From Phycisphaerae bacterium (GTDB taxonomy: Bacteria; Planctomycetota; Phycisphaerae; Sedimentisphaerales; Anaerobacaceae): 64,000 bases of DNA. The notes beneath the pieces were generated by a model. It saw only the letters and a program-made list of their open reading frames with translations. It did no database searches and was not told the origin of the DNA. The stretch lies in NCBI GenBank assembly GCA_028714255.1, contig JAQTMR010000001.1, positions 248,001-312,000 of the forward strand, in the 5' to 3' direction. Made by a program: the position numbers and the translations under genes. Positions 1-64,000 of the stretch are shown piece after piece; the stretch's first letter is position 1, and each line of letters begins with the position of its first letter.

Positions 1-379
1 ACTGTAGCCGTCCGAATCGAGCACGGATATTCTTTGGCTCTATCTGGATTACAGTGTTCCAGCACCCAAGCACACTGCGCCACTGGTCGGTTTCCATATA
101 AATATCCACAAGCTTGAAAAGCATTTCTATCTTGAGCGGATCGGTCTTCGACAGAGCGCGTGCCTTATGATAATTGTGTTCAGCCTTTTTGTACTCATCT
201 TCTTTTATCTGTGCATCTGTCGCCTCACGAGCAGCCATAAGAGCCACATCACCATCTTTGATAAACTTCTCCGGGTCTCGGCTCAAATATAGAAACAGTA
301 AAATAGCAGCCAGCACTAAAAATACAAAAGCCAGCGACCCGATAAGTGCGACCTTTTTATTCAATCTTTTTCTTGCCAT
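1..379 (-). CDS. TPR-type membrane protein, 3' part cut by window edge
   Basis: The gene begins at ATG 379 and reads off the left edge, so only about 126 N-terminal residues are visible. A good ribosome site (AAGGAG) lies just upstream. The protein starts with a basic stretch, then one hydrophobic helix (about residues 11-32), then charged helical repeats of tetratricopeptide type (residues about 36-120, with KAEHNYHKARALSKTDP and the next helix pair). It is probably an inner-membrane protein with a large soluble TPR domain used for protein contacts. It lies downstream of the EpsI-like and exosortase genes on the same strand, which fits a scaffold in the export cluster. TPR and membrane anchor are seen; the role is inferred. 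Confidence 0.8.
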   Translation of the reverse strand, partial: MARKRLNKKVALIGSLAFVFLVLAAILLFLYLSRDPEKFIKDGDVALMAAREATDAQIKEDEYKKAEHNYHKARALSKTDPLKIEMLFKLVDIYMETDQWRSVLGCWNTVIQIEPKNIRARFGRLQ

Positions 380-470
380 GAATTTCTCCTTTCTTTCATG
401 AAAAGCTGCAAACACAGTCGATTACGTTGATTAGTGAATTGGTTGACTAAAAAAACGGCCTGTTAATTCA

Positions 471-1259
471 CTAATTCTCCGTGTTTCCTGCAGCTCCTTC
501 CTTTTTCCAAATGGGCCAATGCTCCTTTTCCAAAATCGGCAAGATTATGTCTAAGAGCTTTTGGCTCGCCGTTATTGCCTCTTCTTTGTCGGGGTAAGTA
601 TTCTCGCTACGTTTTCCTGCACTAAACCCCGTATTAAAAAACTTCCACTCAACTTTACAAAAATACGAATGCTTGCCTCGGATGTTCTTGTTAAGAATGA
701 GTCTGGCATCTCCTCTGTTGTCAGCATAAATATTGTTAACACTAAAGAAGTACAAAATCGAAAATTTTTTGCTCTTCTGCCAGTAATTAGAATCCGTACC
801 GGTAAAAACAAGGTATCTCGCCGGAATTTTGTGTGACCGGACTTCAAGTGATACGCTCTCAGATGCCAGTTTTTGAAACCCGCTGCCCATATAGCATTCT
901 TCCGGCACATGCGGCACTTTATCCGGAAGCTCATAATAAGTGATAAATAAAGAACAATAACGAACAGGGCTGTCAGACGGCACATCAAGGTCCTCAAGTA
1001 CCCATTGAATATAATCCTCTGTACCAAGACTGTCAATAACCTCTCCGCTTTTGATTTTTTCTTTTGATATTACTTTGTAAGAAGGCAGACCTTTCTCGTC
1101 CAAAAGGTCCAAAGATTTTTTTAATGGCCAGGGTTCTTTCTTTAAGTATATACCCAAACTTTTTACCGCGACCGACATACCGCCGCCGGCCACCGCAAGT
1201 ATTGCAGCACATATCAAAAAGGCCGGCTGCATATAGGATTTAATGGATGCGTTACTCAT
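471..1259 (-). CDS. EpsI-like exosortase-associated protein
   Basis: This is a 262-residue protein with one N-terminal membrane segment (about residues 10-32) and a soluble domain outside the membrane. The soluble part carries the EpsI/DUF3485 hallmark VPHVPEECY around residues 115-123, with His117 and Cys122, followed by the usual beta-rich tail. EpsI-family proteins are partners of exosortases in extracellular polysaccharide production and protein sorting; their exact chemistry is not settled. It starts about 40 bases downstream of the exosortase stop on the same strand, with a weak ribosome site (CAGGAAT). Family assignment comes from the motif and the context. Confidence 0.8.
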   Translation of the reverse strand: MSNASIKSYMQPAFLICAAILAVAGGGMSVAVKSLGIYLKKEPWPLKKSLDLLDEKGLPSYKVISKEKIKSGEVIDSLGTEDYIQWVLEDLDVPSDSPVRYCSLFITYYELPDKVPHVPEECYMGSGFQKLASESVSLEVRSHKIPARYLVFTGTDSNYWQKSKKFSILYFFSVNNIYADNRGDARLILNKNIRGKHSYFCKVEWKFFNTGFSAGKRSENTYPDKEEAITASQKLLDIILPILEKEHWPIWKKEGAAGNTEN

Positions 1260-1298
1260 TATTCCTGTCTGCTCTCAATTAACTACTGCAACTATCCG

Positions 1299-2342
1299 CT
1301 ATTTTTGACGACGAATTACAACATCCTCAGTAATACTCTCGTCCTGTTCAACAAACAAACTTGACATAAACCACGCAAGAAGACCATATAAACCAAAAGC
1401 CAACGGCAACATCGCCAAACCAAGCATGTCATGATAAATACCTTGCGCGTATTTGGGATTTACCATAATATAAATAAATCCGGTAGTAGTAACCCGAACG
1501 ATATTACAAAATATAGCTATCGGTATGGTGCTGGCTAACAAAACTATTCGCTGCCACACGGGTCTGTAGTGCAGATATGCCATGGCAACACCCAATGCCA
1601 AAAAGGCCATAAGTAATCGCATCCCGCTGCAAGCCTCGGCCACATTAAGCGGTGGGTCAAGTTTCTGGCCCAAATACTCTCCGGATATAACTACACCGTT
1701 AACCTCGGCTCTCATACCACTAACTATATTCAGCAAAAAAGCCGTGACCTGTGCGGCCAGCCTTTGCATCGGCATAGTCAAACTAAAATAATATCTTGTC
1801 GGCAATGGAACGGCAAAGACCAAATACGTAATCGGAAGCCATGTATATTTAATCAAACCCCAACCGCCCAAAAACAATACAATCGCACCAAGAATTGCTA
1901 TCATGGAAGTGGGACGAAAATATCCGTACCCAGATGGGCTGACTACATTAAAGAAATAAAACAAAATCCCCAAAATCATAAAAAGCAAGCCGAGGTAATT
2001 CGGTCTGGGGCGAAGGTTTAAAATCTCACCCTTTGCCTGGTCAATGAAGTACAAACTAAAAAGGGGGATTAAAAAACCATGTGACCAGCTGCTGTCGGTA
2101 ATCCACTGGCCAACTATACTTTCAATCTCACCATAAAACAGGTAAACAAATAATCCCCCAATTATCGCTATTTTGACATAGCTATGCACCGGAAGCTCAT
2201 TCCAACTGCTACGAACCGAGGTTCCATCCCCAGAGAACGCTGTCCCTTGACATGAGAAATGCTTTTTATCACATTTACAGTCAGTTCCCGTTTGGGAAGA
2301 TTCACAGATAAGGTTATGGTCGTCTTTCATTTGGGCTGCCAT
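1299..2342 (-). CDS. Exosortase
   Basis: This is a 347-residue polytopic membrane protein. After a 50-residue Cys-rich hydrophilic N-terminus come about eight hydrophobic helices. The exosortase catalytic set is present: Cys238 in ACSG followed by Arg242, Arg283 in NIVRV, and His304 in IYHDMLG. The early family motif SWSHGFLIPLFSLY (about residues 85-98) is also intact. Exosortases are membrane cysteine transpeptidases that cut and anchor proteins bearing PEP-CTERM-like tails, usually together with exopolysaccharide export. It sits between the SLBB export lipoprotein and EpsI-like genes, forming one cluster. The subtype (for example a planctomycete-specific Xrt) cannot be fixed by eye. The Cys-rich N-terminal tail is unusual. 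Confidence 0.92.
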   Translation of the reverse strand: MAAQMKDDHNLICESSQTGTDCKCDKKHFSCQGTAFSGDGTSVRSSWNELPVHSYVKIAIIGGLFVYLFYGEIESIVGQWITDSSWSHGFLIPLFSLYFIDQAKGEILNLRPRPNYLGLLFMILGILFYFFNVVSPSGYGYFRPTSMIAILGAIVLFLGGWGLIKYTWLPITYLVFAVPLPTRYYFSLTMPMQRLAAQVTAFLLNIVSGMRAEVNGVVISGEYLGQKLDPPLNVAEACSGMRLLMAFLALGVAMAYLHYRPVWQRIVLLASTIPIAIFCNIVRVTTTGFIYIMVNPKYAQGIYHDMLGLAMLPLAFGLYGLLAWFMSSLFVEQDESITEDVVIRRQK

Positions 2343-2417
2343 TCTACAATTTTCCGCGAAATGCTACCATTTTGCAACAGAAGAATCAATATTGTCTGCC
2401 ATAACCGGAAAATTATG

Positions 2418-4349
2418 CTAAAACAACCATTGTGGTATAGGCCTGCGGGTTCCGACATCTCTCTCTCCAAAATTACGGTCGTAAATAAAACCGAACCCGT
2501 AAGTTGCCCTGAACGAATTCCGCAAAACCGCACGCCACCGGGCCGTAGGATGTGTACCGACATTAATCAGGTCAAGCGGCTTAATAAAAAAGTCAGGCTG
2601 CTCGCCGCTGGCTATTTTGTCCAAATCCACCATAACTGTTTCTTCTTTGTTTTTGCCGATTCTCCTTGTTACCTCACAACGTCTCGGCCAGGCCAAGGGG
2701 CCCAATCCACCGGCGGCAGCTACGGCCATTTTCAAAGTAACCGGTCGGCCATCCATAGGCACAACGCCCTGGAAGTTGGTATTGCCATAAATAAAGTATT
2801 CGCCGGTAATGTCAACAGGAACATGAATACTGTCACCAGGTCTTATCACAATATTATAACGAGGGTCGCCGCCTCGCAACTTATCTGTAGGAATTTCGAT
2901 AACTCGTGTCTGCATCCCTCCAGTCCCTATCTCATCCCAGCCAAACTCATCCGGAACTCTTTCCTTAAGCGGCTCGGCCACTTTCGCAGGCTCGACTCCT
3001 ACCCCAGGCTCTGCTGGTCTTGACTGACCAATTTGAATCGGAACCCATTTGCCATCCTGAAAAACCCACTCAACTCGGCCCCCTGTGTCCTCACTTATCG
3101 GCACATCCACTATCGTTTGAGCGGGTTCTGCTGTCGATGACTCAGGGACACCTTCCTCACCCATCGGAATCCATTTGCCATCCCGAAAAACCCACTCAAC
3201 CTGGTTTCCTTCGTCCTCGGTTATCGGCACATCCACCGTCGTCTGAGCAGGCGCTGCGGTCGATGTCTCCGGGGCATTTCCTTCATCCACCGGCACCATC
3301 TCGTTATCAACCGATGGTTCAAAGCCTTCCGGCAAAGCTGCCTTGGCAAGCTCCTTATCCGTTATCATCTCAGCCGAGGTTATAACTAATTCCTGTGAAA
3401 GCAAAGGCCCTTGCTTTGCCATCGGCGCTATTATCTCCAACAGTTCTTCTTCACCAGGTTCAATCTGCTCTTGTTGTAGTTCCTCAGGTACAGTAACCTC
3501 CGTATCAACAGGCTCTGCGTTAACAGGCTCCGCGCCAACAACCTCCGTATCGATATCGATAGGCTCCGTGCCAACAACCTCCGTCTCAACAGGCTCTGTG
3601 TTAACAACCTCTGTTATAGCAGGCTCCGTTACTACTTCTTCGCCTGTAAGAGGGCGGGAAACATAAACATTGCTTATGTTAAATTGTCTTATGCCGCCTG
3701 CCGTCGCAATTGCATCCGTCAGTCTAAAATCATATCTTGGAATGGCATATCTATCCGGACGGGGGACACCATCACCCCATATTGAATAGGCACGTTTCTG
3801 CGAACCCATCAAGGTCACAGTAACCGATGGCCTCTTCAATATGCTCGGCGAAAGAATCTGCTTTATCTCATCCTCAAGCTGTGATTCAGTTAAGCCTGTC
3901 GCCTCAACCACCCCAACATCCGGTATGGATACCTTGCCGGTCTCGGTAACCACGTAATCGTTTGAATAAGGTACCCCCTCCCGTAGCAACTCGAAAATGG
4001 TTATTCTCACAGAATCGCCCGGGCTAAACACATAGTCAGTTTCATACGCCATAACATCTATAGGCTTCGGCTCTTCCGCTTCCGCCCAAACAGAGGGCGC
4101 TTCTTCCGCCACACCTAATGAATCCAGTATCACATTCACCGCTGGAACGGGGCGAAACCTGCCTACCTGTGTGGGGTCAAAAAACTTATTACCGCAGCCG
4201 GAAATATAGATACTTAATATAGACAAAACAAATACAACCGCCGCAGTCCGTGCGCATTTGACTGCACCAGCCCACCTCCCCGGTAACGAAGGACCTCTCA
4301 AATTCTGAAGCAAATTATTCCTCGCTGTAGAATTTCTCACAGGATTCAT
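2418..4349 (-). CDS. Polysaccharide export SLBB lipoprotein (Wza-like)
   Basis: This 643-residue protein has a hydrophobic signal (about residues 36-50) ending in the lipobox ISGC, with Cys52 as the predicted lipidated residue. The preceding 35-residue extension is long, so the true start may be later, but no better start codon is visible. A polysaccharide-export domain lies at about residues 105-180 (VFSPGDSVRITIFELLREG) and an SLBB-type segment at about 520-600 (IRPGDSIHVPVDITGEYF). Between them is a roughly 300-residue acidic linker made of TEP/TEVV repeats and two copies of a 44-residue unit ending in DGKWIP or DGKWVP. Wza-family proteins form outer-membrane polysaccharide channels. It leads the exosortase cluster; the two genes are 75 bases apart. 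Confidence 0.88.
   Translation of the reverse strand: MNPVRNSTARNNLLQNLRGPSLPGRWAGAVKCARTAAVVFVLSILSIYISGCGNKFFDPTQVGRFRPVPAVNVILDSLGVAEEAPSVWAEAEEPKPIDVMAYETDYVFSPGDSVRITIFELLREGVPYSNDYVVTETGKVSIPDVGVVEATGLTESQLEDEIKQILSPSILKRPSVTVTLMGSQKRAYSIWGDGVPRPDRYAIPRYDFRLTDAIATAGGIRQFNISNVYVSRPLTGEEVVTEPAITEVVNTEPVETEVVGTEPIDIDTEVVGAEPVNAEPVDTEVTVPEELQQEQIEPGEEELLEIIAPMAKQGPLLSQELVITSAEMITDKELAKAALPEGFEPSVDNEMVPVDEGNAPETSTAAPAQTTVDVPITEDEGNQVEWVFRDGKWIPMGEEGVPESSTAEPAQTIVDVPISEDTGGRVEWVFQDGKWVPIQIGQSRPAEPGVGVEPAKVAEPLKERVPDEFGWDEIGTGGMQTRVIEIPTDKLRGGDPRYNIVIRPGDSIHVPVDITGEYFIYGNTNFQGVVPMDGRPVTLKMAVAAAGGLGPLAWPRRCEVTRRIGKNKEETVMVDLDKIASGEQPDFFIKPLDLINVGTHPTARWRAVLRNSFRATYGFGFIYDRNFGERDVGTRRPIPQWLF
3498..3640. 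repeat. Degenerate minisatellite in the SLBB gene linker
   Basis: The plus strand shows repeated units containing ACCTCCGTnTC and AACAGGCTCnGTG. They encode the TEPV/TEVV-type acidic repeats of the SLBB lipoprotein linker (roughly residues 238-285). The unit length varies between about 21 and 27 bases, always in multiples of three, so the reading frame is kept. Such a tract can expand or contract between strains. Confidence 0.6.
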
Positions 4350-4665
4350 ACCCTACTACACGTCCTAAAATACAAAGCATAAAGCCACAAAAGCACCTGT
4401 AAAAAGTAATTTATGCACCTCTAAATCGGTTTAACACGTTGCCGGCTTAACTTTTTTAACTGCCATAACACCAAATATTGCAAAGAAATCACATAGCGTA
4501 AGTCGGCACTTTTCCACCCCCCATCCTGTTTTGAATGTCAAAAAATATGTTTCACCCTTTTTCTCTGCTATAACAATAGATGCAAAAAACACCTATGAGG
4601 GTTTGCGGCTTTGAGGGTTTTCCTAAAATCTAAACCCTGAAACTAACAAAAGCCGCTAATTTAAC
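4350..4665. other. Non-coding stretch upstream of the export cluster
   Basis: No convincing gene, RNA or repeat was seen in these 316 bases. The stretch probably carries the promoter of the minus-strand SLBB/exosortase cluster, but no clear -35/-10 pair stands out. Confidence 0.4.
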
Positions 4666-4848
4666 TTACAGGACAGCTCCTCGCTTTCTAAGGAACGACT
4701 TATAATTTGTTATACTGCCTGAATATTCAACTTGTTCGTTATGGTTCTCCTGACTAAGCCCGATAATCATTTCAATAAAGGTGTATATAAAAGGCCTGTT
4801 TTCCTCTTTTCCCAGGAAAGCAGAGGGGCAAAACTTTTTGGCATCCAA
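4666..4848 (-). CDS. Possible 60-residue small protein, TTG start
   Basis: A short reading frame opens with TTG at 4848, six bases after a perfect AGGAGG ribosome site (4855-4860), and ends with TAA at 4666-4668. The product begins LDAKKFCPSAFLGKEENRPF and has a central hydrophobic patch (YTFIEMIIGL). The frame stays open further upstream, but only this start has a ribosome site. No known family was recognised. The strong Shine-Dalgarno is the main support; there is no composition or homology evidence, so it may be chance. Confidence 0.3.
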   Translation of the reverse strand: MDAKKFCPSAFLGKEENRPFIYTFIEMIIGLSQENHNEQVEYSGSITNYKSFLRKRGAVL

Positions 4849-4915
4849 AGTTAACCTCCTATAATTAAAGCAGTTGCGACTTTTGTCAGAAACAGCCGGC
4901 AAAATCAAAAAAAGC

Positions 4916-4943
4916 TTGACATTTCAAGAACTTTTCATAGACT
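4916..4943 (+). promoter_or_regulatory. Putative sigma-70-type promoter for the lipoprotein pair
   Basis: TTGACA at 4916-4921 is followed after 16 bases by TAGACT at 4938-4943. It lies about 90 bases upstream of the GTG start at 5036. The -35 box is perfect and the -10 box matches four of six consensus bases. Confidence 0.5.
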
Positions 4944-5035
4944 TTAATAACCTAAATTAACTTTAGGATGTCATTTTTTGGTAAAAGAGGAAGGTTTATC
5001 AATAAACAACGCCTTGTAAAGAGAAAGGGGAAACC

Positions 5036-5707
5036 GTGACTGCAAAATTTACACTAACCATCTTACTATTACTTGTTCCGGTATTTCTGATATCCTGCAC
5101 ATCTCAAATACCAATTGCCACAAATTACCCTTATACCGAACAGCAAAAAATGCAGGCCCCTCACCACTGGGATGTATTGGCCTCTGAGGTGGTCAGCCAG
5201 CTAAGGCAAACCAACAGTATTGCCAACAGTATGCCTATATTCGTAGTCCCGAAGTTTTATCTCCCAGGCGAGGAAGACCCGGCCATCTGGACGGCAACCA
5301 AACCACTGACCCCGGCAGATGAATCCGACAGGCTTAACACCATACCGTTCAAAAGGGCATACCAAAATTATCTGATTGCCCGGTTAGTCGGCGCAGGTTA
5401 TAGCATTGTTGACGAAAGCAACTCCGCGGAACTGATAATGACATTCGACATACAGTTAATCAAACACAACGAGCGTCCTGTTCGTTCACCGCATATTCTG
5501 TCCAAAATCGGCAGAGTTTTCACCGGAAGCGCAGATGGAGCGTATGTCGGCGTCGAGGCTTCGCCTTATGAAGTAGTAATCACAACATCCGTCAGAAGAG
5601 GTGACACCTATCTGATGAGCCATACCGGTACATATTATATCGATACTCCTGTTTGGGAGTGCAATTATGCATTACAGGGAAAAACGATGGAGGTTGTCAA
5701 CCAATGA
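5036..5707 (+). CDS. Putative outer-membrane lipoprotein of unknown function
   Basis: The 223-residue product starts with GTG at 5036 behind a GAAAGGGG ribosome site. It has a classic lipoprotein signal (hydrophobic residues 6-20, lipobox ISC with Cys21). The mature part has an alternating strand pattern and no motif I can name. The next gene overlaps its stop codon as ATGA, so the two are translationally coupled, and that partner is FlgO-like. FlgO and its neighbours are outer-membrane lipoproteins linked to flagellar or envelope functions in Vibrio. A role in the same envelope assembly is an inference from coupling only. There are no other flagellar genes in the window. Confidence 0.75.
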   Translation: MTAKFTLTILLLLVPVFLISCTSQIPIATNYPYTEQQKMQAPHHWDVLASEVVSQLRQTNSIANSMPIFVVPKFYLPGEEDPAIWTATKPLTPADESDRLNTIPFKRAYQNYLIARLVGAGYSIVDESNSAELIMTFDIQLIKHNERPVRSPHILSKIGRVFTGSADGAYVGVEASPYEVVITTSVRRGDTYLMSHTGTYYIDTPVWECNYALQGKTMEVVNQ

Positions 5708-6417
5708 TTAAATATACGACTTTAATACTATTGCTCGTGCTCGGATGCGGCCTGCTCGTCGGCTGTGGTGACCCTGCTGTCCAACTGGCTATGTCAAGGG
5801 CCGAAGTAAAGAAAATCAATGAAGCAAGCGAACGAGAAACCGAAAGACACCAACTGCTCATCACCGACCTCGAGAATAAAAACGACATCGAAACGCTTGT
5901 CAAGGAATCCAAAGTAGAGCTTACCGATGGCTTCTGGGTACGGATGTCAGGCAAATCTATGCCGGCCGTTAACTACAGCGCAGCGGATGCTCTGCTCAGC
6001 AAAATTCGGCCTAAACTGCCGAAAAACAGCCCCATTCTCGTAGCAAGCTTTGTTAATATCGACGACCTCAGTGATTCTTCAACATTCGGAAGAGTGGTCG
6101 CCGAACAATTCGCGTCGCGGTTCAAACAAAATAACTACACCACAATAGAAATGAAATTACGCACGAATGTTTTCATAAGAGAAGGTTCAGGCGAATTCCT
6201 GCTTTCCCGCGAGGTGGCGGAAATCGGTGACAAACATCGCGCTCAGGCCGTAGTCGTAGGAACCTACGCCGTGGCCTCGAAAGAAGTTTATCTCACAGCA
6301 CGAGTTATCAATGTCAGCGATGGGCGTGTTCTTTCTTCGTATGATTACAACATACCCATCAGCCGTGACGTGTTCAAACTGCTGCTGAAAGACAAAAACA
6401 AAGCGGGCTGGCTATAA
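5704..6417 (+). CDS. FlgO-like lipoprotein
   Basis: I chose ATG 5704, which overlaps the previous stop codon, because a lipoprotein signal follows directly (hydrophobic segment, then VGC as lipobox). An in-frame upstream start at 5653 would lie inside the previous gene. The product is 237 residues. The C-terminal 150 residues match the FlgO fold pattern: SPILVASFVNIDDLSDSSTFGRVVAEQF, then EVAEIGDKHRAQAVVVGTY, then ARVINVSDGRVLSSYDY. FlgO proteins are outer-membrane lipoproteins first known from Vibrio flagella, but the domain is widespread in bacteria without flagella. It is likely envelope located; its exact function is unknown. Confidence 0.8.
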   Translation: MIKYTTLILLLVLGCGLLVGCGDPAVQLAMSRAEVKKINEASERETERHQLLITDLENKNDIETLVKESKVELTDGFWVRMSGKSMPAVNYSAADALLSKIRPKLPKNSPILVASFVNIDDLSDSSTFGRVVAEQFASRFKQNNYTTIEMKLRTNVFIREGSGEFLLSREVAEIGDKHRAQAVVVGTYAVASKEVYLTARVINVSDGRVLSSYDYNIPISRDVFKLLLKDKNKAGWL

Positions 6418-6476
6418 TATTACTGCAACAATCTGCTTTGTCACGCGAACTCCTTACGGAGAACGATACGGAGCTT

Positions 6477-9400
6477 TTACGCTTTTTCTGTCTGGCCCGC
6501 CTCATCGGTCGAGCAGGTACCCGGGCATTGTAATTTCGCAAGCTGTTCCATCAAAGCATACTTATCAGCCACATCGCTGCTGGCGAGTTTAAGCAATTCC
6601 GCCGCCGCCTTCGGGTCTGATTTCTGCAGCGACTTGAAGCGGTTCTCACCGTAGATATATTCCTTAAGTTCGATTGTCGGAGCTTTCGAGTCAAGCTGAA
6701 GCGGATTCTTCCCTTGGTCTTTGAGACGCGGGTCGAACCTGTACAAAGGCCAATGACCGCAATTAACGGCTTTTTTCTGCTCCAGATAACCCGTCGTCAT
6801 ATCGATTCCATGGGCGATGCAGTGCGAGTAAGCGATTATGATGGATGTACCCGGATAGGATTCCGCTTCGGCGAAGGCCTTTACCGTCTGATTGGGATTG
6901 GCGCCGAGTGCAACCTTGGCAACGTAGATATTTCCATAGACCATAGCCAAAAGCCCGAGGTCTTTTTTCGGTGCAGGCTTGCCTGCCGCGGCAAACTTTG
7001 CGACCGCCGCCCTGGGCGTCGATTTTGACATCTGCCCGCCCGTGTTGGAATAAACCTCTGTATCCAAAACCAGAACGTTGATGTTCTTGCCGCTGGCGAG
7101 AACGTGGTCGAGACCGCCGTAGCCGATATCATAGGCCCAGCCGTCGCCGCCGAGCGCCCATACGGATTTGCGAACGAGATAATCGGCGATACCTGTAAGA
7201 GCTTCACATTCGGCACATTTGCTCTTGGCGCAAAGTTCTTTGAGTTTAGCGACACGAACACGCTGCTGTTCGATTGTCTCCTGTGCGGGGTCATCCGCCA
7301 GGGCCGCCGTTTTTATTTCCTCGGCCAGCTTGGCATCGACACAGCCTTTTTCAGCCGTCTTGGCGAGCAGCTCGATTGCATACTGTTTGAATTTGTCGGC
7401 CGTCAGCCGCATTCCCATAGTAAATTCCGCACAATCCTCGAACAAGCTGTTGCTCCAGATGGGGCCGCGTCCTGCCGCGTTTTTGGCATAAGGCGTTGTG
7501 GGAAGGTTGCCGCCGTAAATCGACGAACAGCCGGTCGCGTTTCCAATCATCGCCCTGTCCCCGAAAAGCTGGGTGAGCAGTTTCACATAAGAGGTTTCGC
7601 CGCAGCCGGCACAAGCGCCCGAATACTCGAACAAAGGCATAATAAGCTGACTGCCCTTTACGCTGCCGTTTTTGAAAAGTTTCGGGTCGGTATTGGGAAT
7701 TGACAGGAAATACTTATAGTTTTCACGCTCGTTGTCGCGAAGCGGTTCCTGCAATGTCATATTGATTGCTTTTCGGCCGGTAGGCTGTTTGTTCGCGTCC
7801 TTTTCGACGCCAGGACAGTTAACGACACACGCACCGCAGCCGGTACAATCTTCCGGCGCAACCTGAACGGTGAATTTCATGCCGGCTAACTCTTTGCCCT
7901 TCGCCTCGGCGTTCTTGAACATCTTCGGTGCGTCTTTGAGATACTTCTCGTCGTAGGCTTTTATTCTTATGGCCGCGTGTGGACAAAACAGCGAACACTG
8001 CCCGCACTGAATACAAACATCAGGCTCCCAAACCGGGATATTCACGGCGATGTTGCGTTTCTCGTATTGAGTGGTGCCTACGGGCCATTTGCCGTCCGCG
8101 GGCATCTTACTGACAGGCAGCTTATCGCCGCGAAGAGCCATAATCTCGGCGGTAACATTTTGCACGAACTCCGGCGCGTCCTTCGGAACAACCGGCGGCA
8201 TTGTTATTTTGCTCGTAACCTGGCCCGGAACCTTGACCTCGTAAACCCTCGCCAATGCGCCATCGACCGCAGCGTTATTCATCGAAACAATCTTCTCGCC
8301 TTTCTTGCCATAGCTTTTCTGGATGGCGGCCTTGATTGCCTCGACGGCGCTCTCAATCGGAATGATATTGCTTATCTTGAAGAATGCCACCTGCATAATC
8401 GTATTGATTCTCGCGCCGAGTCCTATTTCCTGCGCAAGTGATATTGCGTCGATGACGTAGAACTTCAGCTTCTTATCGATTATCTGCTTCTGCACCTCCT
8501 GCGGCAGCGTGTCCCACACCTTGTCGGGCCCGTACATACTGGTCAGTAAAAATGTTGCGCCTTCTTTGGCCGAGGCGAGCATATCGTATTTTTCGAGGAA
8601 GCTCGTATTGTGACAGGCGACGAAATCCGCCCTGGTTATCAGATAGGGTCTCCGAATCGGTTTCTTGCCGAAGCGCAGGTGCGATATCGTTATTGCGCCG
8701 GCCTTCTTCGAATCGTAAACAAAATAGCCCTGAACGTTGTTGTCGGTTTTTTCGCCGATGATGTGAATCGAATTATGGTTTGCGCCGACGGTGCCGTCCG
8801 AGCCAAGCCCATAGAACATCGCGGTATAAAGACCTTCCGACGGCAGGACAAATGACTCATCCACATCCAGGCTCTTATTCGTTACATCATCGATAATACC
8901 GACTGCGAAGCTGTTTTTAGGCTCAGCCGCATCGAGATTATCGAAAACAGCCTTGACCATAGCAGGCGTGAAATCCTTTGAGCCAAGGCCATATCTGCCG
9001 CCGACAATTATGGGATATTTCTCGAACGCGGTCTGCTTATGTTCCATCGCCTCGCCAATCGCGGTTCGAATATCCAGATACAACGGCTCTCCGAGCGAAC
9101 CAGGCTCTTTCGTCCTGTCGAGCACGGCGATTTTCTTCACGGTCTTCGGCAGAGCAGCGATGAAATCTTTCGTGCTGAAAGGCCTAAACAGACGAATCTT
9201 GACTACGCCGACTTTTTCGCCTTTGGAGTTCAAGTATTCGACGGTATCGTGCGCAGTATCGGCGCCGGAGCCCATAATCACGATGATTTTTTCCGCATCT
9301 TTCGCGCCGACATAATCGAACAAATGATAACTTCGGCCGACCAGCTTTGCAAATTTATCCATCGTTTCCTGAACAATACCCGGCGTGGCAAGATAATATT

Positions 9401-10100
9401 TATTAACGGTTTCTCTGCCCTGGAAATAGACATCCGGGTTTTGCGCCGTTCCGCTGATAAAGGGTCTGTCGGGTGACAGGCCCCTGGCCTTGTGTTCAGC
9501 GACAAGCTTGTCATCAATCATCGCCCTCATATCATCGAGGGTCAGCTCCTCGACTTTTAGAAGTTCATGACTGGTCCTGAAGCCATCGAAGAAATGCAGA
9601 AACGGCACCCTCGAAGCCAGCGTTGCCTGCTGGGAGATAAGCGCAAAATCCATAACCTCCTGAACGTTGCACGAGGCAAGCATGGCAAACCCAGTCTGCC
9701 GGCAGGCCATCACATCCGAATGGTCGCCGAAGATTGAAAGCGCCTGACAAGCCAGCGAACGAGCGGAAACCTGAAACACCGCCGGAAGCAATTCGCCGGC
9801 TATCTTATACATATTGGGTATCATCAGCAAAAGTCCCTGCGAAGCGGTAAAGGTCGTCGTCAAAGCGCCTGTTACCAAAGCGCCGTGAACGGCTCCAGCC
9901 GCTCCGCCTTCCGATTGCATCTCGGTAACCGAGGGAATCGTACCCCAAATATTAGTTTCGCCTTTTGCTGTTTTTGCATCGGCAATCTCGCCCATCGGCG
10001 AGCTGGGAGTAATCGGATAAATTGCAATCACTTCGCTGGTAGCGTGTGCAACATGAGCCGCTGCCATATTGCCGTCAATGGTAACCATTCTGCGTTTCAT
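6477..10100 (-). CDS. nifJ: Pyruvate:ferredoxin (flavodoxin) oxidoreductase
   Basis: This 1207-residue single-chain enzyme converts pyruvate, CoA and oxidised ferredoxin to acetyl-CoA, CO2 and reduced ferredoxin in the cytoplasm. The expected domains are in order: an N-terminal pyrimidine-binding half beginning MVTIDGNMAAAHVAHATSEV, the CoA and gamma domains, and a two-cluster ferredoxin domain (about residues 690-775) with CIQCGQCSLFCPHA and CTGCGACVVNCPG. Next come the CAGCGETSY cluster ligands and the thiamine-diphosphate motif GDGWAYDIGYGG...NTGGQ. Length is typical of the family. The ATG has a GGAGAAG ribosome site two bases upstream. It is monocistronic, convergent with the FlgO-like gene, and points to anaerobic metabolism. 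Confidence 0.97.
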   Translation of the reverse strand: MKRRMVTIDGNMAAAHVAHATSEVIAIYPITPSSPMGEIADAKTAKGETNIWGTIPSVTEMQSEGGAAGAVHGALVTGALTTTFTASQGLLLMIPNMYKIAGELLPAVFQVSARSLACQALSIFGDHSDVMACRQTGFAMLASCNVQEVMDFALISQQATLASRVPFLHFFDGFRTSHELLKVEELTLDDMRAMIDDKLVAEHKARGLSPDRPFISGTAQNPDVYFQGRETVNKYYLATPGIVQETMDKFAKLVGRSYHLFDYVGAKDAEKIIVIMGSGADTAHDTVEYLNSKGEKVGVVKIRLFRPFSTKDFIAALPKTVKKIAVLDRTKEPGSLGEPLYLDIRTAIGEAMEHKQTAFEKYPIIVGGRYGLGSKDFTPAMVKAVFDNLDAAEPKNSFAVGIIDDVTNKSLDVDESFVLPSEGLYTAMFYGLGSDGTVGANHNSIHIIGEKTDNNVQGYFVYDSKKAGAITISHLRFGKKPIRRPYLITRADFVACHNTSFLEKYDMLASAKEGATFLLTSMYGPDKVWDTLPQEVQKQIIDKKLKFYVIDAISLAQEIGLGARINTIMQVAFFKISNIIPIESAVEAIKAAIQKSYGKKGEKIVSMNNAAVDGALARVYEVKVPGQVTSKITMPPVVPKDAPEFVQNVTAEIMALRGDKLPVSKMPADGKWPVGTTQYEKRNIAVNIPVWEPDVCIQCGQCSLFCPHAAIRIKAYDEKYLKDAPKMFKNAEAKGKELAGMKFTVQVAPEDCTGCGACVVNCPGVEKDANKQPTGRKAINMTLQEPLRDNERENYKYFLSIPNTDPKLFKNGSVKGSQLIMPLFEYSGACAGCGETSYVKLLTQLFGDRAMIGNATGCSSIYGGNLPTTPYAKNAAGRGPIWSNSLFEDCAEFTMGMRLTADKFKQYAIELLAKTAEKGCVDAKLAEEIKTAALADDPAQETIEQQRVRVAKLKELCAKSKCAECEALTGIADYLVRKSVWALGGDGWAYDIGYGGLDHVLASGKNINVLVLDTEVYSNTGGQMSKSTPRAAVAKFAAAGKPAPKKDLGLLAMVYGNIYVAKVALGANPNQTVKAFAEAESYPGTSIIIAYSHCIAHGIDMTTGYLEQKKAVNCGHWPLYRFDPRLKDQGKNPLQLDSKAPTIELKEYIYGENRFKSLQKSDPKAAAELLKLASSDVADKYALMEQLAKLQCPGTCSTDEAGQTEKA

Positions 10101-10270
10101 ATCTTCTCCATATTTGCTAAAGGTAAGAAAAAATGCCTAAAAGGCCCTAAAACCGTATCCCAAAGCAGCTTTATACAACTTTTCGCCAAATCAAGCAACG
10201 TAAATCTCGCCGGAATTGAAAAATTGCCGCCAAAAAATTGCTTCCGATTCACTTTTTGCTTCTACGTATT

Positions 10271-12031
10271 CTAACCCCTTTTAGTTCTGCGGGGAAAAAT
10301 CAGAACCAATCCGACAAAAGCGATTATTATCACGATGCTCCAGGCACCTATCCTCGCCCACAGGCTCCAAATACTTACAAATGTTGCCGCTGCGGTGGAC
10401 AAAACCATCAGAATATTCCAAAGAACCCGCCTGCCGCCCCTCGGCAAACTGTCGCCGAGAACGCTTCTGCTGTTCATAAGTAACAAAAATGTAAAATATG
10501 CAATCGGCAGCAGTATGGAGCAAAACGCCGAGGTCACCATAGCAAGCCATGGCGCAGGCTGCTTCCAGAAAACCGCGCCAACTGCGCCGACCGAAACCAT
10601 CAAGGCGCCAACCCTTTGGGGCCAGCCTATCGGAGGCTTGTTGAGAAGCTCGCACATACAAAGCCCGTTGATTGTCATCAGAACTGTCGCAGCACCAAGA
10701 GCCATCCCCATAACTCCAAGACCGAACAACAATTGCGAGAAGAACTTACCCGTCAGAGGCACAAGCGTGTTCGCAAGATTAAAGTTGTCCCGTTTGACAA
10801 GCATCGCCGCCATCTTTCTGTCAGCGTATGGCAAAGCCTCTGTTTGGATATGCAATTGCTCCGGCGAAAGTTTTGCCACAGCTTCGTCACCTAATTCGAA
10901 CGCCAGCCTTTTTTTGAGCAGCGTTTCATATTGCCCAACGAGATTTTCCGCAGGCTCTACGCTAACTATGCCGCCATCTTTATCAGGTACAAACCCGGGC
11001 GCTGCTTTTGTGTAGAATTGCGAAGCCGAGGCCATAACGACAAAGCTGGTCGCCAGAACAAACGGTATGAATAACCCGGTCGAAAGGTCGAATATCGCCA
11101 GCCCGCGGAAGCTCTTGTCCCAGCCCTTACGCAGCATCGAGTAGGGAAACAGAAACGTCATATTGATGCCCACCGTCGCAGCCGATGCGCTTATCATTAC
11201 GTCACGCTGCTGGCCGACAATCAAACTTGTCCAAAACCCCCGGAAGCTCTCGGTAACTGCCTGAAGATGTGGAGTAAAACCTTCTGCAGGCTTGAAAAGA
11301 AATCGCGGGTCGGGTATGAACCCATGCAGGGCCTGTCCCCAGTCTATGCCGTCTTTTCCGACAGACAGTTTCACAACAACTGCGAAGAAACAAAGCACGA
11401 TAAGACTAACCATCGACTTTATCGTGATTTCGAAAATCTTCACGCCCCATCCACCCGTGCCGTAGAGCATCGTAATGAAAATACAAACCGCCAGAAAACA
11501 GCTAACCACTATTATCCTGCCCCACGGGTCAGGCATAACATTCGGACCGACCAGACTGGGTAGAAGATTCTGCTGAACCGCAGCGATTCCGAGCGCAAAT
11601 TGCGGCATCGACCAGACAAGGTTGGCCGCCATTGTCGCAAACAGCCAACTCCAGCCGAGAACAGGACTTAAGTGAGTATTAATAATTCGCAAAGGCCGCT
11701 CGCCGGTCGAAAGCGTTATATATGCAATCGAGCTGAGCATAACGACACCGAATATCATAACCACAGGCTGCAGCCACAAACACTTAAAGCCGGACAGCAC
11801 ACCGAGGTAAAGACTTGAAGCAAGTGACACACCCCCGATAGTTATACCGCTTTGCAGCCAGCCGGGGCCTGATAATTTTAAAAACGTCTTGAAAGTCGCC
11901 CCTTTGCCTTTTTGCCGGGCATCCGACAAAAGCTGACGCTCACTTGCGATGCTGGAATTTATATTCATACCCTGCTCCGGCATATCCGCTCCGTCGGCAG
12001 CGCGGGCCTGTCCTTCCTTATTTGGTAGCAT
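10271..12031 (-). CDS. Nramp-like membrane transporter lacking the metal-site motif
   Basis: This 586-residue protein has about eleven hydrophobic helices and the overall layout of the Nramp (NRAMP/SLC11) family, including the opening SGPGW motif before the first helix. The metal-binding DPGN of helix 1 is replaced by IGGV, and the helix-6 MPH motif reads as LFPYS. The usual Mn2+/Fe2+ ligands are therefore absent. A soluble loop of about 75 residues (about 330-405) is inserted between helices. Substrate is unknown. It ends a run with two Gfo/Idh/MocA oxidoreductases; 40 bases separate it from the preceding gene. An in-frame ATG 22 codons later is an alternative start. Confidence 0.75.
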   Translation of the reverse strand: MLPNKEGQARAADGADMPEQGMNINSSIASERQLLSDARQKGKGATFKTFLKLSGPGWLQSGITIGGVSLASSLYLGVLSGFKCLWLQPVVMIFGVVMLSSIAYITLSTGERPLRIINTHLSPVLGWSWLFATMAANLVWSMPQFALGIAAVQQNLLPSLVGPNVMPDPWGRIIVVSCFLAVCIFITMLYGTGGWGVKIFEITIKSMVSLIVLCFFAVVVKLSVGKDGIDWGQALHGFIPDPRFLFKPAEGFTPHLQAVTESFRGFWTSLIVGQQRDVMISASAATVGINMTFLFPYSMLRKGWDKSFRGLAIFDLSTGLFIPFVLATSFVVMASASQFYTKAAPGFVPDKDGGIVSVEPAENLVGQYETLLKKRLAFELGDEAVAKLSPEQLHIQTEALPYADRKMAAMLVKRDNFNLANTLVPLTGKFFSQLLFGLGVMGMALGAATVLMTINGLCMCELLNKPPIGWPQRVGALMVSVGAVGAVFWKQPAPWLAMVTSAFCSILLPIAYFTFLLLMNSRSVLGDSLPRGGRRVLWNILMVLSTAAATFVSIWSLWARIGAWSIVIIIAFVGLVLIFPRRTKRG

Positions 12032-12071
12032 TTTCCTGCCTTCCGTTTAATCGTTACTAACAACAACTCTC

Positions 12072-13244
12072 CTAATGAGGAATTACGACCTCGGCTCCCA
12101 TTTTCTCCGCCGAGATATACGCGCTGTAAATCGTCGCTATACAATCCGCCGCCAGACCGCTGTCGGTTTCGACCGGCTCGCCGTGCGCAATCGTCCGGTA
12201 GAAAGCTTCTATCTCCTGCGGATAGCCGGTGAACCAATCCTCATCCGGCGACGGATTCGACCAGCCCTGTTTGGTGCCTGTCTTTTCCACTACGTAAATG
12301 TCTTTGAAGTTCGCCTCCACCGGATTATATGTCTGCATCGCTGTGTTGGGATTGATGTTGCAGATTGTTCGATGATTGTTCGCGGCGACTTCGAGCCAGT
12401 TATGAATCCCGCCGAGGATAATATCAGATGCGAATATATCAGCGATGGTGCCGTCCTCGAAGACAACGTGCATTACGGAAAAATCGTCTATATCGTGATA
12501 GTCCGCACGAATATGTCCCTCGTCCCTGAAATTTTTCAATCGTGTCAGCGCATGTGTGCGGGAGGTAACAGCCTTCGGGCGTATAGGCTTGCCGTCGCGT
12601 TTTCTGCCCTCGACTCGCTTTAGATAAAGAGCCGCCGTAAGGGGGTGACAACCCTTGGTTATCATTACGCCGCCGCCGGAGAATTTCCAAAAGCCGTAAG
12701 TCGCCGCGTGAGAACCGCTATGCGCCTCTTCTCCGTGCATCCAGAGGATTTGTGCCCCTGTTTTTTCGATGATTTCGCGCTCTTTCTGAATCGACGGGGC
12801 GTAAATCCAGTTCTCCGCGTAAAGGATTTTGCCTTTGCTTTTTTTCTCGGCTTCGAGCATTCGTTTCACGCTGGCCATCGCGCAGTCAAGGGCCTCGCTC
12901 TTTGCGAAATTCTCGCCGTTGAAATCTTTGGAATCGCCGCCGAAGTAGCCGGTAAGAGGCTTCTCGACAATCGCGAACTTGTCCCGCTTAAGTGCAGCAA
13001 TCGCGATTGATTCGTGCGATTCTGCTGTTGCGCAAACGTGAACAACATCCACATCCTCGATTATTTTCTCAAGACTGTCATAAACTTTAATCCCCCGTTC
13101 CTTGGCGTATTCCTCCGCCCCCTGCAGTGCGAACACGCCTTTGACGTCAACATTGGCACAGTGCACTTTTTTCAGCGCCTCGAAATGAAACTTGGCTGAA
13201 AAGCCGGCGCCGATTATTCCCGTGCGAACAGTTTTTTTCTCCAT
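12072..13244 (-). CDS. Gfo/Idh/MocA family oxidoreductase
   Basis: This is a 390-residue NAD(P)-dependent dehydrogenase of the Gfo/Idh/MocA superfamily. The N-terminal Rossmann fold shows GIIGAGF at residues 9-15, and the EKPLTG motif follows at about 117-122. The C-terminal alpha/beta substrate domain holds the usual aromatic and His residues (GCHPLTAALYL). Such enzymes oxidise or reduce sugars, inositols or related polyols; the substrate cannot be told from sequence. Unlike its neighbour it has no signal peptide, so it is cytoplasmic. It lies 37 bases after the secreted homologue and before the transporter, which suggests one sugar-related unit. Confidence 0.9.
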   Translation of the reverse strand: MEKKTVRTGIIGAGFSAKFHFEALKKVHCANVDVKGVFALQGAEEYAKERGIKVYDSLEKIIEDVDVVHVCATAESHESIAIAALKRDKFAIVEKPLTGYFGGDSKDFNGENFAKSEALDCAMASVKRMLEAEKKSKGKILYAENWIYAPSIQKEREIIEKTGAQILWMHGEEAHSGSHAATYGFWKFSGGGVMITKGCHPLTAALYLKRVEGRKRDGKPIRPKAVTSRTHALTRLKNFRDEGHIRADYHDIDDFSVMHVVFEDGTIADIFASDIILGGIHNWLEVAANNHRTICNINPNTAMQTYNPVEANFKDIYVVEKTGTKQGWSNPSPDEDWFTGYPQEIEAFYRTIAHGEPVETDSGLAADCIATIYSAYISAEKMGAEVVIPH

Positions 13245-13281
13245 ACGAAAATATCCTTATTTTGCTTGTCTGGTTTTATTC

Positions 13282-14631
13282 CTACAGATGCCACGGACTG
13301 CGCATCGGCCTGCTCAGCATAAGGTCGGCCTCAGCATCGCCAACGAACCGCTCAACCTGCGGGTCCCATTTTAATTTTCGCCCGAGCTTCATTGCGATGG
13401 AACCAAGGATACCCATACTGCTGGAGCGATGGGCAACTTCAGCCGGTGCAATGGTCTCGGCTCGCGACCGGATACAGTCTAAGAAATTTTTCTTGTGGCT
13501 GTCGCTTTTGTAAAGGTGAATCTCATCGGGACCTATGACCGAGGTCAAAAGCGATTTCGGATATGTATCGATATATTCCCGCTTCACATATACCCAGCCT
13601 TCCGCACCCTCGAAAAGAATCCCCTGTTTATTCTCCGTATTGGTCGTGCAAATAAGCTTCACGCCGTTGGCGTAAGTATATTCCAAATGGAACGTAAGAT
13701 GAACGTCCCACAGTCCTTCTTTCGGATATTCCGCATGGCCCTCGACTTCGACAGGCCCGGTATGTTCCGTGCCCATGCCCCACTGGGCGATGTCAAGGTG
13801 ATGGCTGCCCCAGTTCGTGATTATCCCGTGGCAATAATCCGAAATACACATCCAGCCGGGCCTGCTGTAATCTTTTTGAGGATGGGTACGCTTCTCGGTA
13901 TAAGGCTCCAGCGGAGCAGGCCCGAGCCACATATCATAATCCAGATTTTCAGGAACAGGCATCACAGGCTGCAAATCCGTGGAAGGGTCTATCGGCAGGC
14001 CCACTTTTATCGTATGCACTTTGCCAATCCTGCCGTTGCGAACCAGCTCACATGCAAAACGGAATTTCGCGTCGGACCTCTGCTGACTTCCAACCTGCAA
14101 AACGCGCCCGTATCGGCGGACCGTGTCACTAAGGGCACGTCCCTCTTCGACGGTAAACGTCAAAGGCTTCTGCACGAAGATGTCCTTGCCCGCCTTGGCT
14201 GCTGCGATTACCGCCAGCGCATGCCAATGGTCGGGAGTGACAACCGTAACCGCGTCAATATCCTTCCGCGTAAGCAGTTCTCTGAAATCTTTATATTCCG
14301 CACAGCCCTTATATGTCCCGCTCTCGCTTAGCGAGCCGTAATGACCTTCGACCGTCTTCTTGGCGTTATTGGCCCTTTTGGAATCGACATCACACACCGC
14401 GATGATTTGTACCTCGTCGAATCCCATAATCTCCTTCAAATCGTCGAACCCCATCCGCCCGACGCCGATACAGCCGAAAGTAATCTTATTACTCGGCGCA
14501 TTGGCCCCTCGCACCGGCGTAGTAATAACGTAGGGAAAGCCAAACGCTACTCCGCCCGCAGCAGTTGCGACCCCCTTCAAAAAACCACGCCTTGATAAAG
14601 TTTTACTCTTAATTCCCATATTTCTCTTCAT
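13282..14631 (-). CDS. TAT-exported Gfo/Idh/MocA family oxidoreductase
   Basis: I start at ATG 14631, with GGAGA upstream; a longer frame begins with TTG at 14667 but lacks a ribosome site. The 449-residue product has a twin-arginine signal SRRGFLKGVATAAGG at about residues 13-27, so it is exported folded with its NAD(P) cofactor. The Rossmann motif is GCIGVGRMGF and the family motif is QKPLT. The C-terminal part carries the DYCHGIITNWGSHHLDIAQW block seen in the large planctomycete family of secreted oxidoreductases. Such proteins are abundant in planctomycetes and are thought to act on sugars; the substrate is unknown. Confidence 0.92.
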   Translation of the reverse strand: MKRNMGIKSKTLSRRGFLKGVATAAGGVAFGFPYVITTPVRGANAPSNKITFGCIGVGRMGFDDLKEIMGFDEVQIIAVCDVDSKRANNAKKTVEGHYGSLSESGTYKGCAEYKDFRELLTRKDIDAVTVVTPDHWHALAVIAAAKAGKDIFVQKPLTFTVEEGRALSDTVRRYGRVLQVGSQQRSDAKFRFACELVRNGRIGKVHTIKVGLPIDPSTDLQPVMPVPENLDYDMWLGPAPLEPYTEKRTHPQKDYSRPGWMCISDYCHGIITNWGSHHLDIAQWGMGTEHTGPVEVEGHAEYPKEGLWDVHLTFHLEYTYANGVKLICTTNTENKQGILFEGAEGWVYVKREYIDTYPKSLLTSVIGPDEIHLYKSDSHKKNFLDCIRSRAETIAPAEVAHRSSSMGILGSIAMKLGRKLKWDPQVERFVGDAEADLMLSRPMRSPWHL

Positions 14632-14670
14632 CGCAATGTCTCCAATCTTAAACTTCTCACCAGACAAGTT

Positions 14671-15162
14671 TCATTCTTCAAGGTCGAAAATTTTCAGCCA
14701 CAGGTCGGTTTCGCCGTCAGTAAGCCCATGGCGTTTGCCCTTCGGCTCGGCTATACCTCTCTTCCGGCTCAATTGCTTGCAGAGATTATCCCAAAAATCC
14801 AGCGATTTCTCAACTGTTGCTTTTCTTTTCCGGGCCGCGTCACGCAGCCTTCGGTCGCTGCTTACAATCGTCAGCCTCTTCGGTGCGGTGTTCGCTTTTA
14901 TCTTATCTTCGATTACCGTATCAGCGTCACTTCGCGCACCGGCAAAAGAAACCTCCAAATTGTCTATATTATCGAATCCGCTCTTGTCGCGGGGCCCGGT
15001 CCCGTCAAAAACAACCTCGCCCTTTTCATTGATAAGCCTCAGGTACTTGCCTATGGCCCGGCATAACTGAACGTCGCTGACCGACCCTGAATCAGGGTCT
15101 GCTTTATTAATCGAGTGCAGCAGGTTATGACCATCAACAATAATCGGCATCTCGTCAGTCAC
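14671..15162 (-). CDS. NYN-domain (YacP-like) nuclease
   Basis: This is a 163-residue PIN-like NYN domain protein. Acidic metal-site residues are visible in IIVDGHNLLH (about residues 7-16), SDADTVIEDKI (about 78-88) and IVSSDRRLRDAA. YacP-like NYN proteins are candidate endoribonucleases, Rae1 of Bacillus being one example, which cuts mRNA in the ribosome A site. The gene overlaps the pyrC stop by eight bases and so is translationally coupled to it. This pairing may reflect operon packing rather than pathway function. Confidence 0.82.
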   Translation of the reverse strand: MTDEMPIIVDGHNLLHSINKADPDSGSVSDVQLCRAIGKYLRLINEKGEVVFDGTGPRDKSGFDNIDNLEVSFAGARSDADTVIEDKIKANTAPKRLTIVSSDRRLRDAARKRKATVEKSLDFWDNLCKQLSRKRGIAEPKGKRHGLTDGETDLWLKIFDLEE

Positions 15163-16447
15163 CCACAGAGTATCTTATTTCACCGCCAACGATTGTTTTT
15201 TCGACCCTGCCTTTGACGGCCCAGCCGTGATAGGGACAATTCCTGCTCTTGGAGTGGAATTTGTTTACGTCAATTAAATACTCGGCATTCGGGTCAATGA
15301 TAGTGACATCGCCCTGCTTGCCTTTGCTCAGCGTTCCTTTATCAACGCCGATTATCCTCGCGGGCTTAACTGTCATCAATTCGATAAGCCTCGGCCAATC
15401 CAAAACACCCGGCTCAATAAGAGCCTTAACGAAAAGGGCCAAAGAACATTCCATACTCGCTATACCGAAAGGCGCGGTCAAAAACTCCAGCTCCTTCTCG
15501 CTTTGCAGATGCGGAGCGTGGTCGCTCACCAATGCGTCCACCATACCTTCGGCTATCGCTTCTTTCAAAGCTTCGATGTCCCTGCTTGTCCGCAGCGGCG
15601 GATTAACTTTGTAATTGGTATCGTATTCGGCGCAGTTTTCTTCGGTTAAAAGCAAATGATGAGGCGTCACCTCGCAACTGACCGGCAAAGAATCCTTCTT
15701 CGCCGCCCTTATTAGTTCTACTGAATTCGCTGTCGATATATGCTGGGCATGGTAGCGAATCTTGCCGAGACGAATTTTCCTGACAAGCTGAATATCCCGC
15801 CAAAGCATCGCCTCCTCTGCCAGCGGGTCAGCCCCCGGCAGGCCGAGTATGGTAGAATAATAACCCGAATTCATCACACCAGCCCCGGCAAAACTGTTAG
15901 CCTGACAATGCTGCGCTATCACCACATTAAACATAGCCGCGTACTTCAACGCCCGCAGCATAACCGACGGGTCCTGAACGCCGTTGCCGTCATCGGTAAA
16001 ACCAACCGCACCTGCCTCGGACATAAACCCCATCTCCGCAAGCTCGACACCCGCAAGACCCTTGGTAATCGCACCCATCGTATAAACGTGCGTCTTTCTC
16101 GCCTGTCGCGCCTTTCGGTGAACGTATTCGACGTCGGTTTCGTTTTCGATAGGCGGCTTTGTGTTCGGCATACAAACAACCGACGTGAATCCGCCCGCTA
16201 CCGCTGCCGCCGAGCCGCTCGCTATCGTCTCTTCTTCCTCGTCGCCGGGTTCGCGAAAATGAACATGAATATCAATCAATCCGGGCGTTACCAATTTGCC
16301 TGCCGCATCGATAACCGTCTCCGCAGATTTTTTGATTTGGCCGACCTCCGCAATATCACCATCGACAATAAGTACATCGCATTTTTCGTCGATGCCGTTC
16401 GCGGGGTCTATCACACGTCCATTTTTTATAAGAAGCTCAGAATTCAT
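15155..16447 (-). CDS. pyrC: Dihydroorotase
   Basis: The 430-residue product cyclises N-carbamoyl-aspartate to dihydroorotate, the third step of UMP synthesis. It has the amidohydrolase zinc motif DIHVHFREPG (about residues 58-67), the MPNTKPP block, and later His and Asp ligands (AQHCQ, and ALVSDHAPH at about 300-308) typical of class I bacterial dihydroorotases. Length is typical. It is in the same direction as pyrR and pyrB, but an AT-rich three-gene insert separates it from pyrB. The NYN gene overlaps its 3' end. Confidence 0.96.
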   Translation of the reverse strand: MNSELLIKNGRVIDPANGIDEKCDVLIVDGDIAEVGQIKKSAETVIDAAGKLVTPGLIDIHVHFREPGDEEEETIASGSAAAVAGGFTSVVCMPNTKPPIENETDVEYVHRKARQARKTHVYTMGAITKGLAGVELAEMGFMSEAGAVGFTDDGNGVQDPSVMLRALKYAAMFNVVIAQHCQANSFAGAGVMNSGYYSTILGLPGADPLAEEAMLWRDIQLVRKIRLGKIRYHAQHISTANSVELIRAAKKDSLPVSCEVTPHHLLLTEENCAEYDTNYKVNPPLRTSRDIEALKEAIAEGMVDALVSDHAPHLQSEKELEFLTAPFGIASMECSLALFVKALIEPGVLDWPRLIELMTVKPARIIGVDKGTLSKGKQGDVTIIDPNAEYLIDVNKFHSKSRNCPYHGWAVKGRVEKTIVGGEIRYSVGD

Positions 16448-16512
16448 TTATGAAACTTAAAGCTGAAAAATCAAAATCATTAAGTAACAAAATTCAAATT
16501 ATCGAATTTCAA

Positions 16513-16534
16513 AAACATAGGCTATTCTATGTTT
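16513..16534. terminator. Hairpin after the MazG-like gene
   Basis: AAACATAG (16513-16520) pairs perfectly with CTATGTTT (16527-16534) around a six-base loop. It overlaps the stop codon of the shifted frame of the MazG-like gene. The stem is AT-rich and no strong U-tract follows, so it may be a weak terminator or an mRNA 3'-end structure. Confidence 0.45.
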
Positions 16535-16845
16535 ATGGGTCAGCCTCAATCAAGCATAATCTCTTAGAGAAGCCACCTTTTTCTTTCCTTTTACTCATCC
16601 TGATTTGCTCCAATTTCAGAAAACTCAATTCCTTTTGCCTTAAGGTAAGCATATATAACCTCTAGAATGTCTGCTAGCTCATCCATATCACCAGCTCTTT
16701 CAAACTCCTTTGCTTCCTCCAACATTTTTTTGCGTAATGCCATCATTAGCTCACTCCCGTTTAATTTACGCACAGAACAATTTCTTTGCTCAGACGATAT
16801 TAATCGCGGCACTTTGTCCCTGACTAGTTTATTATACTTTGGCAT
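16533..16845 (-). pseudogene. MazG-like NTP pyrophosphatase gene with a frameshift
   Basis: The frame from ATG 16845 gives 84 residues ending at TAA 16591. It starts MPKYNKLVRDKVPRLI and continues with EEAKEFERAGDMDELADILEVI. This is the small all-alpha MazG-superfamily house-cleaning NTP pyrophosphatase pattern, with the EExxE and ELAD metal ligands. The family normally continues with a Lys/Arg-rich segment and a GGF motif. Exactly that (SKRKEKGGFSKRLCLIEA) is found in another frame directly downstream, ending at TAA 16533-16535. A single-base indel near 16600 would join them to about 105 residues. It is either a recent frameshift, a programmed one, or a read error. It overlaps the HIT gene by 14 bases. 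Confidence 0.75.
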
Positions 16846-17506
16846 TTAACGCCTCTTCAAAGTCGCTAACTTTTATAATCCTTAAAGTCTCCATTATGTT
16901 GTTGCAAAAAGGGTAGTGTCGCCAATCCCACTCTCCATATGGCAGATTCAAATTTCGCGCAATGACTTGTCTAACATATTGCGAAGGTATTATATCACCC
17001 TCTAAGACAAATCTTGATGAATCTAAATTTTCGTAAAAAATGTAGGGAATTCCTCTCCTGATATAGGATTGTATTTCATAGATTTTTTCGATCTTTTCTA
17101 TACTAAGTGAACTATGAAACTGATGTATAATCTCAAGGTCGGTTGGGACGATGTGGACATGCGCATGGTCGATACAGCACCCCCCCCTTTTTGTGGGAGA
17201 AACCGGGCCGTGCTCAAACACAATCGATCTTTTAAGAAATTTACTTTGTATGACTTTCTTGCAGCAAGCTATTAGTCTCTCCAAGGTGTCCAGTTTGTCG
17301 TTAGCAAGATGACCTATAGAAGCAATGTGATCTCTCGTAATTATCATTAAGTAACCAGGCACAAAAGAACCTAATGTCGGGAGAATGCAGAAGTCCGAAG
17401 TTGAAAAAATAAGTCGTGATTCAATTGCAGGACAATATTTCTTTAGCAGGTTACACTCATCATCTTCATTAAGTTCGGCACAAATACTGCACTTCAAATC
17501 TTGCAT
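16832..17506 (-). CDS. HIT-family nucleotide hydrolase or transferase
   Basis: The 224-residue product starts at ATG 17506, after AAGGT; a GTG at 17512 overlapping the previous stop is an alternative. It carries CSIC near the N-terminus (a possible zinc half-site), a FVPGYLMIITRDHIAS strand-helix, EHGP, and the histidine triad DHAHVHIVP at about residues 122-130. HIT proteins cleave or transfer nucleotidyl groups through the central triad His. The C-terminal 80 residues resemble no domain I know. It lies between a PRTase-like and a MazG-like gene, tightly packed, and is more AT-rich than pyrB or pyrC. The substrate is unknown. Confidence 0.85.
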   Translation of the reverse strand: MQDLKCSICAELNEDDECNLLKKYCPAIESRLIFSTSDFCILPTLGSFVPGYLMIITRDHIASIGHLANDKLDTLERLIACCKKVIQSKFLKRSIVFEHGPVSPTKRGGCCIDHAHVHIVPTDLEIIHQFHSSLSIEKIEKIYEIQSYIRRGIPYIFYENLDSSRFVLEGDIIPSQYVRQVIARNLNLPYGEWDWRHYPFCNNIMETLRIIKVSDFEEALNAKV

Positions 17507-17511
17507 ATTCA

Positions 17512-18360
17512 CTACCTTAATTTTTGGATTTCTATATCATCTATATCAAGCAAAGAACAAAGCTTTACTCCTAAGGGTTGGAGTTTATCTTCTGGTTTAT
17601 ACTCCTTCCGTTTAAGAATTGTGAAAATCTTACTAATATTGGCGTGGGCCTTATGTCTTATCGTGTCAACAGCAGATTCTAATTGAATTGCCTGTACTGT
17701 GACATCGTGGACAACAATGCAATTATCGTTATTTCTTAGCTCACCTTCCCAGAAACGGTCTCGTTGAACAACCATGTCACTTCGTATAAAGACAAAAGGT
17801 TTCTCCAGAAGTCTAGAAACTTCGTACCCTAGCAGGATATTTCCTTTACAAGGGACAGCAATTTTGTCAATTTGGCTTATCGATTCTCCAACTTCTTCTA
17901 AAATCAAGTGTACCATTGCTGAACTCAGTTTTGCTAACATTGACGGGCAATAACATATATGCCGGAAATCTATGTAATAGCAAACCTTATCATATGGTTT
18001 CTTTTCAGGAGGTAAAGCACTCTGATCCACAAACACTGGGTCAGCTTTTACTGTTTCTCTAATAAATTGTTTTGCATCAGCAAGATTCTTGATTGGCAGG
18101 TTAATGAGCCGAAGAAGCTGAGATCTTAAGATGTCAAGTTGGTCACGCTTAATTCTCAGTTGTTGGAGAAGATGTTCTATGCGACGATGGTCATTCTGTA
18201 GTAAAAATTCTTGTTCTTTCTGGAAGATTTCTGCCATTAATTTCTTGTTACGTTCAAAACTCCACTTCGACCAGAAGGGAATTTTGAATTTCCAGTCCAA
18301 TAAGTCTAGAACAGCGTAAGCACCCAATATGAAGAGGGAAATATCCTTCAACCCAATCAT
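17512..18360 (-). CDS. Membrane-anchored phosphoribosyltransferase-like protein
   Basis: The 282-residue product has a hydrophobic N-terminal segment (about residues 5-20), a charged helical stretch predicted to coil (about 33-95), and a C-terminal domain with type I phosphoribosyltransferase order. IDKIAVPCKGNILLGYEVSRLL matches the strand and loop before the active site, and CIVVHDVTVQAIQLESAVDTIR lies where the PRPP loop should be. The loop has HD instead of two acidic residues and lacks the TTG/TGG glycines, so catalysis is doubtful. It may sense a nucleotide instead. The ATG follows AAGGAGAT by six bases. It opens the AT-rich cassette. Confidence 0.7.
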   Translation of the reverse strand: MIGLKDISLFILGAYAVLDLLDWKFKIPFWSKWSFERNKKLMAEIFQKEQEFLLQNDHRRIEHLLQQLRIKRDQLDILRSQLLRLINLPIKNLADAKQFIRETVKADPVFVDQSALPPEKKPYDKVCYYIDFRHICYCPSMLAKLSSAMVHLILEEVGESISQIDKIAVPCKGNILLGYEVSRLLEKPFVFIRSDMVVQRDRFWEGELRNNDNCIVVHDVTVQAIQLESAVDTIRHKAHANISKIFTILKRKEYKPEDKLQPLGVKLCSLLDIDDIEIQKLR

Positions 18361-18498
18361 CTTTTTATCTCCTTAGGTCAATAATTTCACATATTATCAG
18401 ATTGGTTTCTAAGGGTGCCAATCACTTTAGGTTCAGTTGACGGTTATATAGGCCCACAGTAAAAACTTTTAATTTCAGAAATTCGATGCTATAGATAT

Positions 18499-19455
18499 CT
18501 ACTGTACTTGCGCCGCTGCCTGATTTACCAGGAACAAGGCCGCCATTCTCACAGCCAGGCCGTTTTTCACCTGTTCGAGGATAACACTATTCGGGCCGTC
18601 AGCCACTTCGCTCTCCATTTCCAGCCCCCTGTTAATCGGCCCCGGGTGCATAACTAAAATATCAGGCTTGGCCTTTTTCATACGTTCCACCGTTAGGCCG
18701 AAATAATGTGAATACTCCCGCACCGATGGAAACGGATTTCCGCCGAGTCGTTCGAACTGAATCCGAAGCATATTTACCACATCAACCTTCTCAATGACCT
18801 CGTCGAGCGAATAGCTCACACTCACCGGCAGCTTATCAACCTGTGCCGGCATAAGCGTCGGCGGCCCTACGAATGTAACCTCGGCGCCGAGTTTCGTCAT
18901 CGCCCACATACAACTCCGTGCGACCCGCGAATGAGCAATATCGCCGACAATCGCTATTTTCAAACCTTCGAGACTGCCTTTGAATTTGCGAATGGTATAA
19001 ACATCCAAAAGCCCCTGCGTCGGATGCTCGCAGAAACCATCGCCGGCGTTTACCACACAGGCGTTGATATTCCTGCTCAAAAATTTCGGTGCACCGGCGG
19101 CACTGTCCCGAACCACAACAATATCAATCCCCATCGCCTCCAGATTCCTGGCGGTATCCAACAGCGTCTCGCCCTTACTAACGGAGCTGGCTGTTTTGGT
19201 GAACTCTATAACATCTGCGCTCAATCGATTCGCCGCAAGGGTAAAACTGTTTCGCGTCCGTGTGCTGTCCTCGAAAAATAAATTGCAGACAACCTTGCCC
19301 CGCAATGGCGGCGCCTTCTTAACCGACCGCGTGCTTATCTCCTCGAAACCCTTGGCCGTGTCGAGAATATACGTAATTTCTTCCGCGCTCAAATCACGCA
19401 AGCCAAGCAAATGCTTATGCTTCCACTCCAACTGCTTACCTTTTCTTATCGCCAT
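18499..19455 (-). CDS. pyrB: Aspartate carbamoyltransferase catalytic subunit
   Basis: The 318-residue product joins carbamoyl phosphate and aspartate, the committed step of pyrimidine synthesis. The carbamoyl-phosphate site FEDSTRTRNSF lies at about residues 57-67. The HPTQGLLDVYTI loop and the late HPGPINRG motif are intact. Length is typical of the catalytic chain; no regulatory pyrI was seen. It follows pyrR by 12 bases, so both belong to one transcript. Downstream comes the AT-rich cassette, then pyrC. Confidence 0.97.
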   Translation of the reverse strand: MAIRKGKQLEWKHKHLLGLRDLSAEEITYILDTAKGFEEISTRSVKKAPPLRGKVVCNLFFEDSTRTRNSFTLAANRLSADVIEFTKTASSVSKGETLLDTARNLEAMGIDIVVVRDSAAGAPKFLSRNINACVVNAGDGFCEHPTQGLLDVYTIRKFKGSLEGLKIAIVGDIAHSRVARSCMWAMTKLGAEVTFVGPPTLMPAQVDKLPVSVSYSLDEVIEKVDVVNMLRIQFERLGGNPFPSVREYSHYFGLTVERMKKAKPDILVMHPGPINRGLEMESEVADGPNSVILEQVKNGLAVRMAALFLVNQAAAQVQ

Positions 19456-19467
19456 AACTTCGCATCT

Positions 19468-19995
19468 CTATCCGATAACGACCTCTTCTTTTCCATCCGA
19501 TTCGGAAAGAAAAACCTGCACCAACTCGCCCGGTGCAACATCGGTTTTGTAACCGGCGTAATCCGCCTGTATCGGAAGCTCCCTCCCGGCCCTGTCAACA
19601 AGCACCGCCAATTTTATAGCCTTCGGTCTGCCCAAATCCCTAAGGGCATCCAGCGCAGCGCGCGTTGACCGCCCGGTATATAAAACATCATCGAATAAAA
19701 TAACGATTTTTTCGTCTATATCAAAGCCAATTTCGGTAGTTCGCACCTGAGGCTGGGCGCCGCCCTGTGGAGAATTCAAGTCGTCACGGTAAAGTGTTAT
19801 ATCAAGCGTCCCGCACGGAATCTCCCTGCCAAGCTCCTGCGACAATCGGCTCGATAACCTCTGGGCGAGAATTTCTCCCCTGCTGCGAATACCAATCACG
19901 GCTACATCTAATTGAGGGGAAAATTCGGAAATAACTCGGCTTGTCAAATCTGCGAGAATCTGTTCGATTTGTCCGGAATTCAAAATCACTTTCAT
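19468..19995 (-). CDS. pyrR: PyrR pyrimidine operon regulator / uracil phosphoribosyltransferase
   Basis: I start at ATG 19995 because the family begins MKVILNSGQIEQIL; an upstream in-frame start at 20049 would precede the predicted transcription start. The 175-residue product has the PRPP loop VILFDDVLYTGRSTRAALDAL and the VGIRSRGEILAQRL block of PyrR proteins. PyrR binds pyr mRNA in a UMP-dependent way and often has weak uracil phosphoribosyltransferase activity. It heads the pyr operon. The predicted leader is only about 40 bases, so a classical PyrR attenuator in front of pyrR looks absent. Confidence 0.94.
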   Translation of the reverse strand: MKVILNSGQIEQILADLTSRVISEFSPQLDVAVIGIRSRGEILAQRLSSRLSQELGREIPCGTLDITLYRDDLNSPQGGAQPQVRTTEIGFDIDEKIVILFDDVLYTGRSTRAALDALRDLGRPKAIKLAVLVDRAGRELPIQADYAGYKTDVAPGELVQVFLSESDGKEEVVIG

Positions 19996-20039
19996 AATGA
20001 GGCAATCCCTTGGCCCACTAAATCCTGAATTTTGGGCTA

Positions 20040-20068
20040 AGTATAACACCCAGGCCCGATAAAGGCAA
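20040..20068 (-). promoter_or_regulatory. Promoter of the pyrR-pyrB operon
   Basis: On the minus strand TTGCCT (20063-20068) and TATACT (20040-20045) are 17 bases apart. Both are close to sigma-70 consensus. The start point would fall near 20033, about 40 bases before the pyrR ATG. Confidence 0.6.
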
Positions 20069-20139
20069 GTATTCTACTTCAAACTTTTCAAAAATCGCCT
20101 TTTTAGTACTGAAAACGCCATATTTTGCAGGTATTTTAC

Positions 20140-20168
20140 TTGAAATCAAACCCCATTTATGGTATCAT
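20140..20168 (+). promoter_or_regulatory. Promoter of the subtilase-like gene
   Basis: TTGAAA (20140-20145) and TATCAT (20163-20168) are separated by 17 bases. It lies about 100 bases upstream of ATG 20271 and diverges from the pyr promoter. Confidence 0.55.
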
Positions 20169-20270
20169 AAGCTCGTGTTATTAATAACTTTAGGGGCAGA
20201 TTTACAACTCGCAGCATAGGAAGGAACCTTCTGCCTTAGCAGAATTTACCACTATTTTCGGAGGAGCGGA

Positions 20271-21983
20271 ATGGCTCATAGTGGCAAAAGAACATTCTCT
20301 TTATGCCTGATAGTCTGTACCGCTGTAATACTTACAGCAGGTACCGCTTTCGCCGGTGATGCGAATGAAACCTTGCAGCCGCAGGGGCTAAATTACGCCG
20401 GCATTTATGCGCTGAAACAATTGGACCCCAACCTCACAGGTTCAGGCGTAAAATTCGCCGTCCTCTGCCGAAGCAATACCTACATCGACGGCGAACCTCA
20501 AAACGATTACCGCCCAGCCATTGAACATAGCTGTTTCAAAAACAAACAAATAAATCTCCACGATGATGGCGAACTCGCAGCAGGCATCTCGCCGCACTCA
20601 ACCGCCGTCTGCTCAATATTACTCGGCGAAGACCCCAACGCGTTCAATTCGCAACTCGGCCAATTCCACTATCAGGGAGTCGCCCCGCAAGCTAGCGCCG
20701 ACAACTACGAATTCTGGTATTTTCTAACCAATAATATATTTCCTTACTCTCCGCCCGATGTCGATATCATCACCGCAAGCTTCGGCACACAGTTCGAGGA
20801 CTGGTGGACAAGAGGAATCGAATCGATGGTCGAACACGAAGGCCTAATCGTCGTCGCAGGCATAGGCAACGGCTCAAACGCCTACGACCCCCTGCTCTAT
20901 CCCGGTGCAGGCTCGAACGCTATCGGCGTCGGAGTCATCAACTCCGTCAACGCCGAGAACCTCGCAGCCAAACTCGCGAACTTCGCGCTTCCGCTCCCGG
21001 AGAATTCGAGCGTCGGCCCAACCTCAAAAGGACAATGCAAGCCCGACATCGTCGCGCCCGGCAACTGCCTCGCCGCTGATACGAATGACCCAAATAACTA
21101 TGAACCGACCGGAAACTGGTCGAGCTTCTCTACGCCAATCGTCGCAGGTACCATAGGCCTGCTCGTCCAAAAGGCCAAAGAAGACCCCGATTTAAGCGCA
21201 GCCGTCGCAAAAGATGGCGGCAACTGCGTAATCAAAGCTATCCTGCTTAATTCAGCAACGAAGCTGCCCTTCTGGCACAAAGGCAAACTCGATAAAGACG
21301 ACGACCACGAATCGCCGCTGGATTATATTCAGGGCGCTGGAATGTTAAACGCGACCGGAGCCTACAAACTTCTAACCGCAGGCCAGGCCGAACCGAACAA
21401 TGTCCCCGCGACAGGCTGGGATAATAATCAGCTAAAAGGCGAAGTCTCGCAAAACATATATAAAATAACTGTTGCTGACCCGAATGAGGAATTCATTACC
21501 GCTACGCTCGTTTGGAACAAACATTACAGCGACGCCTATCCGTTCGAGGCGATGCCGGACAAAGATGTCGACCTTAGGCTGGAGCTTTGGGCCGTTGATA
21601 TAAACGAACCCAACAATAGCTATCTGCTCGATTACAGCGACAGCAGAGTCGATAACGTCGAGCATATCTATGCCCGCGCCGATGCCAACTACACTCATTA
21701 CGAACTTGTCGTCACCTCCACCGACCTCGATGACACTATCGACCAGCGGTATGGCTTAGCTTGGCTTGTCACCAAAAAACAAGTCAGGGACATTCTCTGG
21801 TACGACCTTAATGCTGATGGCGTAGTAAACGACGCCGACCTAACCGCCCTTGTTGATGGTGCGGAATCGTCTAATGGTTATATGCTTGGCGATATAAATG
21901 GTGATGGTGCAATTGATAAGAAGGATTTCAGAATCATCCTCGCCCACAAAAACGACACCGCAGATTGGCTCGCAACGGAATAA
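20271..21983 (+). CDS. Secreted subtilase-like (S8) protein with dockerin-type tail
   Basis: The 570-residue product has a cleavable signal (about residues 1-28, ending AFAG). It has an S8-fold domain and, at about residues 510-560, a dockerin-like pair of calcium loops (DLNADGVVNDADL and DINGDGAIDKKDF). The catalytic His is at 109 (SPHSTAV) and the Ser at 285 (NWSSFSTPIVAG). The usual Asp after the first strand is replaced: the strand reads KFAVLCRSN, with Cys66 where VLD is expected. It may be an inactive homologue or use another acid. ATG 20271 follows GGAGGAGCGGA. It is monocistronic and probably extracellular or surface attached. Confidence 0.82.
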   Translation: MAHSGKRTFSLCLIVCTAVILTAGTAFAGDANETLQPQGLNYAGIYALKQLDPNLTGSGVKFAVLCRSNTYIDGEPQNDYRPAIEHSCFKNKQINLHDDGELAAGISPHSTAVCSILLGEDPNAFNSQLGQFHYQGVAPQASADNYEFWYFLTNNIFPYSPPDVDIITASFGTQFEDWWTRGIESMVEHEGLIVVAGIGNGSNAYDPLLYPGAGSNAIGVGVINSVNAENLAAKLANFALPLPENSSVGPTSKGQCKPDIVAPGNCLAADTNDPNNYEPTGNWSSFSTPIVAGTIGLLVQKAKEDPDLSAAVAKDGGNCVIKAILLNSATKLPFWHKGKLDKDDDHESPLDYIQGAGMLNATGAYKLLTAGQAEPNNVPATGWDNNQLKGEVSQNIYKITVADPNEEFITATLVWNKHYSDAYPFEAMPDKDVDLRLELWAVDINEPNNSYLLDYSDSRVDNVEHIYARADANYTHYELVVTSTDLDDTIDQRYGLAWLVTKKQVRDILWYDLNADGVVNDADLTALVDGAESSNGYMLGDINGDGAIDKKDFRIILAHKNDTADWLATE

Positions 21984-22161
21984 ACAAGTCAAAATAGAAA
22001 AGATGGGTAATCCGGGGTAGCATCATTTGCGCAAGTTCGAGAGCTGAAACGCGCGCAAACTTACACAAATTTACACAAACTGTGTCAAAACTTACCAAAA
22101 CTTGCATGAAATATGCAAAAAATTAGGCCAAATATTCGACAATTTTGCACCCCCCTGCGCA

Positions 22162-22182
22162 AATTGTTCGAAACGAACAATT
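22162..22182. repeat. Perfect 9-bp inverted repeat
   Basis: AATTGTTCG and CGAACAATT flank a three-base AAA loop. It could be an operator or a hairpin; no gene start is adjacent on the plus strand. It lies between the subtilase gene and the palindromic element at 22233. Confidence 0.5.
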
Positions 22183-22232
22183 CTCGCAGTTTTGAGTTCT
22201 TAGTTTTTAGTTTTGAGTTGTTTTTTTGCAGA

Positions 22233-22330
22233 TTGCGCAGTGCTGCCGGAGGCCGGTACGAGGAAACATACAGTTAGTATGCCAAAGGCATATAAGAAAA
22301 AAGCGTCCGAGCAGAAGGCAGCACAAGCAA
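22233..22330 (+). repeat. Palindromic element, copy A (diverged)
   Basis: This is a 98-base segment bounded by TTGC...GTGCTGCC and GGCAGCAC...GCAA, so its ends pair into a long stem. Inside it resembles copies B (24362) and C (57024, minus): a Shine-Dalgarno-like ACGAGGAAACAT block, an AGTAT motif, an AAGAAAAAA tract and a CCGAGCAG block near the 3' arm. The identity to B and C is partial. It lies just beyond the 3' end of the methyltransferase gene. A short frame across it was not accepted as a gene. Confidence 0.55.
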
Positions 22331-22370
22331 AGACTTGGTCAGATGAAGTAGTAGCTATTACATATTACAG

Positions 22371-22394
22371 GCAACAACTATTGCCGGTTGTTGC
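22371..22394. terminator. Hairpin at the 3' end of the methyltransferase gene
   Basis: GCAACAAC (22371-22378) and GTTGTTGC (22387-22394) form a perfect 8-bp stem with an eight-base loop. It lies just past the methyltransferase stop (22402), in the correct place for a minus-strand terminator. There is no long U-tract, so termination is uncertain. Confidence 0.45.
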
Positions 22395-22401
22395 GTCTGA
22401 T

Positions 22402-23481
22402 TTATTCTGATATTATTAAGACCTCTTTTGAATTTCCATTACTTAAAACGTATTTGTAATCCAGCTTTTTGACATCGACAGATTGTTTAATTTCTGCCAA
22501 CATATTTACCAGTTCTGAAATTGTCGGAGTACCATCATCCCTATAAGAGACAACCAAAATGGAATCCCTGAATTTATCAAACAGCTTTTGAAATGCCTGA
22601 TGGATTTCGCCTTTATTACACCACTCATTTCTCCCGTTTTTAATCTTCCTGTGTTTCGAATTATAATCAATCAAGCCAAGCCACTGGTCATAAGAAACGA
22701 TACCTTCCAAGAAATGATAAAAATCAAAATAGTTTACCCCAACGCCTTTTGCGGAAATGTATGGAGTATCAATATAAACAAGGTCAGGCTTTGGAACATC
22801 TAAGTCAGATATATCGGAATGAAACGCACGATTTTTTTCACCATTATCAAATACGGCATCATTTGCTTCTTTTGCAAATTTAATAAAATGATTTTCAAAA
22901 GCGGCATCCCATGTTTTTTTATTTCCAAAACTTCTTTCTACATCGGCAGTCCTGATGTAAAGGTTTTTCCTATGAAAAAGGTTATATGGCCTTTTGATTA
23001 TACATGCCTGAAATAAAGCATAATAGGCAAGGGCTTGCTTATAATTATCACGGATATATTTTATGTTCGTTATTACATAATCCAGCCATTGGTTTTCATC
23101 GTCAGTAAAATATATATCGTGGAAGGTATCATAAATGAACGTAGGATACTTGATGTTATTATGCTTAGCCAAAATGAAGTCAATATCCTCATCTTCGAGA
23201 ATAGTATGGGAGTTTTCAATCAGGGCAAGTCCAATATAATAATTAAATTTCAATGAGTCATTATATGACACCTGCTTACCCTTTTTTTTGAACATGTAGC
23301 CCACACTGCCGGTTCCGCCAAAAGCGTCAAGTACAGAATTAAATCTTAAATCTCTGGTGTAGTAATCAATCCATTTAAGAATTTTATATTTGCTGCCCTG
23401 ATAGCGGGTTGATGGTAAAACGCCCTCCTTATCAATAGATAATCTGTCGGAAAATTGCAATTGTTGCTGCGTGTTAACCAT
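22402..23481 (-). CDS. DNA adenine-N6 methyltransferase, D12 class (type II modification)
   Basis: This 359-residue enzyme transfers a methyl group from S-adenosylmethionine to adenine in DNA. The order of motifs fits the D12/alpha class. RYQGSKYKILKW near residue 23 replaces the usual WxGGK motif X, DAFGGTGSVGYMF is the SAM-binding motif I, and the catalytic motif IV reads DTPY rather than DPPY. The gene starts three bases after the restriction endonuclease stop, so the two form an operon. As its partner is EcoRV-like, it probably protects GATATC, which is inferred, not seen. Base composition is AT-rich compared with aroA or pyrB, suggesting transfer. Confidence 0.9.
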   Translation of the reverse strand: MVNTQQQLQFSDRLSIDKEGVLPSTRYQGSKYKILKWIDYYTRDLRFNSVLDAFGGTGSVGYMFKKKGKQVSYNDSLKFNYYIGLALIENSHTILEDEDIDFILAKHNNIKYPTFIYDTFHDIYFTDDENQWLDYVITNIKYIRDNYKQALAYYALFQACIIKRPYNLFHRKNLYIRTADVERSFGNKKTWDAAFENHFIKFAKEANDAVFDNGEKNRAFHSDISDLDVPKPDLVYIDTPYISAKGVGVNYFDFYHFLEGIVSYDQWLGLIDYNSKHRKIKNGRNEWCNKGEIHQAFQKLFDKFRDSILVVSYRDDGTPTISELVNMLAEIKQSVDVKKLDYKYVLSNGNSKEVLIISE

Positions 23482-23484
23482 ATA

Positions 23485-24270
23485 TTAAAGGTTTTGGATA
23501 TTCCTATATTCCAAATATTCTTTGAGATTGGTATAAGGCGGTTTACTTAATTTTGCGCTTAGGGCCATTTCCAAAGTCATATATTTCATCCAATAATCGT
23601 CAAATACTTTTACTCCAAGTTTGGAAAACGGTCCAGCCCCTTGCTTCAACTCGCTAATTTTAACACAAGAACCAATATTTTTAGTATTTCCACTGCCGGG
23701 CCTGTCTTTGGCGATTTTGAATTTCTCCTGAACAATAAAATCAAAGTCCTTGATTACTGATAATATATCTTCCAAATCTTCTATTGTGTATATTCTGTTT
23801 TCGTCAATCAACCCTTCCTGCCGGGTATAAATAATACCCAAGATGTAATGTTTGGAATATTCCTGGTACGGAAAGGTAATGTTCTTTTTTGAGTCACGGA
23901 ATCTAAAATAACCCGTAAAAGCCCCGAGCGTAAAACCAGATACAGCCTCATCGTTTTTCCTATATGTGCTTTTCAAATCCAGAGAGATTTTATGTTTTTC
24001 TTTTGTTATAAAAGTTATGTCAGGATAATGGTTTTGCTCGGTACAAAAAATCATTTCATACTTATTTTCTTCCGCGAACTTCTTAATGACTGGAAACATC
24101 ATTAACTCTATTATCTTTGAAACCACTTTTGTGTCCACGGAGATTGTATAAATATTTTTTGCAATATCGATAAAACCTTTTACAGACCAATCGCCTGAAG
24201 GCGTAGCTAAAACTTCTTTAAAGTTGTCAGCATGCTTAAGTAAACTTTTCTGGAAGCTGTCTAAAGCCAT
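23485..24270 (-). CDS. EcoRV-family type II restriction endonuclease
   Basis: The 261-residue product aligns by eye along most of EcoRV. Shared blocks include SVDTKV, QNHYPDITF, LDLKSTY, GFTLGAFTGYFRF, KNITFPYQEY, GSGNTKNIGS and DYWMKY. The active-site residues correspond to Asp84, Asp98 and Lys100 (Asp74, Asp90 and Lys92 in EcoRV). EcoRV cuts GATATC to give blunt ends; the same target is likely because the recognition-loop GSGNT is kept. It is transcribed before the methyltransferase from a promoter at about 24310-24337. Expressing the nuclease first is the less common order and implies some control. Confidence 0.92.
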   Translation of the reverse strand: MALDSFQKSLLKHADNFKEVLATPSGDWSVKGFIDIAKNIYTISVDTKVVSKIIELMMFPVIKKFAEENKYEMIFCTEQNHYPDITFITKEKHKISLDLKSTYRKNDEAVSGFTLGAFTGYFRFRDSKKNITFPYQEYSKHYILGIIYTRQEGLIDENRIYTIEDLEDILSVIKDFDFIVQEKFKIAKDRPGSGNTKNIGSCVKISELKQGAGPFSKLGVKVFDDYWMKYMTLEMALSAKLSKPPYTNLKEYLEYRNIQNL

Positions 24271-24308
24271 ATTTATTGGTTATCTTTCTACAAAAGGCAA
24301 CTAAGATT

Positions 24309-24337
24309 ATAGTAACGTCTTTTACAACGATTGTCAA
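24309..24337 (-). promoter_or_regulatory. Putative promoter of the restriction-modification operon
   Basis: On the minus strand TTGACA (24332-24337) is followed after 17 bases by TACTAT (24309-24314). A TATAAT (24306-24311) overlaps but would need a 20-base spacer. It lies between palindromic element B and the endonuclease start. Confidence 0.5.
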
Positions 24338-24361
24338 TTATGCAAAATGAATGGTGTCTCG

Positions 24362-24467
24362 GTTGCTGTTACTCCCGGAAGCCAGAATTAGAGGCATCTG
24401 TATTATGCAATCCCTAAGGGACGAAGTAATATGAGAATAATGGCCGAACTGGAGGACGCAACAGCAA
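24362..24467 (+). repeat. Palindromic element, copy B
   Basis: This 106-base element begins GTTGCTGTT and ends AACAGCAA, forming an 8-bp terminal stem. TCC/GGA and CCAG/CTGG can extend the stem inward. Its last 26 bases (24442-24467) are identical to the corresponding end of copy C (57024-57049, other strand), and a CGAAGTAA block is also shared. It lies directly upstream of the restriction-modification promoter, so copies A and B bracket that gene pair. Confidence 0.8.
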
Positions 24468-24509
24468 GTTAGTCAATAGTCGCTGGTCGTTAGTTGATAG
24501 TTGAAGGAA

Positions 24510-24530
24510 CCCACCGGATAAACCGGTGGG
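24510..24530. repeat. 8-bp hairpin CCCACCGG/CCGGTGGG
   Basis: This is a perfect inverted repeat with a five-base ATAAA loop, set in non-coding DNA beside element B. It may be a dispersed repeat unit or a terminator-like hairpin. Confidence 0.45.
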
Positions 24531-24603
24531 CTAACCGAAAAGCATACTGGCGAGACCGCCAAAAACTTCTTTTAATCCCTCGAAATTTCTGGTAAGAATA
24601 CAG

Positions 24604-24631
24604 CCACAGAGTACACAGAGGTCACAGAGAT
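24604..24631. repeat. Dispersed CACAGAG-type motif
   Basis: The segment CCACAGAGTACACAGAGGTC and its continuation read, on the minus strand, like the CTCTGCGTCCTCCGCGTCC motif found at about 57138 and 57621. These are copies of one low-copy repeat family in non-coding DNA. Confidence 0.4.
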
Positions 24632-24687
24632 TTACTTAAAAAGGCAGTATGAAGATTATAGGTAAAATCAGCAAAAACGATTAGAAG

Positions 24688-25236
24688 ATGAAAATGAGAA
24701 TGTACATTTCGATTTCGCTGGCGTGTTTCGCATTATTGCTTACCGGCTGTGCGGGAACGTGTCGAACTTCGCAGCCCGGCGAGTATCGCAATCTCGCCCT
24801 GAACCTCGATAACGCCCATTATCCCCAGGCTACAAGCAACAGCGTTTGCGGAGACAAACCCTGCTTCGCAGCGGAAAACGCTATCGACGGCAATACATCC
24901 AATAAGGGCCATGGCCCGAAATTTCCTTCATGGGGACCAGACAGGCGAACCGACCTTTGGCTGGAAATCGATTTCGGCAAAGTAGTCGAGATAGACAAGG
25001 TCGTCATTTATATAAGGGCCGACTTCCCGCACGATAGTTACTGGAAGTCTGGCACAATCGAATTTTCAGACGGCTCGAAAGAAAAAATATCTCTGCAAAA
25101 AACCGCCGAGCCGCAGGCGTTCGAGTTTAGTACCCGCCGAGTAAAATGGCTCCGCATAACAGACTTAGTTCAGGATGAGCCTTTAGGCTGGTGCGGAATC
25201 AGCGAAGTCGAAGTCTGGGGCAGGGGCAATTTATGA
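24688..25236 (+). CDS. Lipoprotein with discoidin/F5-8C-like carbohydrate-binding domain
   Basis: The 182-residue product has a lipoprotein signal (hydrophobic residues 5-18, lipobox LTGC with Cys21). One beta-sandwich domain follows. The pattern AAENAIDGNTSNKGHG, LWLEIDFGKVVEIDKVVIY and VKWLRITDL...WCGISEVEVWG is that of discoidin/F5-8 type C-like domains, which often bind sugars. The ligand is unknown. The stop codon lies inside a 14-base tandem repeat (25229-25293), so the last residues may vary between strains. It is upstream of aroA but probably not functionally linked. Confidence 0.8.
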   Translation: MKMRMYISISLACFALLLTGCAGTCRTSQPGEYRNLALNLDNAHYPQATSNSVCGDKPCFAAENAIDGNTSNKGHGPKFPSWGPDRRTDLWLEIDFGKVVEIDKVVIYIRADFPHDSYWKSGTIEFSDGSKEKISLQKTAEPQAFEFSTRRVKWLRITDLVQDEPLGWCGISEVEVWGRGNL

Positions 25237-25293
25237 TTTATAATTTATGATTTATAATTTATGATTTATAATTTATGATTTATAATTTATGAT
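25229..25293. repeat. 14-bp tandem repeat, about 4.6 copies
   Basis: The unit AATTTATGATTTAT is repeated almost perfectly across 65 bases, and a decayed piece reappears at about 25365-25386. The first unit supplies the stop codon of the upstream lipoprotein gene. Confidence 0.9.
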
Positions 25294-25398
25294 GGTTCGA
25301 CTCTTTCGACTTGGTTCGACGGGGCTCACCACAGGTCGCTCAAGACAGGTTTGCTCACCACAGGTTTATGATTTATGATTTTATAAGAACGAGACAGA

Positions 25399-26676
25399 AT
25401 GAAATTGATTGCAAGGAAATCACGTTTAAGAGGTGAAGTATCGATTCCCGGCTCGAAGTCCCACACCATCCGGGCCGTGGCAATCGCCTCTTTAGCTGAC
25501 GGTAACAGCAGTATCCGCAGGCCTTTAGCTTCGAGCGACACTCAATCCGCGGTCAACTGCTACCGCTCGTTAGGCGCAAAGATTGACACGGCTGATGCCG
25601 AGTGCTGGAAGGTCGCCGGCACCGCCGGTCGAGTAACGGCCCCTGCGGGAGTTATCGACGTAGGTAATTCCGGCACGACGCTGCGCGTAGCGATGGGTTC
25701 AGCGGCGCTGGCCGAGGCCGGCCAAAAGACAACATTTACCGGCGACGAACAAACACAGACTCGAACCATCGGGCCTTTAATGGAAGCACTAAACAGTTTA
25801 GGGGCGAAATGCAAATCCATTAAGAATAACGGCAAGGCACCGGTCGAGATAACGGGCCAAATCACGGGCGGCAGGGCCTCTATCGCGGCAGTGACCAGTC
25901 AATATCTATCCAGTCTGCTACTGTGTGCGCCTTTGGCGGCGGGAAATTCCGAAATAGATGTTACGCTGTTAAATGAGCCGGGGTACGTGCAGATGACGCT
26001 TGATTGGCTCGACAAGCAGGGAATCGAATACGAAAACGAGAATATGCAGCGTTTCAAAATCAAAGGCGGGCAAAGATATAAAAGTTTCGACGCGGCAATC
26101 GCCGCTGATTTTTCCAGCGCGACGTTCTTTCTCTGCGGCGGCGCGTTGTGCGGCGAAGATGTAAGTTTGCTCGGTCTGGATTTTTCGGACAGCCAGCCTG
26201 ACAAGGCGGTGGTCGATTATCTAAAGATGATGGGAGCCGATATCAGTATCGAGCCGGGGGCGGTAAGAATCAGGGCTTCTGCGCTTAAGGGCGCGGAGAT
26301 AGATATGAACGCAACGCCTGATGCGCTGCCCGCGATGGCGGTTACGGCGGCCTTTGCACAGGGCCAAACCCGCCTGGTGAATGTCGCTCAGGCACGGACC
26401 AAAGAAACCGACCGGATAAGCGCGATGGCATGTGAGCTGAAAAAACTGGGCGTAAGTGTTGAAGAATTCGCTGACGGGCTTATAATAGAGGGCGGTGCAC
26501 CCAAGCCAGCGGAGCTGCACGGCTGGGCAGACCATCGGATTGTAATGGCACTATCGCTGGCAGGTCTGAAGCTGGATGGCCAGTGCGTTATTGATACCGC
26601 TGAGGCGATGAGCGTGACGTTCCCCGATTACGCAGGATTGATGAAGAGCGTCGGTGCGAATATAGAGGTGAAATAA
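25399..26676 (+). CDS. aroA: 3-phosphoshikimate 1-carboxyvinyltransferase (EPSP synthase)
   Basis: The 425-residue product joins phosphoenolpyruvate to shikimate-3-phosphate, the sixth step of the shikimate pathway. It has the family start SIPGSKSHTIRAVAIASLADG, the VGNSGTTLRV loop (about residues 90-99) and the late LRxKETDRI-type block TKETDRISAMACELKKLG. It ends with the DHRIVMALSLAGL motif. Length is typical. The next gene, aroC, starts 12 bases downstream, so the last two shikimate steps are co-transcribed. Confidence 0.96.
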   Translation: MKLIARKSRLRGEVSIPGSKSHTIRAVAIASLADGNSSIRRPLASSDTQSAVNCYRSLGAKIDTADAECWKVAGTAGRVTAPAGVIDVGNSGTTLRVAMGSAALAEAGQKTTFTGDEQTQTRTIGPLMEALNSLGAKCKSIKNNGKAPVEITGQITGGRASIAAVTSQYLSSLLLCAPLAAGNSEIDVTLLNEPGYVQMTLDWLDKQGIEYENENMQRFKIKGGQRYKSFDAAIAADFSSATFFLCGGALCGEDVSLLGLDFSDSQPDKAVVDYLKMMGADISIEPGAVRIRASALKGAEIDMNATPDALPAMAVTAAFAQGQTRLVNVAQARTKETDRISAMACELKKLGVSVEEFADGLIIEGGAPKPAELHGWADHRIVMALSLAGLKLDGQCVIDTAEAMSVTFPDYAGLMKSVGANIEVK

Positions 26677-26688
26677 CAGGAGAAAAAA

Positions 26689-28011
26689 ATGATTGGTTGT
26701 TCTTTAGGACGGATGTTTCAGGTAACGGTTGCCGGCGGGTCTTATCAGGACGGGCTGACGGCGGTATTGCAGGGTGTTCCGCCGGGGATGTTACTGGCAG
26801 AGCAGGAAATTTACGGTGATTTGCTTCTTAGAAAGCCCGGCGCGGATGAGTTAAGCAGTCCGCGTAAAGAGCCTGACCTTCCAGTTATTTACTGCGGGCT
26901 AAACGCAGCCGAGACCATTGCAGGAGCTAAAAACAGAAACCATACCAACGGGACGCCACTGACGATTCTGATTCCCAACCTTGACCGGCACTTTATTCAC
27001 ATCGAACAATATCAGGATACGAACCGGACGCCCCGGCCGGGGCATGCGTCTTACGCTTCATTTATAAAATACGGTCCCGACGACGATGCTATCGGGGCGG
27101 GAATATTCAGCGGGCGATATACATCGACTATTGTCGCGGCAGGATATGTCGCCAAGAAGATTTTGAAAAAATGCGGTATCGAAATCTGTTCATACGTCAA
27201 GGAGCTCGCATCGGTGCGGTGTCCCGACGTCGCGCACGACAAGGCCCTGGAGTATTCCGAAAGATATAAAAAGATGCGATGCGACTTCGACCCGTTCTAT
27301 CAGCAGGTTTACGTCAACGGGCGAGTCACGATGGAGATGCGGTTCCTGGAGAAAATGAAGGTACTGGCGGAGATTGAGCAGGAAATCGACGCTATCCGCA
27401 GTAAGGCACCTAAGATGAAGGCTGACGCGATTAGAGACAAATACGGCGTGCATCCGGTACTGAACTGTCCGGATATCGACGCCGCCGAGGAGATGGTCAA
27501 GGCCTGCAACAAGATAACGAAAACAGGCGATTCGTCGGGCGGCGTTGTCGAGGTAGTCGTAACCGGCGTGCCTGCGGGTCTGGGTGAGCCGGTCTTTTAC
27601 AAACTCGACGCGGAACTCGGCAGGATGCTCGGCATCGGAGCCGTCAAAGGCGTCGAGGTCGGGGCGGGCTTTGCCGTGAAGGATATGACCGGCTACCAAT
27701 CCAACGACCAGATGCAGGCCAAAGACGGTAAGGTTATCTTCGATTCAAATAATGCCGGCGGTATTACTGGCGGACTCTCTACCGGTCAGCCAATAGTCGT
27801 CCGGCTTACGGTCAAGCCGACGCCAACAATCGACAAGCCCCAAAAGACCATCGATAAATATACCCTCGAGAACAAAGCCTTAGCAGCTATCACGAGACGT
27901 GACCCCACGATTGTGGCACGTATATGGCCGGTCGCCGAGAACTATACAGCTATGGTGATACTCGACCATCTGCTCGCACACTACGGCTACCAGGCGCTCA
28001 AGGCTAAATAA
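26689..28011 (+). CDS. aroC: Divergent chorismate synthase
   Basis: The 440-residue product should remove phosphate from EPSP to form chorismate with reduced FMN. It has RPGHASY (His119), the SGRYTST block and the strong C-terminal SNNAGGITGGLSTGQPIVVR signature. The N-terminal GESHG signature, which carries one of the two catalytic His residues in known enzymes, reads GGSYQ, with Tyr19 in place of His. It is also longer than the usual 350-390 residues, with an inserted segment at about 200-245. Position directly after aroA, with AGGAG before the ATG, supports the role. A deviant active site or reduced activity is possible. Confidence 0.85.
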   Translation: MIGCSLGRMFQVTVAGGSYQDGLTAVLQGVPPGMLLAEQEIYGDLLLRKPGADELSSPRKEPDLPVIYCGLNAAETIAGAKNRNHTNGTPLTILIPNLDRHFIHIEQYQDTNRTPRPGHASYASFIKYGPDDDAIGAGIFSGRYTSTIVAAGYVAKKILKKCGIEICSYVKELASVRCPDVAHDKALEYSERYKKMRCDFDPFYQQVYVNGRVTMEMRFLEKMKVLAEIEQEIDAIRSKAPKMKADAIRDKYGVHPVLNCPDIDAAEEMVKACNKITKTGDSSGGVVEVVVTGVPAGLGEPVFYKLDAELGRMLGIGAVKGVEVGAGFAVKDMTGYQSNDQMQAKDGKVIFDSNNAGGITGGLSTGQPIVVRLTVKPTPTIDKPQKTIDKYTLENKALAAITRRDPTIVARIWPVAENYTAMVILDHLLAHYGYQALKAK

Positions 28012-28034
28012 AACGGCTTTTGCAGATAATAAAA

Positions 28035-28065
28035 AAAGGCCCGAGTTTTTTAAACCCGGGCCTTT
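28035..28065. terminator. Rho-independent terminator between aroC and the beta-helix gene
   Basis: AAAGGCCCG (28035-28043) pairs with CGGGCCTTT (28057-28065). A-rich and T-rich flanks lie on both sides, so it can end both the aroC transcript and the convergent minus-strand transcript. Confidence 0.85.
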
Positions 28066-28090
28066 GGTTTTTCTTACATTCGCATTTTTA

Positions 28091-31000
28091 TTAATAGCAC
28101 GGCAAAGAAACTGACCAGGCACTGGTATTTCCGAGGTTATCACGCACATGGAAATGGAAGTAGAGGAACTGGCCTGCTCTGCCTATGGGGATATTCTCCC
28201 ATACCCGTTCGGTCGTCCAGCCGCTATTGATGGAGCTAATAGTGGTGCATTCGAAGTAATACCACACTCCGTTACCTCCCGCGTCCGTGGCTTCCGCCGC
28301 TGTCATACTCGCATAGGCATTTAATCCGCTTCCGGTTTCATAAGGCACTACTTCCCACGACACAGGTGCCGGGGCAGTGGAATCCGGTGGCGGCGGCGGT
28401 ACTGTGATTGCTGGAGTAGTTGCTCCAAGCACAGTTGACCAGCCGGTTTGGTTATGCCAAACTGACGTGTCGCGAGCCATAACCCTATAAGTATATGTCG
28501 TCGAAGGAAGACATGTTGTATCCTGCCATGCGGGGCTACTCTGCCAGCCGCTGTTCACTGCCGTGTTATCGGCGTTCTCGAAATAATACTCTACGCCAGA
28601 GGTGTCATCGACAGCGGTTGTGGCCACCATTGCTATCGCAGTCGGCAAAGTCGCATAAGGAGCGGTCAGCCAAGTCATAGGATTAGGTATCGGCGGATTG
28701 TGGTCTTCCGGCGGAGGGGGCAACTCACCGATTATTGCATATCGGGTTGGCGACCATCCGGTCTTATTGCCGCTTTCACCTGTTCCATCGTCGGGAATCT
28801 GCTCACCAGCATCTCGTGCCCTTACCCTGTAGCCGTATTCGACACCAATAACGAGATTAGGGTCTGTATAATTCGGGTCATCCTGCCAGCCGCTGTCATT
28901 GCAATCACCGTAAACACAATCGAAGTAATACTGGACATTGCCTACCCAGAAATCCCATGCGTCAGTAGTAATCCGTGCAGTCATACTAACTGAATTAGGA
29001 TGTTCCGGCGACGATGACGAATAAGGCTCTATTTCCCACTCGCTCGGATTAGGAGCAGGAGGATAGGTATCTTCAGCGAGCCAGCATTCAAAGAAAAGCA
29101 ACAGGTCTTCGAAGTCAACATAGGTATCAAGGGTAACGTCTGCATGCTGGCACCAGCTATTATCCCACGAACAATCCTCGCTGAGCCAGTTTAAGGCAAA
29201 TATTGCAAAATCCTCGTAATTGATGATGCCGTCACGGACCAGTTCGCAGAATCTGCATGGTTGCGCGTCCGGAGTGAACGGATAATGATAGCCCATATCC
29301 ACCACCTGCCGGTCTGGTCTTTCATCGTTACGAGTTGTGTATCCATCCATACCAAGATTTGCCGCAGAGCTGCTACCTGCATCGACACAACTGCTGTTGA
29401 CCACTTGTCCGGCAGCAATTTGACTTAGATAGTAACTGCCGAGCGGTCCAACTACGAAAAACGGATTAATGTTGATGTTTCCGACAATCCAGTTGAAAAC
29501 GCAACCCTGGTCAACAAAGACATAAGATTGCCCGCCCTGAACATCGCTGTATAAAACATTTATGATAGAAGGTCTCGGGTCATATTCAAAACCGGTTCCG
29601 ACAGCAAGCTGGGGACCTCTCGAAGCGAAGTTGCCCCAGATGATGCTGTCAATTATATCAGTAGAACCATCAGAGGCACAATATAATCCGCCGCCGTATC
29701 CGGTTCCAGAATCACCTGCAACTACGTTGCCGGCTATTGTACAGTTGGAAACGGTTAGTGAAGCAAAGATGTTGGCCGATACTCCGCCACCGTCCCTTCC
29801 GGCTGCATTGTTTACGAATAGACAGTTATCCACCGACACGGTAGTATTTTCACCAGCGAAATACGCACCGCCTCCTGAAGACTCGGCTTGATTGCTGCTA
29901 ACGTTGCAATCGATGATATCCACATCTGTTGCCCAGAAATGCAGGCCACCACCTATACCCAGAACGTCAGGGTCATCAGAGGCGGCTATATTGCCTATGA
30001 AATTGGAGCGGAGTATAGTTGCCTGGCCATGCTCACTGAACAACCCACCACCCTGAAATGACAAATTGGATGTAAAGTCGCAATCGCTGATTACCGTATT
30101 TGAGTCAGAAAAGTGTAATCCGCCGCCGGAATCGGCATTATTTCCACTGAATGTGCAATTGGCAAATTTGAGTTTAGCGGTATCTTCAGCACACACACCG
30201 CCGCCATGACCAAGATAAGGGTCAATCCGATTGTCCGGCGGGTCGTTCGGTTCGGAAGAGACGTTGTCAGCTATCGTGCAGCCGATAAATGTTATATTCG
30301 AATCGGCTGCGCAATAGACACCGCCACCAAAGCTTGGTATCTCGTAGGGAATTAACGGCTCCATAGGTCGAAGTGAGGGGAATTGTTCACCACCCTGTCC
30401 ACTCAGACCGCCTTGAGCAAGATTTCTGCTGATTTCACAATCTATAAAAGTAACATTACTGCTCTCATCAATAAATACGCCTCCGCCTAAGCCACCATAC
30501 CATCGATAGTCACCGAGGTAAGAACCGCTCGGGGGTGGATACACCCCACGGAAGTAATAATGATAATAAGCCGCCCAGTCCCAGCTCCAGACTTGCCATA
30601 GGTTGCTGTTAGATACAACAGTTGAATGGTCATAATCATATACAGGGAATTCGGGGGTACCAGTTATGCTCCAGTTGCCTCCGTAATTGGCACTTCCTCC
30701 GTTATCCTGCTCGTTGCCGCCATTGCCGCCAGTACCGCCTCGGGCCTGATTATCAATAATCCGGCAGTTTATAAATGTCGGACTGCTGTTGAAACCGCAG
30801 TACACTGCGCCTCCCCATGCAAAGCCGCCCCAGCCTCCCCTGCCGGCGTTATGAGTGTCATCGGCACCAATGCCATCGCCGCCTTGACCGCCAATTACTA
30901 TATTGTCTCTCATTACACAGTTTTTAATAACTGGGCCGCCGCCATAATATATATAAATTGCGGCACCACAAACCATGCCACCATCGTAACCGTTAGGATG

Positions 31001-34000
31001 GCCTTCCTCTCTATCGCCATCATCAGCCTCGCCCCAGTATCCACCGCAGTTTCGAATCGTGAAGCCGTTGAAAATAGTATCAGCATCAGTAGAAGACCCA
31101 AACGTAACACCACTATTAGTATAACCATCCTGATGCGGTGACTGCATGTATCCATCAATAATTGTTGCTGCGACACAGCAGGGGTCATCAGGATTCAAAG
31201 ACCTGACAGTAATAGATTTATCTATTGAAAGTGAAATACCGGAATATCCGCCATAATAAACACCGGGATAGACCACAACCGTATCGCCGTTATTGGCGGC
31301 AGAAACTGCGTCCTGAATGGTTGAATAATAACCCTGTTGTCCGCCACCTGTGACAACTATAAGGGTTTTCGGTTTTGGCAGTTCTTCAAACTGGACACCA
31401 ATAATTTTGTCGGAATTTATAATAACGGTACTCGTCACAGCAATGGAATAATCATTGTCGGTTCCACTCCAGCCCTTAACCTGCCAGCCGACAGCCGGCG
31501 TTGCAGTCAGCGTTACTACTGCACCGGCACTATAAGTGCCGCTGGTCGGTGAAATTGAACCCTCACCAGAAGTAACACTTGCTGTTAACTGGAATTCTTC
31601 AACTCCGGTACTATCAGGATAATGATACCCTCTATCAACCTGTCCGGCATCTGCGATGTTATCTGTTCGGGTCGTGAAGACATCCAGACCGAGGTTTGCA
31701 GCGGTATCGCTGCCGTTGTCCAGAGCCTGACTGTTACTTGTCTGGCCGGCGACGCCAATCTGGCTTAGATAATAATCGCCGAGTGGACCTGTTACAAATA
31801 ATGGGTTGCCATATAAATTAGCAACACCGCCGGGGGGAATGCTGTCAACCTGGCCTGCGCCCGTATAAACTAATCCTGTCCCTGAATCATAGTAATCACC
31901 ATCAGGGTTATTATAGAATAAACTGTATTTTACAATTGCGTTGCCGCCGAAGGCCTGTTCGTGTATTGCGTGATTATTGCACCCCTTGAATATGCAATCG
32001 GTAATATTGGGCTCGGAGATAAAATCAGAATATATTGCGCTGCCGTAAACGCCTGCTAAATTACCGCTGAAGGTACAGTTGCCGATATCTGGAGTAGTAT
32101 CGGAGCAGAATATCGAACCGCCGTAAACATCGGCGGAGTTGCCGGTAATAAGGCAGTTAAAAACCTTCTGCGCAGATGCCCATCCATAGAAACTGATGGC
32201 ACCTCCGTTGCCGCCCGCCGGATAGAAACCATCGGCAGAATTGTCGCTAATAGTGCAATTACTTATTTCCGCCGAAGCGTACCAACAATCGAAGCCGCCG
32301 CCGTTGCCGCCTATGGCTTTATTCCCATTGACTATACAGCCATTAGCAGAGAAGTCTCCATTTACCAGGTCCAGACCGCCGCCATTCCGGGCAGTGTTGC
32401 TAACAAAGTAGCAATTGGTAAATTTGGTGTTGTGGAAGTTCTCGGAAGAGAAACCGCCGCCATACACGGCCTGGTTCTCGCTAAAGTTGCAGGTATTGAC
32501 GTCTATTGTCAAAATTACGCCGCCGGTATAGGCATCGACTGCACCGCCGTAGCCACTTGCTATATTGCCGCTGAACGAACAGTTCGTAAGGTGTAAGCTG
32601 CTTTTAGACTTCAAAGCTCCGCCGTCGTTTTTGGCTGAATTGCCCCCGAAGACACAATTCCGAATGTTTATGCTGGCGGAAGAACCTATGTAAACAGCGC
32701 CACCGGAACCAAAATCAATGTTGTGGTCGATTGCAAGGTCGCTACCATCATCAGGGTCAGAGTTGCCCATAAATAAACACTTGCGGTTCGGGTCATAGGA
32801 ATTGTTGATATTCACCGTGCACAAATCGCCGCAATAGACCGCACCGCCAAGGTTGCCCGTAAAGTCACAGGAATTGAGAATCACGGCGTTATCATTCTCA
32901 GAATACAAAGCGCCGCCTACGGTATATGCCCAAGAACTTGTGCCCATGTAAGGATTTCTATTTTCGTAGGCCTTGTTACCGGTGAACGTACAATTGGTAA
33001 AGTATGAATCTGATGTTACATAATAGACAGCACCACCGGCAATATTACCATCGGCAATTACCGTACCATTGAAGCCGTCCGTAGCCAGGCCGCCTTCTCC
33101 CCCCCCCTGGCCTGCCAAACCGCCTTCTGCCCATGTCCCGGTCGTAGCGATGTTGTTAGTGAAAGTGCAGTTTTTAACGATAGGGCTGCTTCCCCTTTCG
33201 GCATAAATGGCACCACCCCTACCGTCACCCCTGCTATCTCCGGCGTTTCCACCGAAACCCCCATCTCCTTGATCGGAGTTACCACCATTTCCACCTCTGC
33301 CGCCACAGCCGCCTCTGGCAACATTATTTATTATAGTACAATTAACAATGCAAGGGTCGCTATTGGTAATACAGGCGATAGCGCCACCATAACCGTTTCC
33401 ATGGGCTTCGCCGCCCCGGCCACCCCACTGCCCGTCAGCTTCTTCTGTCGGAAGATTATTGACATCATCAATATTCCCACTACAGGGATCAATGTCTGCC
33501 CGTGTATAGTGGAGCCAAGGTCCATCGAAACCATCAGCCCCATGGCCTCCCTGGGCTCCGGTAACGGTACAATTTTCTATCACACAGTATTGGATAAGGG
33601 GAGAAGAGCCCTTGCAGAATATTGCGCCGCCATAACCACTGCCAGTGGCAGGATCTCCATGATCAGCATAAGGCGGACTCTCAAGGGGATTAAGAAGGTC
33701 GATTGGGACAAAACGACTTACAGGCCTACCGTCGTAGCCCGATACACCATCAACACCTTTGGGGCCTCTGGCGTAACCGTTTCTGATGGTAAAACCTATA
33801 ACTTTACTGCTGGCCTTTTCACTACTATGAAACCGAAAGGCACGGTTTGCGGCTCCACCATTCTCCTCGCTGGAAACAGTCAACGGCAGACCGACATCAC
33901 CCCCACAATCGATAATCGTGGCATTAATAATGGCCGGATCGGGGTCGTCAAGGTTAATCATACTCTTTACTGTAATGGCCCGTGTGTTAGGAAAAGTTAA

Positions 34001-34201
34001 ACCGTGACTGAAGTCCAGGTTAATGTTGCCGGAACCGCTATAGGTGCCCGGTGCAACAACGACCACATCGCCATTTACAGCAGCGTCAATACCGCTCTGA
34101 ATAGTGGGGTAGTCCCTTGACGGAACAAACAAGGTTTTCGCAGAGACAAAAGTCTGTATAGATAACAAAATTAATGAGGTAATCAGAATCTGCCGTTTCA
34201 T
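28091..34201 (-). CDS. Giant secreted right-handed beta-helix protein with dockerin
   Basis: This 2036-residue secreted protein starts with a signal peptide (residues 1-21). A first parallel beta-helix region (about 22-860) has many repeats like NCTFSGNxAxGYGGAV, followed by an InlB-B/bacterial Ig-like repeat (about 868-935; GEGSISPTSGTYSAGA). A second beta-helix covers about 945-1640. A dockerin-like pair (about 1650-1715; YEDFAIFALNWL and FEDLLLFFECWL) precedes three repeats of about 100 residues (1720-2036) sharing YYFE...SGW and YRVRARD. Such proteins bind or degrade polysaccharide or serve as adhesins; no catalytic motif could be assigned. Gly/Asn-rich loops make it prone to internal recombination. 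The ATG has AGGAGCAGGA upstream. Confidence 0.85.
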   Translation of the reverse strand: MKRQILITSLILLSIQTFVSAKTLFVPSRDYPTIQSGIDAAVNGDVVVVAPGTYSGSGNINLDFSHGLTFPNTRAITVKSMINLDDPDPAIINATIIDCGGDVGLPLTVSSEENGGAANRAFRFHSSEKASSKVIGFTIRNGYARGPKGVDGVSGYDGRPVSRFVPIDLLNPLESPPYADHGDPATGSGYGGAIFCKGSSPLIQYCVIENCTVTGAQGGHGADGFDGPWLHYTRADIDPCSGNIDDVNNLPTEEADGQWGGRGGEAHGNGYGGAIACITNSDPCIVNCTIINNVARGGCGGRGGNGGNSDQGDGGFGGNAGDSRGDGRGGAIYAERGSSPIVKNCTFTNNIATTGTWAEGGLAGQGGGEGGLATDGFNGTVIADGNIAGGAVYYVTSDSYFTNCTFTGNKAYENRNPYMGTSSWAYTVGGALYSENDNAVILNSCDFTGNLGGAVYCGDLCTVNINNSYDPNRKCLFMGNSDPDDGSDLAIDHNIDFGSGGAVYIGSSASINIRNCVFGGNSAKNDGGALKSKSSLHLTNCSFSGNIASGYGGAVDAYTGGVILTIDVNTCNFSENQAVYGGGFSSENFHNTKFTNCYFVSNTARNGGGLDLVNGDFSANGCIVNGNKAIGGNGGGFDCWYASAEISNCTISDNSADGFYPAGGNGGAISFYGWASAQKVFNCLITGNSADVYGGSIFCSDTTPDIGNCTFSGNLAGVYGSAIYSDFISEPNITDCIFKGCNNHAIHEQAFGGNAIVKYSLFYNNPDGDYYDSGTGLVYTGAGQVDSIPPGGVANLYGNPLFVTGPLGDYYLSQIGVAGQTSNSQALDNGSDTAANLGLDVFTTRTDNIADAGQVDRGYHYPDSTGVEEFQLTASVTSGEGSISPTSGTYSAGAVVTLTATPAVGWQVKGWSGTDNDYSIAVTSTVIINSDKIIGVQFEELPKPKTLIVVTGGGQQGYYSTIQDAVSAANNGDTVVVYPGVYYGGYSGISLSIDKSITVRSLNPDDPCCVAATIIDGYMQSPHQDGYTNSGVTFGSSTDADTIFNGFTIRNCGGYWGEADDGDREEGHPNGYDGGMVCGAAIYIYYGGGPVIKNCVMRDNIVIGGQGGDGIGADDTHNAGRGGWGGFAWGGAVYCGFNSSPTFINCRIIDNQARGGTGGNGGNEQDNGGSANYGGNWSITGTPEFPVYDYDHSTVVSNSNLWQVWSWDWAAYYHYYFRGVYPPPSGSYLGDYRWYGGLGGGVFIDESSNVTFIDCEISRNLAQGGLSGQGGEQFPSLRPMEPLIPYEIPSFGGGVYCAADSNITFIGCTIADNVSSEPNDPPDNRIDPYLGHGGGVCAEDTAKLKFANCTFSGNNADSGGGLHFSDSNTVISDCDFTSNLSFQGGGLFSEHGQATILRSNFIGNIAASDDPDVLGIGGGLHFWATDVDIIDCNVSSNQAESSGGGAYFAGENTTVSVDNCLFVNNAAGRDGGGVSANIFASLTVSNCTIAGNVVAGDSGTGYGGGLYCASDGSTDIIDSIIWGNFASRGPQLAVGTGFEYDPRPSIINVLYSDVQGGQSYVFVDQGCVFNWIVGNININPFFVVGPLGSYYLSQIAAGQVVNSSCVDAGSSSAANLGMDGYTTRNDERPDRQVVDMGYHYPFTPDAQPCRFCELVRDGIINYEDFAIFALNWLSEDCSWDNSWCQHADVTLDTYVDFEDLLLFFECWLAEDTYPPAPNPSEWEIEPYSSSSPEHPNSVSMTARITTDAWDFWVGNVQYYFDCVYGDCNDSGWQDDPNYTDPNLVIGVEYGYRVRARDAGEQIPDDGTGESGNKTGWSPTRYAIIGELPPPPEDHNPPIPNPMTWLTAPYATLPTAIAMVATTAVDDTSGVEYYFENADNTAVNSGWQSSPAWQDTTCLPSTTYTYRVMARDTSVWHNQTGWSTVLGATTPAITVPPPPPDSTAPAPVSWEVVPYETGSGLNAYASMTAAEATDAGGNGVWYYFECTTISSINSGWTTERVWENIPIGRAGQFLYFHFHVRDNLGNTSAWSVSLPCY

Positions 34202-34237
34202 TTTCCTGCTCCTGTATTATTTCGCGTGTAGAACCGG

Positions 34238-34278
34238 CGCTGTTACCAGCGGGACGATACACATAGAAAAAGTCCCGC
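34238..34278 (-). promoter_or_regulatory. Mutually exclusive hairpins in the beta-helix gene leader
   Basis: GCGGGAC and GTCCCGC (34249-34255 and 34272-34278) form a 7-bp stem. CGCTG and CAGCG (34238-34242 and 34247-34251) form a second stem that shares bases 34249-34251 with the first. Both lie in the 5' leader, about 40-75 bases upstream of ATG 34201, and cannot form fully at the same time. Confidence 0.4.
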
Positions 34279-34428
34279 AGACCCACCGCCACAATGAAAT
34301 GCCAACATAACCACGCAGTGAGTCAACCGATATCCATCACGCAATACCCTATATACTCTTAAGTGCACCTAACTGTCTGTTATGTTACACTTTTTTTCCA
34401 GAATTTTACAAATATACCTGCCGAAAGT

Positions 34429-37400
34429 TTAGATATTGCTTTCCATTGCGGCAATCGCCTTATTTTCAGCTTCTTCCCGCAGAATAATGGTCGGTTTAAC
34501 TAATATCAACAAAATCAGATTGTCTTTGACTTTGCTGCGGTTGCTAAACAATCGGCCAAGGAAAGGCACCTTGCTCAATACCGGCACACCGGCTTCAAGT
34601 TCAACGTCGGTGGTTATTTTCTGACCTCCTAAGAGTAATGTCGCTCTATCAGGAACACTGACGCGCGTCTGAACTCTCGATATTTCCGTTTCAGGCAGGG
34701 GTATTACCCAATCCCCGCCAAAAGTGGCGCCAGCTACAGGCAACTGAACCGTATAGAACTGCATACCAAGATAATCCCGCAACTCAGTAACAATATTGAG
34801 CAACACATTCTTTTTGTCCGGAGTAATAATCGGCGTTATATTGAGAAGCGTACCAGAAACAATACTGCCTTCTTCGTAATTTACCGCCCACATTGGGATA
34901 GGAGTATCCTGGCCAATCGTTTCAATATCAACCTCAACGTTGTGCGGATACCGCCTGTATCTTTGAACCCGGAACGAGGCCATCTCTCCGCTTAAAACAG
35001 TAACCTTCGGAGCAGTCAAAGACTTGGCATCTCTATGGGCCTGACTGGCTCTAAGAATTATGCTGACCTCGAGGTCGTTAAGAAGTAAATTGCCAAAACC
35101 TCCTGTGGCATTCAACGCATTAGCTCCTCCAATACCAGAAGGTGGGTTCACAATCGACCCCCAACTGCCTGTAACCCCGGTATCGCCGGGCATAGTAAAC
35201 TGCGAAGAATGCTGATCGACTTCAATCAAGCCGACGTTCCCGCCGACGTTGACATTAAAGTCCATATTCAGGCCAATATCTTCGAGGAAATTCTCACCTA
35301 CCAACAAGAATCGAGCCTCAATGGCAACCTGATGTCCAAGCGCCTTGCGCAATTCTTCGAGCATCTTCCCGATTTTATTATGAATCTCGCGGGTATGATA
35401 GATAATGAGCTTTTTGTTTTCGTAAATTGTAATAGAGCCTTCTCCGCCGGTCTCGAACCAGCTTGTCGGCTCGACGGACTGTTGGATAAGCTGGCGCAAC
35501 TGCTCGGCCCGGAGGGTTGCCTCTTCGAGGAGCTGGTCTCTGTCTATTTCTTCCTCGTCACCCATTTGCTCTGTTCCTGCTTCGCCTGCTGTGCCAGCGG
35601 TGATAGTCCCTCCTGCTTGCGAATAGAAATCAGCTGGCCGGCCAATTAAGTCGGTAACATCATAAACCAGTGTTTCCATCTCGCTCGGAAGTGATTCCGC
35701 TGTTGCTATCGTAATTACTCCGCCTTCAACGATGAAATTGATGTCCGCAAATCCGCCCGAAACCGCTTCCAACAAAAGCCCCAAAGCCTTCCGCAACGGA
35801 ACCGCTGTTATCGGGTCCATATTTATCGGCGTAGTCTGGTCAACGTCGGCATTGTCATATAAATCCCGCCAATTGACAAATATCCTCAATGGCGGGTTCA
35901 CAGAATTTTTCAATGCCTCTATCGCTTCACCAAGGGACATCTCCGGCGTCAACTGCGAAAGGTCCACTACTTCATCGAGCTGCTTATAGACAACCGCATC
36001 AGCGGGGCTGCGCCCTATCGGCTCATCCGGTTTTCGGAAGGGACTTGCGATAATTTCCCTCCAATCCTTGGGATGCGTAAGCTCTTCGGCGTATGGTATC
36101 AGAGCTTCATCGTTACTTATCAGGGTATTGACCCTTTCCTTCTCCGATTCTCGCTGCGCTTCTAATTGCCTTCGGAAGCTAACCATATCCTCCAGTGTCT
36201 GCTTGAGTATCAGAGCCTGGTTGTTTAACGGGTCTATCGCAAGCAGGCTTTCCAATTGTCCGAGAGCCTCGGCGTATCGCTGCTGACTTTGATAAGCAAC
36301 AGCGTTATCCATCAACTCGGCTACTCGCTTGCTCCTGTCAGCCTCCATCTGCGCTCTATACTGTTGCTGTGCTTCGATAGCCTCTGCTTGCTTTTGTTCC
36401 TGAAGCTGCTCGGCCCTGTTATCCTGTTGCTGGTCTATTGTCTCGGCCAATTGCTTCAATTCACTGCTATGCTGCCTGAAAAGGTCCTCTCCGAGGTCAA
36501 GCTGATATTCATTCACAATCCGCTCGGCGGTTTCCACCTCTTGCTTTGCTTTATCAAATTCATCCTTGCTTATGTAATCCTGTACCTTAGCTGCAGCATC
36601 GTTAATAACTGCTTGTGTGTGGCTTCGCCGAACATTTCTTTTGCGGTTAATCTCTTCAATGTAGGTACCTTCTGCTGCCGCCGGCTCAGATGCTTGTACT
36701 TCAGGAACAGCAGCAACCACAGGCTCGACTGGTTCTCCGGCTACCTGCTGCTCGGTAACATCATTAGCCTCGGCTTCGCCATCAATTAATTGCTTTGTAA
36801 TAGATGCGATGGTGGCCCCCAGCTCATCCTCAGGTTGTACCCCAGTCGCAGTTGAAGGCTCGGTTTCACGAGCCAAAATATTATCTATTTTAAGCAGATA
36901 ATCTTCCGCAGTTTCTCCCTGCGGCGCCGTTATTAATTTACTCGCCGCGACTTTAACAAAACCCTCACGGGCTTTTTCGAGCTGGTCATCGCGATAAAAC
37001 TCCACGCTGCTGTTATAGAGCCTGGTAATTTCTCCCTTTTGCTCATCTACCTGAGCATCCAATTTCTCAAGCCCCTTCGCAATCAGCTCCTGCTCCGCTT
37101 CGGTTAAAAACTCACTGCTTTTAATCTCTTCAAGTTTCGTTTTGGCCTTGAGTGACTCTCCCTGCTTAACCAATTCATCAGCCGAGCGAATTGTTTCGAG
37201 GATATACTCTCTTTCAAGTATCCCTGCGTGTGTTTTTTCCAAAAGTGCGGTCAACTGCGATTGCTCGTCAGCAGTTAAATACTCCTGGTAATCCTGCGCA
37301 CGAAGAAACGATTGCTTCGCTGCCTTGAAGTAACCTCTTTTGTATTGTTCTGCACCGACCTGAATCCACCTTTGAGCTACCTGGCGAACTACCTTCTCTT

Positions 37401-37533
37401 TATCGGCACCAGTCTCACTTGACTTGGATGAAGAGACCCCCGAAAGAGCTGTCGTCAGAAGCAAAAGAGATGTCAAAATAACCAACAAGGGCTTTCGACC
37501 AGAAGATTTAATTAGAAACCTTATCTTGTCCAA
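34429..37533 (-). CDS. Secretin (GspD/PilQ-type) with long helical N-terminal domain
   Basis: The 1034-residue product begins with TTG at 37533, nine bases after AGGAGG. A signal segment (about residues 14-34) precedes TPR-like helical repeats (about 45-220), a Glu/Gln-rich linker and a long coiled stretch (about 290-470). An N-domain lies at about 540-640. The C-terminal secretin core (about 780-1010) shows SLTAPKVTVLSGEMASFRV, VSVPDRATLLLGGQK and PVLSKVPFLGRLFSNR. Secretins form outer-membrane rings for type II secretion or type IV pili. No other secretion genes are nearby, so the partner system is elsewhere. This architecture is common in planctomycetes. Confidence 0.9.
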   Translation of the reverse strand: MDKIRFLIKSSGRKPLLVILTSLLLLTTALSGVSSSKSSETGADKEKVVRQVAQRWIQVGAEQYKRGYFKAAKQSFLRAQDYQEYLTADEQSQLTALLEKTHAGILEREYILETIRSADELVKQGESLKAKTKLEEIKSSEFLTEAEQELIAKGLEKLDAQVDEQKGEITRLYNSSVEFYRDDQLEKAREGFVKVAASKLITAPQGETAEDYLLKIDNILARETEPSTATGVQPEDELGATIASITKQLIDGEAEANDVTEQQVAGEPVEPVVAAVPEVQASEPAAAEGTYIEEINRKRNVRRSHTQAVINDAAAKVQDYISKDEFDKAKQEVETAERIVNEYQLDLGEDLFRQHSSELKQLAETIDQQQDNRAEQLQEQKQAEAIEAQQQYRAQMEADRSKRVAELMDNAVAYQSQQRYAEALGQLESLLAIDPLNNQALILKQTLEDMVSFRRQLEAQRESEKERVNTLISNDEALIPYAEELTHPKDWREIIASPFRKPDEPIGRSPADAVVYKQLDEVVDLSQLTPEMSLGEAIEALKNSVNPPLRIFVNWRDLYDNADVDQTTPINMDPITAVPLRKALGLLLEAVSGGFADINFIVEGGVITIATAESLPSEMETLVYDVTDLIGRPADFYSQAGGTITAGTAGEAGTEQMGDEEEIDRDQLLEEATLRAEQLRQLIQQSVEPTSWFETGGEGSITIYENKKLIIYHTREIHNKIGKMLEELRKALGHQVAIEARFLLVGENFLEDIGLNMDFNVNVGGNVGLIEVDQHSSQFTMPGDTGVTGSWGSIVNPPSGIGGANALNATGGFGNLLLNDLEVSIILRASQAHRDAKSLTAPKVTVLSGEMASFRVQRYRRYPHNVEVDIETIGQDTPIPMWAVNYEEGSIVSGTLLNITPIITPDKKNVLLNIVTELRDYLGMQFYTVQLPVAGATFGGDWVIPLPETEISRVQTRVSVPDRATLLLGGQKITTDVELEAGVPVLSKVPFLGRLFSNRSKVKDNLILLILVKPTIILREEAENKAIAAMESNI

Positions 37534-37796
37534 ATCATCATCCTCCTACCAAAAACACCCTCCTTGGCTAAAACCTTTTTTTCGAATTTATCCGCTTGCC
37601 GCGGACGAGCTTAACACAAAATACTTGTAACTGGAACCACCTCTATTTAAGATTGGTCAGACTTACTACAATAGTCAGTTTACTATAGAATATATTTTTT
37701 TGCAAGGGAAAAATCTGGCCACGGACGATTGTCCTATAATATCGAAATTTGGCTCTTTTGCAACAGGAAAACTACGCGGTCAAGCGAGAAAATAGC

Positions 37797-37821
37797 CGGC
37801 TAAAAAACGGGCTTTTAGCCG
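37797..37821. repeat. 9-bp hairpin upstream of tsaB
   Basis: CGGCTAAAA (37797-37805) pairs perfectly with TTTTAGCCG (37813-37821) around a seven-base loop. It is about 70 bases before the chosen tsaB start and within an in-frame extension that I regard as non-coding. The 37534-37889 interval holds nothing else I can name. Confidence 0.45.
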
Positions 37822-37889
37822 CAGTAAAACAACCGGAAAAGAGCCGTTTGGACAAAGCTACCCAAAGTAAGTATAAAGCGAAATACCGT

Positions 37890-38636
37890 ATGAGGCAAAA
37901 ACCTTTAATATTAGCTATCGAAACGTCCGGCAGGACAGGTTCGGTTGCAATAGCGATGGGGGAGCAAATGCTCTGCGAAGTGTGCTTTTCCGGTCCGATG
38001 AGGCACAGCACGGAAATCTTCCCCGCCATTGAGAAACTGCTGAAACGTTTTAGCCGAAAGCCCAAAGAAATCGAGCATATCTATATCTCAATTGGTCCCG
38101 GCAGTTTTACAGGTCTGCGCATAGCGGCAGCTTTAGCAAAAACAATGCATCTGGCAAACGCTGTTAAAATCATCTCGGTCGATACTTTGGACGTAATAGC
38201 CGAAAATGCAACTGATTATATAAAAGAAGAAAAAGTCAAACCCGTGGCTTCGCCCCGAGGCGAGGACCTAACCCAAATCGCCACAATACTCGATGCCAAA
38301 CGCGGTCAATTCTTTATCGCAACATACCAAAACAAACAAGGCCGGTGGGAAAAATCAACTCCCGATTGCTTAATGACAGCTCCGCAATTTCTCGAAGACT
38401 TCGCCGGTGATTCTCGACCTGTTTGGCTGCTCGGTGAAGGTCTGGTATATTACAAGGATAAATTCAAAACCGATGTCACTCGCTTCTTGAATGAGCGGTA
38501 TTGGAACCCGCGAGCCGAAAAGGTTTATACGCTCGGCTGGCAAAAAGCCCTTGCAGGCCAATTTGCCGAGGCCTTAACATTACAGCCTGCCTATTTTTGC
38601 AGGCCCGATATTAAAGAAAAACGGGACGCAAAATAA
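37890..38636 (+). CDS. tsaB: tRNA threonylcarbamoyladenosine biosynthesis protein TsaB
   Basis: I start at ATG 37890, giving 248 residues, because the family opens directly with the first beta strand (here PLILAIETSGRTGSVAI). The frame is open upstream to 37749, but those 47 residues look non-conserved and contain a hairpin. The family motif SIGPGSFTGLRIAAALAKTM is present. TsaB is an inactive Kae1-like protein that forms a complex with TsaD and TsaE to make t6A37 in tRNAs reading ANN codons. The partners are not in the window. It is an essential housekeeping gene. Confidence 0.92.
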   Translation: MRQKPLILAIETSGRTGSVAIAMGEQMLCEVCFSGPMRHSTEIFPAIEKLLKRFSRKPKEIEHIYISIGPGSFTGLRIAAALAKTMHLANAVKIISVDTLDVIAENATDYIKEEKVKPVASPRGEDLTQIATILDAKRGQFFIATYQNKQGRWEKSTPDCLMTAPQFLEDFAGDSRPVWLLGEGLVYYKDKFKTDVTRFLNERYWNPRAEKVYTLGWQKALAGQFAEALTLQPAYFCRPDIKEKRDAK

Positions 38637-38890
38637 AAATCAGGAGCCATGTTAACTTCTATCAAATTAAGCAATTAACGCACCATTGCCCTGCCCTGTT
38701 TCGCCTGTCGGCTGCATTGAGGCAAAAATTTGGTCCGTCTTATAATAACCAAGCTAAATACAGGCTCCGTGGATGAACATCCGGATAGTAAATTTTAGCA
38801 AGAAAGGCTGTTAAATCTGTTAACGGCTTTTAACTAAAAGAGTTACGAATTTTTATAAATTTATCGAAATCGACCGAAGACGGACGTATT
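38637..38890. other. Non-coding stretch after tsaB
   Basis: No gene, RNA or clear repeat was seen here. The promoter and structured leader of the LamG protein gene follow downstream. Confidence 0.4.
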
Positions 38891-38894
38891 TTCC

Positions 38895-38923
38895 TTGACA
38901 TAGACGCAACCAATTGTTATAAA
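38895..38923 (+). promoter_or_regulatory. Promoter of the LamG/dockerin gene
   Basis: A perfect TTGACA (38895-38900) is followed after 17 bases by TATAAA (38918-38923). The predicted start, near 38930, leaves an unusually long leader of about 260 bases before ATG 39190. Confidence 0.65.
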
Positions 38924-38987
38924 AAAGTTAGTGAAATTTGCGAGATTTTATCGGTTTATCGCTTTTGTGGTTTTTTGGCGAATATTG

Positions 38988-39148
38988 AACAAGCACAGTG
39001 TTTTGTGAAGGTTTTTATTGCTTGTTTTGTTAAAGGTTGTTTGAGGCAAACGCCGAGTAAAGTGAATGGTTTACCGCCCACCACACGAGGAAAGTGTAGG
39101 GTTTTTGCGTTTGTCGAAAACAACGGGCGTTTTGGCGCGTAGCCAAAA
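38988..39148 (+). ncRNA. Candidate structured 5' leader RNA
   Basis: Several perfect stems lie in order in the leader. The first is AACAAGC/GCTTGTT (38988-38994 with 39020-39026), with CACA/TGTG inside. Next, CAAACGC/GCGTTTG (39047-39053 with 39107-39113) encloses two hairpins, GTAAA/TTTAC (39057-39061 with 39070-39074) and ACAC/GTGT (39083-39086 with 39094-39097), making a three-way junction. Last is TTTTGGC/GCCAAAA (39130-39136 with 39142-39148). No known riboswitch consensus was recognised. The helices are short, so the fold is tentative. Confidence 0.4.
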
Positions 39149-39189
39149 GAACAATTTTGAAGGGTTTTGTTTTTGAAGGAGGAACATTT

Positions 39190-42147
39190 ATGTCTAAAAA
39201 ATTTCTATTTTCTTTTGCCTTGGTGGTGATTCTGGCAGCCAATAGTTATGGCGTCGACCCCTACGTGATAGGCGACTGGGAAGGCAGCTATGACAATTGG
39301 GAAATCAACGAGGTTAATGCCACAATAGATTACAACTCGAACGCAGCTACCTTGACCCTGGGCAGCCAATGCCTTAAGGTCGATGTGAATGCCGGTTGGA
39401 ATTTACTTATGGGATACGACCTTCTGGCAGACGGAAATGACACCAACGCGTTCAAGGAAAACAAGGTGTTCATGATAGACGTTACGCGTCGGCTTGATTG
39501 CAACTTCCCCGAGTGGTGCGGTGAAACAGCCGGCGGCACCTGCGGTGACCCACCAGCGGGCGCATATAGCCAGCTCTTTGTGGTTGTCCAGGCAGATGAC
39601 GGCAACGGGTTGCAGTGGCGACAGTTGTATGAGAATGGACAGTGGGCGTATGGAAAAGTGTATGAAGCACATCCAGAGCGTAACAATATTCAGACCACCT
39701 TTACCTACGACTATAACGCTGTTCTCGGAGGTATCAACCTTAACACCCTCACCACTTTGAATGTTTTCCTCATCACAAACTGGAACAACTATTCCACTGG
39801 CAAAGGGGTTTACTATCTTGACAATGCACGACTGGCCACCCCTGCACCCGCCACACTGTTAGGCGACTTCGAAGATTCAGGTTTGGACGGATGGGTAATC
39901 GCCGCGGGCGTTAGCGGGCTTACAATATCCAGCGACAGCACTGGCGCTACGCTGCACAACAAGGCTCTCAAACTCGTTGCGCCAATAGGCTGGACGAATG
40001 GTGTCATGCTCGACCTGAAGGCCAAAAATCTTGTTGACACCTTCAAGAGAGGGCAGATGATATCGGCAGACATTACCAGGCTGGATGCAGACTGGACGGA
40101 AAAACCTGGTACAATAGGAGGCTGGACTAACGGGCTACGCCTGATTATCAACGCAAACGCGTTAGCTGGCGGCGACTTCTGGCAGACTACGACATCCTCA
40201 AGTACAATTTGGCCGGCACCAGCTGACTTTTACGTGACTGACATAAACCTGCCGATAAAATGCTACTTTGCCTACACTCCGTACCTCCAGTATATCGACT
40301 TTAACAACCTCGAATATCTCAAGATTAACTTCTGCACAAACAGCGGTAACTGCTGGGACGGTGGCGGAATTTTCTACCTTGACAATGTACAACTACATTC
40401 AGAGCCGGCTTACACCGCCTCTAATCCGAAACCGCCTCACACAAATGGGGATGTACCGCTGAATCAGGCACTGGGCTGGACTGCGGGATTGCTTGCCCTC
40501 GGCGGACACGATGTGTATTTCGGCACCAGCGAAGCTAACGTGATAGATGCCAACCACACCGCCCCTGAATTCAAAGGCAACCAGACCGGCACCACTTACG
40601 ACCCCATCGGACTTCTCGTTCCGGACATAAATTACTACTGGCGTATCGACGAGGTCAATGACAACGACGTCAACGTCTGGAAAGGTGAGGTATGGCGGTT
40701 CAAGACGGGCAGGGGTATTGTTATAGAAGATTTTGACTCGTATGCGAGCACCACTGCCCTGCGGACTGTATGGGAGATTAATTATGAAAGCGGTCCCACT
40801 AATACCGTCGAAACAGCAAAGATTCACTCTGGTCAATCGATGAAGTATCTATACGAAGATATAGCTTACTACAACTACTTCTCAGAGATTGACGTGAATG
40901 TTCTTAGTCTGCCGAGCGGAATCGGAACAGACTGGACCATCGGCGGAGCCAAGTCGCTGGCGCTGTACTTCTATGGCTTGGGAGACAATGACCCCAACGA
41001 GCCGATGTATGTAAGGCTATACGATGCCGACAGCAATGCGACGGTAACATACGGCTACTATGCTGACGAAGACACCAATGCTCTGAAAGAGCCATGGTGG
41101 CACCAGTGGAATATCGACCTCGCAGATTTCGTTGATGTGAACCAGAAGAATATCAAAAAGATGACCATCGGCTTCGGCGACAAAACCGGACCGGAGATAG
41201 ATGATATTGTTTACTTTGACGATATCCGGCTGTATGCACCAAAATGCGTTTCTGCAAGGACTACAGCAGATGTCAACGGCGATTGTAAGGTTAATTATAT
41301 TGACCTTGGAATACTGACAGATTACTGGCTGGCTGATGTATCGCTAACAGCCCCAAGCGACACCGGTCTTGTCGGCATGTGGAAGCTTGATGGCGATGCC
41401 TGCGACACTGGTCTTCTTCCGGCCAACAACGGCGTCCTCGCTGGTACCGCCAGTAAGACGCCGGACTGGGTATCAGGCCGTCATGCGGATTCGAACGGAT
41501 GGGCATTGGAGTTCAAGGATGTCGACGCTGACCGCGTTAATTGCGGCAACGATACGAGCCTGAATCTTACAACGGCAGCTACAGTCGCAGCGTGGATTAA
41601 AACTTACGACTGCGGCAACGGCAACACAAACACTTACGTGTCAAAAGGACACTATACAGATGTTCCTATAGTCAAAGGTGGCGCGTATGGGCTATGGCAC
41701 AATGCCAGTAACAACATAGAATTTTTCGTCTATGCCGGTACAGATACAACTACTCCGCATTCGGCGACTTATCCTGTGGATGGTTCATTTAATGATGTTG
41801 GCGATGTCAATAAAGTCTGGCACCATGTGGCTGGAACCTACGATGGCAGTAGCGTCAAGCTATACGTCGATGGTTTATTGAAGGACATTACCCCCTGTAC
41901 AGGAAACATAAAGACCAACAGCAAGAGGCTGCTCTTCGCAGCAAGCGAGACAGGCTCTTCCACGCAGCAGGAATTCTATTACGATGGTAGAATAGATGAG
42001 GTTCGGATTTACAACAGGGCACTGACACCGGCAGAGATAATGAATCTCTCCGAGAAGCATGTTGACCTGAATAGGGATGAAATAGTTGACTTCCTTGACT
42101 TTGCATCCTTTGCGGCCAAGTGGCTCGGTGAGGACTTCTGGCCGTAA
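39190..42147 (+). CDS. Secreted LamG-domain protein with split dockerin motif
   Basis: I start at ATG 39190, seven bases after AGGAGG; a TTG at 39157 is an in-frame alternative. The 985-residue product has a signal peptide (about residues 1-20). Two related beta-sandwich domains follow (about 25-215 and 220-405), each with a DNARL or DNVQL strand, then an Ig-like module (YWRIDEVNDNDVN) and a further sandwich. The first dockerin half is at about 688-710 (DVNGDCKVNYIDLGILTDYWL), then a LamG/concanavalin-like domain (about 715-945; WHHVAGTYDGSSVKLYVDG). The second dockerin half closes the protein (DLNRDEIVDFLDFASFAAKWL). It is probably a surface glycan-binding protein. Confidence 0.85.
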   Translation: MSKKFLFSFALVVILAANSYGVDPYVIGDWEGSYDNWEINEVNATIDYNSNAATLTLGSQCLKVDVNAGWNLLMGYDLLADGNDTNAFKENKVFMIDVTRRLDCNFPEWCGETAGGTCGDPPAGAYSQLFVVVQADDGNGLQWRQLYENGQWAYGKVYEAHPERNNIQTTFTYDYNAVLGGINLNTLTTLNVFLITNWNNYSTGKGVYYLDNARLATPAPATLLGDFEDSGLDGWVIAAGVSGLTISSDSTGATLHNKALKLVAPIGWTNGVMLDLKAKNLVDTFKRGQMISADITRLDADWTEKPGTIGGWTNGLRLIINANALAGGDFWQTTTSSSTIWPAPADFYVTDINLPIKCYFAYTPYLQYIDFNNLEYLKINFCTNSGNCWDGGGIFYLDNVQLHSEPAYTASNPKPPHTNGDVPLNQALGWTAGLLALGGHDVYFGTSEANVIDANHTAPEFKGNQTGTTYDPIGLLVPDINYYWRIDEVNDNDVNVWKGEVWRFKTGRGIVIEDFDSYASTTALRTVWEINYESGPTNTVETAKIHSGQSMKYLYEDIAYYNYFSEIDVNVLSLPSGIGTDWTIGGAKSLALYFYGLGDNDPNEPMYVRLYDADSNATVTYGYYADEDTNALKEPWWHQWNIDLADFVDVNQKNIKKMTIGFGDKTGPEIDDIVYFDDIRLYAPKCVSARTTADVNGDCKVNYIDLGILTDYWLADVSLTAPSDTGLVGMWKLDGDACDTGLLPANNGVLAGTASKTPDWVSGRHADSNGWALEFKDVDADRVNCGNDTSLNLTTAATVAAWIKTYDCGNGNTNTYVSKGHYTDVPIVKGGAYGLWHNASNNIEFFVYAGTDTTTPHSATYPVDGSFNDVGDVNKVWHHVAGTYDGSSVKLYVDGLLKDITPCTGNIKTNSKRLLFAASETGSSTQQEFYYDGRIDEVRIYNRALTPAEIMNLSEKHVDLNRDEIVDFLDFASFAAKWLGEDFWP

Positions 42148-42191
42148 TCAACTGTTGATGGCTAACAAAGCCAATTGAGTTTGCACCAATT

Positions 42192-42227
42192 CGGGGCCTA
42201 TACTGAGTTAAATCGGTATAGGCCCCG
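42192..42227. terminator. Strong bidirectional terminator
   Basis: A perfect stem of about 12 bp (CGGGGCCTATAC with GTATAGGCCCCG) has a 12-base loop and is followed by GTTGTTTTT. It ends the LamG gene and can also serve the convergent minus-strand gene. Confidence 0.9.
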
Positions 42228-42269
42228 GTTGTTTTTATATAGTTCGTATAGCGGAGAAAGGAATGTTAT

Positions 42270-43643
42270 TTATTGGGGTTTACGCAAGCGGATACGCAGG
42301 CCAAAATCCTGCGGACCACTCTCATCGGCCTGACGCATTGTAGAGCCGCCGTCATCCAGCCGATTAGCACCCACACTGTACACAGCATAAGTTTCTTCGT
42401 CACGGCTGAATAGCAGCTTCTTACCTGTAAACGGGTCCAAGGGCAGCGAATCGATATAAGCCGGACAAAGGTCTTCTAAAGCAATCGGCAGCTCGCCGTG
42501 CTGACGTTGGTATCGTTCGACAGCGATGGCCAAAATACTGCAGCGTACAAGAGCAACGGTCTCCGCAGTCAAACGAATAAATACGGCTCCGCTCGAAAGC
42601 AGTTCTCCCGGTTTTCTCGCCGGAAGCGGCAAATTAGCAACTGTGTCATCCAAAGGCCCCGGCCAGGGACGCTGCGCTACAGCTATCAACTCGGCCATAT
42701 CGCGAAGATACTGAGCCGATTTTCGTCTTACCCGCAGACGCCCCCAACGGGAAGACGGCAAAGAAAATTGCTCCGGCAAATCCGCAACTTTATCCTGTAA
42801 AAATCGGGACGCGATATTATCAGGTATCAAATTCTTTGCCCTTTCCAACTGGTAAACTCGTTCGGCGAAAAACATTCTTTCCAGCGAATTTGCGGGCATT
42901 GTCTGCGAAAGCGCTTCCTGAAGCCTGGCCAGCGATTTCTCCGACGGATGAGCATGTTCCAGCAGCAGATGAATATCCTCGCAGGCATAGGCTACAAATA
43001 CCGCCTTGGCTGTGTGCAATATCATAGTCGGACAGGAGTCAAGGATACGCGTCATTTTCAGCATGGTTATCGCCGAATCTACTGCGGCATCATCTTCGCC
43101 CTGCATGACAAGGTGCAACGTCCGCAGAGATAACAAAAAAGCCGCTGTCTGGGCGCAGTTCAAACTGGTTCTGCAAACCTTCATTCCCTGTTCAATGCCA
43201 ATGTCAAATCGCGACAGAGGCAAAGCACCGGCTTTGTCAAACTTTTCCAGCACCGGCTGCAATGTAGCCAGGCTCTGAGCTACTTTTTCCTTTATTTCGC
43301 CGGGAAATTGGTTTGCCGGCAGAGAGATTATACTCTTCCGATAGAAAGTATTAACTTTGCTCAAATTTCCCAGGTCACCCCGAAGCAGGTTGAACAACCC
43401 CTCCTCATAATAAGCGGCGGCATCTTCCCCCTCGCTGCTCTGATTAAAGCCGGCCTGCAAATCGAGAAATGTTATAGGCTCACCTGCCTGACTAATTTTG
43501 ATAATCTCATCGCCTAATTGCTTTTCCGCCAGATAATCTGCCAGTATCAAAAAGGTCAGCAGTGCCATAACAATCAGCACCATCGCAAGCAATGCACGCC
43601 GCCACCACGATAATGGTTCTTTTTTATTTGCCGTGTTATTCAT
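42270..43643 (-). CDS. Membrane protein of unknown function with GspG-like C-terminal segment
   Basis: The 457-residue product has one N-terminal transmembrane helix (about residues 15-36) and a long helical soluble domain. Its C-terminal part (about 375-440) has the pattern AIAVERYQRQHGELPIALEDL...YIDSLPLDPFTGKKL...YAVYSVGANRLDDGG. It resembles the end of type II secretion pseudopilins and is common in planctomycete proteins of unknown role. No enzyme motif was seen. It is likely inner-membrane anchored with the soluble part outside. It is monocistronic and convergent with the LamG gene. Confidence 0.75.
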   Translation of the reverse strand: MNNTANKKEPLSWWRRALLAMVLIVMALLTFLILADYLAEKQLGDEIIKISQAGEPITFLDLQAGFNQSSEGEDAAAYYEEGLFNLLRGDLGNLSKVNTFYRKSIISLPANQFPGEIKEKVAQSLATLQPVLEKFDKAGALPLSRFDIGIEQGMKVCRTSLNCAQTAAFLLSLRTLHLVMQGEDDAAVDSAITMLKMTRILDSCPTMILHTAKAVFVAYACEDIHLLLEHAHPSEKSLARLQEALSQTMPANSLERMFFAERVYQLERAKNLIPDNIASRFLQDKVADLPEQFSLPSSRWGRLRVRRKSAQYLRDMAELIAVAQRPWPGPLDDTVANLPLPARKPGELLSSGAVFIRLTAETVALVRCSILAIAVERYQRQHGELPIALEDLCPAYIDSLPLDPFTGKKLLFSRDEETYAVYSVGANRLDDGGSTMRQADESGPQDFGLRIRLRKPQ

Positions 43644-43703
43644 AAAAGGGCTTCCAGTAAACGAACGATTTATTTTATTATACCACTTTTGTTGAGGGTT
43701 AAA

Positions 43704-43829
43704 ATGTTTTCTGCATATTTGATTTTGCCGTTAGCCGGCATTTTTTTGTTTTTTGCACCATATAAGGCCTATTTTTGCCACGAATTCGCTTGTTTTTTCG
43801 CTTTTTATGGGGTATTTTCCTTTATTTAG
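43704..43829 (+). CDS. Possible 41-residue hydrophobic small protein
   Basis: ATG 43704 follows GAGGG by five bases and the frame ends at TAG 43827-43829. The peptide starts MFSAYLILPLAGIFLFFAPY and is almost wholly hydrophobic. A TGCCG/CGGCA hairpin followed by seven T bases lies inside it (43727-43747), which argues that the stretch may be a terminator or leader rather than a gene. Low confidence. Confidence 0.2.
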   Translation: MFSAYLILPLAGIFLFFAPYKAYFCHEFACFFAFYGVFSFI

Positions 43830-43843
43830 AGGCTTAAGAAGCG

Positions 43844-43860
43844 TATAATATAGTTATAAT
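43844..43860 (+). promoter_or_regulatory. Two -10-like TATAAT boxes upstream of the RCC1 gene leader
   Basis: TATAAT occurs at 43844-43849 and again at 43855-43860, about 40-50 bases before a leader ORF with a strong ribosome site. No good -35 box is present at the expected distance. Confidence 0.35.
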
Positions 43861-43897
43861 CTTTCACCGCTTGCAAAAGCATCGAAAGGAGGAAAAA

Positions 43898-43984
43898 ATG
43901 CATCTCTCTTTATTTGAGTTTGTACGGTTTCTTCCTCTTATTGGTGCGACAATCAGCCGTGATGTCGTGTTGACAGATTTTTGA
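43898..43984 (+). CDS. Possible 28-residue leader peptide upstream of the RCC1-repeat gene
   Basis: ATG 43898 follows AAAGGAGGAAAA, the best ribosome site in the area. The frame (MHLSLFEFVRFLPLIGATIS and eight more residues) ends at TGA 43982-43984. The next start, ATG 43992, is only seven bases away and has GGAG touching the ATG, too close for efficient independent initiation. Translation of the second gene may therefore depend on the first. The peptide has no known family. Confidence 0.45.
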   Translation: MHLSLFEFVRFLPLIGATISRDVVLTDF

Positions 43985-43991
43985 GGCGGAG

Positions 43992-45017
43992 ATGAAAATA
44001 AAAAAACAAAGCATTTTTGTTCCAGCAACAATAACAGTTTTGTTTACGGTTACAGCCTGGATGTGCGAATCCGTTTATGGGGGACAAATAGTAGCCTGGG
44101 GTGACAATACGTATGGCCAGTGTGACGCACCTTCAGGCAGCGACTTTACTGCCGTCGCCGGCGGCTCGTGGCACAGTTTGGCCCTCAGGTCCGATGGTTC
44201 GCTGACGGCATGGGGAGACAACACTTATGGTCAGTGTGATGTACCTTCCGGTATCAATTTTATTGCCATTGCCTGTGGGGGATACCACAGTCTTGCTCTC
44301 AGGGCCGACGGCTCGGTAGCAGCGTGGGGCCGGAACAATTACCAGCAGTGCGATGTCCCCACCGGCAACAACTTCGTTGCCATTGCAGCAGGAGGGTTCC
44401 ACAGTCTTGCACTTAAATCCGACGGCTCCGTTATAACATGGGGCAACAATACCTACGGCCAGTGTAATGTGCCCGCAGGTAATAACTTCGTCGCTATTGC
44501 TTGTGGTTTCTGGTGCAGCCGGGCTTACAGGTCCGATGACTCAGCGGTAGCGTGGGGTTGGAATCAATACCCCCCTCGTGCGGCATCAAATGAGGAATTG
44601 GCGGCCATTGTTGATGGAGGATTTCACAGCCTCGGGCTGAGGTTTGATGGGTCGTTATCGGCATGGGGCCTGAACAATTGCAGGCAGTGTGATGTGCCTG
44701 CAGGTAATAACTTTGTCGCCATTGCAAGGGGTGAGTATCACAGTCTTGCTATCAGGTCCGACGACGATTCGACGGTCACCGCCGGGATTAACAAATACCA
44801 GCAGCTTGATGTTCCTACAGGCGAAGACTTTGTCGCGATTGCGCGTGGCGTGTACCACGGTGTCTCCGCCATCGGCGAACCGCTCGTGCTTTTGCTGCTC
44901 GGTGTTATTGCGGTGATGCTATACACAGCAGGTCGAATTTCACCATCAAAATCACCAAACAATAGACTAAGGGGAAGACAGATACCGATAAAGGCAGTCA
45001 ACAAGAGCAAGATATAA
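43992..45017 (+). CDS. Secreted RCC1-repeat protein with C-terminal membrane anchor
   Basis: The 341-residue product has a signal peptide (about residues 8-30) and eight or so RCC1/BNR-like repeats of about 34 residues (about 31-285), each with WGDNTYGQCDVPxGNNFVAI and GGYHSLALRSDGS. One C-terminal hydrophobic helix (GEPLVLLLLGVIAVML) and a basic tail follow. RCC1 repeats form beta propellers used in binding. The C-terminal layout resembles an exosortase sorting tail, but PEP reads GEP and the basic tail is long. It may be a substrate of the exosortase at 1299 or simply a membrane-anchored propeller. Confidence 0.8.
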   Translation: MKIKKQSIFVPATITVLFTVTAWMCESVYGGQIVAWGDNTYGQCDAPSGSDFTAVAGGSWHSLALRSDGSLTAWGDNTYGQCDVPSGINFIAIACGGYHSLALRADGSVAAWGRNNYQQCDVPTGNNFVAIAAGGFHSLALKSDGSVITWGNNTYGQCNVPAGNNFVAIACGFWCSRAYRSDDSAVAWGWNQYPPRAASNEELAAIVDGGFHSLGLRFDGSLSAWGLNNCRQCDVPAGNNFVAIARGEYHSLAIRSDDDSTVTAGINKYQQLDVPTGEDFVAIARGVYHGVSAIGEPLVLLLLGVIAVMLYTAGRISPSKSPNNRLRGRQIPIKAVNKSKI

Positions 45018-45051
45018 ACGGGACTGTCGAGAGGTTTCAGCTTTACAGCAT

Positions 45052-45669
45052 TTATGCGCGGATGATGTCGGCGATTTTCATCAGCCGGGACGTATTATCG
45101 CGTTCGGCCTCGCCGAGTTTGTCGTAAATAAACTTAATCGTTTCGTGCAGTTCAGGTATGACGACGTGTTCGAGAACATTGACTCGTCTGCGGGTCATTT
45201 GAAGCTCAACAGCAAGTAATCTCGCCTGCTTTTCCTTTTCAGCCAGCTCGATAAGTGAATCGAAAGCACGCTCGAGCGCCATCAACGCAATATCCATTTC
45301 GCCTGATGTCGTTGCGTAGCCATAGCAGATAATCTCACCGGCCATCTGCTTGGCCAATTCAGGGACCTTCACGTTCATAACGCTGACAAGCTTAACGGCA
45401 AGCGAGAATTCCTTCGTCGGCACCTCAAGAGCGGCTTTCGTATGTTCCGGCTCCATCGAGGCCCTTGCGAGCATAAAACGCCGGGACGTTTCCATAAGCT
45501 CGTTTTCGACCTTCTTGCGCAACGGCTGAATCTCTCTGGCTATTTTTATCAAACGCCTCGATATGCCGTCACGTTTTTCGCTAAGCAGCTTATGTCCGCG
45601 CACCGCCAGCCCCACCCGTCGGCGAAGCCGCAATAACTCCATTCTGGTCGCATTGACATTAGTTAACAT
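45052..45669 (-). CDS. atpD: V-type ATP synthase subunit D
   Basis: The 205-residue protein forms the central stalk that transmits rotation between the A3B3 head and the membrane ring. The family start NATRMELLRLRRRVGLAVRGHKLL and the long coiled-coil ends (about residues 5-70 and 130-200) are present. It is the last gene of the V-ATPase operon, 13 bases after subunit B. Length is typical. Confidence 0.95.
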   Translation of the reverse strand: MLTNVNATRMELLRLRRRVGLAVRGHKLLSEKRDGISRRLIKIAREIQPLRKKVENELMETSRRFMLARASMEPEHTKAALEVPTKEFSLAVKLVSVMNVKVPELAKQMAGEIICYGYATTSGEMDIALMALERAFDSLIELAEKEKQARLLAVELQMTRRRVNVLEHVVIPELHETIKFIYDKLGEAERDNTSRLMKIADIIRA

Positions 45670-45682
45670 ATTACCCTGCCTG

Positions 45683-47077
45683 TCACGATTCGCTCTTACG
45701 GAAACGCGGCATATACTTTTCGATGAGTTTCACGTCGATACGTTTCAATTCCGCGTTCTCGAACATACTTAGCAACTCCCAGCCCAAATCCAGCGTCTGC
45801 TCGACAGTGCGGTTCTCGTAATAACCCTGAGAGATATACCTGGCCTCGAACGCGTCGGCAAACCTCATATACTTTTTGTCTTCTTCCGAAAGGGCTGCCT
45901 CGCCCATAATCGTCGCAAGCTCCTGCGCCTCTTTGCCGCGTGCGTAAGCGGCGTAAAGCTGGTTATACAAATCAGCATGGTCTTCCCGCGTTTTGTTTTT
46001 GCCGATACCTTTGTCTTTCAATCTCGACAAACTCGGCAGCACATCGACCGGCGGTGAAATCGCCTTGCGGTGCAGCGAACGCGACAAAATAATCTGCCCC
46101 TCGGTAATATATCCCGTCAAATCCGGAACCGGATGGGTCTTGTCGTCTTCCGGCATCGTCAGCACGGGCACCATCGTAATCGAGCCTTTTTTCTCCTTGA
46201 TTCTGCCGGCTCGTTCGTAAACCGTCGCGAGGTCGGTATAAAGATAGCCCGGATAGCCTCTTCGGCCTGGGACTTCTTTACGAGCCGCGCTGATTTCCCG
46301 CAGAGCCTCGCAGTAATTGGTCATATCGTTAAGAATGACCAGCACGTGCATATCCAAATCGAACGCAAGATATTCCGCTGCGGTAAGCGCAAATCTCGGC
46401 GTTGCGATTCGCTCAATCGCCGGGTCATTGGCAAGGTTTATAAACATTACCGCTCGCTCGATTGCGCCGGTTTTTTGCAAATCATCGATAAAGAACTGTG
46501 CCGCCTCGAAGGTGATACCCATCGCCGCGAATACCACAGCGAACTGCTCACCCTTACCGCGAACCGTCGCCTGTCTTGCAAGCTGGGCGGTCAAATCATC
46601 GTGCGGCAGACCTGAGCCGGAAAATATCGGCAGCTTCTGGCCCCGAACAAGCGGGTTAAGGCCGTCGATTGTCGATATGCCCGTCTGTATGAACTCATTG
46701 GGATAGTCGCGGGCGAAAGGATTGATGGGGCTTCCGTTAATATCCAGTCGTTTGTCGGGGATAATCTTCGGGCCGTCATCTTTCGGCTCGCCGAGTCCGC
46801 TGAAGACCCTGCCTAACAAATCCCGTGATACGCCCAATTCAAGGGGCCTGCCGAGGAAACGCACCGTCGTGGCCTCGACATCGATGCCGCTGGTGCCCTC
46901 GAAGACCTGCACAAGAGCTTTGTCCCTTTCGACCTGAAGAATCTGGCCGTGCCGTATGGAGCCGTCGGCAAGCTGAATCTCGACAATGTGCGCGTACCTG
47001 GCGTCATCAATCATCTCGACCATCATCAAAGGCCCTGCGATATTCGTTACTGTCTGATATTCCTTAAGTGAAAGCAT
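45683..47077 (-). CDS. atpB: V-type ATP synthase subunit B
   Basis: The 464-residue non-catalytic nucleotide-binding subunit of the V1 head. Where subunit A has a Walker A loop it reads [18 protein letters not shown], as expected for B. The [28 protein letters not shown] and [24 protein letters not shown] blocks are typical. It follows subunit A by 29 bases. It alternates with subunit A in the A3B3 hexamer. Confidence 0.97.
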
Positions 47078-47106
47078 TGCTACTCCGGTTAATTTTTATA
47101 TTCGAT

Positions 47107-48891
47107 TTACTTCTCCGCTGCCGCTGTTGTTTGCAGCTTCTTTATCTGCTGACTGATTGTCTCGCGGATTGCGGCAATTTTTCCCATATCCTTTTCCGGT
47201 ATATACTTCGCCCTTCCGATTTCCTCGCGCACGGGCAATTTGAAAATCGGCCCCGTTTCGACGCCTGCTGCTATCGCCGAAAGCGACTCTTTCTGGAAAT
47301 GCATAATGGTTTTGAGCATCTCGTACTGCTTGTCCAGCGAAGTAAACGTATCAACCTCATGGAATGCGTTCTGGTGCAGGAAGTCTTCTCTAATCGAGCG
47401 GGCAGTTTCGAGTGACAGCCTGTCCTTCGGCGAAAGAGCTTCCGCCCCAACCAGCCGAACAATCTCCAGAAGCTGCGCTTCCTGTTCCAATAGCTCCATC
47501 GCCTCGACGGTCAACGCTTCCATTTCCTGACCGCGTTCCTTGTCCTCGAATCCTTCCTTTAGATACTGCTTATAGAACGAATAGCTTGTCAGCCAGTCAA
47601 TCGCCGGGAAGTGCCTTGCGTACGCAAGCCTTGCCTGCAATGACCAGAAGACCTTAACGACGTGCAGAGTCGCCTGCACAACCGAATCCGAAAGGTCGCC
47701 GCCCGGCGGGCTTACCGCGCCGATAATCGCCAGCGCGCCTTCACGTTCAGGTTTACCCTGACAATCGACCCGTCCCGCTCTTTCATAGAACGATGCGATT
47801 CGAGCGCCAAGGTACGCAGGGTAACCTTCCTCCGCAGGCATTTCCTCTAATCGGGTCGAAATTTCTCTCATCGCCTCGGCCCATCTGCTGGTTGAATCTG
47901 CCATAAGCGCAACCGTATATCCCATATCGCGGAAGTATTCCGCAATCGTTATCCCCGTATAAACCGATGCCTCTCTGGCCGCTACCGGCATATTCGACGT
48001 ATTGGCAATCAGTACCGAACGTTTCATCAAAGGCTCACCGCTTCGCGGGTCTTTAAGGTGTGGAAATTCCGTCAGCACGTCGGTCATCTCGTTGCCGCGT
48101 TCGCCGCAGCCGATATACACAACAATCTCCGCGTCAATCCACTTGGCAAGCTGATGCTGCACAACGGTTTTACCAGTCCCGAAAGGCCCCGGCACGCACG
48201 CTGTTCCCCCTTTGGCTAATGGGAAGAACGCATCGACAACCCGCTGGCCGGTAATCAGGGCCTTGTTCGGCGTGAGCCGTTTTCTGACGGGCCTGGCGTT
48301 TCGCACGGGCCACTTCTGCATCAGTTTAATTTCACGCCTGTCGCCCTGTTCATCCACTACCACGGCGACGGTCTGCTCAACCGTAAAGTCGCCCTCTTTA
48401 ATATCTTCCAGCTTACCCTTTACGCCTGGCGGTATCATAATCCTGTGCTTGACCAGTATCGTCTCATCGACCTCGCCGATGATGTCACCCGCGACTACGT
48501 CAACTCCATTTTCCACGCTCGGCTTGAAGTGCCATTTCTTTTCCCTGTTCAGGCCGGGCATAGCGCTGCCCCGGCTCATAAACGCACCCTCGGCCTTGAC
48601 CAATGAATCGAGAGGCCTTTGAATACCGTCGTAAATACTCTCAATCAGCCCCGGCCCAAGCTCGACGCTCAGCGGAGCCTCCGTATCAACTACTGGTTCG
48701 CCCGGGCCGATGCCGGTCGTCTCTTCGTAAACCTGTATCGAGGCAGTGTCACCTTTAAGCTCGACTATCTCGCCGATAAGGTTCAGTTCACTGACGCGAA
48801 CCACGTCATACATCCGCGAGCCTGTCATGCCCTCTGCCACAACGACAGGCCCAGCCACTTTTACTATTTTGCCTTTTTTTGTCTCGTCCAT
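47107..48891 (-). CDS. atpA: V-type ATP synthase catalytic subunit A
   Basis: The 594-residue catalytic subunit of the V1 head hydrolyses or makes ATP. The Walker A motif GPFGTGKT followed by VVQHQLAKW lies at about residues 234-250. The non-homologous insert typical of A subunits (KWHFKPSVENGVDVVAGDIIG), the ECGERGNEM-type block (here GCGERGNEMTDVL) and SRWAEAMREIS are intact. Length is typical. It lies between F and B in the operon, three bases after subunit F. Confidence 0.98.
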   Translation of the reverse strand: MDETKKGKIVKVAGPVVVAEGMTGSRMYDVVRVSELNLIGEIVELKGDTASIQVYEETTGIGPGEPVVDTEAPLSVELGPGLIESIYDGIQRPLDSLVKAEGAFMSRGSAMPGLNREKKWHFKPSVENGVDVVAGDIIGEVDETILVKHRIMIPPGVKGKLEDIKEGDFTVEQTVAVVVDEQGDRREIKLMQKWPVRNARPVRKRLTPNKALITGQRVVDAFFPLAKGGTACVPGPFGTGKTVVQHQLAKWIDAEIVVYIGCGERGNEMTDVLTEFPHLKDPRSGEPLMKRSVLIANTSNMPVAAREASVYTGITIAEYFRDMGYTVALMADSTSRWAEAMREISTRLEEMPAEEGYPAYLGARIASFYERAGRVDCQGKPEREGALAIIGAVSPPGGDLSDSVVQATLHVVKVFWSLQARLAYARHFPAIDWLTSYSFYKQYLKEGFEDKERGQEMEALTVEAMELLEQEAQLLEIVRLVGAEALSPKDRLSLETARSIREDFLHQNAFHEVDTFTSLDKQYEMLKTIMHFQKESLSAIAAGVETGPIFKLPVREEIGRAKYIPEKDMGKIAAIRETISQQIKKLQTTAAAEK

Positions 48892-48894
48892 TTT

Positions 48895-49218
48895 TTAATT
48901 ACCTTCGAGAATACTTATGCCTGTTGCTGTTTTCAAAACCCTGCCAAGTGCCTCGGTCGCGAACCCTTCAGGCTCGGTAGTAAACGGCACAACCACCACA
49001 CAGGGCATCGGCACGCTTTGCACAGATGCGAACGCCTCTTCAGCCGACCTGGCCACATTTTCCGCCACGACAACGAGCGTATATTTGCCTGCAATTATCT
49101 TTTCAGCCGCCGCTACCGTCTGCTCGCCCGTCTCGCCCGCTGCAAACGTATCGACTCCCATCGCCGAAAACGGCATCACAAAATCCGAATCACCTAAAAC
49201 TGCAACTTTACCTTCCAT
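48895..49218 (-). CDS. atpF: V-type ATP synthase subunit F
   Basis: The 107-residue central stalk protein has the family start VAVLGDSDFVMPFSAMGVDTF and the VVVAENVA strand typical of NtpG/F-type subunits. It binds subunit D in the rotor. It lies between C and A, with a 15-base gap from C and three from A. Confidence 0.9.
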   Translation of the reverse strand: MEGKVAVLGDSDFVMPFSAMGVDTFAAGETGEQTVAAAEKIIAGKYTLVVVAENVARSAEEAFASVQSVPMPCVVVVPFTTEPEGFATEALGRVLKTATGISILEGN

Positions 49219-49233
49219 AATTCATCACTCGTG

Positions 49234-50265
49234 TCACGAAATACGGTCTAATATTAATTTAGGATTCAAATGGTTTTTCTTTGCCGTCAAAACCAGCCGA
49301 ACCGTCCGAATCTCATTTTCTTTTGCCAGCAGATACGCAATAATCGGCTGCGGCCCCGCAGTTATCGCTATGGTCGTCCGCAGATAACCGTTAAGGTATT
49401 CGTCGCACTGCTGCTCTATTTTCAAAAATGACTTTTCCGACGCGGCATACGCAGCCCCTGCCTGCACCATTTCAAAATAAGGTGTCGCGAAAAATAACGC
49501 CGCCAGCCCGTCCCCGCCGGCGTCCAGACCCCGAACCAGCTGGTCGCGCTCGACGTATCCGCCGGGCAAAAAGACATTTCGCTGATGGGCCTGCGTAATT
49601 GTAAGCCGGAGCATCGTTCGTATATTAGCCAGGTCCGCCTGTATCCTGAAAAGCCCGAGTAAAAACTCGCTGCCGAGTTTCTCTGCCGTCGCCAGATTAA
49701 ATTCCGCCTGGGCGGCGTCAATCGCATAATCGATAGCACGAATATCTTTGTCGTTGTAGTAGAGCACAATCGCCCGCTCGGCCGCATCGGCCATATAATC
49801 GGGGAGCATCTCGTATCTCTCGCTATCAAAAACCTCCGCAAACTGTTCGCCCGGAAAGTTGCCGTCACTGCTGTAATCGGCTCCAATGGTTTTTTTCGTC
49901 ACCGCACGCCGAATGGCCAGCCGCAAATTGGCAAAATCATCCCTGCTTTTGAACAGCGTCACGATTGCATCATTATGTATCCAGCCGGCGAACTGTTGCC
50001 TCACTTCGCTCCGGCAGGCAAGCAGAACCCGTTCAAGCTCCGAAATCGACGCGCCCGCACCGGCTGCGTATTCGCCGGAGCGAAGGTGGTCAGCCGCCTG
50101 CTCGAAATCAGCCGCGTTGGCCATATCCACAAAGACCGGCCTCGGCAGCATCACCGTCTCAATCGCACGCACCTGGGCCGTCTCGAAGGCATACTCCCAG
50201 TCGTCACCGCCTATGGCCGGATACCGGCTGAAATCTATTTCTGCTTGTTGTCCCAAAGCGTTCAT
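49234..50265 (-). CDS. atpC: V-type ATP synthase subunit C
   Basis: The 343-residue protein belongs to the AC39/NtpC family, which links the rotor to the membrane c-ring. It is helix-rich, with the DFANLRLAIRRAVTKK, NIRTMLRLTIT and final ENEIRTVRLVLTAKKN repeats typical of the family's three similar helical domains. The start overlaps nothing; six bases separate it from subunit E. Confidence 0.92.
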   Translation of the reverse strand: MNALGQQAEIDFSRYPAIGGDDWEYAFETAQVRAIETVMLPRPVFVDMANAADFEQAADHLRSGEYAAGAGASISELERVLLACRSEVRQQFAGWIHNDAIVTLFKSRDDFANLRLAIRRAVTKKTIGADYSSDGNFPGEQFAEVFDSERYEMLPDYMADAAERAIVLYYNDKDIRAIDYAIDAAQAEFNLATAEKLGSEFLLGLFRIQADLANIRTMLRLTITQAHQRNVFLPGGYVERDQLVRGLDAGGDGLAALFFATPYFEMVQAGAAYAASEKSFLKIEQQCDEYLNGYLRTTIAITAGPQPIIAYLLAKENEIRTVRLVLTAKKNHLNPKLILDRIS

Positions 50266-50271
50266 TTTTTA

Positions 50272-50853
50272 TTACTCGCCAAAAAGCTTCTCGGCCAATT
50301 CTATCTCCAGTTGTTCCCTCGCCTGTTCCAAAAGGACACCAACCGAGAGGTTGTTTTTAATCTTGCCGCGTCTAAGGATAAAGCCGCCGCCGATGTTTTC
50401 TCTCTGGCCCGCGAGTTTAAGATTCGATTTTTTCTGACTATTTACCTGGTCTATCAGCGACTGGTCGATACGCTTCTCGTTGGTATCGATTACCACTTCT
50501 TCGTCGCCCGTCTCGATAGCGCCGACCATCAGCTTGACCATCAGCTTTCGGTATTCCTCGTCGGCCAGTTTCTTTAGCTGCCGCTGAGCCTCGCTGAAGA
50601 CCTCATCGAGCATCTTCACCTTCTCGGCGAGCTTCTCCTTCGCCAACTCCATCCGGGTCGCAGACAACACCTGCCCCCTGGCGTCTTCGCCTGCTTTTTG
50701 GGCAAGAGCATCCGTCTGTTTGCGGTATTCATCGAGACGCTTGTCAGTTTCCACCTTCTGCTGCGATAGTTTTGCCTCAGCGTCTTTTTTAATTTTGTCC
50801 GCCTCGGCTTTCGCGTCCGACAATATTTTTTCTATTACCTGTTCACCATCCAT
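50272..50853 (-). CDS. atpE: V-type ATP synthase subunit E
   Basis: The 193-residue peripheral stalk protein has a long charged N-terminal helix (about residues 5-90) that pairs with subunit H/G and a globular C-terminal domain (ERENIGGGFILRRG-type block at about 150-165). The pattern fits NtpE. It lies between K and C. Confidence 0.92.
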   Translation of the reverse strand: MDGEQVIEKILSDAKAEADKIKKDAEAKLSQQKVETDKRLDEYRKQTDALAQKAGEDARGQVLSATRMELAKEKLAEKVKMLDEVFSEAQRQLKKLADEEYRKLMVKLMVGAIETGDEEVVIDTNEKRIDQSLIDQVNSQKKSNLKLAGQRENIGGGFILRRGKIKNNLSVGVLLEQAREQLEIELAEKLFGE

Positions 50854-50880
50854 ATTTTTACCTGCCGAATAATTTGTTTA

Positions 50881-51408
<528 letters not shown>

Positions 51409-51424
51409 TTAAAAACCTTTGTCT

Positions 51425-53410
51425 CTAATCTTTCAAAATTGTTTTTTCGTCACCTGCTATGTAAATATGCTTATACTGTTTGGTCAACGGCTCGAACGCC
51501 CTGCCGCCGCCAACGATAAATTTCGGGAAAAACTCGACGAACTGCAATCGCAGCGTATGAACAAACGCGCCCAGCGCCGACATCGCCAGATTGAATAAAT
51601 GTCCCCCCACCAGTATCAATATCATAAGGACTATACCTATGCCGTAAGGCACTTTCAACGCAAGTTTCGCAATGACGTTGACCGCCATCGCCAGCCCCGC
51701 CCCGACCATTCCCAGCGCCATAAGCCGAAGGTAGCTCAACACATCGCCCAGAAAGAAAATCGTGCTGAATACGTTGTAAAACCCCATCCCCAGCCGGGCG
51801 CCCATACTGCCTTGCCGCTGGCTGAAAAGCAGAATCCCAACCGCGGGCAAAATCGCTATCTTGCCGAATATCCCGCCGATATGACTGTTAATCAAACCGA
51901 ACTTTCCGCACCCGAACAGTACCAGCGAGTTAAGCATCACAAGCCAGGTAAGCTGGTCGCAGGCAGCGGCGATGAAATCCCTGCGTTTGAGATTGTGAAC
52001 AAACGCGATTATTATCCCGATGTTTATCTGGAAGTAACCCATCCCGATGGAAAGAAGCAAAAAAGGTATGGGATTTTCGAGGGGGTCGAAAACCATAAGT
52101 TTTTCTCTAAACATCTTGAGCGACGGCACAAACTGCTGAATAACATCTCCGAACCATCCGCCTGTCATCGCCCCGAACACCGTCGTAGAGACACCGCAAA
52201 TCACCAGCATCCACAGCAGCTTTTTGTCGCCCTGCATTTTCTTTATCATCCAGCCGGCGATAAGCACCATCAAAATACCATAACCGGCATCGGCAAGACA
52301 CAGGGCGAAAAACACCGTAAAGAAAGGCGCAAAAAACATCGTCGGGTCTATGTTGAAATGTTTCGGCATCCCATACAGCCGGGTAATAACCTCGAACGGT
52401 TTAATCGCATTGGCGTTTTCTATCTCGACCGGTATTTCCTCTTCTTTCGCAGGCTTAATCTTGTGCAAGCTCGACGCCGAGAACAGGCCGACAATTTTTT
52501 CAAGCCGGGAGAAATCTCTCCGCCTGACCCAACCCTCTAAAATGACCGTTTGTTGAGTCGCAGGCGCCGACTTCTCGGTCTGCTCCCTGTTAAGAAGGTT
52601 CGAATAATGGTCGTAAAGAATCTCGAGTTTCAAAAAATATTTAGCCAGCGATTGGGCTTCTGCCCGATGCCCGGCAAGCTCCCCTTCGGCCTTTTCGAGT
52701 TTGCCCCTGATTTCACTCATCGCCTCGATTACGGTCCCGGTTATGCCGGAGAATTTGGCCTGCTCGAATTCAACCGAGCGCAGAAGCTTGCCCGCCTGTT
52801 CTTCTACGTCTTTAATCGCGACAATCACGCATGTGTTTCTGGTCCCCGTTTCGCCGATGGATTGAATTACCGCACCGGCTTGTGTCAAATCCTGTTCAAG
52901 CTGCTCGAAGCGCTGACTGGGGACAAAGCCCACCCAGCATCTGGCCTGTTTGAGTTGGCCGAGTTCTTCGATTACGACGTCCAGTCCCTCCCATGGTTTG
53001 AGCTCTTCCAGCCGAACGTTTCGATTGTCAATTTCAGATTTAAGTTTCTCAATCGCCGACTGCGTTTGGCTGCATTCTTCGGCAACTTTTAGAATCGCCT
53101 CGTCGGTCGTCACCTGCTCGTAAGTCTGCTTATCAACAACCGCCCTTGGCGCTAATATCGCGGATAGTCCCCCCGCCGATTTGCTGTATGGCTTCAAAAA
53201 ACCAATACCTCTGGCAAGACGGCCAAGTACCTCTTCGATATCTTTTGGTTTCCCCCCGCCACGTTCGAGGTCTTTCATCTGTTTGCTAATCTCAGCGGCG
53301 TCGGCATTGAGTATCTGGCAAATCCCCGCCTGCTGGAGCGATTCCAACAGCCGAGCCGCTTCCCCGCGGTGGCTTACAATCATAAATTTGTCCATCTGAA
53401 CTATAGCCAT
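51425..53410 (-). CDS. atpI: V-type ATP synthase subunit I (a-subunit)
   Basis: The 661-residue membrane stator subunit has a soluble N-terminal domain with coiled coils (about residues 1-330) and about seven transmembrane helices at 340-610. The family blocks PTMFFAPFFTVFFALCLADAGYG and LSYLRLMALGMVGAGLAMAVN (the latter with the essential Arg) are present. It forms the ion half-channels against the c-ring. It starts two bases after subunit H. Confidence 0.96.
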   Translation of the reverse strand: MAIVQMDKFMIVSHRGEAARLLESLQQAGICQILNADAAEISKQMKDLERGGGKPKDIEEVLGRLARGIGFLKPYSKSAGGLSAILAPRAVVDKQTYEQVTTDEAILKVAEECSQTQSAIEKLKSEIDNRNVRLEELKPWEGLDVVIEELGQLKQARCWVGFVPSQRFEQLEQDLTQAGAVIQSIGETGTRNTCVIVAIKDVEEQAGKLLRSVEFEQAKFSGITGTVIEAMSEIRGKLEKAEGELAGHRAEAQSLAKYFLKLEILYDHYSNLLNREQTEKSAPATQQTVILEGWVRRRDFSRLEKIVGLFSASSLHKIKPAKEEEIPVEIENANAIKPFEVITRLYGMPKHFNIDPTMFFAPFFTVFFALCLADAGYGILMVLIAGWMIKKMQGDKKLLWMLVICGVSTTVFGAMTGGWFGDVIQQFVPSLKMFREKLMVFDPLENPIPFLLLSIGMGYFQINIGIIIAFVHNLKRRDFIAAACDQLTWLVMLNSLVLFGCGKFGLINSHIGGIFGKIAILPAVGILLFSQRQGSMGARLGMGFYNVFSTIFFLGDVLSYLRLMALGMVGAGLAMAVNVIAKLALKVPYGIGIVLMILILVGGHLFNLAMSALGAFVHTLRLQFVEFFPKFIVGGGRAFEPLTKQYKHIYIAGDEKTILKD

Positions 53411-53412
53411 CG

Positions 53413-53718
53413 CTACTTCCCAAGATATCCCGTTACCGACGTAACCGCAGCGTTCATTTGCGTTTTCGCCTTGGCCCGCAACTGTTCCCGCCGGTTTTGT
53501 CCTTCGACTTTCAGGCCCGCCGCTTCCGCCTGACCTTGTTTCTGCCCAGCGGCAATTGCGGTTTCAATCGCCTTCTTCCTGTCGCGCTCGGCCTGCGTGA
53601 GAGCCTGCTGCTCGGCTTGTTTGCCCTTTTGCACCGACTCGGTCGCGTCCGCTTTGGCCCGCTCGATTATCCGCTGCGATTCTGTTTCAGCCTCTTTAAT
53701 CTTCTTTATCAGTTCCAT
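53413..53718 (-). CDS. V-type ATP synthase subunit H (peripheral stalk)
   Basis: The 101-residue protein is a single charged coiled-coil helix starting MELIKKIKEAETESQRIIERA, typical of the H/G/NtpF stalk subunit that pairs with E. It is the first gene of the nine-gene V-ATPase operon (H-I-K-E-C-F-A-B-D). A TATACT box lies about 56 bases upstream (53774-53779, minus strand), without a clear -35. Confidence 0.88.
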   Translation of the reverse strand: MELIKKIKEAETESQRIIERAKADATESVQKGKQAEQQALTQAERDRKKAIETAIAAGQKQGQAEAAGLKVEGQNRREQLRAKAKTQMNAAVTSVTGYLGK

Positions 53719-53823
53719 TTATTCAGGTTCCCGGGCTTTAAACCCATTTCAACAATAATAAAACAAACCGGTTAGTATACAATATTCTTGGTGAAAATTC
53801 TAAGTTAGAAATTCATTAAAAAA

Positions 53824-55167
53824 TTATTTTTTTGGCTCTGTGATGAATCCCTCTTTCATCAGCAGCTTGGTTTGCTCTCTCGCAGCTCTTATGATTGCTT
53901 CAGCCCCCTCGTATAGCTTTTCCTTCGTCATCACTTTCCGGGCGATTCCCTGTTTAATCGCCATAGCCCCGACCGCAGCAGCCTCGCGAGGAAATACTTC
54001 CCATTCATCCATAGATGGAATTATGTAATCTTCGCTTAAACCCTTGTCTTCAGCGGTTTTGGCCAATTCTCTTGCCGCTTCGATGCACATCTCGTCGGTT
54101 ATCGTCTCGGCCCTTACGTCAAGAGCGCCTCTGAATATGCCCGGAAAACCCAAAGAGTTATTTATCTGATTCGGAAAATCACTTCGCCCCGTCGCGACAA
54201 TTTTGGCACCAGCCTGTTTCGCCTCCCAGGGCCATATTTCAGGAACAGGATTGGCACAAGCAAAGACAATCGAATCTTTTGACATTTTCGTCAGCCATTC
54301 TTTTGGAATGGTTCCAGGCCCCTGTTTCGAAAGTGAAATCAAAACATCCGCTCCCTCTAATGCCTCGGCTATTGGCCCCTCAAAGCCGGCCTCATTACTA
54401 ATCCGGCAGATATGAGCCTTTTCCTTCAGAGAAGGTTCATTCATTATGTCGTCTCGGCTCTTACCGAGCGGGCCTTTGCTGTCGTACATAATGCATTTTT
54501 TCGCGTCGGCTCCGAACTGAAAAATAAGGTCTGAAATCCTTATATTTGCTGCGCCCGCCCCCATAAAGACAATTTTAACGTCTCCGATATTCTTGCCGAC
54601 CACTTTCAACGCATTAATAAGGCCCGCCAGCGTAACCGTTGCAGTGCCCTGCTGGTCATCGTGCCATACCGGGATTTTGCTTTCCTTTCGCAATCTATCA
54701 AGTATATAGAAACACTTCGGCTGCGATATATCTTCGAGATTAATCCCGCCGAAAGAAGGATTCAAAAGCAGAACGGTCTCTATCAGCTTATCAGGGTCTT
54801 TCGTATCAAGGCATATCGGAAACGCATCTACGCCGCCGAGATACTTATAAATCAGCGCCTTTCCTTCCATAACGGGAAGTGCCGCCTTCGGCCCAATATC
54901 GCCCAGACCGAGCACCCGTGTGCCGTCGCTGACAACGGCTACGCTGTTCCATTTATTTGTCAGCTCGTAAACCATTTCGGGTTCGCTGACAATATCTCTG
55001 CATGCCGACGCCACACCCGGCGTGTACCATACATCGAAATCGTGCATATCTTTCACTCTGCATTTAGCTGTGATAGCAATCTTGCCTTTATAAAACGAAT
55101 GGAGTTTGGAAGCTATCTCCAAAGGTTTCGTTGCTTTTGCTAAAAGTTCTTTTTCATCGTACTTCAT
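53824..55167 (-). CDS. NAD(P)-dependent malic enzyme
   Basis: The 447-residue protein decarboxylates malate to pyruvate, with reduction of NAD(P)+. It has the family blocks YTPGVASACRDI, GLGDIGPKAALPVMEGKALIYK (malic N-domain), and a Rossmann domain with IVFMGAGAANIRISDLI. The metal-binding pattern INLEDISQP and the catalytic lysine in EGKALIYK are intact. It belongs to the short bacterial malic enzyme class without the phosphotransacetylase-like tail. Pyruvate from it can feed PFOR. Cofactor preference cannot be told by eye. It appears to be monocistronic. Confidence 0.95.
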   Translation of the reverse strand: MKYDEKELLAKATKPLEIASKLHSFYKGKIAITAKCRVKDMHDFDVWYTPGVASACRDIVSEPEMVYELTNKWNSVAVVSDGTRVLGLGDIGPKAALPVMEGKALIYKYLGGVDAFPICLDTKDPDKLIETVLLLNPSFGGINLEDISQPKCFYILDRLRKESKIPVWHDDQQGTATVTLAGLINALKVVGKNIGDVKIVFMGAGAANIRISDLIFQFGADAKKCIMYDSKGPLGKSRDDIMNEPSLKEKAHICRISNEAGFEGPIAEALEGADVLISLSKQGPGTIPKEWLTKMSKDSIVFACANPVPEIWPWEAKQAGAKIVATGRSDFPNQINNSLGFPGIFRGALDVRAETITDEMCIEAARELAKTAEDKGLSEDYIIPSMDEWEVFPREAAAVGAMAIKQGIARKVMTKEKLYEGAEAIIRAAREQTKLLMKEGFITEPKK

Positions 55168-55416
55168 ATTCTCAAATTCTCCTGGTTAGACAATCCAGTT
55201 ATTATATGCAGATACCAGCCCCCTGCCAGTAAAAAGTAACGCGGAATCCGCCCGCGGTGAGCTTGTCGAACCGGTCGAAATGACTTTGCATTGGTGGGTT
55301 ATTCCCTTTTTTTAAGCTTTCTTAAAATCACCGCACCGAGGACAAACTCATCGCTCGTGGCCTGTGACTTGAGGATAGTAAAAAACAGCACGCTGCCTCT
55401 ATGCTCCCTAATACAA

Positions 55417-55833
55417 CTACGAACGGTTATGCCCAGACGAATCTTTTAAAATGATAAATAGAGCTAAAGAAGGGATGAGTATGGCTATATATTCGAGCAA
55501 AAGGCAAGAAAGATTTATTTTGTGTGGAAGATATAAACGGTCGTTTTCAATATCATAGTAAACAAGGGGAGAGAACTCGGTATAAGTATAATAAATCGGC
55601 TCATGGAGACCAATAAGTCCGCTGGCTTTCTCAACAGGCGGGAAAAGCGTTACAAGAAATAACAGGCCAAGAGTTGTAAAAAGTACGATTTTTTGGTTAC
55701 GGTTCATAAGAGGTATTTTCTGCAACACACCCTTTGCAGGTAAAGCCCCGTTACTCGCCAACAGTTCACGACAATATTTGCATTTAATAGCTTCGTCTTG
55801 TATATCTTCTGCACAATAAGGGCATTTTTTCAT
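55417..55833 (-). CDS. Small zinc-ribbon membrane protein
   Basis: The 138-residue product begins with a zinc ribbon CPYCAEDIQDEAIKCKYC (residues 4-21), then has two hydrophobic helices (about residues 46-63 and 112-130). The zinc ribbon resembles the small zinc-ribbon domains fused to membrane segments in many bacteria. No function is known. The gene is flanked by non-coding DNA and may be expressed on its own. Confidence 0.7.
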   Translation of the reverse strand: MKKCPYCAEDIQDEAIKCKYCRELLASNGALPAKGVLQKIPLMNRNQKIVLFTTLGLLFLVTLFPPVEKASGLIGLHEPIYYTYTEFSPLVYYDIENDRLYLPHKINLSCLLLEYIAILIPSLALFIILKDSSGHNRS

Positions 55834-55939
55834 TTTGACCTCCCTACAAAAAACTGTTTCTTTCTTAACATGACCGCACCAAAGCCTAAGCTGCCTTTGA
55901 AAATGACCCGTCCCGGACGCGTCCTGTGCGGATGCTGTA

Positions 55940-57103
55940 TTATATGCATTTTACTTTTTTACATAGATTCATTAATATTTCAAAAATAAATGTTTCTAAG
56001 TTATTTCTGATATCACATATATATTTTTCGCCATCAATTAAATCAAAATTAGTATTTATTTTCCCATTGTATCTTAAAATAGATCTGCCGAGGACATCAA
56101 AAATTTCGTGTGCTTCTACTTCAGAGTCTTTATTTGTTTTAAACCTGCTAGACTTTTGTCTTTGTCCGCCAATTACTGGTATATCTTCAAGCCAAATTAG
56201 AATTGATTTACCTTTCGTAGGCAACCTAGGGATACCAACAATAACCGTATTTTCTTTTTTACCACCCGAATTTTCTCTCAAGTTATATTTTGAATGTGCG
56301 GAAATCATAATATAATGAGTTGTAGAATCTCTTCTTGTCTTGAGGTCGTCAATCCAAGAATTTTCCGCATTTTCAATTAGTTTAGATAACTCTTTAAATC
56401 CAGTTTTATCCCTTGTTATTTTATGAATCCCAGAAAGACTATGACATTGTTCACTTCCTTTCAGAAAAGAAGATGTAAACCTTGCAGTAACATCGAAAAG
56501 GCTTGCTACTGTGGACAGATATGATTCAAATTCATTTTCAACCTTTAAATCTCTTAGAGATAGTTCAAAAGACTCTTCGTTGACTTTAAAGAATTTCTTT
56601 TTTTTATTTTTTTCCTTCTTCATGGATTTTATGGCATTTTCAAGATTTTTCTTATGAGCACCTACAACATTTAGCCATTCTTCATAACGATAAAGAGAAC
56701 CAAGATATTTTCTTTTTAAGGTACCCAATCTACTTAAATATTCATTGATATCTATGACAATGTTTGGATTTGATACACTGTTTCTTGGTATTAGTTGATC
56801 AAAAATCAAATCAATCCTAGATGCTGACTCAAGATATTTTGCATAAGACTCTTTATCGATTTTAGGAGGAGTAAATATTATTTCTTCCGGTCTACAAACC
56901 ATAATTATTTGCTTATACCCGTATAATGTAATAATAGACAACACAATACTTATGGCACAGGTGATTATGGCATAAGTCCGGACTGATTTTATGTCGGCAT
57001 TGTGGTAATAGCAACAAGAAATTTTGCTGTTGCGTCCTCCAGTTCGGCCCTCTTTTTTATTTACTTCGGGCCTTCGCCCCTGTGTAATACTAATGTTCCT
57101 CAT
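55940..57103 (-). CDS. HEPN-like membrane protein with start inside repeat element C
   Basis: The 387-residue frame starts at ATG 57103, inside palindromic element C; residues 1 to about 27 are encoded by that element. No better start was found before the transmembrane helix (about residues 44-63). A charged helical region (about 85-250) leads to RDSTTH (Arg258 to His263), which matches the Rx4H catalytic motif of HEPN RNases. A further 120-residue domain follows. The gene is strongly AT-rich compared with neighbours. HEPN domains occur in toxins and anti-phage effectors, but no partner antitoxin is visible here. Function is inferred only. Confidence 0.55.
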   Translation of the reverse strand: MRNISITQGRRPEVNKKEGRTGGRNSKISCCYYHNADIKSVRTYAIITCAISIVLSIITLYGYKQIIMVCRPEEIIFTPPKIDKESYAKYLESASRIDLIFDQLIPRNSVSNPNIVIDINEYLSRLGTLKRKYLGSLYRYEEWLNVVGAHKKNLENAIKSMKKEKNKKKKFFKVNEESFELSLRDLKVENEFESYLSTVASLFDVTARFTSSFLKGSEQCHSLSGIHKITRDKTGFKELSKLIENAENSWIDDLKTRRDSTTHYIMISAHSKYNLRENSGGKKENTVIVGIPRLPTKGKSILIWLEDIPVIGGQRQKSSRFKTNKDSEVEAHEIFDVLGRSILRYNGKINTNFDLIDGEKYICDIRNNLETFIFEILMNLCKKVKCI

Positions 57104-57127
57104 CCTGCCTACGGAAACAACAGCAAC
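57024..57127 (-). repeat. Palindromic element, copy C
   Basis: Read on the minus strand, this 104-base element begins GTTGCTGTT and ends AACAGCAA. Its last 26 bases are identical to copy B (24442-24467), and the terminal inverted repeat and CGAAGTAA block are shared. It contains the predicted start codon and first codons of the HEPN-like gene. Confidence 0.8.
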
Positions 57128-57137
57128 TATATTTTTT

Positions 57138-57870
57138 CTCTGCGTCCTCCGCGTCCTCTGCGGTAAAATAATTCGTGCTTATTTGTGTTTATTCGTGGTT
57201 AATTTTTCTTTCCCTATCCCCTAACCCCTAAACCCTACACCCTATATTCTTTTCAATCAAAATCGTTTCTACCCCGAAACCAAATCCGGCTGATTTAATT
57301 TTTTTTAATCCTCTCCATATAACTATTTGCGATTTTCTATCATCTCAAAACCCCATTATTTTCGACCAAACGCGCATCTCCGCCCTACTAAGGAGGACGT
57401 CTTTTTACGAAACGTTAGGTGTAGTTAATGCTTTTTTTAGTCAGCTTCATAAGAAGGCCATTTTTATGGCCTTGTGGACGAAGGCAAAGCTTTGTGACAA
57501 AGCTTGCTTTGGGAGCAAAATTTGCCAAGTACACGAAGCCGACTAAAATCCCACTGCGTAATCTGCGAAATCAGCGTCAAAAAATCCGTGAAAATCTGTG
57601 TTAATCCGTGGTTAACTTTTCTCTGCGTCCTCCGCGTTCTCTCCGGTAAAAAATTATGTCCATTCGTGTTTATTCGTGGCTAATTAAAAAATCCGTGTAA
57701 ATCCGTGCTAATCCGTGGTTAATTTTTCTTTGTGTCTTAGGGCCTTCGTGGCTAAAATTTTTCCCCTGCGAAATCAGCGTCAAAAAATCCGTGTCAATCA
57801 GTGTGAATCCGTGAAATCTGTGTCTAATTTTCCTTCGTGCCTTTGCGCCTTAGTGGCTAAAAGCGGATCA
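57138..57870. repeat. Cluster of short dispersed repeats
   Basis: This non-coding stretch holds many related units: CTCTGCGTCCTCCGCGT (twice), TTTATTCGTGGnTAAT (twice) and AATCCGTGGTTAA-like pieces (several). A perfect 28-base direct repeat also occurs at 57563-57590 and 57766-57793. Units of the same style are seen at 24604-24631. No gene was accepted here. Confidence 0.75.
57435..57548. repeat. Cloverleaf-like palindromic element
   Basis: TTTTAGTCAGCTTC (57435-57448) pairs with GAAGCCGACTAAAA (57535-57548) with one mismatch. Inside lie AAGGCCAT/ATGGCCTT (57454-57461 with 57466-57473) and AAGCTTTG/CAAAGCTT (57487-57494 with 57498-57505, TGA loop). GGCAAA/TTTGCC (57483-57488 with 57521-57526) overlaps the last stem by two bases. 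The symmetry is far beyond chance; it could be a transcribed structured RNA or a REP-like mobile unit. Confidence 0.7.
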
Positions 57871-58074
57871 ATCAAAACAACTAATTTATGCAAAACGAAC
57901 CCAATTTGGGATATGGCGGAAATGTATTTAACCTTCTATTTGATAATGACTAATAACGAAAAACTATGAACAATGAACCATCGAAAACAAACCCAAAACA
58001 AAGCCAAACAAAGCCAATTTCAAAAGGCAGGGAAAATTGTAACTATGGCTTATTTGTACTATAGCACAATAATA
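57871..58074. other. Non-coding stretch next to ccsA
   Basis: No convincing gene was seen here. Short frames run through this AT-rich stretch without ribosome sites or family resemblance. Confidence 0.4.
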
Positions 58075-58863
58075 TCAGCTTGCGTAGGTGTGCAGGCCGA
58101 TGAAGAGTTTAGAGAGATTCACCCAAAGAAGCGTTATCACAATAACCGCCATACCGGCAATCGCCCAGATGCTGTTCGCGCGCGGACGAGTTTTGCCGAA
58201 CATATATCTAAAATGAAAATATCCGACGTAAACCAACCACGATGCCAAAGACCAGAGTTCCTTCGGGTCCCAGCCCCAATAATCGCCCCATGCGAGTTTG
58301 CCCCAGACGCTTCCGAGTATCAGCCCCAGCGTCAACAGCGGAAAGCCCGTGCAAATCATCCGATAGGTTGCATCTTCATAAGGCAGAAGGTTTTCCTTCT
58401 GCGCAACGCCCGCAAGCTGACAGCCTGCTTGATAAGCGGCCTTGGCCATAAAAATATACGAGAGAATATAAACCGCAACGTGCGGCCCGAACAGCCAGCT
58501 TTGCAAAGCAGGCGGCAGATGCTGCGGCTCTGCGCTAAAGATAAAACCGGCCGGGAAAAGCACTATCGCCCCTATGAGCATATCCGCCGGGCTGCCGCCT
58601 ACACGCAAAACACGCCGGCAAAACAGCGAAACCGGATAAATCAGCATACCCAGACTCAAAAACACCTCGAAAAGATTTTGAAATGGTATATGCCCGACGT
58701 GAAACCAGCGATACATAAAAGCAAAAACCGAAACAGCAAAACCGAATACGTATAAAAATCGACCGGCCCTTTGCAGACGAATTACTGTCGCCAAAAACGC
58801 GAATAAATACGCAGCGATAGTAATATAAATCAGCATGCCCTGAAATGTATATTTAATATCCAT
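58075..58863 (-). CDS. ccsA: Cytochrome c biogenesis protein CcsA/ResC
   Basis: The 262-residue protein has about eight transmembrane helices and the heme-handling WWD motif WGDYWGWDPKELWSLASW (about residues 190-207), plus conserved His residues (GPHVAVYILSY, and GLHTYAS at the C-terminus). It forms the heme export and ligation complex with ResB (system II maturation). It overlaps the ResB-like gene by 11 bases, so the two are coupled. No cytochrome c gene is visible in the window. Confidence 0.93.
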   Translation of the reverse strand: MDIKYTFQGMLIYITIAAYLFAFLATVIRLQRAGRFLYVFGFAVSVFAFMYRWFHVGHIPFQNLFEVFLSLGMLIYPVSLFCRRVLRVGGSPADMLIGAIVLFPAGFIFSAEPQHLPPALQSWLFGPHVAVYILSYIFMAKAAYQAGCQLAGVAQKENLLPYEDATYRMICTGFPLLTLGLILGSVWGKLAWGDYWGWDPKELWSLASWLVYVGYFHFRYMFGKTRPRANSIWAIAGMAVIVITLLWVNLSKLFIGLHTYAS

Positions 58864-59881
58864 TTACACCCCCTTCGCTCCTTCTCTTCGCAAAAACTCG
58901 CCTTAGCCAGAAATGCCAAAATACGCCGGCTACTAACAGCAAATATCCCGAATAGACAAGCCAAAGGCCCGAATCGGAAACAACGGAAAGAACCGTATAT
59001 CTGTGCGCCCGGGTATCGTAAGAGCTTTGATAAAAATGATAGCCGCCGAAATGCAGCGGATGATTTACCTCGATATTTTTCTCGGCGACGACCTTGCCGT
59101 CTTTAATGACCTGAACTTCGCTTATATAATCCCGGATGGACCTGCGATAGCTCAGCAGGAATTGGTCCCCCGGGTAGGTATAATTCGGGAACTTCTCAAA
59201 TACGTATCTGGTAGCTATGGTCTTGTCGGGGTTTTGAATCATAATCTCAAGGGCGGGATTATAACCTGCCTGCCGGTCGTCTGTAACAGTCTCTTTGCCG
59301 CCGTCGCTTGATATCCTGAAATTCTCGAACACCCTTACAATCGTTATGGTGCCTAAATCAGTACCTATGGAACATGTGTTTCCCACCGCGACCGGGATTT
59401 TACTCCTGCCTTGAGCAGTTACTATTTCGAGATATTCGGGCTTGTAGAATTCAACACGGAAGTCCTTAAGTTTGATATGGAAGGGCAATTCTACGGTTCG
59501 ATAGCTGTCCTCCATGCTGATACGGTTCTCCGAATCCCCCTCATGAATTATCATATACCCCGTCTGGACGTTATCAGTCCCCAAAAGCCGGCTCCGTAGC
59601 TCAAGACCAGCTTGCGAACCCCAAATGGCGCCTACAAGAACAAGGATACAGCCCGCGTGTATCAGCAAAAGCCCCCTCGGACGAACCAACCAGCGAAATA
59701 CCACTAAGGCCCCCGCCAAAAGGGCCGTTAAAGCCAGCCAGTAAGCGGATAACACAGGGCTGTTAAAAAAGGCCTTTGCCCGCTCTGGACCTATAAAAGC
59801 GCCATAAATGGCCATAAAAACCAATAAAACGGCCATCACCAGCCCGGCCAACATCAAGGCACTTTTGAGCTTTTCCTTCAT
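58853..59881 (-). CDS. resB: ResB-like cytochrome c biogenesis protein
   Basis: The 342-residue protein has three N-terminal hydrophobic helices (about residues 8-95), a large extracytoplasmic domain and a final helix (about 310-330). The IEVNHPLHFGGYHFYQSSYD block near the C-terminus is typical of ResB/Ccs1. It is the partner of CcsA, guiding apocytochrome to heme. It lies directly before ccsA with an overlap, as expected for a split system II. It is shorter than many ResB proteins. Confidence 0.88.
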   Translation of the reverse strand: MKEKLKSALMLAGLVMAVLLVFMAIYGAFIGPERAKAFFNSPVLSAYWLALTALLAGALVVFRWLVRPRGLLLIHAGCILVLVGAIWGSQAGLELRSRLLGTDNVQTGYMIIHEGDSENRISMEDSYRTVELPFHIKLKDFRVEFYKPEYLEIVTAQGRSKIPVAVGNTCSIGTDLGTITIVRVFENFRISSDGGKETVTDDRQAGYNPALEIMIQNPDKTIATRYVFEKFPNYTYPGDQFLLSYRRSIRDYISEVQVIKDGKVVAEKNIEVNHPLHFGGYHFYQSSYDTRAHRYTVLSVVSDSGLWLVYSGYLLLVAGVFWHFWLRRVFAKRRSEGGVNGY

Positions 59882-59914
59882 AATATATCCTATAATAGCC
59901 TGCCATTGTTTTAC

Positions 59915-59944
59915 TTGACAAATCAGGCCAAATCGTGCTATAAT
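59915..59944 (+). promoter_or_regulatory. Promoter of the FHA-GAF gene
   Basis: A perfect TTGACA (59915-59920) and a perfect TATAAT (59939-59944) are separated by 18 bases. It lies about 70 bases before the TTG start at 60013. Confidence 0.7.
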
Positions 59945-60012
59945 AGACTATTCAGACTTTTAACCCAAATGCAGGGTACCAGCTTTTCCGGAGCCCTTAG
60001 GGAGGATGACTA

Positions 60013-60975
60013 TTGCGTTTGGTTGTAAAACAAAATGGCCGTACTGTCAATGACCTTGTGTTCGACAAAGGACCTGTTTATATAGGCAGGCAGGAAAAAA
60101 ACCAGGTTTTTTTGAACAACGCCGCGGTCTCAAGACAGCATGCCGTAATCTTTAACACGCAGGACAGCCAATGGACGGTCGAAGACCTCGACTCTGCCAA
60201 CAAAACATATCTCAATGACCGGGCAATTCACAAAGCCGATATTAAAACCGGCGATTGTCTTCGCATAATTGACTATATCATCGAAATCAATCTTGATGGC
60301 CAGTCGGAAAAACCTGCGACCAGGGCCGTCGAACCACCTGTGGTGAGCAAAGTCGAACCAGGCAAGGCAGATGACGCTAAAAAAACCGATAAACCCGCTC
60401 GTTCGGAAGATACGCTCGCAGCACCACAATCCAGCAGCGGCCCGCAGGTTATAGAAAGAAGGCTGGATACCACCGACGCTCCGCCTGTAAGATTGCCCGC
60501 CCATAGAGCCATGGATTTGCTGCAGGCCAACGAGGCTATCGGCAAAGCCGGTAACATCGACGAACTGCTGCTCGCATTACTGGATACTACATCAAAGCAA
60601 CTGGGGACATATCATAACTGGTGCGCACTGAGAAGTGGGCCTGATGGTCCGATGACATTTCACGCCGGCAGAACCCGGCAGGGACAAGCACTGGATCTGA
60701 ACACCATAAAATTTAATGAAAAAATCAACGAGGCAATCGAGAAACGCCGCTTTCTCCTTTTTATCTTTTCGAAAGATATGACCAAAGATGACAAAGGCCA
60801 GATTCGCTCCGTGGTGATAGCGCCTATCATAGGCCCCGCAGGCTGCTTCGGCGTGTTATACGCCAACAACACATTCCGCGACGACCACTATAGCCTCAGT
60901 GATTTAGACTATCTTATGCTGCTCGGAATGCACATAGCCTCTGCTGTGCAAAAAATAACAAACTGTGGTTACTAA
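60013..60975 (+). CDS. FHA and GAF domain signalling protein
   Basis: The 320-residue product starts with TTG at 60013, seven bases after GGAGG. An FHA domain covers about residues 1-95, with YIGRQEKN and VSRQHAV (Gly25-Arg26, Ser40, His43), the residues that hold phosphothreonine. A Pro/Lys-rich linker (about 95-165) leads to a GAF-type sensor domain (about 170-318; GNIDELLLALLDTTSKQLG and VVIAPIIGPAGCFGVLYANN). It probably reads phosphorylation by a Ser/Thr kinase and a small ligand; no output domain is present. It is monocistronic. Confidence 0.85.
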   Translation: MRLVVKQNGRTVNDLVFDKGPVYIGRQEKNQVFLNNAAVSRQHAVIFNTQDSQWTVEDLDSANKTYLNDRAIHKADIKTGDCLRIIDYIIEINLDGQSEKPATRAVEPPVVSKVEPGKADDAKKTDKPARSEDTLAAPQSSSGPQVIERRLDTTDAPPVRLPAHRAMDLLQANEAIGKAGNIDELLLALLDTTSKQLGTYHNWCALRSGPDGPMTFHAGRTRQGQALDLNTIKFNEKINEAIEKRRFLLFIFSKDMTKDDKGQIRSVVIAPIIGPAGCFGVLYANNTFRDDHYSLSDLDYLMLLGMHIASAVQKITNCGY

Positions 60976-61001
60976 TTGTTAATCACCGCCATCCTCGAAT
61001 T

Positions 61002-61562
61002 CTATGGCCTTTTATACCTGCCCATCAACTGTCCCTGCCCGAGAATGTGTCCTTCCATCGCTTTCAGCAAATCACTTTTTTTGACCCCGGCAGCTAAATC
61101 AAGCTTCGTATCGAGCGCATAAATCTTAAAGTAGTATCTGTGTGTGCCGGTCGGCGGGCAGGGGCTGCCATAACCAATCCCGCGGGAGTCGTTAATGCCC
61201 TGTCTGGCGCCGTTGGCAAGGGTCTTGTCCGAAGGAATGTTTTCCTCAAGCTCTCTCGTATCGGCCGGCATATTAAACAAAACCCAGTGTACCCACGTCT
61301 CCTTCCGTGCATCCGGGTCGTCGGATATAAGAGCGATGCTCTTTGTCCCATCAGGAACACCATCCCATTGCAGCGGCGGAGAAATCTCCAAGCCGTCGCA
61401 GGTGTACTTTGCTGGTATCGAACCGCCCTCGGTAAACGCCGAACTTGTAACCTTGATTTCCATTTTTTGACCTCCAACTGCTTCAGAATCCGTTTGTTCA
61501 CTGCCTTCGCATAAAGAAAACGTTAACAGCATCATTACTAAAACAATAATTTTTCGTGGCAT
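61002..61562 (-). CDS. YbhB/YbcL-type PEBP-family protein, secreted
   Basis: The 186-residue product has a signal segment (about residues 3-18) and a PEBP fold (phosphatidylethanolamine-binding protein-like). SPPLQWDGVPDGTKSIALISDDPDA and WVHWVLFNMPADTREL are present, as is the HRYYFKIYALDTKL block. PEBP homologues in bacteria have unknown ligands. It starts 13 bases after the NCS2 permease and is probably co-transcribed. Secretion is a common variant. Confidence 0.88.
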   Translation of the reverse strand: MPRKIIVLVMMLLTFSLCEGSEQTDSEAVGGQKMEIKVTSSAFTEGGSIPAKYTCDGLEISPPLQWDGVPDGTKSIALISDDPDARKETWVHWVLFNMPADTRELEENIPSDKTLANGARQGINDSRGIGYGSPCPPTGTHRYYFKIYALDTKLDLAAGVKKSDLLKAMEGHILGQGQLMGRYKRP

Positions 61563-61575
61563 AATACTCTCGCCT

Positions 61576-62904
61576 CTAAAAAATAGACCTCAGGTATTCA
61601 ATCATACCTGCGAAGTGGTCCAATGTCAAAAAAAACAGTGACAAAATCACGATGACCCACATCGCTGGCTTGACCTCTCCACCCTTGCCAGATACCGTCT
61701 TTATAAGAGCAAACGAGATAAACCCAAAAGCCAAACCCGTACTGATGCTGTAACTTAGGGCAATCATCACCATTATGATAAACGCAGGGAACGCTTCCTC
61801 GACATTCGAAAAGTCAATTTTCCTGACCTCTTTCATCATAAACAATCCCACCATAATAAGAGCCGGCGCCGTCGCGTACCCCGGCACTACTTTCACAATC
61901 GGAACAAACAATAGCGCCAGCAAAAACAATGCGCCTGTAACTATCGAGGCCAATCCCGTCCGTCCGCCCTGTTCTATCCCAGCCGCCGATTCGACGTATG
62001 AAGTCGTGGTCGATGTCCCCATCACCGCGCCTATCATAGTCGCAATCGCGTCTATCCCCAGCAGCCTGTCCAGCCCCTTGATTTTCCCTTCTTTATCGAC
62101 CATATTCGCCTGGTGACAGCACGCCACAAGCGTCCCGATACTGTCGAACATATCCATAAACATCAAAGTAAAGATACTTCCCCAAAAGCCCCATTTCAAA
62201 GCGCCGAAAATTTTCAATTGCAGCGCAATCGCCGTTATATCAAAATGCAATGAGATAAACTTATCAGGCAAAACAGTTTCTTCATCGAACATAATCGCCA
62301 GGGCCGTTGATGTCAGGATTCCGACAACGAGACCGCCGCTGATTTTTCTCATCTCGAAAAAAATCATAACCAGTAAACCCGCAAAACCGATAAGAACCGT
62401 TTTTGTTAAAGGCCCCGCCTTTACAAGCGTATGCTCGTCGCCCACAACCACGCCCAATTTGACCAGCCCTATGAAAGTAATAAACAGCCCGATACCGACG
62501 GCAATCGCCGAAATAATAGACGCCGGTATTGCCTCGACTATTCTCTTTCGCAGCCCCAGCAACGTCAGCAGCAGAAACAACAATCCCGACAGAAACACCG
62601 CCCCCAGCGCCGTCTGCCAGTCCATTTTCTCCGACACTACCAGATAAGCGAAAAAAGCATTAAGCCCCATACCCGGAGCCATAGCTATCGGTGCGTTTGC
62701 GAATATCCCAACGATGATAGTACCGATTGCGCTGACTATGCAGGTAACAGCGATTAGGGCCTCTTTGTCCATACCCGTTGAACTTAGAATCAGTGGATTG
62801 GCAAAGATAATGTAGGCCATCGTAAGAAATGTCGTCAGCCCCGCCACAATCTCGACTTTTACGCTGGTTTGTCTCTGTTTCAGATGAAAAACAGAATCGC
62901 CCAT
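61576..62904 (-). CDS. NCS2-family purine permease (AzgA-like)
   Basis: I start at ATG 62904, behind GGGAGG, giving 442 residues; the frame continues upstream to 63048 without a signal. The protein has about twelve helices. The N-terminal block EIVAGLTTFLTMAYIIFANPLIL and MAPGMGLNAFFAYLVV, and the TSTTTSYVESAAGIEQGGRTGL block, match the adenine/guanine/hypoxanthine branch of NCS2. It imports purine bases with proton symport. It is divergent from typA. Confidence 0.92.
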   Translation of the reverse strand: MGDSVFHLKQRQTSVKVEIVAGLTTFLTMAYIIFANPLILSSTGMDKEALIAVTCIVSAIGTIIVGIFANAPIAMAPGMGLNAFFAYLVVSEKMDWQTALGAVFLSGLLFLLLTLLGLRKRIVEAIPASIISAIAVGIGLFITFIGLVKLGVVVGDEHTLVKAGPLTKTVLIGFAGLLVMIFFEMRKISGGLVVGILTSTALAIMFDEETVLPDKFISLHFDITAIALQLKIFGALKWGFWGSIFTLMFMDMFDSIGTLVACCHQANMVDKEGKIKGLDRLLGIDAIATMIGAVMGTSTTTSYVESAAGIEQGGRTGLASIVTGALFLLALLFVPIVKVVPGYATAPALIMVGLFMMKEVRKIDFSNVEEAFPAFIIMVMIALSYSISTGLAFGFISFALIKTVSGKGGEVKPAMWVIVILSLFFLTLDHFAGMIEYLRSIF

Positions 62905-62989
62905 AATGTTGCCTCCCTGAACGTCATTTTCCTTTAATGTCTCATTGCGTACCAAAGCATCAAATCGCAATTTTCCCTTATATCTTATC

Positions 62990-63017
62990 TTGACATCCGC
63001 AAAAAACAATGTAAAAT
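62990..63017 (+). promoter_or_regulatory. Promoter of typA
   Basis: TTGACA (62990-62995) and TAAAAT (63012-63017) are 16 bases apart, about 75 bases before ATG 63091. Confidence 0.55.
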
Positions 63018-63090
63018 AGCTTCTTTCCGTAACAGGGATTAAAACCAATCCTGATTATATTCACTGTTAAGATTCTTTTTGGGATTTTTT

Positions 63091-64000
63091 ATGTATTCGA
63101 ATTATATTCGTAACGTAGCGATAATCGCTCATGTTGACCACGGCAAGACAACGCTGGTGGACCAGCTTCTATACCAGTCAGGAACATTTCGGACCGAGGA
63201 GCTTGACAAGCTCGCAGGCAGCAAGCACGACTTGATTATGGACTCCAACCCAATAGAGCGAGAGCGAGGCATAACAATCCTCAGTAAAAATTGTGCGATT
63301 TACTACACCGACGGCAACGGCGACGAATACAAAATCAACATAATCGACACGCCAGGCCATGCTGACTTCGGCGGAGAGGTCGAACGTGTTTTGAAGATGG
63401 CAGACGGTGCCCTGCTTTTGGTCGATGCATTTGAAGGTCCTATGCCGCAGACAAGATTTGTCCTCGCCAAGGCACTTGAAAACAAGTTAAGGCCTATACT
63501 TGTAGTCAATAAGATAGACCGCGAAAATAGTCGTCCCCATGATGTCGTCAATGAAGTATTCGATTTGCTTGTTCAGCTTGGTGCCGATGATAAGGCGCTC
63601 GATTTCCCTGTTGTTTACGCCTCTGCAAGACAGGGCTGGGCGACAACAGACCCAGACGAAAAAACAAACAATATGCAGGTGGTATTCAAAACCATCATAG
63701 ACAATGTCCCCCCGCCGGAGGTTATCCCTGACGCTCCGCTGCAAATGCTCGTAACCAGTCTTGAATATTCGGATTACGTGGGACGAATCGCGGTAGGCAG
63801 GATTTTTGCGGGACAAATAAAAGATGGACAGAACGTTACGGTAATCGACACCGAAAATGTACATACCCTGCAGAAGGTTATGCAGCTCCATCTCTTTGAC
63901 GGCCTCGGCCGAAAACAGGTCCCCGTCGTTCTTGCAGGCGATATATGCGCGGTATCAGGCCTTGACCCTGTCGATATCGGTAATACCATTGCCTGCGCGG
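63091..64000 (+). CDS. typA: Ribosome-associated GTPase TypA/BipA, 3' part cut by window edge
   Basis: The gene starts at ATG 63091 and runs off the right edge; about 303 residues are visible of the usual 600. All GTPase motifs are present: AHVDHGKTT (G1), RERGITI (G2), DTPGHADF (G3), NKIDREN (G4) and the YASARQG G5 region. The TypA-type Arg pattern ([31 protein letters not shown]) separates it from EF-G and LepA. Domain II begins at about residue 205. TypA acts in ribosome assembly and stress or low-temperature growth. The ribosome site is weak (GGGA). Confidence 0.95.

Follow-up and report, generated by a model that had tools for sequence, protein, structure and literature searches.

Two copies of a roughly 100-nt palindromic element lie on either side of an EcoRV-like restriction-modification (R-M) gene pair in a planctomycete genome, raising the question of whether the element acts as a landing or recombination site for defence genes, as an earlier note had proposed, or came to lie there independently of the genes that it flanks. 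The stretch analysed, hereafter the window, comprises 64,000 nt (G000:C1:248001-312000) of a 2.41-Mb planctomycete MAG in 39 contigs, and contains, in addition to the flanking copies A and B, a third copy, C. The features discussed below are collected in Table 1.

Table 1. Elements, genes and associated sequence features in the window
Feature	Position	Strand	Evidence and remarks
Element A	22234-22330	+	A-subfamily copy of the ~100-nt hairpin repeat; R1 covariance model, 71.9 bits
D12-class N6-adenine DNA methyltransferase (EcoRV-type M)	22402-23481	-	PF02086, 1.8e-15
EcoRV-like restriction endonuclease	23485-24270	-	PF09233, 3.3e-95
Sigma-70-like promoter match TTGACA-17-TACTAT	24309-24337	-	Consensus scan; between B and the REase gene, outside B
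Element B	24363-24467	+	B-subfamily copy; R1 covariance model, 93.5 bits
Short palindrome AACCCACCGGATAAACCGGTGGGCTAACC	24508-24536	+	Resembles the GGGGGCTAAC-type REPs flanking RAYT genes of G000
Promoter-like leader	56902-57024	-	Abuts C; nhmmer and BLAST matches
Element C	57024-57126	-	B-subfamily copy, upstream of gene 55940-57103; R1 covariance model, 101.8 bits

The three copies had been placed correctly to within 1-2 bases, the terminal inverted arms ascribed to them do pair in A, B and C, and the 26-base block GGCCGAACTGGAGGACGCAACAGCAA reported to be shared by B and C is identical in both; a 24-mer from this block occurs twice in the window, while shuffled sequences are expected to contain none. 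Element A lies 72 bp past the stop codon of the methyltransferase gene, and B precedes the start of the REase gene by 93 bp. The repeat falls into two main subfamilies, with B and C in one and A in the other: A and B are 49% identical, and B and C 74%, while A reaches 76-81% identity to its closest other copies and B does not exceed 80% identity to any other genomic copy across its full length (BLAST). The caveat in the earlier note that A is a diverged copy, which weakens the bracketing on that side, turned out to be decisive, as members of different subfamilies do not form a matched pair that moved the R-M genes between them. The placement of C at the start of a HEPN-like gene stands as far as position is concerned, since C immediately precedes gene 55940-57103, but the HEPN assignment comes down to a single RX4H motif, and this gene yielded no Pfam match.

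The promoter-like leader adjoining C is common to other accessory genes in the genus, as seen with nhmmer and BLAST. This leader, AAATTTCTTGTTGCTCTTACCACAACACCAGCATAAAATCAGT, ~60 bp long, is found ahead of accessory genes that are unrelated to one another, in the window, at L100:4962-5067, L095:7709-7822 and L104:7282-7322, and near position 1500 of L199, L200, L222 and L223. At the dxr flank it occupies the same site in G001 (L222) and G002 (L223), but the genes behind it differ, a hint that genes are exchanged downstream of a promoter that stays in place.

Copies were counted with a covariance model (R1) built from 13 copies, combined with BLAST. The genome and its relatives contain further copies, and A, B and C belong to one interspersed repeat of ~97-118 nt. 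There are about 30 copies in G000, seven in each of the congeners G001 and G002, five, three and three in representatives of other genera (G003, G013 and G023, respectively); G045 and G046 gave one match each, and the remaining ~70 relative genomes searched gave no match. A scan of genome_contigs with the A-subfamily pattern returned planctomycete MAGs only, and a phage vehicle was rejected because the repeat patterns had no matches in any of the IMG/VR viral contigs scanned; identity with a known RNA family was likewise rejected, as an Rfam search of the window returned none. The copies reside between genes, in co-directional, divergent and convergent gaps alike, and in either orientation relative to the genes. 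At about 12 loci, the orthologous stretches in G001 or G002 are devoid of copies and often carry different genes instead, indicating that the copy positions are not ancestral; congeners differ in both copy number and position. The repeat is an uncatalogued structured interspersed hairpin family in Planctomycetota, limited to a few related planctomycetes.

Two peculiar arrangements of copies deserve mention. Three copies at L062:5027-8476 form a tandem array with a spacing of ~1.67 kb, each unit of the duplication comprising one copy and a paralogous gene for a secreted protein. Another repeat family, TTGGTTCGACARGCTCACCAC, interrupts element copies at L109:4983-5103, L118:3092-3218 and L101:5203-5289; the insertion point is shared by two copies from different genomes and differs in the third copy, which suggests that this family targets the ~100-nt hairpin.

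The fold energy of element A is below that of all 200 shuffles (z -3.72), element C gives a z-score of -2.4, and element B taken alone is unremarkable (z -1.0). Covarying arms, expected of a genuine hairpin family, are indeed present: pairing in both the outer stem and the apical hairpin is preserved by compensatory changes across the 13 copies, with a covariation score of 0.281 versus 0.106 in shuffles (0/500) and no more than 0.133 with slid partners. In a structure-free alignment, 27 double-changed cells were counted versus 9.7 in shuffles, and the compensatory changes extend to a set of 54 distinct copies, with 103 such cells versus 35. Much of this signal lies between the subfamilies, and it does not reflect one inherited event, since the apical hairpin makes use of several pair types per position. 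As judged from these base-pairing patterns, the repeat is maintained as a foldable hairpin. It consists of a 14-bp outer stem, asymmetric inner loops and an apical hairpin that is variable yet complementary, with a B-type consensus of TTGCTGTTGYTTCCGGAAGCCGGAATGAGGA...hairpin...GGCCGAACTGGAGGACRCAACAGCAA and an A-type consensus of TGCGCRGTGCTGCC...GGCAGCACAAGCAA; the internal, mostly unpaired blocks GAGGAAAC and CCGARC are among its most conserved parts.

The identities previously given to the two genes between A and B are borne out by Pfam (EcoRV, PF09233; D12, PF02086), and the adjacency of an EcoRV-family REase and an adenine methyltransferase qualifies them as a type II R-M system. Full-length homologs of the REase are present in three other genera at 55-60% amino acid identity, and the EcoRV-like R-M relatives in G011, G017 and G031 are not accompanied by the element. 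The possibility that B supplies a promoter was rejected, as the best match lies outside B and promoter-like matches in the region are no commoner than in its shuffles.

Comparison with congeners shows that both flanks of the R-M interval are conserved, with 79% nucleotide identity on the protease side and 81-82% for aroC. At the orthologous interval, G001 has two other ORFs and no elements, and G002 has an A-type element beside a RusA-like gene and no R-M genes. The sequence following the short palindrome recurs ahead of aroA in G002 and, over part of its length, in G001, and the G002 element is positioned ~25-35 bp from sequence homologous to window positions 24494-24604. The search for an empty site thus yielded a one-copy counterpart without R-M genes, but the copy in question is not the ortholog of A: its nearest match is the G000 copy at C1:104k (90%), and it hence represents a separate insertion. 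No base-exact empty site was found among the congeners; the closest genomes are ~79% identical in coding DNA, a distance at which such sites are not obtainable, so that recent mobility of the copies is inferred rather than seen directly. The aroA gene of the window (25399-26676) is 34-35% identical in amino acid sequence to the syntenic aroA of both congeners, with the adjacent aroC and protease genes ~80% DNA-identical, and is likely a xenologous replacement.

The flanks of 44 full copies provided no better target duplications than shuffled flanks, with one 8-nt case. Composite transposition by A and B was rejected in view of their low identity and the absence of target duplications, and the two copies probably landed at the R-M locus independently of each other.

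Non-defence neighbours were found at ~17 of 24 independent G000 loci, and include ordinary genes such as nusA, ffh, trpS and mnmA (names read from sequence), as well as secreted or tandem paralogs. Among the defence-type genes beside copies in G000 are three type II R-M systems, namely EcoRV, AccI (L103; PF09545, 1.5e-115) and MvaI/BcnI (L107; PF15515, with an N4/N6 methyltransferase and an HTH protein), together with SocA/Panacea (L098), HEPN_Cthe2314 (L100) and DUF5131 (L102) modules, the partner of the last being presumably of the three-Cys-motif type. In the congeners, a D12 R-M system with a weak SacI match (G002 L115) and a DndC-like gene (G001 L113) adjoin copies as well. The distance to the copy is no more than ~140 bp for the EcoRV, AccI, MvaI/BcnI and G002 D12 systems, and three of the four sampled R-M systems, one toxin-antitoxin module and one HEPN-family gene lie within 0.5 kb of copies. 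At five defence-type modules, the copy precedes the first start codon by ~90-140 bp, a placement somewhat unlikely to arise by pure chance. An HsdM-like (type I R-M) gene, so named from its sequence only, is found at L177 (G002:C370) 341-1900, in the same intergenic hotspot that harbours MvaI/BcnI at L107 (G000:C4).

For controls, we used 400 kb of sampled element-free stretches, ignoring one weak 26.7-bit model match, and 15 loci of another repeat. The former contained one type IIG R-M system and nothing related to the other modules, and the latter one solitary methyltransferase; PADLOC tallies alone are hard to interpret as system counts, as many methyltransferase models match each protein. 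The enrichment of R-M systems near copies relative to the element-free sample gave p 0.016 with inclusion of the window that prompted the question and 0.065 without it, and locus-level tests against the other repeat family gave p 0.10-0.13. Of the supposed enrichment beside accessory genes, what stands is that several defence-type modules adjoin copies, but the p values are nominal and most neighbours are ordinary. The enrichment can be explained without a dedicated mechanism, since elements and R-M genes both occupy intervals that vary between congeners.

If the repeat served as homology or as a target at which defence and accessory genes integrate, the A - R-M - B order would be its product, and the proximity of three unrelated type II systems in G000 and of the G002 D12 system to copies, the solitary type IIG system in the element-free sample, the nominal p values with and without the window, and the one-copy counterpart lacking R-M genes in G002 are all in line with this idea. 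We nevertheless consider it improbable, given that A and B are too dissimilar and belong to different subfamilies, the G002 copy is not the ortholog of A, target duplications are absent, the difference from another repeat family is not significant, most G000 loci have non-defence neighbours, EcoRV-like R-M genes occur elsewhere without the element, and congener hotspots hold other accessory genes, such as the HsdM-like gene at L177, in the absence of any element. It is very doubtful that the hairpin serves as a site of recombination or ssDNA integration through which individual defence modules (several unrelated R-M, toxin-antitoxin and HEPN genes) enter intergenic hotspots of this planctomycete genus, in an integron-like capture that would operate without a known integrase. 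Integron attC sites with gene cassettes resemble the repeat in that they, too, are imperfectly palindromic, comparable in length (~100 nt) and adjacent to accessory genes, but the arms, as read from the sequences, have no GTTRRRY/RYYYAAC core sites, and no integron integrase scored above cut-off in any of 13 genomes (the best partial match in G000 is 88 versus 265 bits); on these two grounds the attC interpretation was rejected, and its probability is negligible. A functional cis-RNA, be it a terminator, an attenuator, or a processing or stability hairpin carried along with genes, would account for the compensatory changes, the stable hairpins and the presence of a copy upstream of every gene in the tandem paralog array, but is very unlikely in light of the occupancy of divergent gaps, the use of either orientation relative to genes, the positional differences between congeners, and the lack of an Rfam family.

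Mobile repeats provide closer parallels. REPINs and REPs associated with RAYTs (PMC3116915, PMC3733652, PMC2817692) share with our repeat a ~100-nt hairpin unit that has conserved ends in inverted orientation and shows compensatory changes; they also resemble it in the absence of target duplication, and G000 encodes five Y1_Tnp (RAYT) proteins. That the repeat is a REPIN or REP of one of these Y1 transposases, as its size and inverted arms might suggest (PMC3116915), is still unlikely: the RAYT genes examined are flanked by different short REPs, GTTTAGCCCCC / GGGGGCTAAC, the sole element copy near a RAYT is 1.2 kb away, paired short REP halves are not obvious, and ~30 copies compare with the usual >100 REPs per genome (PMC2817692). 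The flanks of the three RAYT genes recovered from G000 had no element matches, all five RAYT loci having been motif-scanned, and RAYT REP identity was rejected because these flanks carry different REPs. Short REPs of the GTTTAGCCCCC / GGGGGCTAAC type flank the RAYT genes at L030, L033 and L034, and often adjoin the ~100-nt element. A DDE transposase near the element in G002 L116 was dismissed as a mobilizer, as it has its own inverted ends.

The bacterial MITEs ERIC, RU-3 and RUP (PMC2229807, PMC2759123) are, like our repeat, non-coding, intergenic and shorter than 200 bp, occur in tens of copies, and form a long stem-loop by 5'-3' pairing of terminal inverted repeats. In contrast to them, the repeat has TTGC/GCAA ends instead of TA termini, is ~50% GC (0.39-0.63 in individual copies) rather than A+T-rich, shows no target duplication, is unrelated in sequence, and belongs to a planctomycete lineage. 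We classify it as a new small palindromic interspersed repeat family, which fits the ERIC/MITE or REPIN definition only in part. The description of the element as a MITE/REP-like unit is upheld to the extent that it is a multi-copy, structured repeat.

A, B and C probably represent a hairpin repeat that is lineage-restricted, non-coding and non-autonomous, neither carries nor targets R-M genes, and is best read as an ERIC/REPIN-like element whose copies accumulate in those variable intergenic sites where defence genes are found too. Its dispersal may have proceeded through single-strand (hairpin) transposition, or through copying, by a mobilizer acting in trans, a route with which the absence of target duplications is compatible. 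Two copies from different subfamilies would have ended up independently in one fast-turning-over interval between the protease gene and aroA, which would also have taken up the R-M genes, and the element may incidentally affect transcript ends.

These findings add to Planctomycetota a family of structured hairpin repeats, interspersed and so far uncatalogued, and illustrate how a repeat residing in hypervariable intergenic intervals can easily be mistaken for a defence-gene boundary. Should the borderline R-M enrichment hold true in same-species genomes, this would suggest that compact defence modules enter chromosomes by an unknown route.
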